From NCBI RefSeq assembly GCF_003852405.1, contig NZ_QAJM01000013.1, positions 45,217-109,216 on the forward strand: a stretch of DNA of 64,000 bases. Reading direction: 5' to 3'. Source of the DNA: Pseudomonas sp. KBW05. Its GTDB lineage: Bacteria > Pseudomonadota > Gammaproteobacteria > Pseudomonadales > Pseudomonadaceae. The translations under genes and the position numbers were made by a program. Of this stretch, positions 1-64,000 are shown piece after piece; the stretch's first letter is position 1, and each line of letters starts with the position of its first letter. The notes below the pieces were generated by a model that did no database searches, was not told the DNA's origin, and saw only the letters and a program-made list of their open reading frames with translations.

Positions 1-299
1 TTGCACTTAAGCTGGTGCATGAGGTGGACGGTGGCAGCCCGGTTTTGCGTGATGATCTGGTGATGGACGGGTATGACCGGGAGGTGTTTGGGTTGTTGGT
101 GCGGCAGGGAGATTTGGCTGGGGTTTTGGGGAAGGTGGATGAGTGTGTGGGGCAGGCGCTGGAGGCGGTGGGTGGGGCTGACACGGTGTTGGGACGTGAG
201 CTGCAAAAGCTGTCCGCCAACGTGCAGCAAGCCACTACGCTGGAGGAACTGCAACTCCCCCTCGACGCACTAAAAGCCTACCTAAAAGCCATCCAATGA
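1..299 (+). CDS. C-terminal part of an unknown protein (cut by window start)
   Basis: An open frame enters from the left edge in the frame of position 3 and ends at TGA 297-299, so about 98 C-terminal residues are visible. The segment looks alpha-helical and acidic, with no signal peptide, membrane segment or motif that I recognise. The wobble positions are unusually G-rich (ggt, gtg, ttg), unlike the C-rich genes further right. A REP unit follows directly. The true start and function lie outside the window, so no family is assigned. Confidence 0.6.
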   Translation, partial: ALKLVHEVDGGSPVLRDDLVMDGYDREVFGLLVRQGDLAGVLGKVDECVGQALEAVGGADTVLGRELQKLSANVQQATTLEELQLPLDALKAYLKAIQ

Positions 300-310
300 C
301 GCGGTCCCCC

Positions 311-333
311 TGTGGGAGCGGGCTTGCCCGCGA
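311..333 (+). repeat. REP-type element, single unit
   Basis: This is a single copy of the element TGTGGGAGCGGGCTTGCC followed by CGCGA. It sits between the truncated gene and the PH-domain gene, and it is the same unit seen at 834, 6318-6680, 11490, 21911, 36285, 39283, 43920 and 58541. Pseudomonas REPs fold as small imperfect hairpins and normally lie outside genes. Confidence 0.8.
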
Positions 334-383
334 TGGACGTCAACGATAACGCTCCGCCACTGACTCACCACAAGGCCCACCAA

Positions 384-755
384 ATGATCGACTTCAACAA
401 CAAAGGCTTCTTCAAACTCAAACAAAACAACGAATACGCCGAACGCGTATCGGCCTTGCTGCTGGACGGCGAAACAGTGATCGACGCGTACAAATCCATG
501 CGCGACGGTGTGGTCTTCACCAACAAACGCATCATCGCCGTGAACGTGCAGGGGATTACCGGCAGCAAGAAAGACTTCACGTCGCTGCCGTACAAAAATA
601 TCGTCGCCTACTCGGTGGAAACATCCGGGACGTTTGACCTGGATTCGGAGTTGGAGATTTACTTTTCTTCGTTGGGGAAAGTGAAGTTTGAATTCACCGG
701 CAAGACTTCGATTGTGGAAATTTCACGGTTGATTTCCAAGCACCTGCTGGCCTGA
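384..755 (+). CDS. Bacterial PH-domain protein
   Basis: The 123-residue protein resembles the bacterial pleckstrin-homology families (bPH, PF08000-like). It has beta-strand-rich sequence, a FTNKRIIAVNVQG core, SLPYKNIVAYSVETSG, and a terminal helix. These proteins are small soluble domains of poorly known role. The ATG at 384 (MIDFNNKGFF) is chosen because the frame upstream of it is REP DNA and an AAGG lies just before it. There is no signal peptide. A strong terminator follows 10 bases after the stop, so it is probably monocistronic. The fold call is moderately sure; the function is unknown. Confidence 0.75.
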   Translation: MIDFNNKGFFKLKQNNEYAERVSALLLDGETVIDAYKSMRDGVVFTNKRIIAVNVQGITGSKKDFTSLPYKNIVAYSVETSGTFDLDSELEIYFSSLGKVKFEFTGKTSIVEISRLISKHLLA

Positions 756-764
756 TCAGCGGGC

Positions 765-799
765 AAAAAAAAGACCTTGGCGCCCCAAGGTCTTTTTTT
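765..799. terminator. Bidirectional rho-independent terminator
   Basis: An A8 tract, then GACCTTGG, a 4-base loop, CCAAGGTC and T7. It closes the PH-domain gene on the plus strand and could also stop minus-strand transcription from the DUF3077 gene. Confidence 0.9.
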
Positions 800-833
800 G
801 CCTACACGATCCAACGAATGCACCGGATCAAAA

Positions 834-858
834 TGTGGGAGCGGGCTTGCCCGCGAAG
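834..858 (+). repeat. REP-type element, single unit
   Basis: One TGTGGGAGCGGGCTTGCC copy followed by CGCGAAG, lying just 3' of the DUF3077 gene (which ends at 890 on the minus strand). Confidence 0.8.
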
Positions 859-889
859 ACGCCCGACCTCACACCCTCAGTCTCCAGCC

Positions 890-1195
890 TTACACAACAA
901 CCCCATCCTCCCCAGCAACCCCATTCGGCAACATCCCATTCGCCAAATCATCCACCACCGCCTTCGCCATCTCCCCCAAATAATGCGCAGCCCAGGCATA
1001 GCGGTCGGCGCTTTTGTCCATGGCCGCGTCCAGTGCCAGCAGTTTGGAGCAGTGCAACAACTCGGAGGCATGCTCCAGGGCTTCGCGGATGGGGACGCCG
1101 GCATTGATACGGAATAGGTGGTGATGATTGGGCGGTGTACCGCAGGTGGAGAAGGTGATGATGCCGAGGGTTTTGTTGAGGGGTGGGTTGATCAT
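890..1195 (-). CDS. DUF3077 family protein
   Basis: The 101-residue protein carries the DUF3077 hallmarks common in Pseudomonas: FRINAGVPIREALEHASELL, then LDAAMDKSADRYAWAAHYLG and EMAKAVVDDL. The function is unknown. The ATG at 1195 is chosen because GGAGGT lies 5 bases upstream and the start overlaps the stop of a 24-codon upstream frame (ATGA), which implies translational coupling. It lies downstream of a structured leader (1286-1482) resembling the P4 phage CI-RNA region, so expression is probably controlled by transcription termination. Confidence 0.8.
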   Translation of the reverse strand: MINPPLNKTLGIITFSTCGTPPNHHHLFRINAGVPIREALEHASELLHCSKLLALDAAMDKSADRYAWAAHYLGEMAKAVVDDLANGMLPNGVAGEDGVVV

Positions 1196-1266
1196 TGGGC
1201 ACCTCCGCACGGGGTGGGGGTGTGGATTGCAGTGTTGCGTGGGTATCGCCTATCAGAAACGGTCAT
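1192..1266 (-). CDS. 24-codon upstream ORF coupled to the DUF3077 gene
   Basis: ATG at 1266 is preceded by AGGAG at 8-base spacing, and the frame (MTVSDRRYPRNTAIHT...) ends with TGA overlapping the ATG of the DUF3077 gene. The good ribosome site and the 4-base overlap suggest that it is translated and couples translation of the next gene. The peptide is basic and Thr/Pro-rich, with no recognised relative. It may be a leader peptide with no function of its own. Confidence 0.5.
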   Translation of the reverse strand: MTVSDRRYPRNTAIHTPTPCGGAQ

Positions 1267-1277
1267 TGCTTTAGCTC

Positions 1278-1523
1278 CTAGTGTCGAGAAGCTGCCACAT
1301 TCGTTATCAGGCGAAAGGGTGGCAGCTGTGCGCAGGCTGATAAACCGGGACAATAGGAACCCGGCAGGCCCGAAGGCCTCCCGCGCACAGCCGCCATAAC
1401 ACGGATGTGCGGACGCAAAAAAAGCGTCGGCATGGTGCTGGAGACGCTTGAGCGCCTATTGTTCCACGGGTTATCAGGCCCGGTCACTGAATTTGCGGTG
1501 ACGGCAAAAAAATAGCTCAGCAA
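1278..1523 (-). CDS. Ash-family-like open frame over the structured leader (possibly not translated)
   Basis: An 81-codon frame starts at TTG 1523 and ends at TAG 1278, next to the ribosome site of the upstream ORF. Its middle (PHIRVMAAVRGRPSGLPGS) resembles the Ash family first named from phage P4. In P4-like elements this coding signature coincides with conserved regulatory RNA. Here too the segment encoding GRPSGLPGS is exactly the stable hairpin part of the leader. No ATG start is available. I think the conservation reflects RNA rather than protein, and keep the frame at low confidence. Confidence 0.3.
   Translation of the reverse strand: MLSYFFAVTANSVTGPDNPWNNRRSSVSSTMPTLFLRPHIRVMAAVRGRPSGLPGSYCPGLSACAQLPPFRLITNVAASRH
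1303..1482 (-). ncRNA. P4 CI-like regulatory RNA region (seqA, three-way junction with seqB, seqC)
   Basis: Read on the minus strand, a 14-bp stem (TGGCGGCTGTGCGC with GCGCACAGCTGCCA, one G-U pair) at 1320-1396 encloses two hairpins: GGCC-TTCG-GGCC and CCGGG-N10-CCCGG. The wobble pair would be an A-C mismatch on the plus strand, so the minus strand is the folding strand. CCTATTGT and TTATCAG inside the junction (1337-1357) are complementary to ACAATAGG and CTGATAA at 1455-1478. CTGATAA recurs downstream at 1304-1310. This seqA/seqB/seqC layout matches the P4 immunity leader, in which a short CI RNA causes early termination by pairing. The assignment is by structure, not by alignment. Confidence 0.55.
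1417..1449 (-). terminator. Candidate attenuator terminator inside the leader
   Basis: On the minus strand AAGCGTC and GACGCTT form a 7-bp stem with a 14-base loop, followed by a run of T. It lies between the seqA-like and seqB-like segments and well upstream of the DUF3077 gene, so it would act inside the leader rather than at a gene end. Confidence 0.6.
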
Positions 1524-1659
1524 GCCACATTCCGGAACCCACAGACTGTGCCTAAAGATTTCACACCAAAGAGAGTGAGAGTATTGGTCGCGTACTCCCT
1601 CAGACGTTTGTTAACGACTCAGGTAATAGGAACTCCCTAGCTTCATATTTGCTTACACT

Positions 1660-1681
1660 AAAAAAACGCTCTGCGTTTTTT
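1660..1681. terminator. Short AT-flanked hairpin, possible bidirectional terminator
   Basis: A7 then CGC-TCT-GCG then T6: a 3-bp GC core extended by A-T pairs. It lies between the presumed promoter side of the DUF3077 leader and the KTSC gene. Confidence 0.5.
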
Positions 1682-1731
1682 GTACCTACTGTCAGCAAGT
1701 GGCAATCCGCCACCTACGACGAGGCAAAGAA

Positions 1732-1962
1732 ATGGAGCGGTATAGAAACCTAACTGGGGACTCAAATGTGGTGGCCTACCAACTGGGAGCGGGGACAATT
1801 ACTGTCCAGTTTGCCACTGGCACGTATAGAAATTATGTTTATGACGCGACCGCCCCAGGAGCAGCCAAAGTTGCGGAGTTGAGCCGCCTTGCCGTCGCGG
1901 GACGCGGCTTAAATAGCTACATCGTTGGTGTAGTCAAAAAGGATTACGCACACAAATATTAG
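1732..1962 (+). CDS. KTSC domain-containing protein
   Basis: The 76-residue protein matches the small KTSC family: SNVVAYQLGAGTITVQF, a Y-x-Y motif in TGTYRNYVYDATAP, and the closing GRGLNSYI then VKKDYAHKY. The family often accompanies lysyl-tRNA synthetase-like proteins and phage genes, but its role is not established. ATG 1732 is preferred because GAGG sits 7 bases upstream. The gene is an isolated, less GC-rich single cistron ended by the perfect hairpin at 1981-2012. Confidence 0.75.
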   Translation: MERYRNLTGDSNVVAYQLGAGTITVQFATGTYRNYVYDATAPGAAKVAELSRLAVAGRGLNSYIVGVVKKDYAHKY

Positions 1963-1980
1963 GCGGTAAAGCCGCAATGA

Positions 1981-2012
1981 CTCGCGATTATTGTTGGAAC
2001 AATAATCGCGAG
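1981..2012 (+). terminator. Perfect 15-bp inverted repeat after the KTSC gene
   Basis: CTCGCGATTATTGTT, a 2-base loop, then its exact complement. The T tract that follows is weak (CTACTTTA), so it may be a terminator or an RNA 3'-end stabiliser. Confidence 0.6.
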
Positions 2013-2085
2013 CTACTTTATGAATCTAATACGCCAGTTGAGGAAGATCCTATCGGTCAACACACATTCCAGTTCCGTATGAAAA

Positions 2086-2661
2086 CTACAACATCACCTC
2101 ATAAGGCCCCAACACCTTACTAGTCTGCACCAACCCCTGCCGCATCAACATCTCAAGATACCCCTCCGCGTTTACCGACGGCCGCATCATCGCCCGCCTC
2201 TGCTTCTGCGCCGCCGCCAATACCGCCGCCTGATCCAAATCCCAAAGGTCCGAGATAAAGTCATCCGGATGCATCGGCTCTATGTCATAAGCCGCCAGCA
2301 CATGCGCCGGAAAGTCTTTCAGATTAAAGGTCACGATGACCTCCGCCTTACTCCGAATCGCTGCCGCCAGGACGTGACGATCATCAGGATCCGGTAAGTC
2401 CAGGCTAGAACACAGCCCCTCATACCCCATTACCAACCCATCCGGTATGGCCTTGTCCATCAGCGCAGAAGTATTATCCACTTGTTCCGGGGTCAAGTCC
2501 GGATGATTCTTGAGTACGTTGCGCTTCCACTCCTCATGAATCTGACGGGTCCATCGCGCCCGATACAGGCCAGACAACCCCAGCCACATCAATAAATCCC
2601 GCAGCGCCGCCGGGTAAAGCACACAAGCGTCGTATACAGCCGTGAATGGCGAACACCTCAT
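2086..2661 (-). CDS. PIN-domain toxin (VapC-like ribonuclease)
   Basis: A 191-residue PIN-domain protein. The first acidic residue is Asp11 in AVYDACVLYP. The central acidic motif is LPDPDDRHVLAAAIRSKAEV, followed by IVTFNLKDFP, which is typical of PIN toxins that cut RNA with a metal-bound acidic cluster. The C-terminal extension (residues about 130-191) is usual for this longer subgroup. Its start overlaps the last codons of the upstream HTH gene by 4 bases (ATGA), the standard toxin-antitoxin layout with the antitoxin first. RNase activity is inferred from family membership. Confidence 0.85.
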   Translation of the reverse strand: MRCSPFTAVYDACVLYPAALRDLLMWLGLSGLYRARWTRQIHEEWKRNVLKNHPDLTPEQVDNTSALMDKAIPDGLVMGYEGLCSSLDLPDPDDRHVLAAAIRSKAEVIVTFNLKDFPAHVLAAYDIEPMHPDDFISDLWDLDQAAVLAAAQKQRRAMMRPSVNAEGYLEMLMRQGLVQTSKVLGPYEVML

Positions 2662-3128
2662 AAGTCATACCCCATTCCCAGCTCCTGAGCCTGCCGCACC
2701 AACGCCTCCATCGCCTCCTGACTTTGCGCATCACGCTGCTGTTTAAACGCCATCAAATCCGAAAAACGAATGCGCCGATGCCGACCGGTTTTTGTGAAAG
2801 GAATAGCGCCCTCTTCCAGCATCTTGACCAAATGCGGACGTGAAACGTTGAGCAAGTCGGCGGCTTCCTGGGAGGTCAATTCAGCGTGCACGGGCACGAC
2901 TTTGACGGCATTGCCGATGGCGAGCTCTCCGAGGATGTCGACCAATAAACGCAACGCCGAAGTAGGGAGTACGAGGGTGTGGGGCTTGTCTTCTTTGTCG
3001 AAGATGTCGATGCGCTGAGTTTCAAATTTTGTCGACAGCAATGAGGCGAGTTCACGCTGGCCTTGCACGGCGGCTTCAACTTCCTTTTCCAGCGGAGGGA
3101 TGGTTTTTGGGAGGGGGTTGGTGATCAT
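2658..3128 (-). CDS. Excisionase-type helix-turn-helix antitoxin
   Basis: A 156-residue protein. The N-terminal 90 residues are helical and probably bind the toxin or dimerise. Residues about 100-145 form a MerR/excisionase-like DNA-binding domain (LTSQEAADLLNVSRPHLVKM, then IPFTKTGRHRRIRFSDLMAF). It is the first gene of a two-gene operon with the PIN toxin. Such antitoxins usually repress their own promoter. An inverted repeat CGAAATA/TATTTCG lies 46-92 bases upstream of the start. Confidence 0.82.
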   Translation of the reverse strand: MITNPLPKTIPPLEKEVEAAVQGQRELASLLSTKFETQRIDIFDKEDKPHTLVLPTSALRLLVDILGELAIGNAVKVVPVHAELTSQEAADLLNVSRPHLVKMLEEGAIPFTKTGRHRRIRFSDLMAFKQQRDAQSQEAMEALVRQAQELGMGYDL

Positions 3129-3173
3129 GATTCGGCTCCAGTGTTGCTGAGTTCAGTTGAGGCCAAAGCTAGA

Positions 3174-3220
3174 CGAAATAAACGAAAAACGCAATATTCG
3201 AAACGAAGCTAACTATTTCG
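3174..3220. promoter_or_regulatory. Candidate operator of the PIN toxin-antitoxin operon
   Basis: An AT-rich stretch upstream of the antitoxin start. It has 7-base inverted arms CGAAATA and TATTTCG, with several ACGAAA half-repeats between them. Position and symmetry fit an autorepressor site. This is inference from the sequence only. Confidence 0.4.
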
Positions 3221-3228
3221 GCCCCGAT

Positions 3229-3474
3229 CTACTCCCCCGCGACTCCGCGCGCCCTCTTTAACCATCTGTAATACCAGACCGTCCCGCCCACTACCGCTCC
3301 CACAACCACCACCCCATTCCCCACCAACCAAAGCCCAAAATTCCGACTCTGCTCCGCATCACTCTCATAAAACGGCCCAAAATACGTAGACACCGCCACC
3401 ACTACCCCGTTGAACACCCCAAGCGCCACCGCAACCACCAACACCACACACCCAATCCCCTTAACCGCCGTCAT
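3229..3474 (-). CDS. Small two-helix membrane protein coupled to tae4
   Basis: An 81-residue protein with two hydrophobic helices (about residues 5-28 and 47-67), an acidic connecting loop (FYESDAEQSRN) and a basic C-terminal tail (YYRWLKRARG). ATG 3474 is chosen because GGAGG lies 5 bases upstream and the start overlaps the tae4 stop as ATGA. Translational coupling to an amidase effector suggests a protective role. However, it does not look like the known Tai4 immunity proteins, which are exported soluble periplasmic proteins. The immunity role is inferred from position alone. Confidence 0.6.
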   Translation of the reverse strand: MTAVKGIGCVVLVVAVALGVFNGVVVAVSTYFGPFYESDAEQSRNFGLWLVGNGVVVVGAVVGGTVWYYRWLKRARGVAGE

Positions 3475-3983
3475 AAAACCCTCCAAAACCAAATCTCCCG
3501 GGAATCGTGATAGCTCGAAAACGTCCCCTCAATCGAAAACCCCATCTGAATACGCGGGTAGCTCAGCCAATCCGTCAACCGTCGCCCATTCCACAGATCG
3601 ATATGGTCACCACTACGATTGCCAAACGTCTCTTTCCCTCGCCTCCAGAAGTCTTTGAAGAAGATAACGCCCTGCTGCCCGGCTAGCACTTCCTCAAAGT
3701 CTTCGGGCTTCAACTTAATAACCGCCCTTAAACCGGGAATATTAGCGCGGCTTAATGCCCTGGCCATTTCCTCAGCTGCCAGTACGTGCCCCTCACTCTT
3801 GGGGTGCTGCCAACAATAGCGCACGTCGACTAAGCGGCTCAGATCGGCGCCGGATCTGCGCAGTGCTACGCCTAAATTGATCGCGCATTGATCGCTGAAA
3901 TTCTTTGCGCCGTTGCTTCTGCACGGGGCTGCGTCGCCGAAAATTTCGGGGTGGTTTTTCCATAGGGTATTGAAGGTCAGCAT
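3471..3983 (-). CDS. tae4: Type VI secretion amidase effector, Tae4 family
   Basis: A 170-residue protein of the Tae4 family, which cleaves the peptide stems of peptidoglycan (DL-endopeptidase type, gamma-D-Glu/mDAP bond) after type VI delivery to the periplasm of rival cells. The catalytic Cys is Cys33 in NFSDQCAINLG, and the His is His127 in SGDHIDLWNG, with Asp129 nearby. There is no signal peptide, as expected of a type VI cargo. Length is normal. No VgrG, Hcp or PAAR gene is visible, so it is an orphan effector that must use an apparatus encoded elsewhere. Confidence 0.88.
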   Translation of the reverse strand: MLTFNTLWKNHPEIFGDAAPCRSNGAKNFSDQCAINLGVALRRSGADLSRLVDVRYCWQHPKSEGHVLAAEEMARALSRANIPGLRAVIKLKPEDFEEVLAGQQGVIFFKDFWRRGKETFGNRSGDHIDLWNGRRLTDWLSYPRIQMGFSIEGTFSSYHDSREIWFWRVL

Positions 3984-4265
3984 TCAGTATTTCCATCGCG
4001 TGTTTTTCACGCGACCGTAGCAAACGCCCTGTCGCCAAAGAGGGGCGCAGACAGAAAACAGAGCGGTCCTACTCGTGTGCAGGTTTTGCCTGAAGGCCAA
4101 AGCGCACAGGCCTTCCACATGCAGATGAGAGAACTCAAATACGTACTTTCAACGTCGCGACAAGCCAGCTGACCTTTCCCACAAAAACCATCGAACAACA
4201 CTGATTCCAGGCGCTTGCTTGCCCCTCGTAGCCTCACTCCCCCCACACAAGGAAGTGAGTCGGCC

Positions 4266-5429
4266 ATGTCAGAACGCGCCTACCCCATCACCGAAGAAGA
4301 ACAGCTCAAACGCCGCATCCTGACCCCGCAGCCGAAGCGAATGCCCTATTCGCCGCCCATCGACTTGCTCGCCCCTCTCCCACCCACAACCCCTGCCCCC
4401 ACCAAACCTCCCGGCTGCGTATTCCTCAAGCCCTGCCAACTGCCCGACGGGCTTATTCACTACAACGATCCAACCGGTTACGTGCCACTAGAGCTGATCG
4501 AGGAGTACGGCCATTTCAGCCTGTTGGGCGGCCGTGAGGTGGATGACCAAGGCACGGTTGCCTTGAGCAAAATCAGCGGCAGTGCACTGCCTGTCGGCTT
4601 GGGATCGTTGGCATTGCGGGCGGTGGTGGTGGAGTCGGCGGCTGTTGCGGCTGGCACGGTAGCGAGTGGGTTGCTAGCGGGATTGGTCGGGCTGGCGTGG
4701 CCAGCAGCGTTGGGCGATAGCGCGCTCTACACCGACGAGCAATTGCGCTCAATGCAACGGGCGCGTTCGCAGATGCGGTTGCATATCGAGCAGTTGGAGG
4801 ACGGCACGCTCAAGGGCTATGGGTTTTACACCGGCCGCAATGCCGACTGGCAGATGATCGAGGTGGTGCAGTTCCAAAGCCGTGGTGATCGATTTGTGGC
4901 CAATTTGGGCGAGGGAGTAGAGCTGATCTGGACGCCTGCGGTTGATCCGGGGGACACCTTGAGAATCCCGGCGTTGGAGGCGGCGCCACAAGCACCGGTG
5001 ATCTGGATTTATCCGCCGACGCAGAAGGCAGCGCAGATTTTGGTGAACCCGGTTTATCCGCCGGAGTATCGGGATTTTATTCTGGTGTTCCCGGTGGAGT
5101 CGGGGGTTGGGCCGTTGTATGTGGTTGTTAACACACCTCGCAAAGGGCTCAGAAACCCAGACCACGATTACTTCCCGGCCCCCCAAATCGAAGACATAAC
5201 GGGCTTCCCAGGATTGATTCCCCAAAGGCCTGTGACACCAAGAAAAGGTGGGGGAGGTTTACGTGAACGCTGGATAGACGCAAAGGGAAGGAAAATATTT
5301 GAGTGGGATGCCAAGAAAGGAGAGTTGGAAGTCTATCGAAACAGTGATTTGGAACACCTTGGCGCATTTGATCCATACACCGCAGAGCGTCGAGGTCCTG
5401 CAAAACCGGAACGCCGAATTTACAGATAA
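4266..5429 (+). CDS. S-type pyocin/colicin E3-like 16S rRNA nuclease toxin
   Basis: A 387-residue toxin. The N-terminus is Pro-rich (residues 1-60), followed by a hydrophobic Ala/Val/Gly helix region (about 105-150). A pyocin S domain follows (to about 290, with WIYPPTQKAAQILVNPVYPP). The C-terminal 90 residues align by eye with the colicin E3 cytotoxic domain (NPDHDYFPAPQIED; GRKIFEWDAKKGELEVY; HLGAFDP). Equivalents of E3 Asp510, Glu517 and Arg545 are Asp348, Glu355 and Arg383, but the His513 position is Lys351. The receptor-binding region of a full bacteriocin is missing, so type VI or other contact delivery is possible. ATG 4266 is used, with AAGGA upstream. Confidence 0.85.
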   Translation: MSERAYPITEEEQLKRRILTPQPKRMPYSPPIDLLAPLPPTTPAPTKPPGCVFLKPCQLPDGLIHYNDPTGYVPLELIEEYGHFSLLGGREVDDQGTVALSKISGSALPVGLGSLALRAVVVESAAVAAGTVASGLLAGLVGLAWPAALGDSALYTDEQLRSMQRARSQMRLHIEQLEDGTLKGYGFYTGRNADWQMIEVVQFQSRGDRFVANLGEGVELIWTPAVDPGDTLRIPALEAAPQAPVIWIYPPTQKAAQILVNPVYPPEYRDFILVFPVESGVGPLYVVVNTPRKGLRNPDHDYFPAPQIEDITGFPGLIPQRPVTPRKGGGGLRERWIDAKGRKIFEWDAKKGELEVYRNSDLEHLGAFDPYTAERRGPAKPERRIYR

Positions 5430-5443
5430 AGAGGAAGCAAAAA

Positions 5444-5728
5444 ATGGTCATGAAAATAAGATTGCGATGGTACGAAAAGCACAGCAATGACTTGAAGGCG
5501 GATGAGTACTCAGCAGACATCGACGATGGCGATAGTTTTTTTGAGGCGCTGGATTTGAGCGAGGAAACCGCGATCTATGCCGACGTGTTCAACGTTCTTC
5601 CAAGCTGGATAACAACGCTCCAACCACACTTCAAACACGTGATCGACCCAACCCTCTTCGACTACCAAATCTCTTTCCGCTACCAAGGCGCCTGGCCACC
5701 ACCACCCAAGCAACCCAAGACCCCATGA
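5444..5728 (+). CDS. Colicin E3/cloacin-type immunity protein
   Basis: A 94-residue acidic protein resembling Im3: MKIRLRWYEKHSNDLKADEY matches the E3 immunity N-terminus, and LPSWITTLQPHFKHVIDPTL and QISFRYQGAW match its later strands. These proteins bind the E3 nuclease domain tightly and block ribosome cleavage. The gene starts 14 bases after the toxin stop with a GGA-containing ribosome site. An Im3-like partner argues that the upstream toxin is, or recently was, active despite its Lys351. Confidence 0.85.
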   Translation: MVMKIRLRWYEKHSNDLKADEYSADIDDGDSFFEALDLSEETAIYADVFNVLPSWITTLQPHFKHVIDPTLFDYQISFRYQGAWPPPPKQPKTP

Positions 5729-5736
5729 GGCCAACC

Positions 5737-6276
5737 ATGAAAAAGCCCCTTCTCTACCGTTCAGTCAACACCCGCACTCATGGCGTGTGCCACGGCAGCT
5801 ACCGCGCTTATCGGTACGAACGAAACACCAAAAGCGAAAAGGTCGCACAGTCCAACCGCAGCTCAATGCACAGTCACCATCCACACGGTTTTGATTACAC
5901 GCCGCTGTATCGCTTTCTTCTGTCCAAAGTCGGCCAACCATGGAACCAGGTTTTCAGCGAAGCCAACGCGCGCCTAGATCGCCCCGATCCAATCTTCTGG
6001 ATGGTCGCGCTCCATGAAAGCGACAAACAGGACTACGTGAGAACGGATGAAAACAGTTACTACAGCGGCTTATGGGTCGACGGCGCTGGCCTGCTGCAAA
6101 AAGTTAACCCTCAACTCACACCTGAGCGCATGCAAACCTTTTACGACAACAGCACCCACACGTTCAACGGCGTGATCTATGCGCACGCTCTTGCGACGAA
6201 GCCCCAAAGCCACACGCCAAATTCGATCAGCCCGCTATCGCCCGCTTCACCGGGCCTCGACAGCTACCACCGTTGA
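5737..6276 (+). CDS. Unknown protein in the toxin-immunity operon
   Basis: A 179-residue protein starting at ATG 5737 (GAGG 6 bases upstream), 8 bases after the immunity gene, so probably co-transcribed. The N-terminus is basic and His/Arg-rich (MKKPLLYRSVNTRTHGVCHG). The middle reads FDYTPLYRFLLSKVGQPWNQ and PDPIFWMVALHESDKQDYVR. There is no signal peptide or membrane helix. I recall similar genes accompanying E3-type immunity genes in Pseudomonas, but I know of no function. The last 25 residues are low-complexity Ser/Pro and run up to a REP array. Confidence 0.6.
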   Translation: MKKPLLYRSVNTRTHGVCHGSYRAYRYERNTKSEKVAQSNRSSMHSHHPHGFDYTPLYRFLLSKVGQPWNQVFSEANARLDRPDPIFWMVALHESDKQDYVRTDENSYYSGLWVDGAGLLQKVNPQLTPERMQTFYDNSTHTFNGVIYAHALATKPQSHTPNSISPLSPASPGLDSYHR

Positions 6277-6682
6277 TTGGTGGTGCAGCCGTTTCCCGAG
6301 CCTGGCGCGGATCAAAGTGTGGGAGCTGGCTTGCCTGCGATAGCGGGGGAGCAGCCAGCACGTGTATCGACTGACACACCGCCTTCGCGGGCAAGCCCGC
6401 TCCCACAGGGGATTGGTGGTGCAGCCATTTCTAAAGCCTGGCGCAGGTCAATGTGTGGGAGCTGGCTTGCCTGCGATAGCGGGGGAGCAGCCAGCACGTG
6501 TATCGACTGACACACCGCCTTCGCGGGCAAGCCCGCTCCCACAGGGGATTGGTGGTGCAGTCGTTTCCCGAGCCTGGCGCAGGTCAACGTGTGGGAGCTG
6601 GCTTGCCTGCGATAGCGGGGGAGCAGCCAGCACGTGTATCGACTGACACGCCGCCTTCGCGGGCAAGCCCGCTCCCACAGGG
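6275..6682. repeat. Tandem array of three 136-bp units, each a pair of inverted REPs
   Basis: Three copies start at 6275, 6411 and 6547, an exact 136-base period. Each has TGTGGGAGCTGGCTTGCCTG, a spacer with CAGCACGTGTATCGACTGAC, and the inverse GCGGGCAAGCCCGCTCCCACA. The copies differ at few positions, so the duplication is recent. The array fills the whole gap between the unknown toxin-operon gene and the histidine kinase and ends at the kinase stop codon. Confidence 0.92.
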
Positions 6683-8026
6683 TCAGAATTCCAGGCGGGC
6701 ACACAACCCACCCCGCTCCAAATTCCGCAACGCCAGCCGACTACCAATCTTGCCAACAATCATCTCCACAATCGCCAACCCCAACCCCGCGCCGTTGGCA
6801 TTCCCCCGGCTGTAAAACCGTTCGAACAATCGCCCCAATTCCGCTTCATCAATCCCAGGCCCCTGGTCCTCGACGCTCAGGCAGTCAGCACCAATCACCA
6901 CTTTCACTTCGCTACCAGCAGGCGAAAAATTCAGCGCATTGGTCACCAGATTCTGCAACGCAATCGCCAGCGCAACAGGCTCGGTCTCCACCCACACCTC
7001 TTCCTCTCCCTCCAGCACCAATTCCACGCCTTTTTCCATGGCCAGCGGCGCCAGTTCGGCCAGTTCTTCGCGTACCAACTCGGTCAGTTGCACACGACTG
7101 CGCACCGGGTTGTTCAGTTGTGGTTCGATGCGGGCCATGGTCAGCAGTTGGCTGCCGATGCGGGTGGCGCGGTCGACGCCGTTGACCAGAAACTCCAGGG
7201 CTTCACGGCGTTGCTCCGGGGTCTCGGCGCTTTGTGCGTTTTGTGCGTGGATGCGCAGGATCGCCAACGGCGTGCGCAGTTCGTGGGCAGCGTCGGCGAT
7301 GAAGCGGCGTTCGCGTTCCAAGAGGTCGTCCACTTGCACGAGCAGCCGGTTCAGCGCGGTTTGCATGGGTTCCAGGTCGCTGGGCAGTGGCGCCAAGTGC
7401 AGCGGTTGCAAGGTGTCGGTATTGCGCCCGCGAATCGACAGGGCCATGGCGCGCAGCGGTTTGAAGCCCCAACCGATGACCAGCCAGATCAACACCGCCA
7501 GCAGCGGCACGCCGATCAATGTGGGCCAGAGGGTGTGGCGCATGATGCGCTGGATCACGTCCTGGCGAATGTCATCGCGCTCGCCCACCCAAATCAATAG
7601 CCCTTGCTGCGGATCGGCGAGGAGGAACGCGCACCAGTCGTTGCCGTTGTCCATCAGGTCGTGGGCGCCGAGGGTCGCGGGCGGTGCGGCCAGCACCGGT
7701 GCTTCGGCGGAGCGCACCAGCAGTTGGCCGTCAGCGCGCCAGATCTGGAAGGTCAGACGGGTTTCATAGGGATGGGCCACGCCCTCTTCACCCACGCGGC
7801 TCATGGCCTGGTCAAAGGCCTCATGCAACCTGTTCCAGTCGGCTTCGCCAGGGTCGCGTTGGCGCAATACGCCTTGCAGCAGGCGCGCGCTTTGGGCGAG
7901 TTGGGCGTCGTAGACTTCTTCGATTTCGTGATGGCTGTCGCGCAGCACCAGCCAGCTGATCAGCGCGTCGCCGAGCAGGATCAGGACCAATACGGGGATG
8001 AGGATGCGCGCACGCACCGAGCTCAT
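6683..8026 (-). CDS. QseC-like sensor histidine kinase
   Basis: A 447-residue membrane sensor. TM1 is at about 8-28, with a periplasmic domain at 30-160 and TM2 at about 168-188. HisKA has His248 (IADAAHELRTPLAIL). The HATPase has NLVTNALNFSP, EDQGPGID and GAGLGLAIV. The layout is that of QseC/PmrB/TctE-type kinases. The stimulus is unknown, although a PepSY protein and a cytochrome b lie across the divergent promoter. The gene overlaps the response regulator by 4 bases, so the two are one operon. Its 3' end abuts the REP array. Confidence 0.85.
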   Translation of the reverse strand: MSSVRARILIPVLVLILLGDALISWLVLRDSHHEIEEVYDAQLAQSARLLQGVLRQRDPGEADWNRLHEAFDQAMSRVGEEGVAHPYETRLTFQIWRADGQLLVRSAEAPVLAAPPATLGAHDLMDNGNDWCAFLLADPQQGLLIWVGERDDIRQDVIQRIMRHTLWPTLIGVPLLAVLIWLVIGWGFKPLRAMALSIRGRNTDTLQPLHLAPLPSDLEPMQTALNRLLVQVDDLLERERRFIADAAHELRTPLAILRIHAQNAQSAETPEQRREALEFLVNGVDRATRIGSQLLTMARIEPQLNNPVRSRVQLTELVREELAELAPLAMEKGVELVLEGEEEVWVETEPVALAIALQNLVTNALNFSPAGSEVKVVIGADCLSVEDQGPGIDEAELGRLFERFYSRGNANGAGLGLAIVEMIVGKIGSRLALRNLERGGLCARLEF

Positions 8027-8685
8027 GGCGTGAGCACCAGCACATAACCAACACCGCGCACGGTGCGGATCAGCTCTGTGGATAACTTCTTGCGCAGGTT
8101 ATGGATCAGCACTTCCAGGGTATTGCTCTCGACCCGGTCCTGCCAGCCGTACAGCGCGCGGGACAGGCGCTCGCGGGTCACCACTTTGCCGGGGCGCACC
8201 ATCAGTTGGTGCAGCAATTGGTATTCCATCGGCGTGACGATGACCTCTTCATTCAGATAACCCACTTGCTGGGTGGCCGGGTCGAGGCGGATGCCGGCGT
8301 GTTCCAGCAGCGGTTGCGCACGGCCCTGGCTGCGGCGCAACAGGGCGCGCACGCGGGCCTTGAGTTCCTCGACGTCGAAGGGTTTGACCAAGTAGTCGTC
8401 GGCGCCGGCGTCCAGGCCGGCGATGCGTTCGGCGGTGCCGTCGCGGGCGGTGAGGATCAGCACCGGCAAGTCGTGCTGTTCGGCGCGCAGTTGCTGCAAC
8501 AGGTCGAGGCCGTCGAGGCGTGGCAGGCCGAGGTCGAGCAGGAGCAGATCGAACGATTCCGTGCGCAGCGCATGCAGGGCCGCCACGCCATCTTGCAGCC
8601 AGTCGAGGGTGTAGCCTTCGGCGCCCAAGGCCACGCGAATCCCCTGGCCGAGGGCGCGATCATCTTCGACAAGGAGTAGGCGCAT
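8023..8685 (-). CDS. QseB-like OmpR-family response regulator
   Basis: A 220-residue protein with a receiver (phosphorylated Asp51 in LLLLDLGLPRLDG, KPFD switch lysine motif) and a winged-helix DNA-binding domain (residues about 125-218, RLSRALYGWQDRVESNTLEV). It is the first gene of the operon with the kinase. Direct repeats CTAAGGTT at 11-base period, the geometry bound by this family, lie in the divergent intergenic region, so it probably regulates itself and the PepSY/cytochrome pair. Confidence 0.88.
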   Translation of the reverse strand: MRLLLVEDDRALGQGIRVALGAEGYTLDWLQDGVAALHALRTESFDLLLLDLGLPRLDGLDLLQQLRAEQHDLPVLILTARDGTAERIAGLDAGADDYLVKPFDVEELKARVRALLRRSQGRAQPLLEHAGIRLDPATQQVGYLNEEVIVTPMEYQLLHQLMVRPGKVVTRERLSRALYGWQDRVESNTLEVLIHNLRKKLSTELIRTVRGVGYVLVLTP

Positions 8686-8768
8686 TGCGAAATCTCTGTA
8701 GGAAACGGCGAAATCATGCCGGGTTTCAGCGGAGCGCCCCCGGCAAAGATGTTACGGCGCGTTGCCAA

Positions 8769-8787
8769 CTAAGGTTGCACTAAGGTT
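8769..8787. promoter_or_regulatory. Candidate response-regulator binding site (direct repeats)
   Basis: CTAAGGTT-GCA-CTAAGGTT, two identical octamers repeating every 11 bases, like PmrA/QseB boxes. It lies between the divergently transcribed response regulator (start 8685) and PepSY gene (start 8832). Confidence 0.65.
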
Positions 8788-8831
8788 GGTTTAGCACTGT
8801 GAAATCTCCCACATCTGCTGAGAGCTTTTCC

Positions 8832-9098
8832 ATGCGCAAAATTCTGCTGTTGTCCCTCGTCCTCGCCAGCCCCCTGGCCCTCGCCGGCCCGCAGTGCACC
8901 ACCGCCGAGCGCTCGCAATGGCAAGACGAAAAAGCCTTCCAGGACAAGCTCAAGGCCGAGGGCTACACGATCAGCAAGTTCAAGGTCACCGACGGCAACT
9001 GCTACGAGATCTACGGCTTCGACAAAGACAAGCGCAAGGTCGAGATCTACCACGACCCCGTCACCGGAAAGGCCATGAAGACTGAGATCAAAGGTTGA
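8832..9098 (+). CDS. Secreted PepSY-domain protein
   Basis: An 88-residue protein with a clear Sec signal peptide (MRKILLLSLVLASPLALAGP, cleavage near 19). The mature PepSY-like domain includes KLKAEGYTISKFKVTDGNCY and VEIYHDPVTGKAM. Such periplasmic proteins often lie beside PmrAB/QseBC-type systems and may modulate or report on the sensor. ATG 8832 gives the best signal peptide. The stop overlaps the start of the cytochrome b gene by one base (TGATG). Confidence 0.8.
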   Translation: MRKILLLSLVLASPLALAGPQCTTAERSQWQDEKAFQDKLKAEGYTISKFKVTDGNCYEIYGFDKDKRKVEIYHDPVTGKAMKTEIKG

Positions 9099-9643
9099 TG
9101 CCAGGCGAATCCCTGCGCCTGTGGGACCCGTTGGTGCGACTGTTTCATCTGTCGATCGCCGGGGTCTTCATCGCCAATTACTTTTTTAACGAAGCGGGCG
9201 ATGACTGGCATGTCTGGCTGGGCTACTACGCCATGGCCTGGCTGCTGGTACGGCTGGTGTGGGGGTTCGTCGGGCCGCGCAGCGCACGCTGGGCGGACTT
9301 TTGGCCTACGCCCAAACGGCTGAATGCCCACCTGCGTTCGTTGCTCAATCGCCGGCCGCAGCATCGGCTGGGCCATTCGCCGATTGGCGCGCTGGTGATG
9401 CTGTTGATGTTGTTCGCATTGCTCACCCTCGGCATCAGCGGCTTTTTGATGCAGGAAGTCGATGCCCTGTGGGGCGCCGACTGGCCGCAACAAATCCACG
9501 AGACCGCCGCGAATATGCTGCTGGGCCTGGTGTGTATCCATGTGCTGGCGGCGTTGTTTGAAAGTGTCCAGGTGCGCGACAACCTGCCGTTATCCATGCT
9601 CACCGGTCGCAGGAAGCGCCTGCCGGATGAACGTGGGCAGTAA
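9098..9643 (+). CDS. Cytochrome b561-type membrane protein
   Basis: A 181-residue protein of the cytochrome b/b6-like family with four membrane helices and paired histidines for heme b (RLFHLSIAG in helix 1, DDWHVWLGYYA in helix 2, QQIHETAANMLLG and VCIHVLAALF in the C-terminal helices). It probably passes electrons between the quinone pool and a periplasmic partner. It is coupled to the PepSY gene, and the pair is probably under the adjacent two-component system. Confidence 0.82.
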   Translation: MPGESLRLWDPLVRLFHLSIAGVFIANYFFNEAGDDWHVWLGYYAMAWLLVRLVWGFVGPRSARWADFWPTPKRLNAHLRSLLNRRPQHRLGHSPIGALVMLLMLFALLTLGISGFLMQEVDALWGADWPQQIHETAANMLLGLVCIHVLAALFESVQVRDNLPLSMLTGRRKRLPDERGQ

Positions 9644-9665
9644 TCCTTTTATCCACAGGTCTCCT

Positions 9666-10934
9666 ATGCGCTCCGCCTTATTGATATGCAGCGTGCTCGC
9701 GGTGTTTTTCGCCGCCTGGCAAAGCCATCCGCCCCATGTCCTGGCGCCGTTTGCCCAGGCCAGCCCGAACACTGCAAAAGTCGCAGCGGCCCCGCAATAC
9801 ACCAGCCGCTTTGTGTCGACACAGTTGACGGACTTTGTGCACTCCTCCTCCGTCACCGCCCTGCCCGGTGGCGACTTGATGGCGGTGTGGTTCGCCGGCT
9901 CCCGCGAAGGCGCCGCCGATGTGCAGGTGCGCACCGCGCGCTTCGATGCCCACAGTGGCGAATGGGGCGCCGAGCAGGTACTGGCCACGCGGGAAAGCAC
10001 CCGCGACGGCACCCAACGCTACATCCGCAAACTCGGCAACCCGGTGATCGCCCTCGCGCCGGATAAACGCCTGTGGATGTTTTATGTCTCGGTGTCGGTG
10101 GGTGGCTGGGCCGCCAGCGCAATCAACGTGATCGTCTCGGATGACCTCGGCGCCAGCTGGTCGGCGCCGAGGCAACTGGTGACGTCGCCGTTCTTCAATA
10201 TCAGCACCCTGGTGCGCGCCGCGCCGGTGTTCCACGCCGACGGCTCCATCGGTTTGCCGGTGTATCACGAGTTCATGGGCAAGTTTGCCGAGTACCTGTA
10301 CTTGAGCGCCGATGGAGCGGTGATCGACAAATTCCGCATCAGCCGCGGCAAGCATTCGCTGCAACCAACCATCGTGCCGCTGGACGGCCAGCGCGCCGTG
10401 GCGATGTTGCGTTACGCCGGCGATACCCACCACCGCGTGCTGGCCAGCCGCACCACCGACGCCGGGCAAACCTGGAGCGAGCCGTACCCGCTGGAACCGG
10501 CCAACCCCAACTCGTCATTGGCGGCGGTGGGCACGGTGGACGATGGCTTGCTGGTGGCGCTTAACGATCTGCAAGACGGTCGCTTCAAGCTCAGCCTCTA
10601 CGGCACCGACGCCCAGCTCAGCCAGTGGCGCACGGTGGTGCAACTGGACCAATCGCCGGACCCGCTGGGCGCGCCGTTCTCCCCCGAGGCCTACAAAGAG
10701 ATCATCGGCGAAGGCTTCCGCGCCTCCAGCGGCGCGAAACGTTTGCCCCTGGAACAACGTTTCCTGAGCAACCTGGATTACCGCGTGTGCAAACCCCGTG
10801 GCTGCGATTTCGAGTACGAGTACCCGTATTTCAGCCGCAGCCCGGACGGTACTTACCACCTGGTTTATTCGTGGAATAACACCTTTATCAAACATGTCAG
10901 CTTCAACGAAGCCTGGCTGGCGGAGCGTCTGTGA
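9666..10934 (+). CDS. Exported sialidase-like (BNR repeat) protein
   Basis: A 422-residue protein with an N-terminal signal or anchor (MRSALLICSVLAVFFAAW). It has a sialidase-fold beta-propeller with two visible Asp-boxes (VSDDLGASWS and TTDAGQTWSEP). The sequence VWFAGSREGAADVQVRTARF is typical of the BNR_2/sialidase family found in many bacteria that have no sialic acid. The true substrate is therefore uncertain, and an envelope or exopolysaccharide glycan is plausible. It is coupled (TGATG) to the next membrane protein gene. Confidence 0.75.
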   Translation: MRSALLICSVLAVFFAAWQSHPPHVLAPFAQASPNTAKVAAAPQYTSRFVSTQLTDFVHSSSVTALPGGDLMAVWFAGSREGAADVQVRTARFDAHSGEWGAEQVLATRESTRDGTQRYIRKLGNPVIALAPDKRLWMFYVSVSVGGWAASAINVIVSDDLGASWSAPRQLVTSPFFNISTLVRAAPVFHADGSIGLPVYHEFMGKFAEYLYLSADGAVIDKFRISRGKHSLQPTIVPLDGQRAVAMLRYAGDTHHRVLASRTTDAGQTWSEPYPLEPANPNSSLAAVGTVDDGLLVALNDLQDGRFKLSLYGTDAQLSQWRTVVQLDQSPDPLGAPFSPEAYKEIIGEGFRASSGAKRLPLEQRFLSNLDYRVCKPRGCDFEYEYPYFSRSPDGTYHLVYSWNNTFIKHVSFNEAWLAERL

Positions 10935-11545
10935 TGGTTTCCCTGTGGCAGGCCCATTTGAGTTTTGTGTTGCTGGGGTTTGTGGCGCTGTGCGCGCTGC
11001 GCGTCACCCAGCCGTGGCGGCCGTGGTTGTTGCCGGTGTTGGTGGCGTTGAGTTTTATCCCGGTCAATGAACTGCCGTTGGCGGCGTATGTGCGCAGTTT
11101 TACCGATGATTTGGCGATCAGCACGCTGGTGTTGCTGGCGTGGGTTGCCTTGAGCCGATTGGGGTTGGTGCAGCCGATTGCTCGCGCGCACCGGGTGCAG
11201 ATGTTGCTGCTGTTCTGTGTGCTGGGCGTGGTGCTGTACCCGGCGACGATGGGGCTGACGTATGTCGATCCGTACCGGTGGGGGTTCAATCCGCGGCCGA
11301 TGATTGTGATGGTGGCGGTGGCGGCGCTGGGGATGTTGGCCCTGCGCAATGCGCTGGCGGTTTGGATGTTGGTGGTGGGGACGCTGGCATTTGCGCTGCG
11401 GCTGAAGGCGTCGGAGAACTATTGGGATTATCTGGTGGACCCGCTCTTGGCGACCTACTGCGTAATCGCTGGGCTAATGCAATTCAAACTGTGGGAGCGG
11501 GCTTGCTCGCGAATGCGGGGTGTCAGTCGGTACATGTTTGGCTGA
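10934..11545 (+). CDS. Multi-pass membrane protein with a REP-encoded C-terminus
   Basis: A 203-residue hydrophobic protein with about six membrane helices and no family that I recognise. It sits between a sialidase-like gene and an LTA-synthase-like sulfatase gene, which suggests an accessory role in envelope glycan or lipid modification. The last 19 residues (KLWERACSRMRGVSRYMFG) are read from a REP element starting near 11490, so the original stop has probably been lost or overwritten. Start is ATG 10934 overlapping the upstream stop. Confidence 0.7.
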   Translation: MVSLWQAHLSFVLLGFVALCALRVTQPWRPWLLPVLVALSFIPVNELPLAAYVRSFTDDLAISTLVLLAWVALSRLGLVQPIARAHRVQMLLLFCVLGVVLYPATMGLTYVDPYRWGFNPRPMIVMVAVAALGMLALRNALAVWMLVVGTLAFALRLKASENYWDYLVDPLLATYCVIAGLMQFKLWERACSRMRGVSRYMFG

Positions 11546-11594
11546 CCCACTGCATTCGCGAGCAAGCCCGCTCCCACACAAGCCCGCTCCCACA
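11490..11594. repeat. Inverted REP pair
   Basis: GTGGGAGCGGGCTTGCTCGC, a spacer, then GCGAGCAAGCCCGCTCCCAC, plus a partial extra copy (AAGCCCGCTCCCACA). It overlaps the 3' end of the upstream membrane protein gene. Confidence 0.9.
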
Positions 11595-11629
11595 TTTGAT
11601 TTGCGGTGTTTTTTAGAATGAGGAAGATG

Positions 11630-13651
11630 ATGACTGCGTTGCAATCACGCCGCCTGCGCTACGGCGTGGGCGCGATCGGCCTGGTGTTTATGTTGCTGGC
11701 GGCGTTGCGCCTGGTGTTTGTGCTGGCCTTTTCCGGCCTGCCGTTAAACACCCCACACCTGTTGGAAACCCTCGGCATCGGCCTGCGTTTCGACCTGCGC
11801 CTGGCGCTGTTACTGCTGCTGCCCCTGGCCGTGCTGGCCTGGCTGCCGCGCTGGAACCTCATCACCCTGCCCGCCCTGCGCTGGCTGGCGCGGGGTTATC
11901 TGGTGGTGGCCTTGGCCGTGGTCGGCCTGGTCTACATCATCGACTTCGGCCACTACGCCTACCTCGGTGTACGCATCAACGCGACCGTGTTGCGTTACCT
12001 GCAAGACGCGCAGATTTCCCAACAGATGGTGTGGGAAACCTACCCGGTGCTGTGGATAACGGCCTGCTGGCTGACAGCCGTGGCGCTGTGGGTGTGGGCA
12101 CTGGTCTGCCTGGAACGCCTGACTCTGGATCGGCCGGCCCGCCCCATGCGCAAATGGGCGCTGGTGCCTATCTGTGTGATCGGTGTTGTCGCTGTGCTGC
12201 TGGCCCTGCTCGGCCGCGTCGCCAACCTCAACCTGGAAAACCCGGTACCCCTGCGCTGGAGCGATGCGTTCTTTTCCGGCAACAGCCAATTAGCCGCCGT
12301 GGGCCTGAACCCGGTGCTGTTTTTGTACGACACCGTCAAGGTCGGCCAATCGCAATTCGATGAACACAAGGTGCGCGAACACTACCCGCAAATCGCCCAC
12401 TACCTGGGGGTTGAGCAGCCGGATGCGCAGTCACTGAACTTCATCCGCAAACAAGGCCTGCAGCCCTACCGACTGGCCGGCGAGCGTCCACCCAATGTGA
12501 TTTTCGTGATGCTTGAATCCCTCGGCACCAGTGCCGTCGGCGCCTACGGCAACCCGCTGAACCCCACGCCGAACCTGGACAAACTGGCCACGCAAAGCTG
12601 GTTCTTCAAACACTTCTACGTGCCCGTCACCGGCACCGCCAAGACCGTGTGGGCCAGTATCAGCGGCGTGCCGGACGTGACCCGCCAGGAGACCGCCACG
12701 CGCAACCCGCTGATCACCCGGCAACACACGCTGATCAACGCGTTCGCGGGTTACCAGAAGTTCTACATGATCGGCGGCAATGCCGGCTGGGCGAATATCA
12801 ACGCGCTGATCCGCCAGAGCATCGACGGTGTGCAGCTCTATGAAGAAAGCCACTGGCGCTCGCCACGGGTGGACGTGTGGGGCATTTCCGACCTGGACCT
12901 GTTCAAGGAAGGCGACCAGTTGCTGCGCGCCGTACCCGCGGACCAGCCGTTCTTCGCCTACCTGCAAACCTCCGGCAACCATCGGCCGTTCACCATCCCC
13001 AAGCACAATGATGGGTTCCAGGTCGCCGAGGTGACCCTGGAACAAGTCCAGGCCGCCGGTTCACGCAGCGTCGAGCAGTACAACGCGGTGCGCCTGCTGG
13101 ACTACAACATCGGCCGCCTGATGGAAATCGCCAAGGCCGGCGGTTGGTACGACAACAGCATCTTTGTGTTCTTCGGCGACCACAACACGCGCATCAGCCA
13201 GATCCCGCACATGGCGCCGGCCTTCGAACAGCTGGGTTTGGAGAGCAACAATGTGCCGCTATTGATCCACGCCCCTGGCCTGGCGCCACGGGTGATCGAA
13301 GAAGCCGTCGGCCTCGCCGATCTGCTTCCCACCGTGGCAGGCATGGCGGGCATGCCGTTTCGCAATGGCGCACTGGGCCGCGACATCCAGCAGCCCGCGC
13401 CCGAAGGCGAACGCGTGGTGCCGCTGGTCCTGCGCGAAGGCACCTTCCCCATCATCGGCGGCGTGACCCAGCACTTCCTGTTGCAGATGCAGCACGACGG
13501 CAGCTCGCCGACCCTGCATGACCTGGCCTCGCCAACCCCGCGCGAAGACGTGGCTGCGCAGTATCCCCAAGAGTTTCAGCGTTTGCAGGGGCTGACCCGG
13601 GGGCTGCATGAAAGTGCGCGCTTGATGTTGTTCAGGAATGTGCGCGAGTGA
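11630..13651 (+). CDS. LTA synthase family sulfatase/phosphotransferase
   Basis: A 673-residue inner-membrane protein. Five N-terminal membrane helices (to about residue 205) are followed by a periplasmic sulfatase-fold domain (from about 285, NVIFVMLESLGTSAVGAYG). The likely nucleophile is Thr339 in GTAKTVWASISG, and metal ligands appear in FFGDHNTRI and SGNHRPF. The family moves phosphoglycerol or phosphoethanolamine groups onto envelope polymers, for example membrane-derived glucans. ATG 11630 is chosen because GAGG lies 6 bases upstream. Substrate is not determinable here. Confidence 0.8.
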   Translation: MTALQSRRLRYGVGAIGLVFMLLAALRLVFVLAFSGLPLNTPHLLETLGIGLRFDLRLALLLLLPLAVLAWLPRWNLITLPALRWLARGYLVVALAVVGLVYIIDFGHYAYLGVRINATVLRYLQDAQISQQMVWETYPVLWITACWLTAVALWVWALVCLERLTLDRPARPMRKWALVPICVIGVVAVLLALLGRVANLNLENPVPLRWSDAFFSGNSQLAAVGLNPVLFLYDTVKVGQSQFDEHKVREHYPQIAHYLGVEQPDAQSLNFIRKQGLQPYRLAGERPPNVIFVMLESLGTSAVGAYGNPLNPTPNLDKLATQSWFFKHFYVPVTGTAKTVWASISGVPDVTRQETATRNPLITRQHTLINAFAGYQKFYMIGGNAGWANINALIRQSIDGVQLYEESHWRSPRVDVWGISDLDLFKEGDQLLRAVPADQPFFAYLQTSGNHRPFTIPKHNDGFQVAEVTLEQVQAAGSRSVEQYNAVRLLDYNIGRLMEIAKAGGWYDNSIFVFFGDHNTRISQIPHMAPAFEQLGLESNNVPLLIHAPGLAPRVIEEAVGLADLLPTVAGMAGMPFRNGALGRDIQQPAPEGERVVPLVLREGTFPIIGGVTQHFLLQMQHDGSSPTLHDLASPTPREDVAAQYPQEFQRLQGLTRGLHESARLMLFRNVRE

Positions 13652-14026
13652 TTACTTGGGCTGGAAGGTTTCGAGGTACGCCAGGATGTTGTCGATCTTT
13701 TCCTGGTCGCTGATGCCCCAGAAGATCATCCGTGTGCCGCTCACCACCTTCTTCGGGGCTTCTATATAGGCGGCGAGCTTGTCGCGGGTCCAGACCACGC
13801 CGGAATTTTTCATCGCGTCGGAGTATTGATAGTCGGTGGTGGTGCCGGCAGGTCGGCCGATGATGCCGTTCAGTTCCGGGCCAAACCCGCCCCGCGCGCC
13901 TTCGCCGACGCTGTGGCAGCCGCCGCAGGTCTTGGTGAAGAGTTTGCCGCCAGCCTCGGCGTCGCCGGCCGCAAAGGCGGGGCCGGCACTGAGGATCAGG
14001 GCGAGGGTGATCAAGGTGTACTTCAT
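13652..14026 (-). CDS. Small periplasmic class I cytochrome c
   Basis: A 124-residue protein: signal peptide (MKYTLITLALILSAGPAFA), one heme-binding site CGGCH, and a distal Met in RMIFWGISD. It resembles the cytochrome c2/c550 family and would shuttle electrons in the periplasm. The start at 14026 is set by the signal peptide. It is convergent with the sulfatase gene, whose stop it meets with no gap. Confidence 0.85.
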   Translation of the reverse strand: MKYTLITLALILSAGPAFAAGDAEAGGKLFTKTCGGCHSVGEGARGGFGPELNGIIGRPAGTTTDYQYSDAMKNSGVVWTRDKLAAYIEAPKKVVSGTRMIFWGISDQEKIDNILAYLETFQPK

Positions 14027-14069
14027 GCAGGGTTCCCCATCAGGTATCGCGGGCAATTATGCCTGTTTG

Positions 14070-14675
14070 TCAGGAACGCATGCCCATCCAGATCACGGCT
14101 TCGGTCCACGCTGTGACCACTGGCGTCAGCCCACGGAACCAAGGGTCACCCACATCAATCTGGGCCGCCGAGTGGTCGTGGTGGTGTTGTTCTTCTTCGA
14201 CAATCGAGGCAATCGCCGCCAAGGCCTGTGGGTCGATGTCGCGCAGTGTGTGCAGTTGATGGGCCAGGTGGCGCAGCACCACGCTTTCCACGGCAACGGT
14301 GGTGGCGACGATGGCCTTGCGCCCGCACACCCCGGTGATTAATCCCAGCACCAATCCGCCAAGGCCACACAGCCAGTAACTGCGGCAGCGCCGGTAGCCA
14401 CGACGTTGCAACTCGGCCCTGAACACCTCGCGGTGGCGCCGTTCGTGGCTGAGGAATTCCTGGAGTTCGGCCACCATGCCGGGGACAAACAGCCGGGCCA
14501 TGAACAACTGGCCGCTGTAGATGCAGATCGCGCCATGTTCGCCGGCATGGTCGACTTTGATCATGCGGTTGCCGATATCCGGGTCGGTCACGGTGGGCTG
14601 CCTTGTGCGGGGGCTTGAGGTGGGCGGAGTATCCAGCAAGCACATCCTTATGACCACCCATCGCCTCAAACACAT
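14070..14675 (-). CDS. Coq7-like diiron (demethoxyubiquinone hydroxylase family) protein
   Basis: About 190-201 residues. Diiron ligands of the Coq7/ferritin-like fold are visible: DHAGEHGAICIYSGQ, LSHERRHREVF, VAVESVVLRHLAHQL and IVEEEQHHHDH. Coq7 hydroxylates demethoxyubiquinone in ubiquinone synthesis. The sequence is shorter and more divergent than a typical Pseudomonas Coq7, so a related role is possible. The start is uncertain between 14675 and 14645; neither has a strong ribosome site. Confidence 0.7.
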   Translation of the reverse strand: MCLRRWVVIRMCLLDTPPTSSPRTRQPTVTDPDIGNRMIKVDHAGEHGAICIYSGQLFMARLFVPGMVAELQEFLSHERRHREVFRAELQRRGYRRCRSYWLCGLGGLVLGLITGVCGRKAIVATTVAVESVVLRHLAHQLHTLRDIDPQALAAIASIVEEEQHHHDHSAAQIDVGDPWFRGLTPVVTAWTEAVIWMGMRS

Positions 14676-14740
14676 CCAATCGAACCTATGCAGGCGTGTT
14701 CTACTCCACCCCTATGAACCCTGATGGTGGAGTAAGGATC

Positions 14741-15121
14741 ATGGCTCAGCCATCGATTTTAGTGCTGGAAGACGACGAGATCATTCGGTCGTTAATGGTG
14801 GATGTGCTGGAGGAATTCGGGGCGCTGGTAACGTCGTTTCCTTCGGCGGATGAAGGGATGATTTACCTGGAACGCGGCGATGAGCCAGTGGACCTGATTG
14901 TCAGTGATATTCAGATGCCGGGTTTGCTCAACGGCTACGACTTGAGCCGGGTGGTGGCGCATCGCTGGCCGGGGGTGCCGGTGTTGCTGACGTCCGGCAA
15001 CACCAAGTTGGCGGCGCAACTGGGCGGTTCCGTGCGATTCCTGCCCAAGCCGTGGAGCGCCGAGCATTTGCTGGAACAGGTGCAAACGGCGCTGACTGCG
15101 CAGGGGCCGTCCATGCACTGA
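14741..15121 (+). CDS. Single-domain response regulator (CheY-like)
   Basis: A 126-residue receiver with no output domain. Acidic pocket residues are at 10-12 (LEDDE), the phosphorylated Asp is Asp56 (VSDIQMPG), Thr/Ser is in LLTSGN, and Lys is in FLPKPWS. ATG 14741 has AAGG 4 bases upstream. It lies just before bphO-bphP, so it may be the phosphoacceptor of the BphP kinase, which has no receiver of its own. That pairing is inferred only from position. Confidence 0.85.
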   Translation: MAQPSILVLEDDEIIRSLMVDVLEEFGALVTSFPSADEGMIYLERGDEPVDLIVSDIQMPGLLNGYDLSRVVAHRWPGVPVLLTSGNTKLAAQLGGSVRFLPKPWSAEHLLEQVQTALTAQGPSMH

Positions 15122-15206
15122 TAGCTTCACGACATCACTTAAACCGAACTTCGCAACACGCTCTACGGTCATTAATGAGGCATGGAGCGACTTTTCTGAT
15201 CCGCTG

Positions 15207-15238
15207 GTCAGCTGTTTCGCCTTGTGCGCACAGCTGAC
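15207..15238. promoter_or_regulatory. Inverted repeat between the receiver gene and bphO
   Basis: GTCAGCTGT and ACAGCTGAC, 9-bp arms with a 14-base loop. No T tract follows, so it may be an operator, or a weak terminator for the receiver gene. Confidence 0.4.
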
Positions 15239-15316
15239 GGCTTTGAGGTGTGTAGAATCGTCGCCCATTTCCACGCGTCATTCATGGCCGGAAGGCCCAC
15301 AGTTCGAGCTTATTGA

Positions 15317-15931
15317 ATGCATTCACAGGCCCATGACGTTGGTGCGCCCACTTTGCTGGAAGCGTTGCGCACAGGCACTGCCCTGCTGCACGTAGCGCTG
15401 GAGAAACGCCTGCCGTTTTTCTGCGAACGCCTGGATGCCGACTGGTACGGGCGCTTGCTCCAGGCGTGTTACGGCTTTTATCAGCCGATGGAAGCGGCAC
15501 TGGATGAAGGTGCCCTGATCCCTGATGGTTTCGATCAGGTACTGCGTGTGAAAACGCCGACCCTCGTGAGCGATCTTCACGCCCTGGGCCTGGATAACCC
15601 GGCCATCAATGCCCTGCCCCGTTGCTGCGCACTCCCGCCCCTCGACACCCCTGCTGCCTGCCTCGGCGCCCTGTATGTGCTGGAAGGCGCGACCCTCGGC
15701 GGCCAGGTATTGCGCCGGGAAATGGCCCAGCGCCTGGCCCTGGACGCCGACAACGGCGGCGCGTTTCTCAATGTATACGGTGCCGAGACCGGTCGGCGCT
15801 GGAAGGATTTTCTCGATTACCTGGGCCGCCAGCCGCTGGATGTGTGTGCAAAACAGCGCGCGGTGGATGCAGCCCGCTCAACATTCAGCTGTTTTGAGCA
15901 ATGGCTCGACAGCCAGGAGGTACTGCTATGA
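15317..15931 (+). CDS. bphO: Heme oxygenase, biliverdin-producing
   Basis: A 204-residue protein of the bacterial heme oxygenase family. It opens heme to biliverdin IX-alpha, the chromophore of the phytochrome encoded next. The probable proximal heme ligand is His25 (GTALLHVALEK), and the distal-helix GALYVLEGATLGGQVL is conserved. The stop overlaps the bphP start (ATGA), so the two are made together, the usual bphO-bphP operon. No strong ribosome site precedes the ATG. Confidence 0.9.
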   Translation: MHSQAHDVGAPTLLEALRTGTALLHVALEKRLPFFCERLDADWYGRLLQACYGFYQPMEAALDEGALIPDGFDQVLRVKTPTLVSDLHALGLDNPAINALPRCCALPPLDTPAACLGALYVLEGATLGGQVLRREMAQRLALDADNGGAFLNVYGAETGRRWKDFLDYLGRQPLDVCAKQRAVDAARSTFSCFEQWLDSQEVLL

Positions 15932-18171
15932 AACCCGAAGATTTTGAAGAGCTGCTTGCCAACTGTGCCGACGAGCCCATTCGTTTTCCGGGGGCGATCC
16001 AGCCCCATGGCGTGTTGCTGACCTTGTCGGAGCCAGACCTTGCGATCATCCAGGTCAGCGCCAACGTCGCCACCCTGTTCGGCCACGCGCCCGAAACGCT
16101 GCTGGGCCAACCGCTGCATGCGCTACTGGGCGCCGAACCCGCCAACGCCGTCGCGACCATGGCCGAAAACAATACGTTTTTCGACGCCCCGCCACTGCAT
16201 GTCAGCTTTAACGAGGCGCCATTCGAAGGATTGCTGCACCGCCATCAAAACGTGTTGGTGCTGGAGTTCGAACCGCTGCTCAAGGATTTCCGCCCACGGG
16301 CGTTGAACGGTCGCACCAGTGACCTGGGCAAGATGCTGCAACGTTTGCAGGCGGCGAAAACCCTGCAAGCGCTGTACGAAATCAGCGTGAATGAAATCCA
16401 GGCCATGACCGGTTACGACCGCGTGCTGATCTACCGCTTCGAAGACGAAGGCCACGGCCAGGTGATCGCCGAAGCGTCGGCGCCAAGCATGGAGCTTTTC
16501 AACGGGCTGTTCTTCCCGGCATCCGACATCCCCGAACAGGCCCGCGAGCTGTATCGCACCAACTGGCTGCGCATCATCCCCAACGCGGCGTATGAGCCGG
16601 TGCCGCTGCTGCCCAAGCTGCGCCCGGACACCGGCCAGCCACTGGATCTGAGCTTCGCCACCCTGCGCAGCGTGTCGCCGATTCATTGCCAGTACATGCA
16701 GAACATGGGCGTGCTGTCGTCCATGAGCATCTCGCTGATGAAGGGCGACAAGCTCTGGGGCTTGATAAGTTGCGGCAACCGCGAGCCATTGCTGGTGCCC
16801 AATGACTTGCGTACCGCCTGCCAGACCATTGGCCAGGTGCTGTCGCTGCAGATCAGTGCCATGGAAGCCCTGGACCTGAGCCGCCAGCGCGAGGAGAAAG
16901 TCGAGGCCCTGGCCCTGCTGGATCAAGCGATGAAAGCGTCGCAGGAAAACGTCTTCGACGGCCTGGCCCAGCAAGGCCAGTTGCTGATGGACCTGACCCT
17001 GTCCGGCGGCGTGGCGATCATCGAAGACAAGCAACTGCACCGCTACGGCAACTGCCCGGAGCCGGCGCAGATCCGCGCCTTGCACAAGTGGCTGCAAGAG
17101 AGCGGCGAGCCGGTGTTTTCCAGCCATAACCTGGCGTCGGTTTACCCGCCGGCGGCCGAGTTCCAGCAGGTGGCCAGTGGGGTATTGGCCATGAGCCTGC
17201 CCAAGCCTGTGGATAACGGCGTGCTGTGGTTCCGCCCGGAAGTGAAAGAGAACATCAACTGGAGCGGTGACCCGAAAAAACCACTGGACCTGGAAAACTC
17301 CGACGCCGGCCTGCGCCTTCGCCCACGCACCTCGTTTGAGATCTGGAAGGTGGAAATGGCCGGCATCTCCACCAAGTGGAGCCATGGAGACCGTTTCGCC
17401 GCCAACGACCTGCGCCGTTCCGCCCTGGAAAACGACCTGGCACGCCAGGTACTGCGCGAGCAACAGGCCGTGCGTGCACGTGATGAGCTGGTCGCGGTGG
17501 TTTCCCACGACCTGCGCAACCCGATGACGGTCATCTCCATGCTCTGCGGCATGATGCAAAAGGCGTTCAGCTCCGATGGCCCCCATACCTCTCGGCGGAT
17601 TTCCTCGGCTATCGACACCATGCAACAGGCCGCCGGGCGGATGAATGTGTTGCTGGAAGATTTGCTCGACACCTCGAAAATCGAAGCCGGCCGCTACGTG
17701 GTCAAGCCGGTGGCGCTGGATGTCAGCCAGATCTTTGAAGAGGCCTATTCCCTGTTGGCGCCCTTGGCGATGGAAAAAGGCATCGACCTGTCGTTCAACG
17801 CCGAGCCTGGCCTGCAGATCAATGCTGACCCGGAGCGTTTGTTCCAGGTGCTGTCCAACCTCATCGGCAATGCCATCAAGTTCACCCCACGCCAGGGCAA
17901 TATTGGCATCAGCGCCATGAGCAACGGCGAAGAGATCGTGTTTTCGGTGCGCGACTCCGGTGAAGGCATCGCGCCGGAGCAACTGCCACACGTGTTTGAT
18001 CGCTATTGGACCCAGACCGAAAACAACCCCACCGGCAGTGGCTTGGGGCTGTATATCACCCAAGGCATCATCCAGGCCCATGGCGGCAAGATTGTGGCTG
18101 AAAGTGAGGTGGGGCGTGGCAGTGAGTTCCGTTTCACGGTGCCCAAAGTGACGGGCAGCGTCCATAGCTGA
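15928..18171 (+). CDS. bphP: Bacteriophytochrome sensor histidine kinase
   Basis: A 747-residue red/far-red photoreceptor. The PAS domain has the biliverdin-attaching Cys13 (ELLANCADEPI, then RFPGAIQPHG). The GAF domain has PASDIPEQARELYRTNWLR and IHCQYMQNMGV. A PHY domain follows, then HisKA with His527 (VVSHDLRNPMTV) and a HATPase (NLIGNAIKFTP, DSGEGIAPE, GSGLGLYI). There is no attached receiver. ATG 15928 has AGGAGG upstream and overlaps bphO. A GC hairpin at 18185-18203 follows. Confidence 0.95.
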   Translation: MKPEDFEELLANCADEPIRFPGAIQPHGVLLTLSEPDLAIIQVSANVATLFGHAPETLLGQPLHALLGAEPANAVATMAENNTFFDAPPLHVSFNEAPFEGLLHRHQNVLVLEFEPLLKDFRPRALNGRTSDLGKMLQRLQAAKTLQALYEISVNEIQAMTGYDRVLIYRFEDEGHGQVIAEASAPSMELFNGLFFPASDIPEQARELYRTNWLRIIPNAAYEPVPLLPKLRPDTGQPLDLSFATLRSVSPIHCQYMQNMGVLSSMSISLMKGDKLWGLISCGNREPLLVPNDLRTACQTIGQVLSLQISAMEALDLSRQREEKVEALALLDQAMKASQENVFDGLAQQGQLLMDLTLSGGVAIIEDKQLHRYGNCPEPAQIRALHKWLQESGEPVFSSHNLASVYPPAAEFQQVASGVLAMSLPKPVDNGVLWFRPEVKENINWSGDPKKPLDLENSDAGLRLRPRTSFEIWKVEMAGISTKWSHGDRFAANDLRRSALENDLARQVLREQQAVRARDELVAVVSHDLRNPMTVISMLCGMMQKAFSSDGPHTSRRISSAIDTMQQAAGRMNVLLEDLLDTSKIEAGRYVVKPVALDVSQIFEEAYSLLAPLAMEKGIDLSFNAEPGLQINADPERLFQVLSNLIGNAIKFTPRQGNIGISAMSNGEEIVFSVRDSGEGIAPEQLPHVFDRYWTQTENNPTGSGLGLYITQGIIQAHGGKIVAESEVGRGSEFRFTVPKVTGSVHS

Positions 18172-18184
18172 TCGATTGGCTAGC

Positions 18185-18203
18185 CGGGCAGCCTTGCTGC
18201 CCG
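18185..18203 (+). terminator. Hairpin after bphP
   Basis: CGGGCAGC-CTT-GCTGCCCG, an 8-bp stem 14 bases after the bphP stop. No T tract follows, so termination may be weak. Confidence 0.45.
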
Positions 18204-18459
18204 TGCTGCCTGTTCAGCACTGATACACACTTTGCATCTATTGGTTCACACAGCGCCAAGTGCAATTAAGCAAGGCTTAATAAAACCTCAATAACCTCAC
18301 GCTATTTTTTTCATAATAAACAATAACTTCATCCACAACTAGCAACATTCAATCACTCGCCAAACAAACCAAATGCCTCTAACTTATCTCTCGCACTGTT
18401 ACAGGGAAGAACATGCCATGTAAAACCTCAACTCTACGATTCAACATAGGTATACAACC

Positions 18460-18666
18460 ATGATCAACTCTATCAGCACCTACCCTGTTCAATACCCTGT
18501 CGCGCCAGACACTCAAGCCAATGAACAGCCGAACACGCGCACCAAGCGCAGCCTTGATCAATCTTTCACACAGGCTGCGGACTTTGAAACCACATCGAAT
18601 ATTGATAAGCCCCGTCGACGCAACAGCGGTGGTTTGAACAGCCTCGGCCGAGGTAACTTACTGTAA
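18460..18666 (+). CDS. Small orphan protein in an AT-rich patch
   Basis: A 68-residue protein of unknown function (MINSISTYPVQYPVAPD...). The N-terminus is polar with no acidic residue in the first 16. The C-terminus is basic and Gly/Ser/Arg-rich (KPRRRNSGGLNSLGRGNLL). The 290 bases upstream are strikingly AT-rich against the GC-rich neighbours, suggesting recent acquisition. A weak AGG ribosome site lies 9 bases upstream, and a 10-bp hairpin follows at 18695-18720, which supports a real transcript. Confidence 0.55.
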   Translation: MINSISTYPVQYPVAPDTQANEQPNTRTKRSLDQSFTQAADFETTSNIDKPRRRNSGGLNSLGRGNLL

Positions 18667-18694
18667 GTTAACACCTAACTAAACAGCCTCAAAA

Positions 18695-18720
18695 GAAGCA
18701 GAACCAAACCGTTCTGCTTC
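18695..18720 (+). terminator. Hairpin after the small orphan gene
   Basis: GAAGCAGAAC, a 6-base loop, then GTTCTGCTTC and a pyrimidine-rich tail (CTCTGT). It lies 29 bases after the small gene. Confidence 0.65.
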
Positions 18721-18833
18721 CTCTGTATGAGTGCCTCTTTCAATGACTTCTCCGTTCTGCAATCCCTTAACGAAACGCCGACATTCACTGCGTTATCCTG
18801 CACTCCTGTCGTTCAACTTGAGCTGCCCGTTTC

Positions 18834-20726
18834 ATGCCCGATCCGTCGTCACTACCCTGCGTGCTTGCCGGCCCCATTCTGCGTCGCCTGGAGCCCACCC
18901 GCCTGGTGCTTTGGTTCGTGGCGAGCCGGGAACTGACGCCGGTCCTAAGGCTGCAACTTCCCCAGACAACACTGGCTATTGCCCTTGAGGCTCATTGCCT
19001 GGTCGTTCCTGTTGGCGCTCACGCCTTTATCTATCTGATCGATGTGCCACTGGCTGAACGATTGCCCGAGGATGTCAGCATCGGCTTTGATGTGCTGATA
19101 GACGATTGCGGCATTGCTCAGTGGGCTCCCCACTTGCTGTACCCAGGCACAACGATGCCCAGCTTCGTCCTGCACAGTCGCCTCCAACAATTGGTACACG
19201 GCTCATGCCGCAAACCCCATCACAACGCCGACGAAGGCTTGTTATGCGTAGACCGCCTGCTGGCCGGCGCCCATACCCCGGCCGAGCGCCCGGCCCTGTT
19301 GATGATGAGTGGCGACCAGATCTACGCCGACGATGTCGCCGGGCCGATGCTGCGGGCGATTCATACGCTGATCGAGCGGCTGGGCCTGTTCGACGAATAC
19401 CTCGAAGGCGCCGTGGTCGATGACAGCCGCAGCCTCTACAAGCACCGCGCCAGCTACTACCATCGCGCCGACCTGCTGCCAGCGCTGGACAGCAACGAGA
19501 CCCTGCGCGAGCGTTTTTTTGGCGGCGTAAAGAAGCCGATCTTCACCAGCAGCACCGCCGACAATCACTTGGTGACCTTCGCCGAAGTCATCGCCATGTA
19601 CTTGCTGGTGTGGTCGCCCATACCCTGGACGCTGATCACCCTAGAACCGCCGCAATTGAGCGCTGAAGAACAAAAGCGTTATACCCGCGAACAGGTGCAG
19701 ATCGAGCGCTTTCGCGATGGCCTGCCAGGGGTCGCGCGGGTATTCGCCCACCTGCCCACCCTGATGATCTTCGATGACCACGACATCACCGACGACTGGA
19801 ACCTCAGCGCCCAGTGGGAAGAAACCGCCTACGGCCACCCGTTCTCCAAGCGCATCATTGGTAACGCGCTGCTGGCCTACCTGCTGTGCCAGGGCTGGGG
19901 CAACCAGCCAGATGTCTTCGGCGAGTTGCTGGGGCAGACCCAGACACTCACCGCAGGGGCCCAGGGCAATCATCTCGACGCGAACAAACAGGATGCACTG
20001 CTCGAAGCCCTGTTGAAATTCCAGCACTGGCACTACGTATTGCCGACCACGCCCGCCCTGGTGGTGCTCGACACCCGCACCCGCCGCTGGCGCAGCGAGT
20101 TCAACCTCACGCAACCCTCCGGCCTGCTGGATTGGGAAGCCTTGAGCGAACTGCAACAGGAGCTGCTGGATCATCCGAGCGCCATCATCGTCTCGCCCGC
20201 ACCGATCTTTGGCGTGAAGCTGATCGAGACCATACAAAAGGTGTTCAGCTGGTGCGGCTACCCGCTGCTGGTAGACGCCGAAAACTGGATGGCCCATCGC
20301 GGCGCGGCCCAAGTGATCCTCAACATCTTCCGCCACTCCCGCACACCGGGTAACTACGTAATCCTCTCGGGGGACGTGCACTACTCGTTTGTCTACGAAG
20401 TGCTGATCCGTCACCGCAACGCCGGGCCGAAGATCTGGCAAATCACCAGCAGCGGCATCAAGAACGAATTCCCGCCACGCCTGCTGGAATGGTTCGACCG
20501 CCTCAACCGCTGGCTCTACTCACCGCGCTCGCCGCTGAACTGGTTCACCCGCCGGCGCACCATGCAGGTGGTACCGCATATCCCGGAACACGCTGAAGCG
20601 GGTGAACGATTGTGGAATTCGGCGGGGATTGGCCAGGTGTTCTTCAACGAGCAGGGCCAGCCTGAGGCGATCTACCAACACAACGCGGATGGGAAGCCAC
20701 GGACGAGGATGGTGCCGCCGCAGTAA
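18834..20726 (+). CDS. PhoD-like metallophosphatase
   Basis: A 630-residue protein of the alkaline phosphatase D family. Metal-binding motifs are HGSCRKPHHN, MMSGDQIYADD, LMIFDDHDITDDWN and LSGDVHYSFVYE, in the expected order. There is no recognisable signal peptide, so it may be cytoplasmic, unlike classical Tat-exported PhoD. It could act on phosphodiesters; the substrate cannot be told. It is isolated between two unrelated genes. Confidence 0.8.
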   Translation: MPDPSSLPCVLAGPILRRLEPTRLVLWFVASRELTPVLRLQLPQTTLAIALEAHCLVVPVGAHAFIYLIDVPLAERLPEDVSIGFDVLIDDCGIAQWAPHLLYPGTTMPSFVLHSRLQQLVHGSCRKPHHNADEGLLCVDRLLAGAHTPAERPALLMMSGDQIYADDVAGPMLRAIHTLIERLGLFDEYLEGAVVDDSRSLYKHRASYYHRADLLPALDSNETLRERFFGGVKKPIFTSSTADNHLVTFAEVIAMYLLVWSPIPWTLITLEPPQLSAEEQKRYTREQVQIERFRDGLPGVARVFAHLPTLMIFDDHDITDDWNLSAQWEETAYGHPFSKRIIGNALLAYLLCQGWGNQPDVFGELLGQTQTLTAGAQGNHLDANKQDALLEALLKFQHWHYVLPTTPALVVLDTRTRRWRSEFNLTQPSGLLDWEALSELQQELLDHPSAIIVSPAPIFGVKLIETIQKVFSWCGYPLLVDAENWMAHRGAAQVILNIFRHSRTPGNYVILSGDVHYSFVYEVLIRHRNAGPKIWQITSSGIKNEFPPRLLEWFDRLNRWLYSPRSPLNWFTRRRTMQVVPHIPEHAEAGERLWNSAGIGQVFFNEQGQPEAIYQHNADGKPRTRMVPPQ

Positions 20727-20866
20727 TAGCCCATCGCCACCTCCACTAAAGCACCGCACCCACCCTATTCAAACCCCGCAAGCCGCGATGTACAGTAGCC
20801 CCCAGCCACGGAGTATCGGCGTCAACCATGACTGGCCTTGGGCGCCAGCCCACGCAGGAAGCGCAA

Positions 20867-21880
20867 ATGGACGATACATCCAGCAGCAAACCGATGAGGA
20901 ATGACTTTTCCGACCTGAACGCCGACATGCTGCACGCCGTCATGGAGTTGGTCAGCGACGGGATCTGGGACTGGAACGCCAATACCGGTTTTGTGTACCG
21001 CAGCCCCGGCTGGTACGAAATGCTCGGCTACCCCCGACACTCCCTGGAAAACAGCGTGTTCACCTGGGAGAACGTGATCCACCCCGAGGATTACCCCCAG
21101 GTGATGACGGTGTTTGATAGCTACATCCACCAACACACCCCTCACTACCAAGCCGAGTACCGCTGCCGAAAAGCAGACGGCACTTACCTGTGGATCGAAG
21201 ACCGTGGCTACATCGTTGCGCGCAACCCCGACGGTTCGGTCGCGCGCATGGTCGGCGCCCATCGTGATATCCATACGCGCAAATGTTCCATCGAGCAGTT
21301 GGAACGGCGCAATCAATCCCTTGAAGCCCTGGTAGCCGAGCGCACCCGTGAGTTGTCACGGGTCAACCAACAGTTACTGCTGCAACTGGACGAAAACCGC
21401 TCCCTGGCCGAGCGCGACACGCTGACCCGTGTGGCCAACCGCTACCGCCTGGAAAAAGTGCTGCTGGAAGAATGCGACCGCGCCGAGCGTTTCCGCCTGC
21501 CGCTGGCACTGGTGGCCATGGATATCGATGATTTCAAGCCGATCAATGACCGCTACGGCCACGCCGTGGGCGATCAGACGCTGGTGCATGTGGTCGAAAC
21601 CCTGGAGGCCTGCCTACGCCCGACAGACTTGCTGGCGCGCTGGGGCGGCGATGAGTTCATGGTGGTGCTGCCACAAGGCGACCTGGAAACGGCAAGGGCA
21701 CTGGCCGAGCGCATTCGCGAAAAAGTCGCGCAGATGCCGACCCTGGGCAGCTTCAAAGTGAGCTTGAGCCTGGGGGTGGTGCAGCGTCACCCCGGTGAAT
21801 CTCCGGCTGCGCTGATGGCGCGGGCCGATCAGGCTTTGTACCGGTCCAAGGCGGCGGGCAAGGATGTGGTTTCGGAGTAG
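20867..21880 (+). CDS. PAS-GGDEF diguanylate cyclase
   Basis: A 337-residue soluble protein. A PAS_3 sensory domain (residues about 25-140, DGIWDWNANTGFVYRSPGWY) is followed by a coiled-coil (about 145-180) and a GGDEF domain with intact RWGGDEFMVVLP. It is predicted to make cyclic di-GMP in response to an unknown signal. ATG 20867 is chosen because AGGA lies 7-8 bases upstream. No EAL domain is present. A REP pair follows. Confidence 0.88.
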   Translation: MDDTSSSKPMRNDFSDLNADMLHAVMELVSDGIWDWNANTGFVYRSPGWYEMLGYPRHSLENSVFTWENVIHPEDYPQVMTVFDSYIHQHTPHYQAEYRCRKADGTYLWIEDRGYIVARNPDGSVARMVGAHRDIHTRKCSIEQLERRNQSLEALVAERTRELSRVNQQLLLQLDENRSLAERDTLTRVANRYRLEKVLLEECDRAERFRLPLALVAMDIDDFKPINDRYGHAVGDQTLVHVVETLEACLRPTDLLARWGGDEFMVVLPQGDLETARALAERIREKVAQMPTLGSFKVSLSLGVVQRHPGESPAALMARADQALYRSKAAGKDVVSE

Positions 21881-21910
21881 GTGACAACGATCAAATGTGG
21901 GTGAGGCTTG

Positions 21911-22015
21911 TGTGGGAGCGGGCTTGCTCGCGAATGCGGTGTATCAGTCAAACATCTATCGACTGACACTCCGCATTCGCGAGCAAGCCCGCTCCCACAT
22001 AAGCCAGCTCCCACA
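21911..22015. repeat. Inverted REP pair
   Basis: TGTGGGAGCGGGCTTGCTCG, a spacer, then CGAGCAAGCCCGCTCCCACA and a degenerate further unit. It lies between the convergent diguanylate cyclase and ABC-transporter genes. Confidence 0.9.
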
Positions 22016-22029
22016 CTGGATCTGCGTGC

Positions 22030-23046
22030 TTACCTGACCGGCGGCGCGTACTGGATACCGCCGTTATTCCACAACGCATTAAGCCCGCGCTTGATCTTCA
22101 GCACGCTGCCCTGGCCGATGTTGCGTTCGAACACTTCGCCGTAATTGCCCACCTGCTTGACGATCTGCACCACCCAGTCCTTGCGCAGCTTGAGGTCCTT
22201 GCCGTACTCGCCGTCGGCACCGAGCAAACGGGCGACGTCCGGGTTCTTGGTGGTCTTCGCCTGTTCTTCGACGTTTTGCGAGGTGATGCCCATTTCCTCG
22301 GCATTGAGCATGGCAAACAGGGTCCACTTGACGATGCTGAACCACTCGTCATCGCCCTTGCGCACCAGCGGGCCCAGGGGTTCCTTGGAGATAATCTCCG
22401 GCAACACCACAAACTCGTCCGGGTGGGCCATCTTGATGCGCTGGGCATATAGGCCCGACTGGTCGGTGGTCAGCACGTCGCAGCGCCCGGCCTCGAGGCC
22501 CTTGGCGCTTTCGTCGGCGGTGTCGAAGGTGATCGGCGTGAACTTCATGCCATGGGTGCGGAAGTAGTCGGCGACGTTGAGCTCGGTGGTGGTGCCCGCC
22601 TGGATACACACGGTGGCGCCATCCAACTGCTTGGCCCCGGTCACCCCCAGTTTGTTGTTCACCAGAAAGCCGATGCCGTCGTAGTACGTCACACCGGTGA
22701 ACACCAGGCCCATGCCCGTATCGCGAGAGCTGGTCCAGGTGGTGTTACGCGAGATCAGATCGATTTCGCCGGACTGCAACGCAGTGAAACGCTCCTTGGC
22801 GGTCAGTTGGCTGAACTTCACCTTTGACGCATCGCCGAACACGGCCGCAGCGACCGCGTGGCACACGTCCACATCGATGCCGGTCATCTTGCCTGTGCTG
22901 TCCGGCACGCCAAAGCCCGGCAGGCCATCGCTGACACCGCACTGGATAAAGCCTTTTTTCTGGATCGCATCGAGGGTCACGCCCGCCTGGGCGCTCGCCG
23001 CCCAAGCGCAGGTGATGGCGACCAAGGTGTTCTTGAGGTATTTCAT
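22030..23046 (-). CDS. General L-amino-acid ABC transporter binding protein (AapJ/BztA type)
   Basis: A 338-residue periplasmic protein: signal peptide (MKYLKNTLVAITCAWAASAQA), SBP_bac_3 fold (GVTLDAIQKKGFIQCGV, GIDVDVCHAVAAAVFGD, RNTTWTSSRD, TVCIQAGTTTELN). AapJ/BztA proteins bind a broad range of L-amino acids. The membrane and ATPase genes of a complete transporter are not next to it, so it is an orphan receptor here. It is divergent from the aminotransferase gene, which may act on the same substrates. Confidence 0.87.
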   Translation of the reverse strand: MKYLKNTLVAITCAWAASAQAGVTLDAIQKKGFIQCGVSDGLPGFGVPDSTGKMTGIDVDVCHAVAAAVFGDASKVKFSQLTAKERFTALQSGEIDLISRNTTWTSSRDTGMGLVFTGVTYYDGIGFLVNNKLGVTGAKQLDGATVCIQAGTTTELNVADYFRTHGMKFTPITFDTADESAKGLEAGRCDVLTTDQSGLYAQRIKMAHPDEFVVLPEIISKEPLGPLVRKGDDEWFSIVKWTLFAMLNAEEMGITSQNVEEQAKTTKNPDVARLLGADGEYGKDLKLRKDWVVQIVKQVGNYGEVFERNIGQGSVLKIKRGLNALWNNGGIQYAPPVR

Positions 23047-23232
23047 GCGCTGCTCTCCCTGTCGATTCTTATTGGTCAGGCAGTATCAAGCCCTTGGGCG
23101 CATTGCCACAAACGACCTTTCGGCAACAACTCGTTCCGATTTGGAATGACCCGGCGACTTTATTTCGTTTGTGCCAAGGCCTGGCGCGCAGCTTAGATAA
23201 AAAGACGCCCGCCACCGCCGAGTCGAGGATTC

Positions 23233-24483
23233 ATGAGCCGCCCAACCATCAGCCAGTCGATTTCCATCGTCCACCCCATCACCCTCAGCCACGGCAAGAA
23301 CGCCGAGGTCTGGGACAGCACGGGCAAGCGCTACATCGATTTTGTCGGCGGCATTGGCGTGCTCAACCTCGGCCATTGCCACCTCGGCGTGGTGGACGCG
23401 ATTCGTGAGCAAGCGACAAAGTTGACCCACTACGCCTTCAACGCTGCCCCCCACGCGCCTTACATCGAACTGATGGAACGCCTCACCGCGTTTATCCCGG
23501 TGGACTACCCGGTCAGCGGCATGCTCACCAACAGCGGCGCGGAAGCGGCGGAAAACGCCTTGAAGATCGTGCGCGGCGCCACCGGCCGCACGGCAGTGAT
23601 CGCATTTGACGGCGCCTTTCATGGGCGCACCCTGGCCACCCTGAACCTCAACGGCAAGGTGGCGCCCTATAAGCAGAAGGTCGGCGTATTACCCGGCCCT
23701 GTGTATCACCTGCCCTACCCCAGTGCCGATAACGACGTGACCTGCGACGAAGCCCTGAAGGCCATGGACCGTCTGTTCAGCGTGGAAATCGACGTCAACG
23801 ACGTGGCCTGTTTCATCATTGAGCCGGTGCAGGGCGAAGGCGGTTTCCTTGCCCTGGACAGGGAATTCGCCCAAGCCCTGCGGCGCTTCTGTGATGAGAA
23901 AAACATCCTGCTGATTGCCGATGAAATCCAATCGGGCTTTGGTCGGACTGGCCAGCGCTTTGCCTTTTCGCGGTTGGGTATCGAGCCGGACCTGATCCTG
24001 CTCGGCAAAAGCATCGCCGGTGGCGTGCCGCTGGGTGCGGTGGTCGGGCGCCAGGCGTTGCTCGACAACCTGCCCAAGGGCGGGCTGGGTGGCACCTACT
24101 CCGGCAACCCCATCGCCTGCGCGGCAGCCTTGGCCACCCTGGAGGCGATGAGCGATGCCCACCTGAAAAGCTGGGGTGCGCAGCAGGAAGAAGCCATCGT
24201 CGGCCGCTATGAGCGCTGGCGGGCGCAAGGCCTGTCACCCTACCTGGGCCGCCTGACCGGCGTCGGCGCCATGCGCGGTATCGAATTGGCCCACGCCGAC
24301 GGCACGCCCGCCCCACAGCAACTGGCCCAATTGCTGGGCCTGGCGCGGGATGCCGGCTTGCTGCTGATGCCCAGCGGCAAGTCGCGGCATATCATCCGTT
24401 TGCTCGCACCGCTGACCATTGAGCCCGCGGTGCTGGAGGAAGGCCTGAATATCCTTGAGGCGTGCCTGCGGCAGTTGACCTAG
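23233..24483 (+). CDS. 4-aminobutyrate-type class III aminotransferase
   Basis: A 416-residue PLP enzyme of the GabT/ornithine aminotransferase group. It has DFVGGIGVLNLGHCH near the N-terminus, SGAEAAENALKIVRGATGR, the DEIQSGFGRTG aspartate motif, and the PLP lysine in LILLGKSIAGGVPLGA. It moves an amino group from an omega-amino acid such as 4-aminobutyrate to 2-oxoglutarate. The exact substrate is inferred. It is convergent with the multiheme cytochrome gene, overlapping it by 4 bases at the stops. Confidence 0.82.
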   Translation: MSRPTISQSISIVHPITLSHGKNAEVWDSTGKRYIDFVGGIGVLNLGHCHLGVVDAIREQATKLTHYAFNAAPHAPYIELMERLTAFIPVDYPVSGMLTNSGAEAAENALKIVRGATGRTAVIAFDGAFHGRTLATLNLNGKVAPYKQKVGVLPGPVYHLPYPSADNDVTCDEALKAMDRLFSVEIDVNDVACFIIEPVQGEGGFLALDREFAQALRRFCDEKNILLIADEIQSGFGRTGQRFAFSRLGIEPDLILLGKSIAGGVPLGAVVGRQALLDNLPKGGLGGTYSGNPIACAAALATLEAMSDAHLKSWGAQQEEAIVGRYERWRAQGLSPYLGRLTGVGAMRGIELAHADGTPAPQQLAQLLGLARDAGLLLMPSGKSRHIIRLLAPLTIEPAVLEEGLNILEACLRQLT

Positions 24484-26504
24484 TAGCGGGCATCCACGGG
24501 CTTGCCGCCGTTGGGCCAGTCTTTGACCTTGTCCGGGAAGTCCGGGCGCGGTTGCCCCGAGAAGTAGGCCGCCACGTCCACCGCGTCCTGGTCGGACAAA
24601 CCGCCCTGGCCCAACGGGAATTTCTCGTGGAAGCCGATCGGCATATTGCGTTTGACGAACGCCGCCGCCGTGTAAGTGCGGGCCATGCCGGCGCCGATAT
24701 TGAACGATTGCTCACCCCACAGAGGTGGGTAGATCAGCTCGCCGTCGGCCCGCGCCAGGCCCTGGCCGTTGTCACCATGGCATACCGCGCATTGCTTGGC
24801 GTACACCGCCTGGCCATTGGCCAAGTCCGGCTTGATCGCCGGATCGACCTTGCCCACGCCGCGCCCGGCGACTTTGTCTTCGGGCCGGGTGTTGTTTTTC
24901 ATCCAGTCGAAGTAGGCAACCATCGCTTGCATATCCGCCGATTGCGGCGCCAGAGGCTTGCCATTCATCGAGCGACGGAAGCAGCCGTTGATGCGCTCTT
25001 CCAGGGTCACCACCTTGCCGGCACGCGGCGCGTAGCTGGGGAAGAAGGCCGACACGCCGACAAACGGCGAGCCGTCCGCCACGGTGCCAGCGTTGAGATG
25101 GCAACTGGTGCAATTGAGCGAATTGCCCACGTTGTCCGGCAGCAGCGCCTTGGTTTGCAGGTGCAGGCGCATGCCGCGCACCACTTGATCGGCGTTGGGT
25201 GCGGCGAGCAGATCGGCCAGGCGCGGGGTTTCGAACGCCGATGAATCGGTGGTGGCCGGGTTGAGTTGGTCGCGCAGCTTTTTCACCTGGGCGGCGCTGA
25301 TGGGTGTGCCCTCGTTGCCCCAGCGCGTGCGCACAAAGCTGAGGATCTCGGCGATTTCCTGATCCGCCAGGCGGGCGAAGCCGGGCATGGTGTAGACCCG
25401 TGGATGAGCGGCGGTTTGCGCGGTTTCCCAGCCCGTGAGGGTGATATGCAGCAGCGACGTCGGGTTGTTGGACGCAATGCTCGGGTTGCCCGCCAGCGGC
25501 GGGAACAGGCCTTTGACACCGGCGCCGTCGCTGCGATGGCAGTCGCTGCAGAACTGCATATAACCCAGGCCGCCACGGCTGGTGAACAAGTCCGCCGGCG
25601 GCGCTGCGGGTGCGTGGGCCACGGACGGCATCGGCAGGTCGTCTTTGCCCGGTGGCAGGGATTTGAGGTAGCGGGCGATGGCGGTGAGGTCGTCCTCGCT
25701 GAAGTGCTGGGTGCTGTGGTGAATCACATCGGCCATGTTGCCGGCGACTGTGGCAAAGCGGTTTTGCCCGGTCTTGAGCAATTGCACGGTGTCTTCCACG
25801 GTCCACAGGTTACGCAGGCTCAGGGCGCGCCAGTGCTCAACGGTTTCACCGGCCAGGTAGTGCTGGCCGCTGCTGCCTTCATCGCTCAGGGCTTTTTCCT
25901 GGAAGGCGATGCCGCGCGGCGTGTGGCAGGAACCGCAATGGCCCAGGCCCTGGACCAGGTACGCGCCACGGTTGAGCGACTCATCCCGCGCCGGGTCAGG
26001 TGCGAACGGCCGTTTGTCGACAAAGGCAAAATTCCACAGCGCCAGGCCCCAGCGCTGGTTGAACGGGAAACCCATGTCCGCTTCGAGGTTGGCTTGCTGC
26101 ACCGGCTCGACGCCTTGCATCAGGTAGGCGTACAGGGCACGCATATCCTCCTCGCTCATCTTCGCGTAGGACGGATACGGCATCGCCGGGTAAAGGTTCA
26201 TACCGCTCGGCGTGACCCCTTCACGCATGACCCGGTCGAATTGCTCGAAGGTGTAGTTGCCGATGCCGGTTTCACGGTCGGGCGTGATGTTGCTGGAGAA
26301 GATCGTGCCCATCGGCGTACTCAGCTCCAGCCCGCCCGCCATCACCTGGCCTTGCTTGGCGGTGTGGCAGGCGATGCAGTCGCCCAGTTGCGCGACGTAC
26401 TTGCCGTGTTCGATCAGCGGGGTGTCGGGGGTGTTGGCGTGCAAGGGAAGCGCCAGACACAGCGTCGCCCCCAGCATGGCCAGGCGTGCAAGAGAAAGCG
26501 CCAT
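24480..26504 (-). CDS. Five-heme periplasmic cytochrome c (fusion of two dehydrogenase-type cytochromes)
   Basis: A 674-residue exported protein with five CxxCH sites: CIACH, CGSCH and CSDCH in the first 400 residues, then CTSCH and CAVCH. The first part resembles the three-heme cytochrome subunit of membrane gluconate/alcohol dehydrogenases. The last part (GVSAFFPSYAPRAGKVVTLE, INGCFRRSMNGKPLAP) resembles diheme TsdA-type thiosulfate dehydrogenases. The signal peptide is MALSLARLAMLGATLCLALP. No dehydrogenase subunit lies beside it. It may be a natural fusion linking two electron donors to the respiratory chain. Confidence 0.8.
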   Translation of the reverse strand: MALSLARLAMLGATLCLALPLHANTPDTPLIEHGKYVAQLGDCIACHTAKQGQVMAGGLELSTPMGTIFSSNITPDRETGIGNYTFEQFDRVMREGVTPSGMNLYPAMPYPSYAKMSEEDMRALYAYLMQGVEPVQQANLEADMGFPFNQRWGLALWNFAFVDKRPFAPDPARDESLNRGAYLVQGLGHCGSCHTPRGIAFQEKALSDEGSSGQHYLAGETVEHWRALSLRNLWTVEDTVQLLKTGQNRFATVAGNMADVIHHSTQHFSEDDLTAIARYLKSLPPGKDDLPMPSVAHAPAAPPADLFTSRGGLGYMQFCSDCHRSDGAGVKGLFPPLAGNPSIASNNPTSLLHITLTGWETAQTAAHPRVYTMPGFARLADQEIAEILSFVRTRWGNEGTPISAAQVKKLRDQLNPATTDSSAFETPRLADLLAAPNADQVVRGMRLHLQTKALLPDNVGNSLNCTSCHLNAGTVADGSPFVGVSAFFPSYAPRAGKVVTLEERINGCFRRSMNGKPLAPQSADMQAMVAYFDWMKNNTRPEDKVAGRGVGKVDPAIKPDLANGQAVYAKQCAVCHGDNGQGLARADGELIYPPLWGEQSFNIGAGMARTYTAAAFVKRNMPIGFHEKFPLGQGGLSDQDAVDVAAYFSGQPRPDFPDKVKDWPNGGKPVDARY

Positions 26505-26706
26505 CGTGTTAGTCCTTTAATCACCTGGCGTGGGGTGGTCCCCTCGGCGCAGGTCAGTGGTCGTTTTTATGGGTTCATCAGGCTTTGGGTGTTGTAACGG
26601 ATTTACCGGCGGGGGGTTTTGATGTGGGTCAGGGGCAAAACGATGGACAAGAGGACGAGGGCTCAACGACTATCCAGCCCTTACCTCTCTCGCACGGAAG
26701 CGCACC

Positions 26707-27210
26707 ATGCTCGACATCCTCCAAGGCACGCCCCTCTGGGTTTACGCGGTTTACCTGTGGATTTGCTACTACGGCATCAAGGCCTGCCTGGGCGGGCGCG
26801 AGAATCGGCGCTCGCTGCTGATCCTGCCGGTGGTGCTGGTGCTGTGGTCGCTGATGTCGCTGGCGCCTTCACTGTTGTCGAGTAGCGCCTGGGCGGGCGG
26901 CGCCGTGGTCGGCAGCCTGGTGGGGGTGCTGCTGTTCAACGCCAACGGCGCCCGTCTCGACGCCAATGGCGAAACCCTGGTGCTGGCGGGCACCTGGAAG
27001 ACTCTGCTGATCTCGCAGCTGTTCTTCGCGGTGAAGTATTACTTCGGCTACCAGCAGGCGGTGCATCCGTTGTTGCTGAGCACACCGAGCATGCTGGCGA
27101 CCATCGGCGCGGTCTCGGGATTTACCGTAGGTCTGTTTTGCGGGCGGGCCATCAAGCTGCAGCGTGCGCTTGCCGCCTTGCGTCGCGATGAGGGCAATGT
27201 GCTGCCTTGA
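26707..27210 (+). CDS. Four- to five-helix membrane protein (DUF6622-like)
   Basis: A 167-residue hydrophobic protein (MLDILQGTPLWVYAVYLW...). Helices lie at about 10-28, 38-58, 62-80, 95-112 and 120-140, with a basic tail (KLQRALAALRRDEG). I associate it with the DUF6622 group by general appearance only; no function is known. It is a single cistron after a 200-base intergenic gap in which I see nothing notable. Confidence 0.65.
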   Translation: MLDILQGTPLWVYAVYLWICYYGIKACLGGRENRRSLLILPVVLVLWSLMSLAPSLLSSSAWAGGAVVGSLVGVLLFNANGARLDANGETLVLAGTWKTLLISQLFFAVKYYFGYQQAVHPLLLSTPSMLATIGAVSGFTVGLFCGRAIKLQRALAALRRDEGNVLP

Positions 27211-27281
27211 CCTGATCCCCCCACGCCTTGAAAATGCGCGACGCTTTTTTGTCTCCCGTTTACTGAAGTAGTGAAATTTCA

Positions 27282-27986
27282 ATGTCTGATTCCCACCACG
27301 AAGAATCCGTAGTCGCCTTGCAATCCAAAGCTGAATACGAAAACGCCATCAATCTTTCACAGCATGTGCCCGCCGCCAAGATCATCAGCGAGATGGTGCT
27401 GGACGCGTTTCACACCTCCAAGGAAAGCGACCAGATCCGCGAGCTGCGCGTGGCCATCCGCCAGGCCCACGACGCCTTTGACGACGACAAAGCCTACGAC
27501 CTGATGGGCCAGCTCAAGCAACTCAAGGACGCCGAAGCCGCCGACAGCATCGCCCTGGAAGACCTGAGCAGCAAGTTCTCCATCAGCCGCATCCTGTCCA
27601 GCTTCAAGGACGACCCCGAGTTCCAGGAGCTGGTCTACGGCCTGGCGTTGAAAGTGCTGAACCAGAGCCACCAGGCCATCAGCAACCCGAGCGCCGGCAA
27701 GAGCAAGGCCTCACGCCCGAAGAAAGAAGCCGAAGTGTTTGTGATCAGCAAGGACGGCATCAGCGTCACCCTGCCATTGCGTACACCGCGCTCGAAGCTG
27801 AACGTTGACCGCGAGGCGTTCGAATTCCTCGGTTTCAGCTTTGTCGGTGAAGGTGATGAAGCCGAGCTGGAAGTGGAAAGCTTTGTGGATAACACCGGCG
27901 CCGAGCAGCCGCTGAGCCGCAAGACAGTGATTGCTGCGTTGCAGCAGCAGAGCGCGTTTGAGGGTTACAGTATCGCGCAGCAGTAA
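27282..27986 (+). CDS. Conserved hypothetical soluble protein
   Basis: A 234-residue acidic protein. The N-terminal helical half contains KIISEMVLDAFHTSKESDQI. A Lys-rich linker follows (AGKSKASRPKKEAE, about 145-158), then a C-terminal beta-rich domain (VFVISKDGISVTLPLRTPRS). It has no signal peptide or membrane helix, and I do not recognise the family. It ends at a strong bidirectional terminator (28003-28041). Confidence 0.65.
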   Translation: MSDSHHEESVVALQSKAEYENAINLSQHVPAAKIISEMVLDAFHTSKESDQIRELRVAIRQAHDAFDDDKAYDLMGQLKQLKDAEAADSIALEDLSSKFSISRILSSFKDDPEFQELVYGLALKVLNQSHQAISNPSAGKSKASRPKKEAEVFVISKDGISVTLPLRTPRSKLNVDREAFEFLGFSFVGEGDEAELEVESFVDNTGAEQPLSRKTVIAALQQQSAFEGYSIAQQ

Positions 27987-28002
27987 CCTGGGTCACCCCC
28001 AA

Positions 28003-28041
28003 CAAAAAGCCCCGCACTTCGGATGAAGGCGGGGCTTTTTT
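28003..28041. terminator. Bidirectional terminator
   Basis: AAAAAGCCCCGC, a 13-base loop, then GCGGGGCTTTTTT. It serves the hypothetical gene on the plus strand and the antitoxin gene ending at 28045 on the minus strand. Confidence 0.92.
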
Positions 28042-28044
28042 CGA

Positions 28045-28359
28045 TCAGACTGTGGACAGTCGGTCCACCATATCGGGAAACTTCTCGACCAACCGAATCA
28101 GGAGTGCGGCCTGCGCGTTGGGTTTCGACTTGTCTTGTTCCCAGTTTTTCAGCGTCCCGGGGCTGGTGCGTATGCTCCTGGCGAACACCGATTGCGACAT
28201 GTGCAGCTTATCCCGCAACGCCACAATTTCTTGGGCTGATACCTCGGGAGCCGGCTTATCCTCCACAGTGCTTTGCCGAAGGGTAATTTTACCTTCGCGG
28301 TGCGCTGCCATCTCTTCAACGCCCTGCATCAACTCTGCAAATAGATCGCGCTTTTTCAT
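28045..28359 (-). CDS. HigA-type helix-turn-helix antitoxin
   Basis: A 104-residue protein. The N-terminal arm is followed by a Cro/CI-type HTH (residues about 40-95, EIVALRDKLHMSQSVFARSI then RTSPGTLKNWEQDKSKP). It is the second gene of the pair; the toxin comes first, the order typical of higBA. Its ATG overlaps the toxin stop (ATGA), with GAGG 6 bases upstream. It should neutralise the toxin and repress the promoter through the palindrome at 28705-28731. Confidence 0.85.
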   Translation of the reverse strand: MKKRDLFAELMQGVEEMAAHREGKITLRQSTVEDKPAPEVSAQEIVALRDKLHMSQSVFARSIRTSPGTLKNWEQDKSKPNAQAALLIRLVEKFPDMVDRLSTV

Positions 28360-28700
28360 GGGGTACCTCGTTTTTTCAGTTCGGCCTCTATGGCCTTCTT
28401 AAGTGCCTTCTCTTGGTCGGCAGTCAAATTTTCCAATTCGTCCTTGTTATAGATTGCAAACATCCAGAAGTGACCGTCAGTCGTGAGCCAATAGTAAATA
28501 ATCCGCAAGCCGCCACGCTTGCCTTTACCGCGCCTGCCATCTGACCACCTGAGTTTGCGAAACCCTCCCGTACGGGGCATCACATCGCCAGCCAGGGGAT
28601 TCAACTGCATCTCGTTTTGTAGCGCCCGATACTCATCGTCCGTCAGGTAATCACCTACGGTGGCAGTAAACGATAAGGTTTCGAAGAAGATTGAGCGCAT
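28356..28700 (-). CDS. HigB/RelE-like toxin
   Basis: A 114-residue protein of the RelE/HigB-like superfamily: MRSIFFETLSFTATVGDYL, then GDVMPRTGGFRKLRW, then GKRGGLRIIYYWLTTDGHFW and the core LENLTADQEKALKKAIEAEL. Such toxins cut mRNA in the ribosome A site. ATG 28700 is chosen over an upstream TTG. No ribosome site precedes it, and a perfect palindrome ends only 4 bases upstream, so the transcript is probably leaderless. Confidence 0.85.
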   Translation of the reverse strand: MRSIFFETLSFTATVGDYLTDDEYRALQNEMQLNPLAGDVMPRTGGFRKLRWSDGRRGKGKRGGLRIIYYWLTTDGHFWMFAIYNKDELENLTADQEKALKKAIEAELKKRGTP

Positions 28701-28704
28701 GAGC

Positions 28705-28731
28705 AAACTATAGGCAACTTGCCTATAGTTT
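28705..28731. promoter_or_regulatory. Perfect palindromic operator/promoter of the HigBA-type pair
   Basis: AAACTATAGGCAA-C-TTGCCTATAGTTT: two 13-base arms around one base. Read on the minus strand it contains a -10-like TATAGT placed so that transcription would start at about the A of the toxin ATG, with TTGTAA as a -35 candidate 18 bases before. Repressor binding would cover the promoter completely. Confidence 0.8.
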
Positions 28732-28801
28732 TACAAACTCAAATTCGGCTTTCTGACGAGCTGCCCAGAAGTCAGCAACGCCACATTCGTTTTGTGTCGG
28801 A

Positions 28802-29896
28802 TTACACAGCCCGTACATCCTGCGCCTCAAACGCCTCACGAAACCGCTGCATATCCTGCTTGTTCCCCACCGTCACCCGCACCCACTGCGGCCAGTTTTT
28901 CCACACCCGCCCGACCATCACGCCCTGCTCTGCCAAGCGCTCGATGACCTGCTCGGCCGGCTGCTTCACGTCGATCATGAAGCAGTTGCTCTGGGACACG
29001 GTGCAAGTAAAACCACGCCCCTTCAGCCAGGCCACGGTCTCGTCGCGCAGTTGCGCATTGAGCGCCTTGCGCTGGGGCAGCAGCTTGACGTCTTCCAGGC
29101 TGGCCTTGGCGCCGAGCAGGGCGGAACCGGCCGGGACGTTGTCGCCGCCGAACACGGCCAGTTGCTCCAGCAACTTGGGATGGCCGATCGCCAGGCCAAC
29201 ACGGGAGCCCGCCATGCCGTAGATTTTCGAGAAGGTGCGCAGCACCAGCAGGTCGTCGTGGTCCTTGACCCAACTGATCACGCTGGGGGCGTCGGAGAAG
29301 TCGATGTAGGCCTCGTCCACCACCAGCACGCTGCCCTTGGGTTTGTTTGCCAGGGCGTGGCGGATCGACTCGGTGGGGGTCATGGTGCCGGTAGGATTGT
29401 TGGGGTTGCACAGGTAGAGCATGCCGGCCTGAGGATCGGCAGCCAGCATTGCCGGCACGTCGTGGGCGTGCTCGGCATTGAGGGCGACCTCTTTCACCGG
29501 AGACTTGCGCGATTCAGCCGCCTGGCGCGGAACCTCATAGGACGGCGTGGCCATCACCAGGCCACGGCTTTCGCTGGTGAACGCCAGCACCGCAAAGCGC
29601 AACGCCGCCATGGAGCCTGCAAACACCGCCACCTGTTCCTCGGCAATCCCTTGCTGCTGGGCAAACAGCCCGGCCAACGCGTACATGTGGCCGTAGGGAT
29701 ACAACCCGGCCGTGGCAATGCCGCGCTGCATTGCCTCACGCGCAGCGCCTGAAGGGCCGTAGGGGCTTTCGTTGTAATTGAGCCGCACCTTGTCAGACTT
29801 TGCCGGTTTCGGCGCGGCCACCGCCCAATCCAGGCGCCCCAACAATGGCAGGGCAGCGCCCACGGCGAGAAGGGACCGACGACTAACGCTGACCAT
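28802..29896 (-). CDS. ptaA: Tat-exported PLP aminotransferase, PtaA-like
   Basis: A 364-residue fold-type I aminotransferase of the histidinol-phosphate aminotransferase-like group: NYNESPYGPSGAAREAM, LCNPNNPTGT, DEAYIDFSD, and the PLP lysine in RTFSKIYGMAGSRVG. Unusually it starts with a twin-arginine signal (SRRSLLAVGAALPLLG), so a folded PLP enzyme is sent to the periplasm. Periplasmic transaminase PtaA of P. fluorescens turns the glutamate side chain of pyoverdine into 2-oxoglutarate. I assign it by the Tat signal plus fold, without an alignment. The pyoverdine genes are not in the window. Confidence 0.7.
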   Translation of the reverse strand: MVSVSRRSLLAVGAALPLLGRLDWAVAAPKPAKSDKVRLNYNESPYGPSGAAREAMQRGIATAGLYPYGHMYALAGLFAQQQGIAEEQVAVFAGSMAALRFAVLAFTSESRGLVMATPSYEVPRQAAESRKSPVKEVALNAEHAHDVPAMLAADPQAGMLYLCNPNNPTGTMTPTESIRHALANKPKGSVLVVDEAYIDFSDAPSVISWVKDHDDLLVLRTFSKIYGMAGSRVGLAIGHPKLLEQLAVFGGDNVPAGSALLGAKASLEDVKLLPQRKALNAQLRDETVAWLKGRGFTCTVSQSNCFMIDVKQPAEQVIERLAEQGVMVGRVWKNWPQWVRVTVGNKQDMQRFREAFEAQDVRAV

Positions 29897-29992
29897 GGGG
29901 TAACTCCTTGTAAGGCGGGTGATTGATTCGCACAGCTCGTACAGAGAGGTATGACGAGAAAAGCGTAGTCCGATTTAACCGCGCGCCCAAGA

Positions 29993-30028
29993 AAAAGCCC
30001 CGCGCTTCTCTCGAAGGCGGGGCTCTTT
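29993..30028. terminator. Terminator of the cyo operon
   Basis: AAAAAGCCCCGC, a 13-base loop, then GCGGGGCTCTTT. On the minus strand it lies 15 bases after the cyoE stop and ends in a T-rich tract. Confidence 0.88.
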
Positions 30029-30042
30029 CACTGCGTGTCCAC

Positions 30043-30930
30043 TCAGTGAGCGTAGGTCAGCAACAGCTCTTTCGGCACTTGGAAATCCAGGGACATCATC
30101 ACGCTGAGCGCGGTGATGGTGAAGATCGAGAACACGAACAGCTTGCGCGCCCAGACGGTGTCATCCACCGCCTTGTAGCCGGTCCAGGCCATGTACAACC
30201 AGTACATGCCCATGGCGGCGGCGACGGCGAGGTAGCTCATGCCGGCGTAGCCACTGAAGGTCAACATCAAGGTCGCCACAAGGAAGGCCAGGATGTACAG
30301 CAGGATGTGTTTCTTGGCCACCTGGATGCCACGCTTGACCGGCAGAACCGGAATCGACGCAGCCAGGTAGTCATTGAAGCGGAAGATCGCAATGGCGTAG
30401 GAGTGCGGCATCTGCCACAGGCTGAACATCACCAGTAGCGTCAGCGCGGCCATGTCGAAGCTATTGGTTACAGCCACATAACCAATCACCGGCGGCATCG
30501 CCCCCGACAGACTGCCCACCAGCGTGCCGTGAACGGACTTGCGCTTGAGGTACAGGCTGTATAGGCCGACGTAGATGACAAAACCGATCACGGCAAACAG
30601 CGCCGCCAGCGGGTTGGCCACCTTGTACAACAACGCCACACCGGCAACACCGAGGACGGTCGCATAGATCAGTGCCAGTTTCAGGGAGATTAGGCCCTGG
30701 ACCAGCACACGATTCTTGGTGCGCTCCATCTTGATATCGATGTCACGGTCGATGCAGTTGTTGAACACGCAACCGGAAGCAACCACCAGGGACGTACCGA
30801 TCATCGCAGCCAGGAAAATGGCCAGATCGACATGTCCCTTGGAGGCCAGGAAGAAACCGCCCGCCACAGAAAGCACGTTACCGAAAATGATCCCCGGTTT
30901 GGTGATTTGGATAAAGTGCTTAAGCGACAT
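30043..30930 (-). CDS. cyoE: Protoheme IX farnesyltransferase
   Basis: A 295-residue UbiA-type prenyltransferase that converts heme B to heme O for the bo3 oxidase. The allylic diphosphate motif [18 protein letters not shown] is intact, with about eight to nine membrane helices. Last gene of cyoABCDE, 11 bases after cyoD. A terminator follows. Confidence 0.96.
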
Positions 30931-30941
30931 CGGGTCTTACC

Positions 30942-31283
30942 TCACTTCGCCATCATGAACGTATGGATGCTGAACATGATCCATATCGACAGGCCAACCA
31001 GCAGCAGGATTACCAACCCTGCGAACACAAACGCAATCACGTTATCGCGCTGCTCTTTGGAACGATCCAGGTGCAGGAAGTACACCAGGTGAACCAGAAC
31101 CTGAATCACCGCGAATGCCAGCACGATCATCAAGGTGATCGATTTCGGCAGGGTCGGGTACATCACCAGACCAAACGGGATGAGCGTCAGGATTACCGAC
31201 AGGATGAAGCCGATGGCGTACGACTTAACGCTGCCGTGGCTCGCATCGTGGCTGTCATGGTCATGGGAGTGTGCATTAGCCAT
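30942..31283 (-). CDS. cyoD: Cytochrome bo3 oxidase subunit IV
   Basis: A 113-residue protein with a His-rich N-terminus ([18 protein letters not shown]) and three membrane helices, normal for CyoD, which helps assemble the copper site of subunit I. Start and cyoC stop share one base (TAATG), so the two are coupled. Confidence 0.95.
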   Translation of the reverse strand: MANAHSHDHDSHDASHGSVKSYAIGFILSVILTLIPFGLVMYPTLPKSITLMIVLAFAVIQVLVHLVYFLHLDRSKEQRDNVIAFVFAGLVILLLVGLSIWIMFSIHTFMMAK

Positions 31284-31909
31284 TACAGAGTCCCCATCAG
31301 GTAAACAACGGTGAAGACGCAGATCCAGACCACGTCCAGGAAGTGCCAGAACAGGCTCAGGCAGCTCAGGCGAGTCTTGTTGGTGTTGGTCAGGCCGTGT
31401 TTATTGACCTGATACATCATCACCGCCATCCACAGCAGGCCGGCCGTTACGTGCAGACCGTGGGTGCCTACCAGCGTGAAGAACGCGGACAGGAAGCCAC
31501 TACGGTGCGGACCGTAGCCTTCGGAGATCAGCAGGTGGAACTCGTTGATCTCCATGCCGATGAAGCCCAGGCCGAACAGGAAGGTCAGGCCCAACCAGCT
31601 CAGTACGCCTTTCTTGTTGCCCTTGTAGAAGGCCAACATGGCGAAGCCGTAGGTGATCGAACTGAACAACAGCAAGGCGGTTTCGCCGAGCACGTAAGGC
31701 AGTTCGAAGATGTCGTGGCCCGACGGGCCACCCGCTACGTTGTTTACCAGTACCGCGTACACCGCGAAGATCGACGCAAACAAGATGCAGTCGGTCATCA
31801 GGTAGAGCCAGAAACCGAAAACGGTCATCGGCCCCGAGTCGTGGTGATGGTCATCGTGCCCATGGTCATCGACATGGGCGTGTCCAGCATTGGTCACTAA
31901 GTTCGACAT
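31283..31909 (-). CDS. cyoC: Cytochrome bo3 oxidase subunit III
   Basis: A 208-residue heme-copper oxidase subunit III with five membrane helices ([27 protein letters not shown]-type segment read here as [17 protein letters not shown]). The N-terminus is His-rich ([17 protein letters not shown]). It lies 3 bases after cyoB in the operon. Confidence 0.95.
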
Positions 31910-31912
31910 GGT

Positions 31913-33931
31913 TTAAGCCTGTTCCAACGAGGTTTCAACACGGTTGGCCGGGATCTTCTTCTCGGCTACCAGGCGAGCGTGCTGCTCGGCTTCGATGCGT
32001 TCGATCTCTTCGACCGGCACCATGTAGCCTTGATCGTCACGGGCTGCGTGAACGATGAAGTAACCGATAGTGCCAACCAGGCTTGCGATTGCCAGCCACC
32101 AGATGTGCCAGATCATCGCGAAACCGAACACGGTCAACAGCGCACCCATCACCACGCCAGTGGCAGTGTTGCTTGGCATGTGGATCGGTTCGTATTTAGC
32201 CGGCTTCTGGTACGCAGTACCGTCTTCCTTGGCTTCGGTGAACGCATCGATAGTGTTCGCAGTCGGGATCACGGCGAAGTTGTAGAACGGCGGTGGCGAC
32301 GAGGTCGACCATTCCAGGGTGTGGCCATTCCATGGGTCGCCGGAGTCGCAAGCGTTCTGCTTACGGTCACGGATACTCACGTACAGCTGGATCAGTTGGC
32401 AGGCGATACCGACCGCGATCATGATCGCACCGAACATGGCGACGTACAGGTACGGCACCCACTCAGGGTTGGTAGTAGCGTTCAGACGACGGGTCATGCC
32501 CATGAAGCCCAAAGCGTAGAGCGGCATGAACGCGACGAAGAAGCCCGAGATCCAGAACCAGAATGCAGCCTTGCCCCAACCTTCGTGCAGCTTGAAGCCG
32601 AACGCTTTCGGGAAGTAGAAGCTGAAACCAGCGATGTAACCGAATACCGCACCACCGATGATCACGTTATGGAAGTGCGCGATCACGAACAGGCTGTTGT
32701 GCAGGACGAAGTCAGCACCCGGAATGGCCAGCAGTACGCCAGTCATGCCGCCGATGGCGAAGGTCACCATGAAGCCCAGGGTCCACAGAACCTGGCTGGT
32801 CATGCGCAGACGACCGTGATAGATGGTGAATAGCCAGTTGAATAGCTTCACCCCCGTCGGGATGGAAATCAGCATCGTCGCCAGGCCGAAGAAGGCGTTG
32901 ACGCTCGCCCCCGAACCCATGGTGAAGAAGTGGTGCAGCCAAACCATGAAGCCCAGTACAGAGATTGCGCCCGATGCGTAAACCATCGAGTGGTGACCGA
33001 ACAGGCGCTTGCCGGTAAAGGTCGAGATCACTTCGGAGAAGATACCGAACGCTGGCAGGATCAGGATGTACACCTCAGGGTGACCCCATGCCCAGAACAG
33101 GTTCACGTACATCATTGGATTGCCACCAAGTTCATTGGTGAAAATGTGGAAATCCAGGTAACGGTCAAGCGACAGCAGCGCCATGGTAGCGGCCAGGATC
33201 GGGAACGAAGCCACGATCAGGACGTTGGCCCAGGTGCAGGTCCAGGTGAAGATCGGCATGTCCATCAGTTTCATGCCAGGGGCGCGCATTTTCAGCACGG
33301 TGGCCAAGAAGTTGACCCCCGTCAGCGTCGTCCCGAGTCCTGATAACTGTAGGGCCCAGATGTAGTAGTCCACACCCACGCCAGGGCTGTATTGCAGGCC
33401 CGACAATGGCGGATACGCAACCCAACCGGTCTTGGCGAATTCGCCGACGCCCAGGGATACGTTGATCAGCACCACGCCGGAAACCAGCAGCCAGAAGCTC
33501 AGGGAGTTCAGGAACGGGTAGGCAACGTCACGCGCGCCGATCTGCAGCGGCACTGCAAGGTTCATCAGGCCGGTGAAGAATGGCATCGCCATGAAGATGA
33601 TCATGATCACACCGTGGGCGGTGAAGATCTGGTCATAGTGTTCAGGTGGCAGGTAGCCAGGCGAACCCTCGGTGGCCATGGCCAACTGGGTACGCATCAT
33701 GATGGCGTCGGCAAAGCCGCGCAGCAGCATGACCATGGCCACGATGATGTACATGACACCGATTTTCTTGTGGTCAACCGAAGTCAGCCACTCGGTCCAC
33801 AGGTAGGTCCACTTCTTGAAATAAGTGATTGCCGCAAACAGCCCCAGACCACCCAGCGCGATCATGGCGATGGTAATCATCACAATCGGCTCGTGGAACG
33901 GGATCGCATCCCAACTTAATTTACCAAACAT
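31913..33931 (-). CDS. cyoB: Cytochrome bo3 ubiquinol oxidase subunit I
   Basis: A 672-residue catalytic subunit with about 15 membrane helices. Copper/heme ligands are visible: low-spin heme His in [28 protein letters not shown] (CuB His plus the cross-linked Tyr), VYASG near the paired-His segment [11 protein letters not shown], and [12 protein letters not shown] for the high-spin and low-spin heme histidines. It oxidises ubiquinol and reduces O2 to water while pumping protons. Confidence 0.97.
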
Positions 33932-33934
33932 CGT

Positions 33935-34876
33935 TTACTCCTCTGCCCCAGCAGTTGAATGCGAGCCCGTGTCAGAACCTTCAACCGCGGCCACTTCTTT
34001 CTTCTCGTGCTTGACCGGCTTGCCTGGCTTCATACCTTCGTACTTGTCGACGATTTTCTGAAACAGGTCCGGCTCATACGTGGAGTACAGAGCGACTGGG
34101 TTGTTCTGGCTTGGTTTGGTCAGGGCATCGTATTCAGCTTGATCAAGCTGTTTAGGTGCGGCCTTGACTTCGGCTACCCAGGCGTTGAAGTCTTCCTGGC
34201 TTGTCGAGATCGCTTTGAATTTCATGCCGGTGAAGCCAGCGCCGCTGTAGTTAGCGGAGATGCCTTCCATTACAGCTTTTTCGTTGGCGATCAGGTGCAG
34301 GCGAGTCTGCATGCCTGCCATCGCATAGATCTGACCGCCCAGGGCTGGGATGAAGAACGAGTTCATCACGGCGTCGGAGGTGATCCGGAAGTTAAGCGGG
34401 GTGTTCTCCGGGAACTGGATCTCGTTGACCGTGGCGATACCCAGGTCCGGGTAGATGAACAGCCACTTCCAGTCCAGCGCGACCACTTCGATGTTGATCG
34501 GCTTGACGTCGGAGACCAGCGGACGGTACGGGTCCAGCTCGTGGGTCGACTTATAGGTGATGTAACCCAGGGCGATGATGATGAGGACCGGAACCAGCCA
34601 CACCGCGATTTCAATCTTGGTGGAGTGCGACCACTTCGGCGCGTAGGTCGCGCTGGTGTTCGACGCGCGGTATTTCCAGGCGAAGGCGAAGGTCATGATG
34701 ATCACAGGGACCACGACCAGCAGCATCAGCAGGGTAGCGGTGATGATCAGGTTTCGTTGATCCAGACCGATCTGTCCTTTTGGGTCCATCAAGGTCCACT
34801 TGCAGCCTCCCAGCATTAACAGCATGCCAATCAGCGGCAAAAAGCCTAGTAATCGGGGGTACCTGTTTTTACTCAT
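33935..34876 (-). CDS. cyoA: Cytochrome bo3 oxidase subunit II
   Basis: A 313-residue lipoprotein-type subunit II: signal with lipobox (LIGMLLMLGGCKW), two membrane helices, and a cupredoxin domain without the CuA ligands (as expected for a quinol oxidase). ATG 34876 is chosen because GAGG lies 7 bases upstream and it gives a proper lipobox. It is the first gene of cyoABCDE. The C-terminal tail is charged (KHEKKEVAAVEGSD). Confidence 0.95.
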   Translation of the reverse strand: MSKNRYPRLLGFLPLIGMLLMLGGCKWTLMDPKGQIGLDQRNLIITATLLMLLVVVPVIIMTFAFAWKYRASNTSATYAPKWSHSTKIEIAVWLVPVLIIIALGYITYKSTHELDPYRPLVSDVKPINIEVVALDWKWLFIYPDLGIATVNEIQFPENTPLNFRITSDAVMNSFFIPALGGQIYAMAGMQTRLHLIANEKAVMEGISANYSGAGFTGMKFKAISTSQEDFNAWVAEVKAAPKQLDQAEYDALTKPSQNNPVALYSTYEPDLFQKIVDKYEGMKPGKPVKHEKKEVAAVEGSDTGSHSTAGAEE

Positions 34877-35615
34877 CTCACGACCTCTAAAGCAGCTTGC
34901 GCAATGCAGTTGGGTTTTGATCGCCAACACTTCACCCTGCCAAGGGTTGGCATTTCTCTTCGATTGAATAAGAGCCTGCCCATCACGCCATAACGGCGCG
35001 TTTCACGGACCTGCGGTGAGTTCTTATTCGATTTCGTGGTTAAAGGCCTTGTTACAGACCAATTCCATTTGGTGCGGATAGTTGAAAGGCTGCCGGAACC
35101 TTGGGGTCGCACAGAGCCGTCCATCTGCCCCTCGACCGCTCCAGTGCTCAAATATTGAACAGCACCGGACATTCAGTGCGGGCGATTGTAGTTAGCTAGC
35201 GATGTATAAACCATGTCTTATAAAGAAATAATTTTTATCGATTCCAGCAACAATCCTTCACCAAAACCGCAAAGGTTCGCGATCTTATCGTGTTCGATTC
35301 TCAACAAAAACCACAAAAATTGCCGTGTTATTGCTCAATCCACCACAGCCCTTACGCTCTGTAAGGGCATGCAAAACGCAGCAAAGTCCCCATAAAACAA
35401 GGCATTCGGACATCACGCAAAGGCGCGGACAGCGTGCGCTGCCCATCACTGCCCAAACCACGAACTGACAGCACAAATTGCGCGTTTTAGGCAAATTTAA
35501 TGGGGCAATCCGCGAGCGGGAAACGTCCTGCGGCAGCTTCCGTGTGACAACATGTCGCACGCTGCGCGCACCCGTAATTGTCCGGCGTCACGCTCCCTTC
35601 ACAAATCCCTACAAA
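34877..35615. other. Long intergenic region upstream of cyoA
   Basis: About 740 bases without a supportable gene. It must hold the cyo promoter. Visible structure: GCCAAC/GTTGGC arms at 34923-34951; 8-base inverted arms GAATAAGA (34966-34973) and TCTTATTC (35022-35029); an AT-rich section 35210-35400; and a TGTGACAACATGTCGCA near-palindrome near 35543 that resembles a degenerate Vfr/CRP-type site. None is strong enough to name a regulator. Confidence 0.5.
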
Positions 35616-35657
35616 CAAAAACGCCCCGGCCTTCCCTCAGGAAGACCGGGGCGTTTT
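35616..35657. terminator. Terminator of dsbB
   Basis: AAAAACGCCCCGG then CTTCCCTCAGGAAG then CCGGGGCGTTTT, a long stem 11 bases after the dsbB stop (minus strand) ending in T residues. Confidence 0.92.
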
Positions 35658-35668
35658 GCCCGATGGGT

Positions 35669-36175
35669 TCAGGCCTGGCGTTGACGGTTGCGGTAAATGC
35701 CCAGGGGTACCAGGATCACAGTCAGCACAAACGCCACCAGCGCCCATTGCGCCAGGGACAGGCCCAGCACCGGCGGATACGGCGTGCTGCAGAAACCATC
35801 GACCTGGAAGCCCAGGGGGAACACCTTGGCCAGGGGCAGGTCGTCGACGATCGGTTGCAGCACATCAATGCCGCAGCTGACCTGGGGGAAGAACTGGGTG
35901 TACACGTGATGGCCGGCTGCCGCCACGCCGCCGAGGGCGCTGAGCACCACCAGGCCTTCGAACAGGGTGATCGCCCCTTTACGGCGCATCGCCGCGCCGA
36001 TGAAAGCGAAGATCGCGATCAGCAGCAACGCATAGCGTTGCAGGATGCACAGCGGGCACGGTGCCTCGCCCAGCACCACCTGCATATAAAGCGCACCGCC
36101 GATCAGCGCCAGGCAGATGATGCCCAGCAACACCAGAAAGCGCCGCTCCCTGCCTAAACGCAATTCGTCACTCAT
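35669..36175 (-). CDS. dsbB: Disulfide bond formation protein B
   Basis: A 168-residue inner-membrane protein with four helices. Both redox pairs are present: CPLC in the first periplasmic loop, and the Cys residues in QVSCGIDV and DGFCSTPY in the second. It reoxidises DsbA and passes electrons to quinone, which fits its place next to a quinol oxidase operon. The ATG at 36175 (MSDELRLGRE) fits the first membrane helix. Confidence 0.93.
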   Translation of the reverse strand: MSDELRLGRERRFLVLLGIICLALIGGALYMQVVLGEAPCPLCILQRYALLLIAIFAFIGAAMRRKGAITLFEGLVVLSALGGVAAAGHHVYTQFFPQVSCGIDVLQPIVDDLPLAKVFPLGFQVDGFCSTPYPPVLGLSLAQWALVAFVLTVILVPLGIYRNRQRQA

Positions 36176-36284
36176 CTCAGTTTCCCTTTGTCTGGTCGTG
36201 CCAATGGCCGCAAGTTTACACACAGAGAGAGGTTTAAACAGAAGGGGGTTAACAGGAGATTAATCTGGAGAAATGCAGATGCAA

Positions 36285-36377
36285 ATGTGGGAGCGGGCTT
36301 GCTCGCGAAGGCGGTGTGCCAGCCAATACATCTGGTGACTGATCCACCGCCTTCGCGAGCAAGCCCGCTCCCACATT
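36285..36377. repeat. Inverted REP pair
   Basis: TGTGGGAGCGGGCTTGCTCG, a 50-base spacer, then CGAGCAAGCCCGCTCCCACA. It lies between dsbB and the 3' end of hmp. Confidence 0.9.
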
Positions 36378-36401
36378 TTGCACAGTGTGAACCTTCAGGT
36401 C

Positions 36402-37583
36402 TTATTCCAAGGCCGCCGCCGGACCAAAGAACTCATAACGGCTTTGCTTCTCCGGCACACCCAACGCCTTGAGGTGGCGCTTGATCGCGCCCATGAAGCC
36501 TTTAGGCCCAAGGAAGTAGGCATCGATGTCACGCTGTTCGGGCAACCACTCAGCCAATTGTTCCTGGCTGAGCAACCCAACCTTATCCGCCGCCGGGCTC
36601 ACGCCATCGTCCTCGGCATAGCAATAAAAGCGCTGCAGCTGCGGATGCTTGGCCGCCAGGGCATCCACCCAATCGCGGAACGCATGCACCCCGCCGTTAC
36701 GCGCACAGTGGATAAAGTGCACCGCACGCCCAGTTGCCAACGCCGCTTCAAGCATCGGCAGGGTTGGCGTGATGCCCACCCCGCCGCTGATCAACACCAG
36801 CGGTTTGTCGCCAGCGGCCAGGGTGAACTCTCCCGAAGGCGGGAACAGGTCGATGGTCGCGCCGACCGGTACTTGATCATGCAGGTAGTTGGACACCCGC
36901 CCACCCGCCTCGCGTTTGACGCTGATGCGGTATTGCCCGGCATCGCTCAAGGCCGACAGGGAATAGTTGCGGCGCACTTCCTCGCCATCCAGCACCAGCT
37001 TCATGCCGATGTACTGACCCGGCGCAGCTGCCAGGATCGGGCCGTTATCCACAGGCGCAAAGTAGAAGGAAATGATCTCGGCGCTCTCTTCCACGCGCTT
37101 GACCAGCGTGAACGCCCGCGCACCGCGCCAGCCGCCCGGGGCCTGGGCTTTCTCGTCGTAGATGGCTGTTTCGGCACCGATCAGGATATCCGCCAACTGG
37201 CCATAGGCCGCGCCCCAGGCATTCATCACCTCAGGGGTGGCAATCTCGCTGCCCAGCACTTCGGAAATGGCACGCAGCAGGCACGCGCCGACAATTGGGT
37301 AATGCTCCGGCAGGATCTGCAAGGCCACGTGCTTGTTGATGATCTTCGCCACCAAGTCACCCAACTGATCCAGCTGATCGATATGCCGCGCATACATCAG
37401 CACGCCGTTAGCCAGGGCGCGAGGCTGGTCGCCGCTGGCCTGGTGGGCCTGGTTGAACAGTGGGCGCACCTCGGGGTACTCGGACAGCATCATGCGGTAG
37501 AAATGGGTGATCAGCGCTTCGCCGCCGCTTTCCAGCAGGGGCACAGTGGATTTGACGATGGCACGGTCTTGGGCACTAAGCAT
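36402..37583 (-). CDS. hmp: Flavohemoprotein, nitric oxide dioxygenase
   Basis: A 393-residue protein: globin domain (1-140; HFYRMMLSEYPEVRPLF, proximal-helix NKHVALQI), FAD domain (150-255; RRNYSLSALSD) and NAD domain (260-393; SGGVGITPTLPML, YEFFGPAAAL). It oxidises NO to nitrate with NAD(P)H and O2. It is divergent from norR; the 147-base gap holds NorR-type sites and a weak sigma-54-like promoter (37623-37638). In P. aeruginosa the pair is called fhp/fhpR. Confidence 0.96.
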   Translation of the reverse strand: MLSAQDRAIVKSTVPLLESGGEALITHFYRMMLSEYPEVRPLFNQAHQASGDQPRALANGVLMYARHIDQLDQLGDLVAKIINKHVALQILPEHYPIVGACLLRAISEVLGSEIATPEVMNAWGAAYGQLADILIGAETAIYDEKAQAPGGWRGARAFTLVKRVEESAEIISFYFAPVDNGPILAAAPGQYIGMKLVLDGEEVRRNYSLSALSDAGQYRISVKREAGGRVSNYLHDQVPVGATIDLFPPSGEFTLAAGDKPLVLISGGVGITPTLPMLEAALATGRAVHFIHCARNGGVHAFRDWVDALAAKHPQLQRFYCYAEDDGVSPAADKVGLLSQEQLAEWLPEQRDIDAYFLGPKGFMGAIKRHLKALGVPEKQSRYEFFGPAAALE

Positions 37584-37622
37584 GGCAGACTCCTGGGTCT
37601 TTTTACTGATTGCCTTTACCTA

Positions 37623-37716
37623 GTCAGTATTCATGCCAACTTATAAACCCTTATATTTCAATGACTTGAAGAATATGTAGTCAGTATGACTTCCTACACA
37701 TTATAGTCATAAGGAC
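37623..37716 (-). promoter_or_regulatory. NorR-type enhancer sites and sigma-54-like promoter of hmp
   Basis: Sites matching GTCA-N3-TGAC: exact at 37680-37690 (GTCAGTATGAC), one mismatch at 37706-37716 (GTCATAAGGAC), and a half match at 37655-37665 (ending TGAC). The centres are 25-26 bases apart. Closer to hmp, on the minus strand, TGGCATG-N4-CTGA resembles a -24/-12 element but lacks the GC at -12. This is the arrangement expected for NorR activation of hmp. Confidence 0.65.
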
Positions 37717-37730
37717 TACAAGGAGTCATT

Positions 37731-39254
37731 ATGACTGCGCAATCGCTGCTCACCACCCTGCTGCCCCTGGTCGCCGACCTATCCCGCGAACTGCCCGAAG
37801 GCGAGCGTTACCGCCGCTTGTTGCAAGCCATGCGCGCCCTGCTGCCCTGCGATGCCGCCGCGCTGTTGCGCCTGGACGGTGAGTGGCTGGTTCCGCTGGC
37901 GGTGGACGGCTTGAGCCCCGACACCCTTGGCCGACGTTTCAAAGTCAGCGAGCACCCACGTTTTGAAGTGCTGTTGAGCAGCCCCGGGCCGACGCGCTTC
38001 GACAGCGACAGCGAATTGCCCGACCCCTACGACGGCCTGGTCGCCGGCCTGCATGGGCAGTTGGAAGTCCACGACTGCATGGGCTGCCCGCTGTTTGTCG
38101 ACGACAAGCCCTGGGGCCTGCTGACCCTCGATGCCCTCGACACCGAGCGCTTCGAGCGGGTCGAACTGGACGCCCTGCAAGCCTTCGCCAGCCTTGCCGC
38201 CGCCACCGTCAACGTCGCCGAGCGGATCGAGCGCCTGACCCTGCGCGCCGAAATCTACCGCGAGGCCAGCGGCCAGCAGCACAAGGAAATGATCGGCCAA
38301 AGCAAACCCCACAAGCGCCTGGTGGAAGAGATCAAGCTGGTGGGCGGCAGCGACCTCACCGTGCTGATCACCGGCGAAACCGGGGTGGGCAAGGAGTTGG
38401 TCGCCCAGGCGATCCACGCCGCCTCGCCCCGTGCGGACAAACCGCTGATCAGCCTCAACTGCGCAGCCTTGCCGGAAACCCTGGTGGAAAGCGAGCTGTT
38501 CGGGCATGTGCGCGGGGCGTTCACCGGTGCGTTGAACGAGCGCCGCGGTAAGTTTGAGCTGGCCAATGGCGGCACGCTGTTCCTGGATGAGGTGGGTGAA
38601 CTGTCCCTGACCGTGCAGGCAAAGCTGCTGCGCGTGCTGCAAAGCGGCCAGTTGCAACGCCTGGGTTCGGACAAGGAGCATCACGTGGACGTGCGCCTGA
38701 TCGCTGCCACCAACCGCGACCTCGCCGAAGAAGTGCGCAATGGCCGCTACCGCGCCGACTTCTACCACCGCCTCAGCGTGTACCCGCTGCAAGTGCCGGC
38801 CCTGCGCGAACGCGGGCGGGATGTGTTGCTGCTGGCCGGTTTCTTCCTCGAACAGAACCGCTCGCGCATGGGCCTGGGCAGCCTGCGCCTGACCAGCGAC
38901 GCCCAGGCGGCACTGCTGGCCTATAACTGGCCGGGCAATGTGCGCGAGTTGGAACACTTGATCGGCCGCAGCGCGCTGAAAGCCCTGGGCAACTGTCGCG
39001 AACGGCCGAAGATTCTCAGCCTCAGCGCCCAGGACCTGGACTTGCCGGACGTTACCGCGCCCGCCATCGAAGCCCCGGTCGACGAGATCCCCGTGGTCAC
39101 CGGCGACCTGCGCCAGGCCACCGAGCACTTTCAGCGCCAGATCATCAGCGCCTGCCTGGAGCGCCATCAGCACAATTGGGCCAGTGCGGCCCGCGAACTG
39201 GGCCTGGACCGCGCCAACCTCGGCCGCATGGCCAAGCGCCTCGGTCTCAAATAA
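37731..39254 (+). CDS. norR: NorR, nitric-oxide-responsive sigma-54 activator
   Basis: A 507-residue regulator. The N-terminal GAF domain (about 1-170) senses NO through a non-heme iron. The AAA+ domain (about 185-415) has Walker A GETGVGKE, GAFTGA for sigma-54 contact, and FLDEVGELS. The C-terminal Fis-type HTH is ASAARELGLDRANLGRMAKR. It is divergent from its likely target hmp. ATG 37731 has AAGGAG upstream. Confidence 0.95.
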   Translation: MTAQSLLTTLLPLVADLSRELPEGERYRRLLQAMRALLPCDAAALLRLDGEWLVPLAVDGLSPDTLGRRFKVSEHPRFEVLLSSPGPTRFDSDSELPDPYDGLVAGLHGQLEVHDCMGCPLFVDDKPWGLLTLDALDTERFERVELDALQAFASLAAATVNVAERIERLTLRAEIYREASGQQHKEMIGQSKPHKRLVEEIKLVGGSDLTVLITGETGVGKELVAQAIHAASPRADKPLISLNCAALPETLVESELFGHVRGAFTGALNERRGKFELANGGTLFLDEVGELSLTVQAKLLRVLQSGQLQRLGSDKEHHVDVRLIAATNRDLAEEVRNGRYRADFYHRLSVYPLQVPALRERGRDVLLLAGFFLEQNRSRMGLGSLRLTSDAQAALLAYNWPGNVRELEHLIGRSALKALGNCRERPKILSLSAQDLDLPDVTAPAIEAPVDEIPVVTGDLRQATEHFQRQIISACLERHQHNWASAARELGLDRANLGRMAKRLGLK

Positions 39255-39282
39255 CACCTCAGTCCAATGTGTGAACGGGCTT

Positions 39283-39373
39283 GTGTGGGAGCGGGCTTGC
39301 TCGCGAATGCGGTGTATCAGTGACAGATATATTGACTGACACACCGCTTTCGCGAGCAAGCCCGCTCCCACAT
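39283..39373. repeat. Inverted REP pair
   Basis: TGTGGGAGCGGGCTTGCTCG, a spacer, then CGAGCAAGCCCGCTCCCACA. It ends on the last base of the transporter gene's stop codon. Confidence 0.9.
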
Positions 39374-40284
39374 TAGATTTGCTTCGCCTTGAAGACCGGG
39401 CTCACATGCTCAGCCGGCTTAGGCTTACGAAACACCAACACATTCCCCAACATCACCAACACCAACCCCACCAACGCCGGCCCGGTCCATTGATAGCCTT
39501 CGGCAAACGCCGACACATTCAGCGCCACCACCGGGAACAACACCGTGCAATATGCCGCACGCTCCGGCCCCATGCGCCCGACCAGGGTCAGGTACGCGGT
39601 AAACCCGATCACCGAGCCCGGGATCACCAGGTACCACAACGCGCCGATGTACCGCGCGCTCCAGTCCATCTCGAAGGGGATCCCGCGCACCGCGCAATAG
39701 GTCGCCAACATCGCCGCACCATAGGCCATGCCCCAGGCGTTGGTGGTCAATGGCTTGAGCCCGGCCTTCTGTTGCAGGCTCGACAACATGTTGCCCGCCG
39801 AGAAACACATGGTCCCGAGCAACGCCAAACCCAGACCCAACAAGGTCTGCGGGCTGGCGGTGTGCCCGGCCAGTTCCGGCCAGAACAGAAAGCCCAGCCC
39901 CAGCAAGCCCAGGCCGCCGCCCATCAACACGTTGCGCGCCACGCGCTGGCCAAAAAACACCCGGGCGTTCAGCGCGTTCCACAACGTGGCCGTGGAAAAC
40001 ACCACCGCTACCAGGCCGCTGGGGATCCACTGGCTGGCCGTCAAGAAGCACATGAAATTCACGCAGAACAAGCACAGGCCCTGGGCCAGGCAGATCAAGT
40101 GCCCGCGCCGGTTCATCACCTGCAACTTGCGGCTGAGCAGCAACAACGCAAACAGCACCAGCGCGGCAAGACCGAAGCGATAGACGATGGACACCGGGAT
40201 CGCCACCACGCCCAGCTGCCATTTGAGGGCAATCCAGGTGGTGCCCCAGATCAGCACGGTGAGTAAATACAGGGAAAGGTTCAT
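39373..40284 (-). CDS. EamA/DMT-family exporter
   Basis: A 303-residue protein with ten membrane helices in two EamA repeats (LYLLTVLIWGTTWIALKW in the first; GLALLGTMCFSAGNMLSSLQ in the second). DMT proteins export amino acids, metabolites or toxic compounds; the substrate is unknown. ATG 40284 has GGAG 8 bases upstream. It is divergent from an AraC-type gene that probably controls it. Confidence 0.85.
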   Translation of the reverse strand: MNLSLYLLTVLIWGTTWIALKWQLGVVAIPVSIVYRFGLAALVLFALLLLSRKLQVMNRRGHLICLAQGLCLFCVNFMCFLTASQWIPSGLVAVVFSTATLWNALNARVFFGQRVARNVLMGGGLGLLGLGFLFWPELAGHTASPQTLLGLGLALLGTMCFSAGNMLSSLQQKAGLKPLTTNAWGMAYGAAMLATYCAVRGIPFEMDWSARYIGALWYLVIPGSVIGFTAYLTLVGRMGPERAAYCTVLFPVVALNVSAFAEGYQWTGPALVGLVLVMLGNVLVFRKPKPAEHVSPVFKAKQI

Positions 40285-40422
40285 AGCGGGCTCCATCGAT
40301 TGAGCCTCAGTGTCGCCCCCAACCCGGGCAAGTCTCTTGCAGATTCTTGCGCTTTTGTCGGCCCGCAGGATCACAGCGCCAGCGCCGCGGAGTAGGATGC
40401 AAGGTGTCAACGAGTGCTCACC

Positions 40423-41298
40423 ATGCCCGAACTGGAATCCCTGCAAGTCTTTCAAGCCCTTAACCGCTCGCCCAACGCTCGCCTCGAAGCCTGCGCCGAG
40501 CTCGGTGACGGCTTGTCTGCGGCCTTGTGGAGCAACCATCACGACGCCCAGGATTACCAGGCGCCGAGCCATCACACCTTGTCCTGCTACATAGGCGGTG
40601 GCACCGGTACGTTCCGACGCGACCAGCCGGGCACCAAGGGCGGTCCCGACAAGCTGTGCATCCTGCCCGCCGAGCACCAGTCGGCCTGGGTGATCAACGG
40701 CGAGATCCGCCTGGCCCATGTGTATTTCAGCCCGGAACAGTTCGCCCTCGGTTGCGTCACCTTGCTCGACCGCGAACCGCGTGCGCTGCAACTGCGCGAA
40801 AGCACCTTTCTGGAGGACGCCAGCCAAGCCCGGCGCTTCCACCAGTTGATCGCCCTCAACTGGCACGAACCCGCCGAACGCCTGCTGACCAGCAGCCTGG
40901 CCCATGAAATGCTCAGCCACACCCTGCTCAGCCAGGTCGGCGCACGCGAGGGGTTGCGTTTAAAAGGCGGGTTGGCGGCGTACCAGCGGCGGCTGTTGGT
41001 GGAGTACATCGACCAGCACCTCGAAGACCCCATCAGTCTCAGCCAATTGGCCGGGTTGTGCGCGCTGTCGGAATACCACTTTGCGCGGATGTTCCGCCAA
41101 AGCTTCGGCCTGCCGCCCCATCAATACCTGCTGGCGCGCCGTTTGACCCGAGCCCAGGCACTGCTGCGCAGTGGCGCCCTGCCCCTTGGCGAGATCGCCC
41201 TGATGTGCGGTTTTTCCAGCGCCAGCCACTTCACCAGCCGCTTCCGCCAGGCCATGGGCGCCACGCCCGGCGAATACCGCCAGGCATTCTGCGCCTAG
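40423..41298 (+). CDS. AraC-family transcriptional regulator
   Basis: A 291-residue protein. The N-terminal ligand or dimer domain is followed by a double HTH at about 185-285 ([40 protein letters not shown]). The likely target is the divergent EamA exporter. The start is either GTG 40414 or ATG 40423; AAGGTG lies further upstream. It converges with the MalT-like gene with a 4-base stop overlap. Confidence 0.85.
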
Positions 41299-43796
41299 AC
41301 CATCAAGCCCAGCGTCTTCGCCTTGGCCACTGCTTGTGTGCGCCGCTCCACGCCGAGCTTGCTATGGATGCGCCGCGCGTGGGTCTTGACCGTGTGCAGG
41401 GAGATAAACAGGCGGTCGGCGATTTCCAGGTTGGAGCTGCCCTGCGCGATCAATTGCAGCACTTCCAGTTCGCGCTGGCTCAGGGGGTTTTCCGCCGTGC
41501 CGGCGGGCGACACTGGCGCTTCAAGCCCCACGTCACTCAACAACCCCGGCGAGCGCAAACGCAGCTCGCGAATCGCCTGCTGCACCTGGCAACGTGCCGC
41601 CAGTTCCAAACCGGCCTGCAACGAACGCCGCGCTTGAGTCGAGTCGCCGAGGTGCCAGGCCACCTCGCCCAGCACCAGGTGCAATTCGGTTTCCAGGCAC
41701 AACATGCCGCGCTGCTGGACAGTCGCCAGCAAGGCGCTCAAGCGCTCCAGCGGTTGCTCGGCACAGCCTAGTTTCACCTCGGCCAGCACCAACAGATATT
41801 CCAGACGCGGAATCAATTCCAACGTCGCCGGCGGCGCTTGCTTGGCCTGCGGCCCACGGAAGTGGCGCAGCACCCGGCGCACCGCTTCCACCGTCAACTC
41901 GACGCGGCCCTGCTGCAACCAGAAGTGCCCACTGACCAGCAGCAACACAGCGCGATACACCGATTCCGGCACCAGACGCTGCTGCATCAGCCGCTCGGCG
42001 TCGCGCAGCTGCACAAAGGCCTGGGCGTAATCACCGCGGTTGGCCGCCAACAGCGCCAGGCCGAGAAAACCATAAAGCACGCGTTTGTCCTGGCTGTGCA
42101 GGCACATCGGCAAGCCGGCGTCGAAACACTCGGCGGCCAACACGTCCTGCCCTTGACGCAACGCCAGATGCCCACGGCGCAAGGCGATACGCCCCACCAA
42201 CGGCCCGGCCTTGAGGCGCTGCTTGAGCAACATCGCCTGCACGCCTTCCAGCAGGCTTTGTGCGCGATAAGGTGCGCCGCGCTGCTCCAGCAACTGGGCG
42301 TGGTCCAACTCCAGCAGTGCCTCCAGCACTAACGAGCCGTGGGCACGGGCCAGGCACAGCGCCTCGCGGCTCAAGGCCTGGGCCACGTCCAGCTCGCCGC
42401 GCAGCAAGGCTTGCTGAGTCAGCCCCGACAGGCACATCAGACGCGACGTCCAGGCGCTGTCGGGCAACGCTTGCAAGGCTTCGAGAAAATGCCCGCGCGA
42501 GCCGTCGGCATCGCCGCGCAGGTGCAGCAACCAGCCCCACTGCGCCTGCCAGCGCCCCAGCAGATAGGCCTGTTGCGCCGCCGTGGGTTGCGGCGCAAAA
42601 CGCGCCAATTGATCGATGCACTGCGCCGCCTGATCAAAGCGCCCGGCAAACAGCAAGGCCGCCGTGACCAAGCCGACCAATTGCGCCGAACCGAGCATCA
42701 ATTCATCGCCATGCTGCTCGTGCAGGCGCAACAGCAGCACGGCGTTTTGCTGGCGAAACAAGTCCTCGAAGCTGAAGTGTTGCAACAGGCTCACCGCCAC
42801 CTCGTACTCTTCGGCCAGCAGCGCTTGCTCGAACGCCGCTTGCCAGTCCTGTTCGGCGGTGAACCACTGGCAGGCGCGCCGGTGCCAGGAGCGCTTGGCC
42901 GGCCAAGGTTCATCGCGCAGCAAGTGCGCCAGGGGCGGGAACACTTGCAGCCAGTCGGCGGCGTCTTCCCACGGCTGGATGTAGGCGCCAAGGGCCTGCA
43001 AATCATGCAGGTACTGATCGCCGTCGCCAAAGCCGAACAGGTGCTCGCACAAGCCAGCGTTGAAACGCGGTAAATGGGCGAGCACCCGCCAGGCCTCGGC
43101 GAGTTCGGCGGGCAAGGTGCTGAACAGTTCGTGTTGCAGGTAATCGAGCAAGGTCTTGTCCGGGTGCCCGTCGCCGAGCAAGGCGATGCGCACACCGGCG
43201 CACCAGCCGGCGCTGAACTGCATGACACTGTCCACGCTGTGCCCGGGGCTCAACAGCACCTGGATTTCCGCGCCGTTGAAGGCCAACTCGCTGCTGCTGC
43301 ACTCCAGCAACTCATCGTCGAGCAGCAAGCGCGGCCAGTTGCAGATCGGCCGCCGCCGGGCGCCGAGCCACCAGGTCAACGCCGGGCTGCTGGCGGTAAG
43401 CAGGCGGTCGAGCAACGCATCCAACTCGGGCGCGGGCAGGCGGTTGAAATCATCCAGGAACAGCCACGCCGGGGCCTGCCAACGAGCGAGGTCGAGCAGC
43501 AGCGTGGCTTCATCGGTAAAGGCCAGGCCGAGGTTGAGGGCCAGGCGCTGGCATAACTCCAGCGGGCTGAGGGTGATGCCATTGAGCGGCAGCCAATACA
43601 CCTGGCAACCGTTGGGCGCCTGCAAGGCGCACTCGGCCAGCAACGCGCTCTTGCCGCTGCCGCCGGGGGCGCAGAGCAACTTGACCCGGGCCTGCGCCGC
43701 CAACAAAGGCGCGGCCAGGCGCGGGCGCAGCAGATGGTGGGCGGACAGCCGGGGCATGAATCCAGGACGGTCCAGGCAGCGTGTCATGGCGGTCAT
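41295..43796 (-). CDS. MalT-like ATP-dependent LuxR-family regulator
   Basis: An 833-residue STAND-type activator. The N-terminal NTPase has Walker A ([14 protein letters not shown]) and Walker B ([11 protein letters not shown]). A long helical TPR-like region (about 330-740) follows, and then a LuxR HTH at the C-terminus ([40 protein letters not shown]). Such proteins switch on by binding an inducer and ATP. In Pseudomonas, similar genes sit beside DUF1302/DUF1329 pairs, as here, so they are its likely target. Confidence 0.87.
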
Positions 43797-43919
43797 TGCT
43801 GCATCCTGCTTTTTTATTGTTATGCAACCTGATGCGTACCCTAGTCCTGTGGCTAAGGGTTGTTGAAGAAGTATTCAGCGGGGTGATTGATGGCCATAAA
43901 ACTCAAGGTGTGCACAACA

Positions 43920-44044
43920 CAATGTGGGAGCTGGCTTGTGTGGGAGCGGGCTTGCTCGCGAAGGCGGCGAGTCAGTCAAAACAGCTGTGACTGACACACT
44001 GTATTCGCGAGCAAGCCCGCTCCCACACAAGCCCACTCCCACAT
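43920..44044. repeat. REP cluster (inverted pair plus flanking half units)
   Basis: AATGTGGGAGCTGGCTTG, then a complete TGTGGGAGCGGGCTTGCTCG / CGAGCAAGCCCGCTCCCACA pair, then CAAGCCCACTCCCACATT. The outer halves are inverted to each other, so it is two nested pairs. Confidence 0.88.
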
Positions 44045-44068
44045 TTGGATTGCATTTCACCTCTTAAA

Positions 44069-45427
44069 TCAGCGTACGCCTTCAGCCCTCAGCGCAGCTG
44101 GGGTGTAATCGGCGGCCTTGGCATTGAAGCCAAACACAAAGCTGCTCTTCTCCTCGTTCTTCATACCCAGCGCGATGTAGCGCCCGGCGATGATGTCGTA
44201 CAGGGTTTCCACGGTGTAGGCCGGGGTCTGGTGGTTGTAGTAGAACTGCGCGTGGCCCTCGGCGACCCGCCACAGTTGGCCACGGCCGTCGTAGTGATCC
44301 ACCAGCGCCACTTGCCAGCTGTCTTCGTCGATGTACATGTGGCGCTTGGCGTAGATGTGCCGCTCACTCGGCTTGACCGTGCCGACCACTTCCCACACGC
44401 GGTGCAGTTCGTAGCGGGTCAGGTCCTGGTTGATATGGCCGGCCTTGATGATGTCGTCGTACTTGAGGGTCGGTTGATCGAGCTTGTAGCTGTTGTAGGG
44501 GATGTACATCTCCTTCTTGCCCACCAGTTTCCAGTCATAGCGGTCGGGCGCGCCGGAGAACATGTCGAAGTTGTCGGACGTACGCAGGCCGTCGGACGCG
44601 GTGCCCGGCCCGTCATACGCCACTTGCGGCGCACGGCGTACGCGGCGTTGGCCGGCGTTGTAGATCCACGCCAGGCGCGGTTCTTTCACCTGGTCGAGGG
44701 TTTCGTGCACCAGCAGCACGTTGCCCGCCAGGCGCGCGGGCGCGGTCACCGATTGCTTGAAGAAGGTCAGCACGTTGGCCGCCTTGGCCGGATCCATGTC
44801 CGGGATCAGTTGCGGCACCGCCACTTCTTCTTCGAAGCGGATCGGCGTGTAGCTGCCGTTGGTCTGCGGCGTGGCCTGGGTGATGATGCGGCGCAGGTTG
44901 CCGCCGTGGTAGCGGGTGATGTGGTTCCACAGCACTTCCACGCCATTTTTCGGAATCGGGAAGGCGTAGTAGCGGTTTCCGGTGAAGTTTTCCAGGCCGT
45001 TGCCGTCGTTGATCGGCTTGACGTTCAGCGCGCTGCGCTTGATCGACTCGTAGATGTCCGCCGGCAGGTTGACCGTGCGGTGGGTGGTGTACACCGGGAT
45101 CTTGTAGGTCTCGGGGTAGCGCTTGAACATCGCCACCTGGCCTTCGGAGAGTTTGTCCTTGTACTTGTCGACGGTGGCGGCGGTGATCACGAACAGCGGT
45201 TTTTCACTGGCGAACGGGTCGGCGAGAAAGCCTTTGCTGTCCACCGCGCCCGCGTTTGTAGGAATGCCACCGGTCCAGGCCGGGATCGAGCCGTCGGCGT
45301 TGCCGGCTTTTTCGGCGCCCACCGGGGTGAGGCTGGTGCCAAGCTTGGCGGCTTCTTCGGGCGATACGGCGGCCATGACATGGGCCGCCAGCAAACTCAG
45401 AGCCAATACAGCAAGTGTCTTACGCAT
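44069..45427 (-). CDS. DUF1329 family exported protein
   Basis: A 452-residue protein with signal peptide (MRKTLAVLALSLLAAHVMA) and the DUF1329 LolB-like fold (LGTSLTPVGAEKAGNADGSI, PAWTGGIPTN). DUF1329 proteins nearly always pair with a DUF1302 outer-membrane protein and are thought to help handle hydrophobic substrates, but the role is unproven. It lies 26 bases after the DUF1302 gene in the same operon. Confidence 0.85.
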   Translation of the reverse strand: MRKTLAVLALSLLAAHVMAAVSPEEAAKLGTSLTPVGAEKAGNADGSIPAWTGGIPTNAGAVDSKGFLADPFASEKPLFVITAATVDKYKDKLSEGQVAMFKRYPETYKIPVYTTHRTVNLPADIYESIKRSALNVKPINDGNGLENFTGNRYYAFPIPKNGVEVLWNHITRYHGGNLRRIITQATPQTNGSYTPIRFEEEVAVPQLIPDMDPAKAANVLTFFKQSVTAPARLAGNVLLVHETLDQVKEPRLAWIYNAGQRRVRRAPQVAYDGPGTASDGLRTSDNFDMFSGAPDRYDWKLVGKKEMYIPYNSYKLDQPTLKYDDIIKAGHINQDLTRYELHRVWEVVGTVKPSERHIYAKRHMYIDEDSWQVALVDHYDGRGQLWRVAEGHAQFYYNHQTPAYTVETLYDIIAGRYIALGMKNEEKSSFVFGFNAKAADYTPAALRAEGVR

Positions 45428-45453
45428 GGAGTCTTGTCCTTCTTTTAGCCAGA

Positions 45454-47244
45454 TCAGAAGTTCACGCCGAAGCTGAGGGCGAGGAAGTCGCGGTCGGTGA
45501 GGGTGTTGTAGTCGCCGCCGAAAAAGTCGGTGTAGCTCAGGCTGGCGGTATAGGTGCTGCGGTAATCCGCATCCACGCCGACGCTGATGGCCTTGGCGCC
45601 TTTGTTGAACAGGCCGTTGGGGCCGTAGCCGGCGACGTCATGGGACCACGACAGGTTGGGCTTGAGGTTCACCCCGAAGATCGCGTTGTTATAGTCAAGG
45701 ATCGCCCGGGCGCGGTAGCCCCAGGAGTTGGCCGTGACAAAACCGTCGGTGTCACCCTGGAACCCATAGGCGCCGTAGACCGAGTCACGGCCGTAACGCA
45801 GCTTGGATTTGTCTTCCAGTCCAGCGACGTGGACGAAGGCCGCTTCACCGACCAACGTCAGGCGTTCGGCGCCCAGCACCTGGTCGAAGAATTGGGTCAT
45901 GGTGCTTTGAATCTGGGTGATTTCCTTGCGGCGGTAGCCTTTGTTGTCGTCGCCGAAGTTGCTGCGGATCGGCGACGCCGCCTGGCCGGCGACCGGGTTG
46001 ATCAGGGCCAGGGTCAGGTCGGTGGTGTTGAGTTGCACCGGGGCATTCGGGCGGTAGCTGATTTCACCGGTCCACGCCGTGCCGGTGGGCAAGGTGGTGG
46101 AGAAACTGGCGCCGAACAGGCGGATGTTTTCCGGGTAGTCGAGGTAGTACTGGCCACGGCCGAGCATCAGGCTCTGGACCAGCCCTGAACCGGTGCCGGG
46201 CGCGATGCCGTTGGCTGCGCCAGAGATCGCGCCGAGCGTGGCCAGGCTGGTGTTGTTGGTGATGGTGCCCACGGTCGGCGTGCGGCTGTGGTAGTTCATG
46301 AAGTACAGGCCGTACTCGGTGTCGTCCCCCAGCCAGCGCAAGGCTGCGCCGAACTGGCCGCCGTCGCGGGCTTCGCGATCCCGGGCGCGCTGTACGATCA
46401 CCCCTTCACGCGTCACTTGAAAACCCTGCCCGAACGCGGCGGCCACCGGTTGCAACGGCGCAATTGCCGGGTTGCCCACGGTGTAGTTGCCATTGCAACC
46501 ATGGGCCGCGACGTCGCCACCAAAGAACGTGCCGCAGTTATCCAGCACGGTGTTTTGCCAGTTCAACTGGTAGAAGCCTTCCACCGTCAGTTGGTTGGTC
46601 AGGCTCTGGGAGCCGAACAGCATGTTCACCGGGATCAGCCCTTCCTTGATCTCCGCGCCGGGGCGGCGGAAGGCCGACACGTCGATGGGGTTGATGCTGT
46701 TGATGGAGTTACCGATAAAGGTGCTCTCGCCCCAACTGACCACCTGCTTGCCCAGGCGCACGTTGCCCGGTTGGTCGCCAATGGAATAGTTGTGATAGAC
46801 GAAGGCATCCAGCAGTTGGTAGCCGGATGAGCGCGCGCCTTCGTCGCGGTGGTGGTTGCTGATCTGCTTGAATTCGCGGTCTTCGTCCTGCAGTTCGAAG
46901 TCGTACCAATATTTGCCGCGGACAAACATGCCGCTGTCGCCGTACTTGAGCTCCAGGTCGTGCAGGCCCTTGAAGATCTTGGAGAAGGTTTCGCCCTTCT
47001 TGAAGTTCAGTCGTCCATCATCCCCGGTAGACGCTTGCCCGGTGCCGCCATTGACGGTGCCCACCAGCTTTTTATCGGCATCGCGCATGCCCCAACTCGC
47101 GCCGACCGACAGCGAGGAGTCGAATTGCCCTTCGATCTCGCCAATGTTGAATGAAACAGCCTGCGCCTGCGCACAGCAACCCAGTGCAACCGCAGCGGCC
47201 AGCGCCTGAGGCGTGAAGATGGCGCGCATTGTTGTTTTTGTCAT
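45454..47244 (-). CDS. DUF1302 family outer-membrane protein
   Basis: A 596-residue beta-barrel-like protein: signal peptide (MRAIFTPQALAAAVALGCCAQAQA), SFNIGEIEGQFDSSLSVGAS, GKQVVSWGESTFIGNSINSI, and a C-terminal aromatic strand (DFLALSFGVNF) typical of outer-membrane barrels. ATG 47244 has GGGGAAG upstream. It forms an operon with DUF1329, and the nearby MalT-like gene is the probable regulator. Transport of a hydrophobic compound is plausible but not shown. Confidence 0.85.
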   Translation of the reverse strand: MTKTTMRAIFTPQALAAAVALGCCAQAQAVSFNIGEIEGQFDSSLSVGASWGMRDADKKLVGTVNGGTGQASTGDDGRLNFKKGETFSKIFKGLHDLELKYGDSGMFVRGKYWYDFELQDEDREFKQISNHHRDEGARSSGYQLLDAFVYHNYSIGDQPGNVRLGKQVVSWGESTFIGNSINSINPIDVSAFRRPGAEIKEGLIPVNMLFGSQSLTNQLTVEGFYQLNWQNTVLDNCGTFFGGDVAAHGCNGNYTVGNPAIAPLQPVAAAFGQGFQVTREGVIVQRARDREARDGGQFGAALRWLGDDTEYGLYFMNYHSRTPTVGTITNNTSLATLGAISGAANGIAPGTGSGLVQSLMLGRGQYYLDYPENIRLFGASFSTTLPTGTAWTGEISYRPNAPVQLNTTDLTLALINPVAGQAASPIRSNFGDDNKGYRRKEITQIQSTMTQFFDQVLGAERLTLVGEAAFVHVAGLEDKSKLRYGRDSVYGAYGFQGDTDGFVTANSWGYRARAILDYNNAIFGVNLKPNLSWSHDVAGYGPNGLFNKGAKAISVGVDADYRSTYTASLSYTDFFGGDYNTLTDRDFLALSFGVNF

Positions 47245-47499
47245 GCGTCTTCCCCGGTGAGTGACAGAAGGCCCCACCCTACTGCCGCGCATCAGGAGCG
47301 ATAAGCGCACCAAGGAGGGATTCGTGTTGTCGCTCGAAAGGATGAGCAGCCGTGCTGGCAGCGGGTTTGGGCGGGGGTATGGACCGAATGGATGGTGGCT
47401 TATCAAGCCAGTGGATGGCGCGCCCGGCGACTGTTGCCGTATCGGTAACAGTCCTTGTCCTGAAGCGCTATTACTCATTTTGTTACAACCGACTATTCT

Positions 47500-47666
47500 T
47501 AGCGCGCTCTCAGGGCAAACGGCCCGCTTCCCCCACCGGAAGAACAGCCAGACTTAGCTGGATTGATGCCTGTTTTCAATCTGTTACCCGTGTTCACTGA
47601 CGTGGATTTGTTGCTCCTTGATCCAACGTCTTACTTCGGCCGCTGCCTATGCAGCGGCCTTTTTTA
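47500..47666 (+). ncRNA. Candidate small RNA ending at a strong terminator
   Basis: The plus strand 47245-47637 contains no supportable gene, yet it ends in a classical terminator (GGCCGCTGC-CTAT-GCAGCGGCC then T6, 47639-47666). A transcript must therefore stop there. Possible -10 TATTCT sits near 47491. The segment carries an unpaired CU-rich stretch (TTGCTCCTTGATCC) of the kind used to pair with ribosome sites. The start is a guess and no known sRNA was recognised. Confidence 0.3.
47639..47666 (+). terminator. Strong plus-strand terminator without an obvious gene
   Basis: GGCCGCTGC, 4-base loop, GCAGCGGCC, then TTTTTTAT. See the candidate small RNA entry. Confidence 0.9.
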
Positions 47667-47681
47667 TGCCCGGAATAAAAC

Positions 47682-47700
47682 GGGGCGCCCTTGGCGCCCC
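47682..47700 (-). terminator. Terminator of the SDR gene
   Basis: GGGGCGCC-CTT-GGCGCCCC. On the minus strand it is followed by GTTTTATT, 28 bases after the SDR stop. Confidence 0.85.
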
Positions 47701-47728
47701 GCACGATTCACTGTTGTTCAAGCAACGA

Positions 47729-48640
47729 TCAAAGGCTGTACTTCTGCAAGTTGGCCATCATTTCCTTCAGGGCTTCGATGTTGTCCTTGGGGTGGGCGGC
47801 GCCTTCGAAGTCGCAGATCTGCTGCCAATGCGCGGCCACGTCGTCGGGCGAGAAGCCGGCTTCCGGGTCAAACCCCACGCCGAGGCTGCGCTCCCAGCGG
47901 GTCTTGCCGATCCAGCCGCCGCCCACTTCGAACAGGCCGGCGGTGTCCTCGCACGCCGCGCTGCCCAGGTACACCACCAGCGGGCTGACCAGCTCCGGCT
48001 TGAGGCGCTCGAACACTTGCGGCGGGATCAGGCCTTCGGTCATGCGCGTGCCACCAGTAGGGGCGATGGCGTTGACCAGGATGTTGTTCTTGCGCCCTTC
48101 CAGCGCCAGGGTGCGGGTCAAGCCATACAACCCGAGCTTGGCCATGCCGTAGTTGGACTGACCGAAGTTGCCGTAGATGCCGGAGGTGGAAGCCGTAAAG
48201 ATCACCCGGCCGTAGCCTTGCTCGCGCATGTGCGGCCAGGCGGCGCGGGTGACTTTGTAGGCACCTTCGACATGCACCCGGTAAACCAGGTCCCAGTCGC
48301 TGTCGTCCATTTTGTGGAAGGTCTTGTCGCGCAGAATCCCGGCATTGTTGACCACCACGTCGATGCGACCGAACACTTCCAGCGCGTGCTGCACAATCTT
48401 GTCACCGTCGGTGACGGAGTCATGGTTGGCTTCGGCAATACCGCCAGCGGCGCGGATTTCAGCGACCACACGGTCAGCGGCCGAGGCATTGGCGCCTTCG
48501 CCCTGGGTCGAGCCGCCCAAGTCATTGACCAACACCTTGGCCCCGTGCCGGGCGAACAGCAGCGCATGGGCCCGGCCCAACCCGCCGCCGGCACCGGTGA
48601 CGATCACGACCTTATCCTGGAACTGCACTGACTCACTCAT
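47729..48640 (-). CDS. Short-chain dehydrogenase (MFE-2-like 3-hydroxyacyl-CoA dehydrogenase type)
   Basis: A 303-residue SDR: NAD-binding TGAGGGLGRAHALLFA, NNAG motif in VVVNNAGILRD, catalytic Ser/Tyr/Lys in TASTSGIYGNFGQSNYGMAK. The long NDLGGSTQGEG loop and C-terminal extension resemble the dehydrogenase domain of multifunctional enzyme 2 of fatty-acid oxidation. ATG 48640 has CGGAG 6 bases upstream. It lies next to an alpha/beta hydrolase and class II aldolase; a shared catabolic pathway is possible. Confidence 0.82.
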   Translation of the reverse strand: MSESVQFQDKVVIVTGAGGGLGRAHALLFARHGAKVLVNDLGGSTQGEGANASAADRVVAEIRAAGGIAEANHDSVTDGDKIVQHALEVFGRIDVVVNNAGILRDKTFHKMDDSDWDLVYRVHVEGAYKVTRAAWPHMREQGYGRVIFTASTSGIYGNFGQSNYGMAKLGLYGLTRTLALEGRKNNILVNAIAPTGGTRMTEGLIPPQVFERLKPELVSPLVVYLGSAACEDTAGLFEVGGGWIGKTRWERSLGVGFDPEAGFSPDDVAAHWQQICDFEGAAHPKDNIEALKEMMANLQKYSL

Positions 48641-48787
48641 ACCGAACTCCGCTGGCGACAATGGGAATGGGTTGAGTGTCAGGCACGGGGCCTTGGGTCA
48701 CAATAAAGTCAGCCAGGGCTGAATGGTGCGCGATAAGGCTGGGGGATGATGGCCAAGGGGCCGGCGCTGCTCTCACTGTGGAACAGG

Positions 48788-48822
48788 CCAGCTCCCACAC
48801 AAGCCCTCTCCCACAGTTGAAC
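48788..48822. repeat. Degenerate REP remnant
   Basis: GGCCAGCTCCCACACAAGCC followed by CTCTCCCACAGTTG, the inverse half of the local REP unit. It lies 3' of the alpha/beta hydrolase gene, and no opposite arm was found. Confidence 0.6.
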
Positions 48823-48831
48823 TGTGTGAAT

Positions 48832-49734
48832 TCAGGAATAGGCCATGTAGGGCACCGGCCCGGCAATCCGCTCGCGAAACGCCAGGTAGTGCTTGAGCAC
48901 CTGCACCGGCGCCTCGATCTGCGGGTAGTGGCCGATATTCGTCAGCAACACCGTATCCGCCTCGGGCACCAGTTGCTGATAACGCGCCACCATATGCGCA
49001 CCGGAAATCGGGTCAGCCTCGCCGTCAATCACCCGCAGCGGCACGTCCAGACGCTGCATCGCCTCCACCCAACGGTCACGCATCCGGCGACGCTGGGGGA
49101 TATAGGCAATCAGCTTGTGCAGGATCCGCGTGCCATCGTTGCAGTTGAGCAGGCTCCAGAAATCATCCAGGGCGCTTTCGCTGGGGCGGGTATCCGGGCC
49201 GAAGATCTGGCGGAAGCTATCGGACAAGGCATTGCGCCCAAAGGCGCGGCCAATCATCCAGCCAAGAGGGCTGAGCAAGAGTTTTTGCACCAGCGCAGGC
49301 CGATGGGTTTCGGGAAACAGGCCGCCGTTGAGAAACACGCAACTGGCCATCAGAAAGCGCCCTTCGTAATGCCGCGCGAGCAATTCCTGGGCAACGCTGT
49401 CGCCGTAGTCATGGGCCAGCACATGCACCGGCTGATCCACACTCAAATACTCCAGCAGCGCCTGTTGCACATCGGCCTGCTCCAGCAGGCAGTACTCGTG
49501 ATCGAGGGGTTTGTCCGAGTCGCCAAAGCCGAGCATGTCGCAGGCAATCACCAGGTTGCGCTGGGCCAGGGGCTGCCACAGGTAATGCCAGTCCCAACTG
49601 GCCGTAGGGAAACCATGGATCAGCAGCAACGGCTCGCCCTGCCCCGCCACCCAGTAGCGGATGGTACGACCACGGAAGACGAAACTCTGGCCGCGCTTGC
49701 GCCAGGCTCTGAGCGGGATCTCGGCGAGTGGCAT
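48832..49734 (-). CDS. Alpha/beta hydrolase
   Basis: A 300-residue alpha/beta-hydrolase: oxyanion-region LLIHGFPTASWDWHYLW, the nucleophile elbow is LAHDYGDSVAQ (Asp nucleophile, as in epoxide hydrolases and haloalkane dehalogenases), and the C-terminal His is in LTNIGHYPQIEAP. The Asp nucleophile hints at epoxide hydrolase or dehalogenase chemistry. It shares one base with the upstream aldolase gene, so the two are co-expressed. Confidence 0.82.
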   Translation of the reverse strand: MPLAEIPLRAWRKRGQSFVFRGRTIRYWVAGQGEPLLLIHGFPTASWDWHYLWQPLAQRNLVIACDMLGFGDSDKPLDHEYCLLEQADVQQALLEYLSVDQPVHVLAHDYGDSVAQELLARHYEGRFLMASCVFLNGGLFPETHRPALVQKLLLSPLGWMIGRAFGRNALSDSFRQIFGPDTRPSESALDDFWSLLNCNDGTRILHKLIAYIPQRRRMRDRWVEAMQRLDVPLRVIDGEADPISGAHMVARYQQLVPEADTVLLTNIGHYPQIEAPVQVLKHYLAFRERIAGPVPYMAYS

Positions 49735-50516
49735 CAGGTTTTATACCCAGGATCGATGCTGTCCAACTTACGCAGCAACGCCGGCCAGGCCAGCGCGCCC
49801 CCCATGCCTTGTGCGCTTTTGGTAACAGCCGCCACCATCGCCTTGGCCCCGGCCAGAATCTGCGGGCCGATGGGGATCAACTCGGCGCCGCCGTTTTGCG
49901 CCAGCACCTGGATATCGCAGGCACGCTGGAATGTGAACATCATCAGGAAGGTGTCGGCGATGGTGCTGCCGCAGGTCAGCAGGCCGTGGTTGTGCAGCAT
50001 CAGGAAATTGTTGTCGCCCAGGTCGGCCTGCAACCGGGCCTTTTCCTCGTGGTTCAGTGCCACGCCTTCGTAGGCGTGATAGGCCAGGCTCGCCAGCACG
50101 AAGATCGATTGCTGGCTGATCGGCAACACACCCTGTTTCTGCGCCGCCACCGCGACACCGGCGGCGGTGTGGGTATGCAGCACGCAGGTAACGTCGTGGC
50201 GAACTTCATGGATGGCGCTATGGATGGTGTAGCCCGCCGGGTTGATCTCGTAGGGGCCGTCCATCAACTTGTTGCCGGCTTGATCGACCTTGACCAGGCT
50301 CGACGCGGTGATCTCGTGAAACATCAGCCCGTACGGGTTGATCAGGAAGTCATCGGTGCCCGGCACCTTGGCCGAGATGTGGGTGAAGATCAGGTCATCC
50401 CAGCCGTGCAACGCCACCAGGCGATAACAGGCTGCCAGGTCGACACGGGCTTGCCATTCGGCAGCGCTGACCTGGGCTTGGACATTTTGTGGCGATAGAA
50501 CAGGGGCTAGGCTCAC
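49734..50516 (-). CDS. Class II aldolase/adducin family protein
   Basis: A 260-residue protein with the zinc-binding His residues of class II aldolases: FTHISAKVPGTDDFLINPYG, CVLHTHTAAGVAVAA, FLMLHNHGLLTCG. Members are sugar-phosphate aldolases or decarboxylases, but many Pseudomonas paralogues are uncharacterised. It heads the pair with the hydrolase gene. Confidence 0.82.
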   Translation of the reverse strand: MSLAPVLSPQNVQAQVSAAEWQARVDLAACYRLVALHGWDDLIFTHISAKVPGTDDFLINPYGLMFHEITASSLVKVDQAGNKLMDGPYEINPAGYTIHSAIHEVRHDVTCVLHTHTAAGVAVAAQKQGVLPISQQSIFVLASLAYHAYEGVALNHEEKARLQADLGDNNFLMLHNHGLLTCGSTIADTFLMMFTFQRACDIQVLAQNGGAELIPIGPQILAGAKAMVAAVTKSAQGMGGALAWPALLRKLDSIDPGYKT

Positions 50517-50667
50517 GTCAACGACCTCCTTGGCGCACTTTCTTATTGTTTTTTTGAGTGATGGGCCAGTCTAGACAGACCTCACGACGGAAGGGAGTCG
50601 CCTTCGCAGCCAGCTTGATGACCGAACGAGTCAGCCATGAGAATAGTTGAAATCCACGCGCACGGCG

Positions 50668-51354
50668 TCAGAGAAGCGCCGCCAATAAAGGCGCGGCGAA
50701 CAGGTTGAGCAGCCCCGTCAACACCATCACCAGGCCTGCGACCGAACCTTCTTCGCCGCCCACTTCCCGCGCCCGGCTGACCCCGGCGCCATGGGCGCCC
50801 ACGCCAAACAAAGCGCCACGGGCCAGTGGCGTGCGCAACGGCAGCCATTTAAGCAGCACGCCACCGAGCATGGCGCCGAACACGCCGGTGAACATCACGA
50901 ACACGGCGGTCAGCTCTGGCACGCCGCCGAGGTCGGACGACACCGGCATGGCGAACGGCGTGGTGATGGAACGCGGCACCAGCGACATCGTCACCGCGCT
51001 GTCCAGCGCCAGCGCCTTGGCCAGGCCAAACGAGGTGGCGATGGATGCAACGCTGCCCGCCAGCATGCCCAGCAGCAAAGCCGACCAGTGGCGTGCGAGC
51101 AAGCGCCGTTGTTGCCAGATCGGCACGGCGAAGGCCACGGTGACCGGGCCGAGGACCAGCATCAGCCAGTGGGTGTCGGCCGCGTATTCGGCATAGGCGG
51201 TGTTCATCGGCACAGCCACCGCCAGCAACAGCACCGGCACAAGGATCAATGGCGACAACAGGTAGCGCCCGGTGCGACGGTACAACCAGCGGCTGAACAC
51301 ATACGCGCCCAGGGTCATGGCGAGCCAGAACAGGGGCATCAGCTCAAGCTTCAT
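50668..51354 (-). CDS. lrgB: LrgB/CidB-family membrane protein
   Basis: A 228-residue protein with about seven membrane helices and the LrgB signature (SLVPRSITTPFAMPVSSDLG; GVGAHGAGVSRAREVG). LrgAB-type proteins influence murein hydrolase activity and export of small metabolites. It overlaps lrgA by 11 bases. The LysR gene across the divergent promoter is the likely regulator. Confidence 0.9.
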   Translation of the reverse strand: MKLELMPLFWLAMTLGAYVFSRWLYRRTGRYLLSPLILVPVLLLAVAVPMNTAYAEYAADTHWLMLVLGPVTVAFAVPIWQQRRLLARHWSALLLGMLAGSVASIATSFGLAKALALDSAVTMSLVPRSITTPFAMPVSSDLGGVPELTAVFVMFTGVFGAMLGGVLLKWLPLRTPLARGALFGVGAHGAGVSRAREVGGEEGSVAGLVMVLTGLLNLFAAPLLAALL

Positions 51355-51715
51355 GGCGCAGCCTCCAGCGGCACACCCACTCCACGGTAAACGCGGTCAC
51401 CAGCATCACCGCCAAGGTACTCAGGCCGATCACCAGCAGGATGCGCCAGCCGTCATTGCGCACCAGGCCGCCGTAGTCCAGCAGGCTCATCAGGGCCGGA
51501 ATAAAGAACAACAGCATCTCCGCCATCAACACACCAGCGCCCAATTGCAGGGCGGCAGGTTTTATCAGGCCGCTGGCGAAGGTCGCCAGCAATAAGCCCA
51601 GCCCGACCACCCCGCCAGGAATCGGCCACGCCAGCCATACGGCCAGTTGGCAGCCAAGAAAATAGATGGCCAGCAGCACGACCAATTCAATCAACAGACG
51701 GGTGAAACGTTTCAT
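51344..51715 (-). CDS. lrgA: LrgA/CidA-family holin-like protein
   Basis: A 123-residue protein with four membrane helices and the CidA/LrgA core (WPIPGGVVGLGLLLATFASG; ALQLGAGVLMAEMLLFFIPA). It probably forms a small membrane pore complex with LrgB. The start at ATG 51715 (MKRFTRLL) fits the first helix; GAGGAA is 11 bases upstream. Confidence 0.9.
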   Translation of the reverse strand: MKRFTRLLIELVVLLAIYFLGCQLAVWLAWPIPGGVVGLGLLLATFASGLIKPAALQLGAGVLMAEMLLFFIPALMSLLDYGGLVRNDGWRILLVIGLSTLAVMLVTAFTVEWVCRWRLRHEA

Positions 51716-51791
51716 GGGCTTGGGTTCCTCGCAGGCGCCCATTTTAAAGAGGCCGGCCCCATACCCACAGCGAATTGTTAGACTGCAAACT

Positions 51792-51806
51792 ATTCCAAAC
51801 TGGAAT
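51792..51806. promoter_or_regulatory. Palindrome between lrgA and its LysR regulator
   Basis: ATTCCA-AAC-TGGAAT fits the T-N11-A form of LysR-family sites and lies 7 bases before the LysR start, where bound regulator would repress its own gene and act on divergent lrgAB. Confidence 0.6.
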
Positions 51807-51813
51807 CATGACC

Positions 51814-52710
51814 ATGGAATTCAAACAGCTGCGCAGCTTTGTCGAAGTCATCCATCGCGGTGGTTTTACCCAGGCCGGCAAAACCTTGCACATCAGCCAG
51901 TCCGCCGTGAGCAAACAGGTGGCACAGTTGGAACAGAGCCTCGGCACGCCGCTGCTGGAGCGCACTGGCTCACATATCCGCCTGACCGCCGCCGGCGCGG
52001 TGGTATTGCAACGTGCCGAAGCGATGCTGCGCCTGCAGACCGAGTTGCTCAGCGAGCTGGACGACATGCAGCAACTGGCTCGCGGCGAACTGCGCCTGGG
52101 CTTGCCGCTGCTGGCCGGCGATACGTTGTTCGCCGGGCTGTTTGCCGAGTACCGCAGGCGTTACCCCAACGTCACCATCCAGCTCCTGGAAGGCGGCAGT
52201 CGCACGATTGAACAAGGGATTCTCAACGGTGAACTGGACGTCGGCGGCAGCCTGATGCCCAGTGACCCGGCCTTCGCCTGGCAAGCCTTCTGCGATGAGC
52301 CGCTGGACGCCTTGTTGCCGATGGACCATCCGCTGGCGGAAAACGCTCAGGTGCGTCTTGAGGAATTGGCGGACACACCGTTCCTGATGTACCAGCGCAG
52401 TTTTGTGCTGAATGACCGGCTGGTGCAGGCCTGTCAGCACGTGGGCTTTACGCCGAAGGAAATTGGCCGCAGCGGCCAGGCGGACTTTCTCGTGGCGCTG
52501 GTCGCCGCCGGCCAGGGCGTGGTGCTGCTGCCCAGCGTCGTCGCCCGTGGGCTGGTGCGGCCAGGCGTGGTGCGCCTGACGCTCAAGGCGCCAGACTTCC
52601 TGCGCTGGGACATTGCCTTTATCTGGCGCGACGGCGCTTATCTGTCGAGAGCCGCCCAGGCCTGGCTGGCATTGTTGCGCGAATACCCGGTCAACCGCGC
52701 AGTGCAGTGA
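51814..52710 (+). CDS. LysR-family transcriptional regulator
   Basis: A 298-residue regulator: N-terminal winged HTH (MEFKQLRSFVEVIHRGGFTQ; LHISQSAVSKQVAQLEQSLG) and a periplasmic-binding-like effector domain. It is divergent from lrgAB, as CidR-type regulators are. ATG 51808 (two codons earlier) is an equal alternative. The 3' end overlaps the convergent flavodoxin gene by 20 bases. Confidence 0.88.
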   Translation: MEFKQLRSFVEVIHRGGFTQAGKTLHISQSAVSKQVAQLEQSLGTPLLERTGSHIRLTAAGAVVLQRAEAMLRLQTELLSELDDMQQLARGELRLGLPLLAGDTLFAGLFAEYRRRYPNVTIQLLEGGSRTIEQGILNGELDVGGSLMPSDPAFAWQAFCDEPLDALLPMDHPLAENAQVRLEELADTPFLMYQRSFVLNDRLVQACQHVGFTPKEIGRSGQADFLVALVAAGQGVVLLPSVVARGLVRPGVVRLTLKAPDFLRWDIAFIWRDGAYLSRAAQAWLALLREYPVNRAVQ

Positions 52711-53146
52711 CCAGTTCCGCCAGCCACGGCTCGGCGTCGGCTTCCGGGGTCACGCTTTCGCTGGCATCCAGACGCAGCATCGGCAGCACTTCGCGCACAC
52801 CCAACTCGCCGAACAACTCACGCAGTTGCTCGCCACCGCCGCAGAAGGTGTCGCCGTAGCTGGCGTCGCCCAGGCCGATCACCGCGCCTGGCAGGCCGCG
52901 CCAGGCGGCGGGCAATTGGTCGCGGATGCTCGAATACAGCGGTTGCAGGTTATCAGGCAACTCACCCATGCCCGTGGTCGAAGTCACCGCCAGGAACGCA
53001 TCGGGCGCGAAGGCTTGCACGTCTGCCAGGGTGGCGCGCGGGTTGTGCCAGGCTTCAAAACCGGCGGCGTTGAGGAGACCGGCGGCGTGGCGGGCGACTT
53101 CTTCAGCGGTGCCGTAGACCGAGCCGGAAAGGATGGCGACTTTCAT
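52691..53146 (-). CDS. Flavodoxin (MioC-like)
   Basis: A 151-residue FMN-binding protein. The phosphate loop is LSGSVYGTAEEVARHA. TSTTGMGELPDN and GLGDASYGDTFCGGG surround the isoalloxazine. It transfers single electrons to unknown partners. ATG 53146 is chosen over TTG 53149. It is divergent from the short LOV gene. Confidence 0.9.
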   Translation of the reverse strand: MKVAILSGSVYGTAEEVARHAAGLLNAAGFEAWHNPRATLADVQAFAPDAFLAVTSTTGMGELPDNLQPLYSSIRDQLPAAWRGLPGAVIGLGDASYGDTFCGGGEQLRELFGELGVREVLPMLRLDASESVTPEADAEPWLAELVTALRG

Positions 53147-53275
53147 CAATCTGATCCTGTAGTTGAGTGAAAGCGTGGGATATTAGCAGCAGATGCAAAT
53201 ATTTCAGTGGGCCGCGTGCAACATTCAGAAGTTGCCATAGACTCCAATTCTCCAAAACAAGCCATGGACCGCTCA

Positions 53276-53743
53276 ATGATCAACGCCAAACTGATGCAAC
53301 TGGTCGTCAACGCCTCCAACGACGGGATCGTCGTCGCCGAACGCGAAGGCAAGGACAAGCCGCTGATCTACGTCAACCCGGCATTCGAGCGGCTGACTGG
53401 CTACACCCTGGACGATATCCTGTATCAGGACTGCCGGTTCTTGCAGTCGGGAGATCGCGATCAACCGGGGCTGATGGCCATTCGTGAGGCACTGGATAAC
53501 GGCGGTGCGTGCCGGGAAATCCTGCGCAACTATCGCAAGGACGGCACGCACTTCTTTAACGAACTGTCGCTGTCGACGGTGTACAACGCGGCCGACAAGC
53601 AGACCTACTTCGTCGGCGTACAAAAAGACGTCACCCTTCAGGTCAAGGCCCAGCAACGCGTGGCCCAGCTGGAAAACGAGCTGGCCGAGGTCAAGGCCGA
53701 ACTGGCCGCCCTCAAAGCGACGAGCGGATCTAACAAAATTTAG
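53276..53743 (+). CDS. Short LOV blue-light photoreceptor
   Basis: A 155-residue single-domain LOV protein. The photoactive Cys53 lies in LYQDCRFLQSGDRDQ, preceded by IYVNPAFERLTGY and followed by NYRKDGTHFFNELSLS. A C-terminal helix (about 120-150) probably mediates dimers. It closely resembles the short LOV proteins known from P. putida (PpSB1-LOV type), including Cys53. It binds FMN and forms a light-induced cysteinyl adduct. No ribosome site is clear; ATG 53264 is an alternative start. Confidence 0.92.
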   Translation: MINAKLMQLVVNASNDGIVVAEREGKDKPLIYVNPAFERLTGYTLDDILYQDCRFLQSGDRDQPGLMAIREALDNGGACREILRNYRKDGTHFFNELSLSTVYNAADKQTYFVGVQKDVTLQVKAQQRVAQLENELAEVKAELAALKATSGSNKI

Positions 53744-53803
53744 AAATTGGGGTCAGTAGAGAGGATAATGGCACTTTAACACCCCTTTCATTGAGCACGA
53801 TCA

Positions 53804-54409
53804 ATGCACCGCGACGCGCTTCTGACCCAGGATGAGCTGGACTTCATTCAGAACATGCAGCACAACCCCCAGCTCAACCTGCGGGATGCGTCGTCGAGCC
53901 TGACCGTCAACGGCGGAGCGCAGATCCGCGATTTGCTCACCCGGCTGGCCGCTCACGACCACGTCACGATCCAGGCGCAGTTCGATAACCAGCAACTGAC
54001 CTTCCCGCTGCACCTGGTGGAGGATGAGTTTCATGCGGTGCATCTGCGCCTGGGCGTGCCGAGCATTTTCGAAGACGGCCCGATGATCCGCCCGTGGCGC
54101 CTGGCGCTTGAATCGCCAGTGGCACTGGAGAACATCAAGGGCACGCCAGGCGCACTGTGGGTGCACGAAGTGTCATTCAAGGGTGTGCTGGTGGAAATCC
54201 GTGGCCGGGTCAAAGCGCCCAAGACCTTTGCCCTGTGGTTCAGCCCTTCCGGTTACGAACGCATTGCCCTGCGCGGCACGCTGGAGCGGGAAACCGCGCG
54301 CGGCTTGTTCGCCTATCGCCTGAGCCAGAGCGATGCGGACGAGATCGAGCGCCTGCGCCAATTCATCCTGCACCAACACCGGTTGGTCCACCCCCACGTG
54401 CACGCCTGA
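53804..54409 (+). CDS. PilZ-like/YcgR-like hypothetical protein
   Basis: A 201-residue soluble protein starting 60 bases after the LOV gene. The N-terminal part (DLLTRLAAHDHVTIQAQFDN) and the later beta-rich part (WVHEVSFKGVLVEIRGRVKA) recall the layout of YcgR-type c-di-GMP proteins, but the binding motifs RxxxR and DxSxxG are absent. If related, it would be a degenerate PilZ. The link to light control is only positional. Confidence 0.5.
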   Translation: MHRDALLTQDELDFIQNMQHNPQLNLRDASSSLTVNGGAQIRDLLTRLAAHDHVTIQAQFDNQQLTFPLHLVEDEFHAVHLRLGVPSIFEDGPMIRPWRLALESPVALENIKGTPGALWVHEVSFKGVLVEIRGRVKAPKTFALWFSPSGYERIALRGTLERETARGLFAYRLSQSDADEIERLRQFILHQHRLVHPHVHA

Positions 54410-54411
54410 TC

Positions 54412-55372
54412 TCAGGTATCCAGGCGCCCACTGAGAAACTGCTGCAGGCGGCGCTGCATCAAGCGCCCGTCATTGCCCAGGCAACCCACGGAAGAGCCAG
54501 CCAGGTCCTTCTCGGCCAGGTCCGACGCCGCACCCGCCAGAAACAGTGGGCACTCCAGGGTCATTGCCAAGCGGTTCAGGCGACTGGGCAGGTCGTGTCC
54601 ATGTGAGTGGTTGGAATACACGATCAACGCCTGGGGACGGGTTTTTTCACACACCAGCATCAACTCATCCACCGGCTGCCCCATCGCGAGCACCTTCACC
54701 ACCAGGTCGTCGCGACTGATCAACAGCGCGGCCACCAGCAACTCCAATTTACGACACTCGCCGGGCAGGGCTGCCAGCAGCACCCGTGGTGCCGACGACG
54801 CACAGGCAACCTGCAGACGCTGCAAGGCCTGCACCCGCAAGAAGGCATCAAAGAACAACCACTCACTGGCCTGGCCAAAACGGCCCTGATGGCGCAGCAG
54901 GTCCTGCCAGAGGGGCATGAGGATGCCCTGGAACGCCACGCTGAGGGGGGTAGGTCGCAAAAATCTGCCCGTACACATGCTCCAACTGGCGATCGTCGAA
55001 CGCACTGACCGCCTGCATCAACCGCGCCCGCCACTGCGGCCACTCGGCTTCCCCGGCCACATCACGCTCAGCGCGCACGGCTTGCGCCTGCTGATCATCA
55101 CGCGCGAGGAGCTTGCCGACCTTGCTCACGGCCACGCCGCGCTCGATCCAGTCGAGGATGCGATTGACCGTCTCAATATCGGCCTTGGAGTAGAGGCGGT
55201 GCCCGCTTTCGGTGCGCGTGGGCTGGATCAGGCCATAACGGCGCTCCCAGGCACGCAGGGTGACGGGGTTTATGCCTGTCAATCTCGACACTTCACGAAT
55301 CGGAAACAGCTCATCTGAATCGGGTGTATCTAGATGCAAATTGCTATCAAGCGGAGCAGTAATCACGGGCAT
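54412..55372 (-). pseudogene. LitR-like MerR-family regulator, interrupted by a +1 frameshift
   Basis: Removing one base from a run of six C (plus-strand G 54945-54950) joins two frames into a 319-residue protein. The first part (from ATG 55372) has a MerR HTH (LTGINPVTLRAWERRYGL). The second has a Rossmann-like helical domain of the LitR/CarH type (LSVAFQGILMPLWQDLLRHQ). Class II LitR, lacking cobalamin ligands, works with a neighbouring short LOV in P. putida, and the same gene pair is found here. The total of 961 bases is one more than a multiple of three. It may be a true mutation, a reversible homopolymer slip, or a sequencing error. Confidence 0.8.
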
Positions 55373-55478
55373 TTGAGACCAAAAAACCAACGGTGATCGG
55401 GGCAATCATTTAACGCTTTTAGACCTGTCTTTTTCAAGTGCCAGAAGCTTCGGACCAATGCCACTGGCGTATTTTTGC

Positions 55479-55505
55479 AAAACAGGAATAATCCTTGCCT
55501 GTTTT
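55479..55505. promoter_or_regulatory. Candidate LitR operator
   Basis: AAAACAGG-N11-CCTGTTTT, 8-base inverted arms in the 212-base gap between the divergent LitR-like gene and the monooxygenase-like gene. MerR-type regulators bind such dyads between promoter elements. Confidence 0.5.
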
Positions 55506-55584
55506 TACATAGCGGCACTACCCCGCCGCTATGTTCGTGCGCCGCCTACCCGGCCCAGCGCACCCGTATATTTGGAGATACACA

Positions 55585-56145
55585 ATGTCTACCTCACCCG
55601 TCACCCTGATGGTTGCGCGCCGCGTGGCCAAAGGTCGCTACGAAGAGTTGATGGCCTGGCTGCGCGAAGGCGAGCAATTGGCCACGGACTTTCCCGGTTA
55701 CCTGGGTTCAGGCGTGCTTGCGCCGCCGCCCAATGATGACGAATTCCAGATCATCTTCCGCTTTGCCGACGAAAAAACCCTGCATGCCTGGGAGTTTTCC
55801 GCGTCCCGCAGTGCCTGGCTGGGCCGTGGCAGCGAGCTGTTCGCCGACCCGTCGGAGCATCGTGTGAGTGGCATCGATGGCTGGTTCGGCGCCGTCGGCG
55901 CACGGCCACCGCGCTGGAAACAGGCCGTGGCAATCTGGCTGGCGTTTTTCCCGGTGTCGCTGATCTTCAACTTTGTGCTGGGCCCGCTGCTCGCTGATTT
56001 GGAACTGGTCCCGCGCGTGCTGGTCAGCACCCTGGCACTGACGCCGCTGATGGTTTATCTGTTCATTCCGCTGTCGACCCACCTGCTGGCCAGTTGGCTA
56101 CATCCGGCGCCAACACCGCGCAAGGCCACCGAAGCCGCCGCGTGA
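55585..56145 (+). CDS. Antibiotic-biosynthesis-monooxygenase-like membrane protein
   Basis: A 186-residue protein. Residues 1-100 form an ABM-type ferredoxin-like fold (VTLMVARRVAKGRYEELMAW, then DEFQIIFRFADEKTLHAWEF). Two membrane helices (about 120-165) and a Pro/Lys-rich tail follow. ABM domains act on aromatic polyketides or heme-like compounds, but membrane-linked forms are not characterised. GGAG lies 8 bases before ATG 55585. It may be the first gene of the operon running to hopJ, and is divergent from the LitR-like gene. Confidence 0.7.
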   Translation: MSTSPVTLMVARRVAKGRYEELMAWLREGEQLATDFPGYLGSGVLAPPPNDDEFQIIFRFADEKTLHAWEFSASRSAWLGRGSELFADPSEHRVSGIDGWFGAVGARPPRWKQAVAIWLAFFPVSLIFNFVLGPLLADLELVPRVLVSTLALTPLMVYLFIPLSTHLLASWLHPAPTPRKATEAAA

Positions 56146-56201
56146 GTACAGGGGGCCGCGGCGCTGGTATGATTTGAGCCTGCCAGCGAATCGAGCCCCC
56201 C

Positions 56202-56912
56202 ATGACTGCAACACACGCCCCGATCCTGATCACCGGCGCCGGCCAGCGTGTCGGCCTGCATTGCGCCCAGCGCTTGCTCGACGACGGCCACGCGGTGATT
56301 TTCAGCTACCGCAGCGAACGCCCTGGCGTGCAAGCCCTGCGCGAGCGCGGGGCGATCGGTGTGTTTGCCGACTTCTCCAACGAAGCCGGCGTCATGGCCT
56401 TTATTGCCGAACTGAACACCCACACCCAGAGCCTGCGCGCGATCATCCACAACGCCTCGGCGTGGGTCGCGGAAACACCCGGCGACGAAAGCCGCGCCTT
56501 TACCGACATGTTCAGCGTACACATGCTTGCGCCCTACCTGATCAACCTGCATTGTTCACCCTTGCTGCAACACTCGACACCGGCCGACATCGTGCACATC
56601 AGCGATGACGTGGTGCGCAAGGGCAGCCGCCAGCACATCGCCTATTGCGCCACCAAGGCCGGGCTCGACAGCCTCACGCTGTCGTTCGCCGCGCAGTTCG
56701 CGCCGCTGATCAAGGTCAACGGCATCGCCCCGGCGATGGTGATGTTCAACGAGGGCGACGACGCTGCCTACCGTGCCAAGGTGCTGGCCAAGTCCGCACT
56801 GGGCACAGAACCCGGGCCCGAGGTGATTTACCAGAGCGTGCGTTACCTGTTGGACAACCCCTATGTCACCGGTACCACCCTGACCGTCAACGGCGGGCGG
56901 CATATCAAGTAA
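56202..56912 (+). CDS. folM: Dihydromonapterin reductase
   Basis: A 236-residue SDR with ILITGAGQRVGLHCAQRLLD, IIHNAS, catalytic Tyr/Lys in YCATKAGLDSLTL, and NGIAPAMVMF. FolM reduces dihydromonapterin to tetrahydromonapterin. The immediate neighbours folE and folX support this assignment over a generic SDR. Confidence 0.88.
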   Translation: MTATHAPILITGAGQRVGLHCAQRLLDDGHAVIFSYRSERPGVQALRERGAIGVFADFSNEAGVMAFIAELNTHTQSLRAIIHNASAWVAETPGDESRAFTDMFSVHMLAPYLINLHCSPLLQHSTPADIVHISDDVVRKGSRQHIAYCATKAGLDSLTLSFAAQFAPLIKVNGIAPAMVMFNEGDDAAYRAKVLAKSALGTEPGPEVIYQSVRYLLDNPYVTGTTLTVNGGRHIK

Positions 56913-56932
56913 GCCGTTTGTGAGGATGTTGT

Positions 56933-57493
56933 ATGACCTTGTCCCTGCCCCAACACTACCGCGAGATCCTCAAGAGCCTGGGCGAAGACCCGGAGCGTGA
57001 AGGTTTGCTCGACACCCCCAAGCGCGCAGCCAAGGCGATGCAGTACCTGTGCCACGGCTACGAACAGAACCTGGATGACATCGTCAACGGCGCGCTGTTC
57101 ACCTCCGACAATGACGAGATGGTGATCCTCAAGGACATCGAGTTGTATTCGCTGTGCGAGCACCACCTGCTGCCCTTTATCGGCAAGGCCCACGTGGCCT
57201 ATATTCCGACCGGCAAGGTGCTCGGCCTTTCGAAGCTGGCGCGCATCGTCGACATGTATGCGCGGCGCCTGCAGATCCAGGAAAACCTCACGCGGCAAAT
57301 CGCCGACGCCATCCAGCAAGTGACCCAGGCCGCCGGCGTGGCGGTGGTGATCGAAGCCAGGCACATGTGCATGATGATGCGCGGCGTGGAAAAACAGAAT
57401 TCAACCATGAACACCTCGGTGATGCTCGGCGCGTTCCGCGAGTCGAACACCACGCGCATGGAGTTCCTGCAACTGATCGGACGGAGCAAGTAG
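56933..57493 (+). CDS. folE: GTP cyclohydrolase I
   Basis: A 186-residue enzyme with zinc and active-site residues in [37 protein letters not shown] and [17 protein letters not shown]. It makes dihydroneopterin triphosphate from GTP. It is 20 bases after folM and 2 bases before folX. Confidence 0.95.
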
Positions 57494-57495
57494 CA

Positions 57496-57867
57496 ATGCC
57501 ACAACTTCAACCAGGCATGGCGCGCATCCGGGTCAAGGACCTGTGCCTGCGCACCTACATCGGCATCAACGAGGACGAGATCCTCAACAAGCAGGATGTG
57601 CTGATCAACCTGACCATCCTGTATGCCGCCCAAGAGGCGGTGCGCGACAATGACATCGACCACGCGCTGAACTACCGCACCATCACCAAGGCCATCATTG
57701 CCCACGTCGAAGGCAACCGCTTTGCCCTGCTGGAGCGCCTGACCCAGGAGCTGCTGGACCTGGTGATGAGCAATGAATCGGTGCTGTACGCCGAAGTCGA
57801 AGTGGACAAGCCCCATGCGCTGCGCTTTGCCGAATCGGTGTCGATTACCCTGGCGGCCAGCCGCTAA
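57496..57867 (+). CDS. folX: Dihydroneopterin triphosphate 2'-epimerase
   Basis: A 123-residue enzyme of the FolB/FolX fold: [53 protein letters not shown]. Next to folE and folM it makes the epimer used for tetrahydromonapterin. ATG 57496 has GGAGCAAG upstream. Confidence 0.92.
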
Positions 57868-57890
57868 CCCCTGAGATTTGCGTGAGCCCT

Positions 57891-58187
57891 ATGAACGACC
57901 AACAACGCCTCGAACTCGAAGCCGCCGCCTTCCGCCGGCTGGTGGCCCACCTGGACAGCCGCAAGGATGTGCAGAACATCGACCTGATGAACCTCTCCGG
58001 TTTCTGCCGTAACTGCTTGTCCAAGTGGTACAAGGCCGAGGCCGATGAACGCAAGATCGAGCTGAGCCTCGATGACGCCCGTGAAGTGGTGTACGGCATG
58101 CCGTACGCCGAATGGAAAGCCCAATACCAGAAAGAAGCCAGCGCCGACCAACAGGCAGCGTTCGCCAAAGGAAAAACCCATGACTGA
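57891..58187 (+). CDS. DUF1244 family protein
   Basis: A 98-residue protein with the DUF1244 core: LVAHLDSRKDVQNIDLMNLS, then GFCRNCLSKWYKAEADE with two Cys, then YGMPYAEWKAQYQ. Found widely in proteobacteria; function unknown. It overlaps the HopJ gene by 8 bases. Confidence 0.88.
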   Translation: MNDQQRLELEAAAFRRLVAHLDSRKDVQNIDLMNLSGFCRNCLSKWYKAEADERKIELSLDDAREVVYGMPYAEWKAQYQKEASADQQAAFAKGKTHD

Positions 58188-58518
58188 CCTGAACACCCTG
58201 CGCAACAGCCTCAACAGCGGCGAACACGTTTTTGCCGACACCTTGGCCTTTGTTGCCGCAGGTTACGACTACCAGCCGCAAGCCTTTACCAATGGTGATG
58301 TGGAAAACGCTGCCGGGCAGAACGAGGGCTCGTGCAAGACCCTGGGTTTGGCTGTGCTGGAAGGCCTGAGCGATCAGGAAGCGCTGCTGGCGTTTGGCGA
58401 GCATTACCGTGCGGTAGTGGCCACGCCTGAGGGCAGCGACCACGGCAACATCCGTGCATTGATCGCCCATGGCCTGGCCGGTGTGAAGTTCACCGCGCAG
58501 CCCCTGACTCGCCGCTGA
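58180..58518 (+). CDS. HopJ-type protein
   Basis: A 112-residue protein of the HopJ family: LRNSLNSGEHVFADTLAFVA, QAFTNGDVENAAGQNEGSCK. The family was named from a Pseudomonas syringae type III effector list, but this is a chromosomal housekeeping copy with no hrp signal nearby. The family role is unclear. Start at ATG 58180 inside the end of the DUF1244 gene. Confidence 0.88.
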   Translation: MTDLNTLRNSLNSGEHVFADTLAFVAAGYDYQPQAFTNGDVENAAGQNEGSCKTLGLAVLEGLSDQEALLAFGEHYRAVVATPEGSDHGNIRALIAHGLAGVKFTAQPLTRR

Positions 58519-58540
58519 TTCAATTTGGAAACCCGGTCAA

Positions 58541-58614
58541 TGTGGGAGCCGGGCTTGCCCGCGATAGCGGTGGTGACTGATACACCGCTATCGCAGGCAA
58601 GCCAGCTCCCACAG
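58541..58614. repeat. Inverted REP pair
   Basis: TGTGGGAGCCGGGCTTGCCC, a short spacer, then CAGGCAAGCCAGCTCCCACA. It lies between hopJ and trxB. Confidence 0.88.
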
Positions 58615-58663
58615 GGATTGGGTTAACAGCTCAAGAATTGGGTGTTGCTTGAATCGCGGGCAT

Positions 58664-58692
58664 AAAAAAACCGGCCTCACGGCCGGTTTTTT
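58664..58692. terminator. Bidirectional terminator
   Basis: A7, CCGGCC, 4-base loop, GGCCGG, T6, located 16 bases after the trxB stop (minus strand). Confidence 0.93.
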
Positions 58693-58707
58693 GTTTTGCT
58701 GCGCACC

Positions 58708-59655
<948 letters not shown>

Positions 59656-59934
59656 TCACTCCTATCGACCACCCGGACAACAAGGCGGCTGGAATAAAAA
59701 AGGACCGCGAAGCACTTGGGGAAGGCTTGAACTCGCACGTCCTGAAAAATAATGGGTGCAGCGTATAGAGGGGGGCAAGATTAAGGAAATACGGATTAAC
59801 AATCCAGCTCATAGGCGGTCTCTATGCAGTTGGCGTGGTTGATCGACGCCTTTGTTACTGCTGATGTCGCCGCTTTCGCCTGTGCGGCAAAGCCGGTAAG
59901 GTCGGCGCGTTCGCCCCTTTGCTCGGAGTTATCC

Positions 59935-60684
59935 ATGCCCGCCCCCGCTCTTTCCGGCCCGCAATACCTGCGTGAAGGCCTCAAACTGGTGCTCAGCCCT
60001 GGCTTGCGCCTGTTTGTGCTGTTGCCGCTGATGATCAACCTGGTGCTGTTCGTCGGCCTGATCTATTTCGCCGGCCATCAGTTCAGCCTGTGGGTCGATC
60101 ATTTGATGCCGACGCTGCCAACCTGGCTGAGCTTCCTCAACTACCTGCTATGGCCGCTGTTTGTCGTGTTGGTGGTGCTGATGGTGTTTTTCACCTTCAC
60201 CATGCTGGCCAATATCATCGCCGCGCCGTTCAACGGCTTTCTGTCGGAGAAAGTCGAAGTGGTGGTGCGCGGCACCGATGACTTCCCGGCGTTCAGCTGG
60301 GGCGAACTGATCGCGATGGTGCCACGCACCTTGGCGCGGGAAATGCGCAAGCTGGGCTACTTCCTGCCGCGGGCCATCGGCCTGTTTATCCTGTCGTTCA
60401 TTCCGGTGGTCAACCTGATCGCCGCGCCGCTGTGGCTGCTGTTCGGGGTGTGGATGATGGCGATCCAATACATTGACTACCCGGCGGATAACCACAAGCT
60501 AGGCTGGAACGAAATGCTCGCCTGGCTGCGCCAGAAGCGCTGGCAGAGCATGAGCTTCGGCGGGATTGTTTACCTGGTGTTGCTGGTACCGGTGGTCAAC
60601 CTGCTGATGATGCCGGCGGCGGTGGCCGGGGCCACGTTGTTCTGGGTGCGTGAGCAGGGTGCCGAGACGATGGCCAAGTCATAA
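59935..60684 (+). CDS. cysZ: Sulfate transporter CysZ
   Basis: A 249-residue inner-membrane protein with four or so membrane segments; the family signature is [36 protein letters not shown] and [17 protein letters not shown]. CysZ imports sulfate for cysteine synthesis. ATG 59935 has CGGAG 6 bases upstream, although the frame is open further. It is divergent from trxB. Confidence 0.9.
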
Positions 60685-60738
60685 ATCCATCATCCCAATG
60701 ACACAATGACGACACGGCCCACGGCGACACTGTGGGTC

Positions 60739-61917
60739 ATGACGACAGCCTCGCTTCACATCACCCTGATTACCGAAACCTTCCCGCCTGAGATCAACGG
60801 GGTGGCCAATACCCTTGGCCGCCTGTGCGACGGTTTGCGCGCGCGCGGCCATCAAGTCGAGCTGGTGCGCCCGCGCCAGGGTAGCGACCAGAGTCGCGCC
60901 AGCGATGACGAATTGCTGTTGTGCCGTGGCTGGCCGTTACCCGGCTATCCGGGCCTGCAGTGGGGCCAGTCGTCGATGCACAAGCTGCTGCGGCGCTGGA
61001 CCCGCCAACGCCCGGACGTGCTTTACATCGCGACGGAGGGGCCATTGGGCTTATCCGCCTTGCGCGCGGCACGGCGCCTGGGCATCAGCGTGGTCAGCGG
61101 CTTTCACACCAATTTCCAGCAATACTCCAACCAATACGGCTTGAGCATGCTGAGCCGAATGGTCACGCACTACCTGCGCTGGTTTCATAACCGGTCGACC
61201 CTGACGCTGGTGCCCAGCGCCAGCCAACGCCTGGAGCTGGAGCGCCGGCACTTTGAGCGCTTGGGAATGCTGTCGCGTGGGGTGGACAGTCAGTTGTTCC
61301 ACCCCGCCAAACGTGACAATGCACTGCGTGAGAGCTGGGGCCTGGGCAATGACGATATTGCCGTGCTGCATGTAGGGCGCTTGGCCCAGGAAAAGAATCT
61401 CGGCGTGCTCAAGCGCTGCTTTGACGTCCTGCGCAATACGTATCCACAGCGCCGGCTGAAATTGATCATCGTCGGCGATGGGCCGCAACGCCCATTGCTG
61501 GAACATGATTTGCCCGACGCGGTGTTCTGCGGCACCCAGCGCGGCGAGGAGCTGGCGCGGCACTACGCGTCAGGCGATCTGTTCCTGTTTCCTAGCCTGA
61601 CCGAAACCTTCGGCAACGTGGTGCTGGAAGCCATGGCCTCAGGGTTGGGCGTGGTGGCGTATGACCAGGCGGCCGCGACCCAGCATATCCGCCATGGCTA
61701 CAACGGCGTGCTGGCGATGCCGGGGGATGAGGAGGCGTTTTGCGATGCGGCCAACTGGCTGTTGGAAGAACCAGAAAATTTGCGCAGGGCGCGCCTGAAT
61801 GCACGTCAACATGCCAGCCGCCAGGGCTGGCCGGCAATTATCGAGCAGTTCGAAAGCCAGTTACGGGGTGTGTGCAAGGAACATTTGGCCGCACCAACAG
61901 TACCTTACGCTCGTTGA
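60739..61917 (+). CDS. Glycosyltransferase family 4-type protein
   Basis: A 392-residue GT-B glycosyltransferase: LITETFPPEINGVANTLGRL in the N-terminal domain, HVGRLAQEKNLGVLKRC and the nucleotide-sugar motif PSLTETFGNVVLEAMASG. It resembles sugar/glycolipid mannosyl- or glucosyltransferases of the MgtA/DgdA type that modify diacylglycerol, but the acceptor is not certain. The start is ambiguous with 60706; neither has a clear ribosome site. Preceding gene is cysZ. Confidence 0.8.
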   Translation: MTTASLHITLITETFPPEINGVANTLGRLCDGLRARGHQVELVRPRQGSDQSRASDDELLLCRGWPLPGYPGLQWGQSSMHKLLRRWTRQRPDVLYIATEGPLGLSALRAARRLGISVVSGFHTNFQQYSNQYGLSMLSRMVTHYLRWFHNRSTLTLVPSASQRLELERRHFERLGMLSRGVDSQLFHPAKRDNALRESWGLGNDDIAVLHVGRLAQEKNLGVLKRCFDVLRNTYPQRRLKLIIVGDGPQRPLLEHDLPDAVFCGTQRGEELARHYASGDLFLFPSLTETFGNVVLEAMASGLGVVAYDQAAATQHIRHGYNGVLAMPGDEEAFCDAANWLLEEPENLRRARLNARQHASRQGWPAIIEQFESQLRGVCKEHLAAPTVPYAR

Positions 61918-62040
61918 ACGGTCTGCGAATAACGTGGGCGGGGGCGCCCTCCTGCCAGCCTAACCCCCATGTACCGGTCCAAACACTAAGATTTTTCCCC
62001 TAGGGCCGTCTGAATCAGCATGCCACAACGGGATATTTCA

Positions 62041-62068
62041 GGAACGTCACGTCGATTATCGCCACCTA
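62041..62068 (+). promoter_or_regulatory. Candidate HrpL (hrp box) promoter
   Basis: GGAACG-N15-CCACCTA matches the HrpL consensus GGAACC-N15/16-CCACNNA with one mismatch. It ends 89 bases before the start of the repeat protein gene and points toward it. Confidence 0.45.
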
Positions 62069-62157
62069 CATGACACCTGCCCTAGGGCGCGTGTCTTCCC
62101 GATGGCGCCCCAAAAAAGAGGCAGGTCACTCATGATGAATAATCAATAGAGACTGTT

Positions 62158-62685
62158 ATGACGACTTCGATAAATGGCTCAATCGCTCTGCAACGCCTGC
62201 CGACGTATACGCAAGACCAGCCCCCCGCAGACGCTCACACCACCACGAGCGACGAGTACCACTCCCCCCGACAGAAGCATGGCTCAAGCGCTGGCTCGGG
62301 CCGCCCACAGATAACGCGTCCGGACCACGGTTGGCATAACCCGCAACCTGCACGTCCTGACAACAGCTGGCATCGCCCGCAGCCTGCGCGTCCCGACAAC
62401 GACTGGTACCGCCCGCAACCTACCCGTCCCGACAACGACTGGTACCGACCGCAGCCCACCCGCCCCGACAACGACTGGTACCGACCGCAACCTACCCGAC
62501 CCGACAATGACTGGTACCGCCCGCAGCCTGCCCGACCCGACCACAGTTGGAACCGTCCGCAGCCTGCACGTCCCGACAACGAATGGTATCGCCCACAAAC
62601 CGAGGGCCGCCCACTGACAAACAACGGAATATTTCCCTATGCGGATCCCTACGTCGAATACGCGGATGAAGCCAGTAACGTCTGA
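62158..62685 (+). CDS. 12-residue-repeat protein, possible type III secreted protein
   Basis: A 175-residue protein. The first 50 residues are polar with no acidic residue before position 20 (MTTSINGSIALQRLPTYTQ). Eight tandem 12-residue repeats follow (RPDNDWYRPQPT, residues 54-149, DNA period 36 bp); repeats 3-6 are nearly identical, and outer ones vary (HGWHN, NSWHR, HSWNR). The tail is acidic (PYADPYVEYADEASNV). There is no signal peptide or Cys. The unstructured start and a hrp-box-like promoter suggest type III export, but this is a guess. It is followed by a terminator. Confidence 0.65.
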   Translation: MTTSINGSIALQRLPTYTQDQPPADAHTTTSDEYHSPRQKHGSSAGSGRPQITRPDHGWHNPQPARPDNSWHRPQPARPDNDWYRPQPTRPDNDWYRPQPTRPDNDWYRPQPTRPDNDWYRPQPARPDHSWNRPQPARPDNEWYRPQTEGRPLTNNGIFPYADPYVEYADEASNV

Positions 62686-62702
62686 TCCCATGACCTGAAA
62701 CC

Positions 62703-62734
62703 GACGGGGGCTGAATATCACTATCCAGCCCCCG
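62703..62734 (+). terminator. Hairpin after the repeat protein gene
   Basis: ACGGGGGCTG, a 12-base loop, then CAGCCCCCGT, in the gap between the repeat protein gene and the convergent oxidoreductase gene. There is no T tract. Confidence 0.6.
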
Positions 62735-62765
62735 TCACACCCCACGATCTACTTCGGCATTCACG

Positions 62766-63869
62766 TCAAACCAGCGTCATCAACGCCTCACGACTGAATG
62801 GCAGGATGTCGTTCTCGCGACCTTCACGCACCTTCACCGCCCAATCCGGGTCAACCAACAGCGCACGCCCGACGGCGACCAGGTCGAACTCGTCGTTGTT
62901 CAGGCGCTCCAGCAGTTTTTCCAGGCTGGCCGGTTGCGCGACCTTGTCGGTGTTGACCATGAACTGCAGGAACTCACCATCCAGGCCGACGCTGCCCACG
63001 GTGATGGTCGGCTTGCCCGTGAGCTGGCGCGTCCAGCCGGCCAGGTTGAGGTCGGACCCTTCGAATTCCGGCTCCCAGAAACGCCGTGTGGAGCAGTGGA
63101 AAATATCCACGCCAGCGTCAGACAACGGCTTGAGAAATTCACCCAACGCCTCGGGGGTTTGCACCAGGCGCGCGGTGTAGTCCTGCTGTTTCCACTGGGA
63201 GAAACGGAAGATGATCGGGAAATCCGGGCCTACGGCGGCACGTGTAGCCTGGATCAGCTCAATGGCAAAACGCGAACGGTTGGCCAGGCTGCCGCCGTAT
63301 TCGTCGGTGCGTTGGTTGCTGCCTTCCCAGAAGAACTGGTCCACCAGGTAGCCGTGGGCACCGTGGATCTCTACACCGTCCATGCCGATGCTCTGGGCAT
63401 CCTTGGCGGCTTGGGCGAAGGCACTGACCACATCCTTGATGTCTTGGTGAGTCATGCCGTGGACGACCACGTTGCCGTCCTTGAGTTTTTCCGTCGGGCC
63501 ATAGGCCGGCACGCTGGCATCAGGCTCGGTACCGATACGGCGCACGCTGCCGACATGCCACAACTGCGGAACGATCTTGCCGCCTTCGGCATGCACGGCA
63601 TCGACCACTTTCTTCCAGCCGGCCAGGGCCGCTTCGCCGTAGAAGTGCGGGACGTTGGGGTAGCCGTTGGACGCCTGATGGCCGACCACGGTGCCTTCAG
63701 TGATGATCAGGCCCACACCCGCCGCAGCGCGACGACGGTAGTACTCGATGACTTTTGAATTGGGTACGCCGCCCGGCGAGAACGAGCGGGTCATCGGCGC
63801 CATGACCACACGGGTGGACAGTTGCAGAGCACCGAGCTGGAAGGGTTTGAACAAGGCTTGGACAGGCAT
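62766..63869 (-). CDS. Old Yellow Enzyme family alkene reductase
   Basis: A 367-residue FMN enzyme with a TIM barrel: LSTRVVMAPMTRSFS, GVGLIITEGTVV, VPQLWHVGSVRR, GVEIHGAHGYLVDQFFWEGS (substrate-binding His pair), and DFDL-like phosphate loop in EFDLVAVGRALLVDPDW. Relatives reduce activated alkenes and nitro compounds. The start at ATG 63869 is conventional. Confidence 0.92.
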   Translation of the reverse strand: MPVQALFKPFQLGALQLSTRVVMAPMTRSFSPGGVPNSKVIEYYRRRAAAGVGLIITEGTVVGHQASNGYPNVPHFYGEAALAGWKKVVDAVHAEGGKIVPQLWHVGSVRRIGTEPDASVPAYGPTEKLKDGNVVVHGMTHQDIKDVVSAFAQAAKDAQSIGMDGVEIHGAHGYLVDQFFWEGSNQRTDEYGGSLANRSRFAIELIQATRAAVGPDFPIIFRFSQWKQQDYTARLVQTPEALGEFLKPLSDAGVDIFHCSTRRFWEPEFEGSDLNLAGWTRQLTGKPTITVGSVGLDGEFLQFMVNTDKVAQPASLEKLLERLNNDEFDLVAVGRALLVDPDWAVKVREGRENDILPFSREALMTLV

Positions 63870-63982
63870 GGGTGTACTCCACGTAAGGCGGGTTTATGAC
63901 GTGGATAATATGGGGCTCATGCAGGGCTGAACAGCACTATTGATCTGAGTGATTAAAGGGTAAAAGCGAGGGTGGACGCTTA

Positions 63983-64000
63983 CCTGTGGCGAGGGAGCTT
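63983..64000 (+). repeat. Partial REP of a second type at the window edge
   Basis: CCTGTGGCGAGGGAGCTT resembles the second common Pseudomonas fluorescens REP form (GTGGCGAGGGAGCTTGCTCC); its other arm is outside the window. Confidence 0.55.

Follow-up and report, generated by a model that had tools for sequence, protein, structure and literature searches.

The closest described counterparts of the system reported here are the C4 antisense RNA of phage P1, the CI RNA of satellite P4 and the IsrK RNA of Salmonella Gifsy-1; C4 RNAs are listed in Proteobacteria and phages by Weinberg and others (the portion of PMC2864571 bearing on C4). In the P1 record AF234172, the sites a1 (48255-48261) and b1 (48269-48276), both marked putative, are followed by C4 itself (48343-48419), a2 (48423-48429), b2 (48452-48459), icd (48470-48691) and ant1, which starts at 48688. 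We follow the P1 usage, as given in the relevant part of PMC5320573, in calling the C4 segment directed at the ribosome site loop b′ and its other address segment linker a′. The CI RNA controls the replication genes of P4 via premature termination, and in Gifsy-1 the IsrK RNA, which resembles a first target site, opens orf45 in trans, with orf45 in turn being coupled to anrP by an AUGA overlap (both as recounted in the pertinent passages of PMC4825925).

We analyzed a stretch of 64,000 nucleotides from Pseudomonas sp. KBW05 (hereafter, the window), in which a preliminary description, made from the letters alone, had proposed that a leader akin to that of P4 CI precedes a gene for a DUF3077 protein. 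All the pieces it listed were recovered in place on the minus strand, to which the leader coordinates below refer. Reading 5′ to 3′, the leader begins with a promoter-like TTCCGG-17-TATTTT with a weak -35 (1509..1537), although a strict promoter scan returned none. Among the C4 copies surveyed below, TTGnnn-N15-18-TAnnnT is found 5′ of site 1 in 67 of 79 (2.4 expected), and the window leader does not strictly satisfy this pattern; this survey, like those of terminators and loops, covered the 79 of 84 copies with a usable site 1 and sufficient distance from an end. Next come a 5′ hairpin, GTCACCGCAAATTCAGTGAC (1483..1502), lying inside a match to the c4-a1b1 model (1463-1515) that scores 43.0, under the gathering threshold of 46.7, and the seqA-like segment CCTGATAACCCGTGGAACAATAGG (1455-1478), confirmed by a sequence check. 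The latter holds site a1, CTGATAA (1471..1477), complementary to linker a′, and site b1, GGAACAATAGG (1455..1465), mostly complementary to loop b′. It is followed by an intrinsic-terminator-like hairpin with a run of seven Ts, AAGCGTC...GACGCTTTTTTT (1417..1449), which has GACGC as its perfect arm and was missed by one terminator scan whose loop limit was 8. The C4 RNA, a three-way junction (1315..1401; 1320-1396 in the preliminary description) with a UUCG loop on one arm, carries loop b′, CCTATTGTCC (1348..1357), and linker a′, TTTATCAG (1337..1344). Directly 3′ of it stands site a2, again CTGATAA (1304..1310), and then segment x2, GTGGCAGCT (1290..1298), the complement of the 3′ strand of the C4 stem, AGCTGCCAC (1319-1327), and site b2, GACACTAGGAGC (1274..1285), which overlies the Shine-Dalgarno of a 24-codon relay ORF (1192..1266). 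The end of the relay ORF, GGAGGTGCCCAATGA, places its stop over the start (ATGA) of the 101-codon DUF3077 gene (890..1195; PF11275, 8.8e-33, with the frame taken from 1210).

The window RNA is a C4 antisense RNA and a member of the known Rfam family RF01695, against which positions 1315-1401 score 86.9 bits over all 87 positions (gathering 45). The covariation that the preliminary description had suggested looking for in the three-way junction is present: in an alignment of 88 matches (87 sources and 85 distinct rows, including four rows later dropped), 98.8% of the cells pair, 19 of the 27 pairs show two-sided changes and none of 500 shuffles scores as high, and within the DUF3077 loci alone two-sided changes are seen in 7 of the 27 pairs. 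Both alignments were fitted to the structure model, and slid controls drop to 23-54% paired. Judged by these substitutions, the C4 fold is under selection. For the comparisons below, two hits of locus L082 (one palindromic place) and the duplicates L063:2944 and L077:58 were removed from the 88 rows to give a set of 84 copies, from which one further identical C4 was dropped for a set of 83; L074, L075 and L085 were left out of one C4 locus sample because L098 covers them.

The linker of a copy is matched to the flanks of that same copy. In all 29 DUF3077 loci (8 linkers), linker a′ finds a perfect complement of 6 nt or more both in the a1 and in the a2 of its own locus; in the broader set (36 linkers), both own sites hold such a complement in 79 of the 84 copies, the window being included in both counts. 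Crosswise comparison of loci with different linkers gives a match in 10-15% of cases at a1 and 5-10% at a2. The window linker has 7-nt complements in both flanks, with shuffle frequencies of 0.018 upstream and 0.004 downstream. In a further set, unused when the address rule was framed, both linker matches occur in 67 of 82; of the 15 misses, 13 are second, weaker C4 hits in loci that also hold a stronger hit, and the remaining two are L218 and P4, the first site of the latter having fallen outside the searched range. One later locus sample comprised 45 of the 57 viral-contig DUF6124 loci (the remainder being near-identical or short), three of the five viral-contig DUF3077 loci, the 18 order loci L140-L157 and six phage-record loci. 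By this sequence criterion, the linker and both target sites change together and are matched at three places; loci of other records that keep a neighboring bPH gene likewise bear differing addresses, such as CTGATAA, CTGGAAA and TGAGAA, each matched at three places. A second, weaker C4 stands upstream in L186, L190, L192, L200, L202, L205, L208, L210, L211 and L216; the linkers of these second copies (e.g., GTCCCATTACC or ACTCCATTCCC) have no matching sites of their own.

The loop provides another contact, centered on the Shine-Dalgarno. In the window, its pairing energy with the Shine-Dalgarno zone is -16.3 kcal/mol, a value equaled or bettered by 2 of 3000 shuffles, and its pairing with the upstream site b1 alone is within chance (196 of 3000 shuffles as good). 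Over 83 copies, the pairing of the loop with the Shine-Dalgarno zone of the same copy averages -14.2 versus -9.6 kcal/mol over all pairings (z -21); the own zone is the best partner in 30 of these and among the top five in 51, and in 62 there is an overlap between the paired stretch and a Shine-Dalgarno-like motif. For the own upstream region, the corresponding values are -12.5 versus -10.4 kcal/mol (z -10). An all-against-all pairing of the 13 copies from the window's own genome gives a weaker result than these larger sets, with the own site ranking first in 11 of 13 cases upstream and in 8 of 13 downstream, and with the window loop finding its best partner elsewhere than in the window's own Shine-Dalgarno zone. 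Six orthologues have altered their loop; in these, the loop pairs with its own target at -9.8, versus -13.8 in the other 20, and their targets pair better (-11.1) with the loops of those 20 (means computed without L130, L131 and L133). By these energies, the six maintain the loop contact less strictly. As for diversity, 8 linker cores occur among 11 own-genome copies examined and 25 among 41 copies of the genome G005, with the loops differing in all 11 of the former and in 40 of the 41 latter. Thus, as linkers are common to several copies and loops are nearly all distinct, it is linker and loop together that distinguish the copies, and a three-place address with such near-unique combinations would let many similar RNAs coexist. 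One own-genome copy (L012 4721-4807, contig C15) bears the linker GTCTGTCAACC, identical to that of the phage P1 C4.

A mutually exclusive fold, in which 1290-1298 pairs with 1319-1327, had also been anticipated and recurs widely: in 75 of 83 copies, the pairing of x2 with the stem reaches -9 kcal/mol or better, and x2 favors the 3′ strand of its own C4 stem over those of others (z -5 over the 83). The end of x2 may in addition cover the Shine-Dalgarno, at -6 kcal/mol or better in 62 of 79 copies (z -3.9; four of the 83 copies left out), and the predicted fold of the window leader places the Shine-Dalgarno inside an x2-type hairpin. C4 alone is more stable than the alternative hairpin in 83 of 83 copies. 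Since x2 complements the C4 stem and can also cover the Shine-Dalgarno, the folding of C4, the opening of its stem and the closing of the Shine-Dalgarno may exclude one another.

Over 25 DUF3077 loci (a profile drawn up without L116, L130, L131 and L133), identity to the window is 92.4% for C4, 97.6% for the relay end, 86.6% for site 1, and 70.1% for the body of the relay ORF, and it falls to 40.4% far upstream. At the three codon positions, divergence is 0.106, 0.063 and 0.300 for DUF3077, which by this measure is a real, constrained protein, and 0.262, 0.326 and 0.308 for the relay ORF, which by the same measure is not. The ATGA stop/start overlap at the relay ORF was established for 27 of 29 loci, the two others being L116 and L133; in L130 and L131 another small gene, judged by position, stands ahead of DUF3077. 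A search by name gave 35 DUF3077 loci, all from Pseudomonas, the nearest being 94% identical. A search of solved structures returned no match, and an NCBIfam search gave two single members at E 0.062.

Building on the fold, the matching sites, the Shine-Dalgarno overlap, the overlapping start and stop and the selection on DUF3077, all established at the level of sequence, we consider it quite probable that a phage- or satellite-derived antisense cassette of the C4/CI type, now resident, controls DUF3077. We infer that one transcript would run from site 1 (a1, b1) through the terminator-like hairpin, C4 and site 2 (a2, b2) into the genes, and that C4 would be excised from this leader transcript as a short stable RNA, by RNase P if it follows the C4 family. 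Acting in trans, its linker a′ would pair with a2 and its loop b′ with b2, at the relay ORF's Shine-Dalgarno; with the relay untranslated, DUF3077 would also fall silent through the ATGA coupling. Site 1 would be a second, competing C4 target, which, if released as a short RNA ending at the terminator, could sequester C4 and so turn the gene on, in a manner analogous to IsrK and orf45. That the best-supported contact lies on the Shine-Dalgarno fits a translational block of the P1 type. The weak points of this proposal include the window promoter, the small share of copies (18 of 79) with perfect terminator arms, site b1, which in the window locus is within chance, the weaker own loop pairing of the six orthologues, the ranking among the 13 own-genome copies and the 7 of 35 DUF3077 loci of other records without a clear C4 (L127 is a remnant at 25.1 bits, and the other six have none at E 1). 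An action of the P4 type, wherein the pairing of C4 with sites 1 and 2 of the nascent RNA would mainly cause premature termination rather than block translation, is a tenable if somewhat doubtful alternative: the family and element order are common with P4, two close phage leaders sit in small P4-like elements, and the terminator-like hairpin of the window has counterparts with perfect arms between site 1 and C4 in 18 of 79 copies (0.1 expected), but the other 61 are without a perfect-arm terminator, on a scan that would miss imperfect ones, and the strongest contact falls on the Shine-Dalgarno.

The covariance-model search across Pseudomonas that had been suggested for this leader found matches throughout much of the genus. 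Of 40 genomes (the window's own included), 36 have a C4 match and 35 one above the cut-off, with up to 42 copies per genome and a median of 13, counts that rest on the limited number of candidates scored; the own genome holds 13 copies above the cut-off. Under the stricter filters of a wider draw from the order, any C4 was found in 15 of 115 genomes (own included), with 1 to 6 copies per genome outside the genus. Twelve of the 13 own-genome copies lie 5′ of a DUF6124 or DUF3077 gene, and copy C26:82152 precedes a diverged one. In G005, 31 of the 42 copies are followed on the same strand, after 87-235 bases, by a DUF6124 or DUF3077 gene, and the remaining 11 comprise six with a diverged small protein, which by eye we take to be of the same kind, three with a Bro-N protein and two degenerate ones. 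In the reverse direction, C4 is upstream of 31 of 38 DUF6124/DUF3077 matches in G005; five of the remaining places, those looked at (L093-L097), and the own-genome DUF6124 gene L021 have no C4 at E 1. Over the 40 genomes, the DUF6124 and C4 counts go together (Spearman 0.85; 661 C4 and 463 DUF6124 matches), with DUF6124 without C4 in none and C4 without DUF6124 in four. C4 far exceeds DUF6124 in G009 (38 to 2), G025 (28 to 3) and G006 (41 to 15), and hence other cargo must be common there; a first look at the best-scoring copies of several genomes found the gene after C4 to be often a phage-type relay of about 52 codons. Among 274 genomes sampled from the class, DUF3077 itself turned up in the own genome alone, and 28 of its 35 loci in other records have a C4. 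Two further arrangements were seen: in L083, from about 1720 onward on the plus strand, the product of a C4 cassette starts with MIKVTPNPPE like DUF6124 and then continues as a Bro-N domain, and in G005 (3628473-3630617) three C4-DUF6124 cassettes stand in tandem at a spacing of about 850 bp.

Two other readings were weighed. One is that of a cassette resembling a type I toxin-antitoxin system, in which C4 would silence a putatively harmful small protein (DUF3077 or DUF6124); its attractions are the small cargo, the copies in tandem, the different loop of nearly every copy and the precedent of P1 Icd, which occupies the same position and is recorded as a cell division inhibitor. We nevertheless hold it to be unlikely, given that the gene directly blocked here is a 24-codon relay without protein constraint and that a PADLOC search with 36 members found no match. 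The other, which we put forward as a distinctly improbable conjecture, is that the C4 repertoire (13 here, up to 42 elsewhere) forms an RNA-coded immunity and sensing array, wherein each switch would keep a small cargo of its own silent, and a phage or satellite arriving with a matching address in its leader would be silenced by the resident C4 or would titrate it and thereby release the cargo; were this true, DUF3077 and DUF6124 would be antirepressor-like or abortive effectors.

The characterization of DUF3077 in the preliminary description as a non-phage gene appears to hold for its residence, the same bPH gene lying near it in 16 of the 35 loci of other records (some of them incomplete), but not for its kinship: DUF3077 has relatives in PHROG phage families, of unknown function, and five in viral contigs, three of them with C4. 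Two of the best leader matches among phages come from small elements that encode an integrase, AlpA or an excisionase, and a primase, namely phiAH14b (75% over 239 bases) and vB_Pae_U10; a third matching phage record, Phipami28, is 57 kb. Phage-type copies present C4, then a relay of about 52 codons, with a stop/start overlap in most, and then chains of small genes including DUF3077-like ones. A C4 match accompanies 56 of the 57 DUF6124 relatives in viral contigs, its end being at most 150 bases from the start of the DUF6124 match in 48 and about 530-550 bases before it in 8; the exception, L175, has just 9 bases of upstream sequence. The exact site-1 pattern of the window found no match in viral contigs, and the window DUF3077 gave none by tblastn in the phage collection, in which a DUF6124 protein hit one record. 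The satellite genes for integrase, alpA and primase were not seen among 10 window ORFs scanned.

Several neighborhoods deserve record in their own right. In L137 and L047, the C4-DUF6124 pair adjoins the prophage repressor gene prtR, in L166 a DUF6124 cassette lies amid phage head genes, and five viral contigs carry two outward-pointing cassettes about 17-18 kb apart (L182/L188, L176/L196, L205/L215, L214/L200 and L216/L217). The idea of a PrtR antirepressor, prompted by phage DVM-2008, was rejected: prtR near a C4 cassette was otherwise seen in L047 alone among the loci examined first and in 0 of 62 viral-contig loci, and is thus too rare for the idea to be general. Elsewhere, the window codes for an S-type pyocin-like bacteriocin with a Cytotoxic domain (4215-5429, plus strand; Pyocin_S 5.2e-28, Cytotoxic 1.1e-23; L022:11432-12643), whose immunity gene may be the small ORF at 5444-5728, for a Tae4-type T6SS amidase effector (3471-3983, minus strand; PF14113, 5.8e-21) and for toxin-antitoxin-like HTH_17 and PIN_3 proteins whose genes overlap by 4 nt (2086-3128, minus strand).

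Taken together, the phage and satellite relatives, the bPH neighbor and the presence of C4 in 28 of 35 loci lead us to read the cassette as an old capture that is now resident. That it is instead a decayed prophage leftover without present function is very unlikely; phage relatives do exist and some copies are degenerate (L090, L091), but C4 and the relay end keep the high identities given above while far upstream it falls to 40%, DUF3077 is under codon constraint, the address triplets stay matched while changing, and the same neighbor gene recurs. An Ash-like protein read through 1278-1523, with the RNA fold being incidental, is hardly credible and was rejected: an 81-codon TTG frame is open in the window, a CDS is annotated across C4 in phage records, and within C4 the second codon position diverges least (0.095, 0.021, 0.112), which can be explained by the fold, but the equivalent frame is open in just 12 of 83 copies, the stretch between site 1 and C4 has no codon bias (0.228, 0.233, 0.228), a Pfam scan of the frame gave no match, and the C4 fold shows compensatory changes.

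The resident antisense cassette that we favor can now be set beside the known systems. With c4-icd-ant1 of P1 it shares the order a1, b1, C4, a2 right after C4 and b2 before the start, the 4-nt ORF overlap and the 7-nt matches of the linker to its own a1 and a2; P1 differs in that its next gene is the antirepressor ant1 rather than DUF3077 and in spacings that are off by a few bases. An antirepressor as the next gene was not found in the window, and Bro-N cargo follows 3 of the 42 copies in G005. With satellite P4 (X51522), it shares the first site, the terminator-like hairpin, the CI-type RNA and the second site on the ribosome site, and the likeness to P4 CI drawn at the outset is borne out by the fit of the CI region to the same Rfam C4 family at 74.9 bits (P1 C4, 68.8 bits; P4 isrK, 60.8) with the same element order; P4 differs in controlling its replication genes through premature termination, a role for which the terminator-like hairpin is here a candidate. 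Thus, one and the same device is met in two settings in P1 and P4, and in a third in the window. The isrK-orf45-anrP system, as far as the pertinent passages of PMC4825925 describe it, is comparable in its short site-1-like RNA and in a relay ORF that has an AUGA overlap and is kept at the nucleotide rather than the amino acid level; it differs in its cargo, AnrP, and the upstream part of the window leader matches the isrK model below gathering (42.0 against 50). The Group 1 sRNAs of Acinetobacter baumannii offer a parallel in number, with 21 C4-like RNAs bearing a variable specificity loop in one genome; linked targets of their own and DUF3077/DUF6124 cargo are not described in the relevant part of PMC5320573. 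In the open-licence literature, we found no description of a link between DUF3077 or DUF6124 and C4, no mention of DUF6124 and none of "C4 antisense" together with "Pseudomonas fluorescens", and DUF3077 is mentioned in connection with a P. putida mutation. Single Pseudomonas genomes hold as many as 42 copies, among the candidates scored, of a regulator of the P1/P4 type, and two protein families of unknown function, DUF3077 and DUF6124, are a main cargo of C4 switches; the function of this cargo and a possible action of resident C4 RNAs on incoming elements are now directly testable. The system is of the same kind as C4 and CI, and what is new is its scale, its cargo and its addresses.
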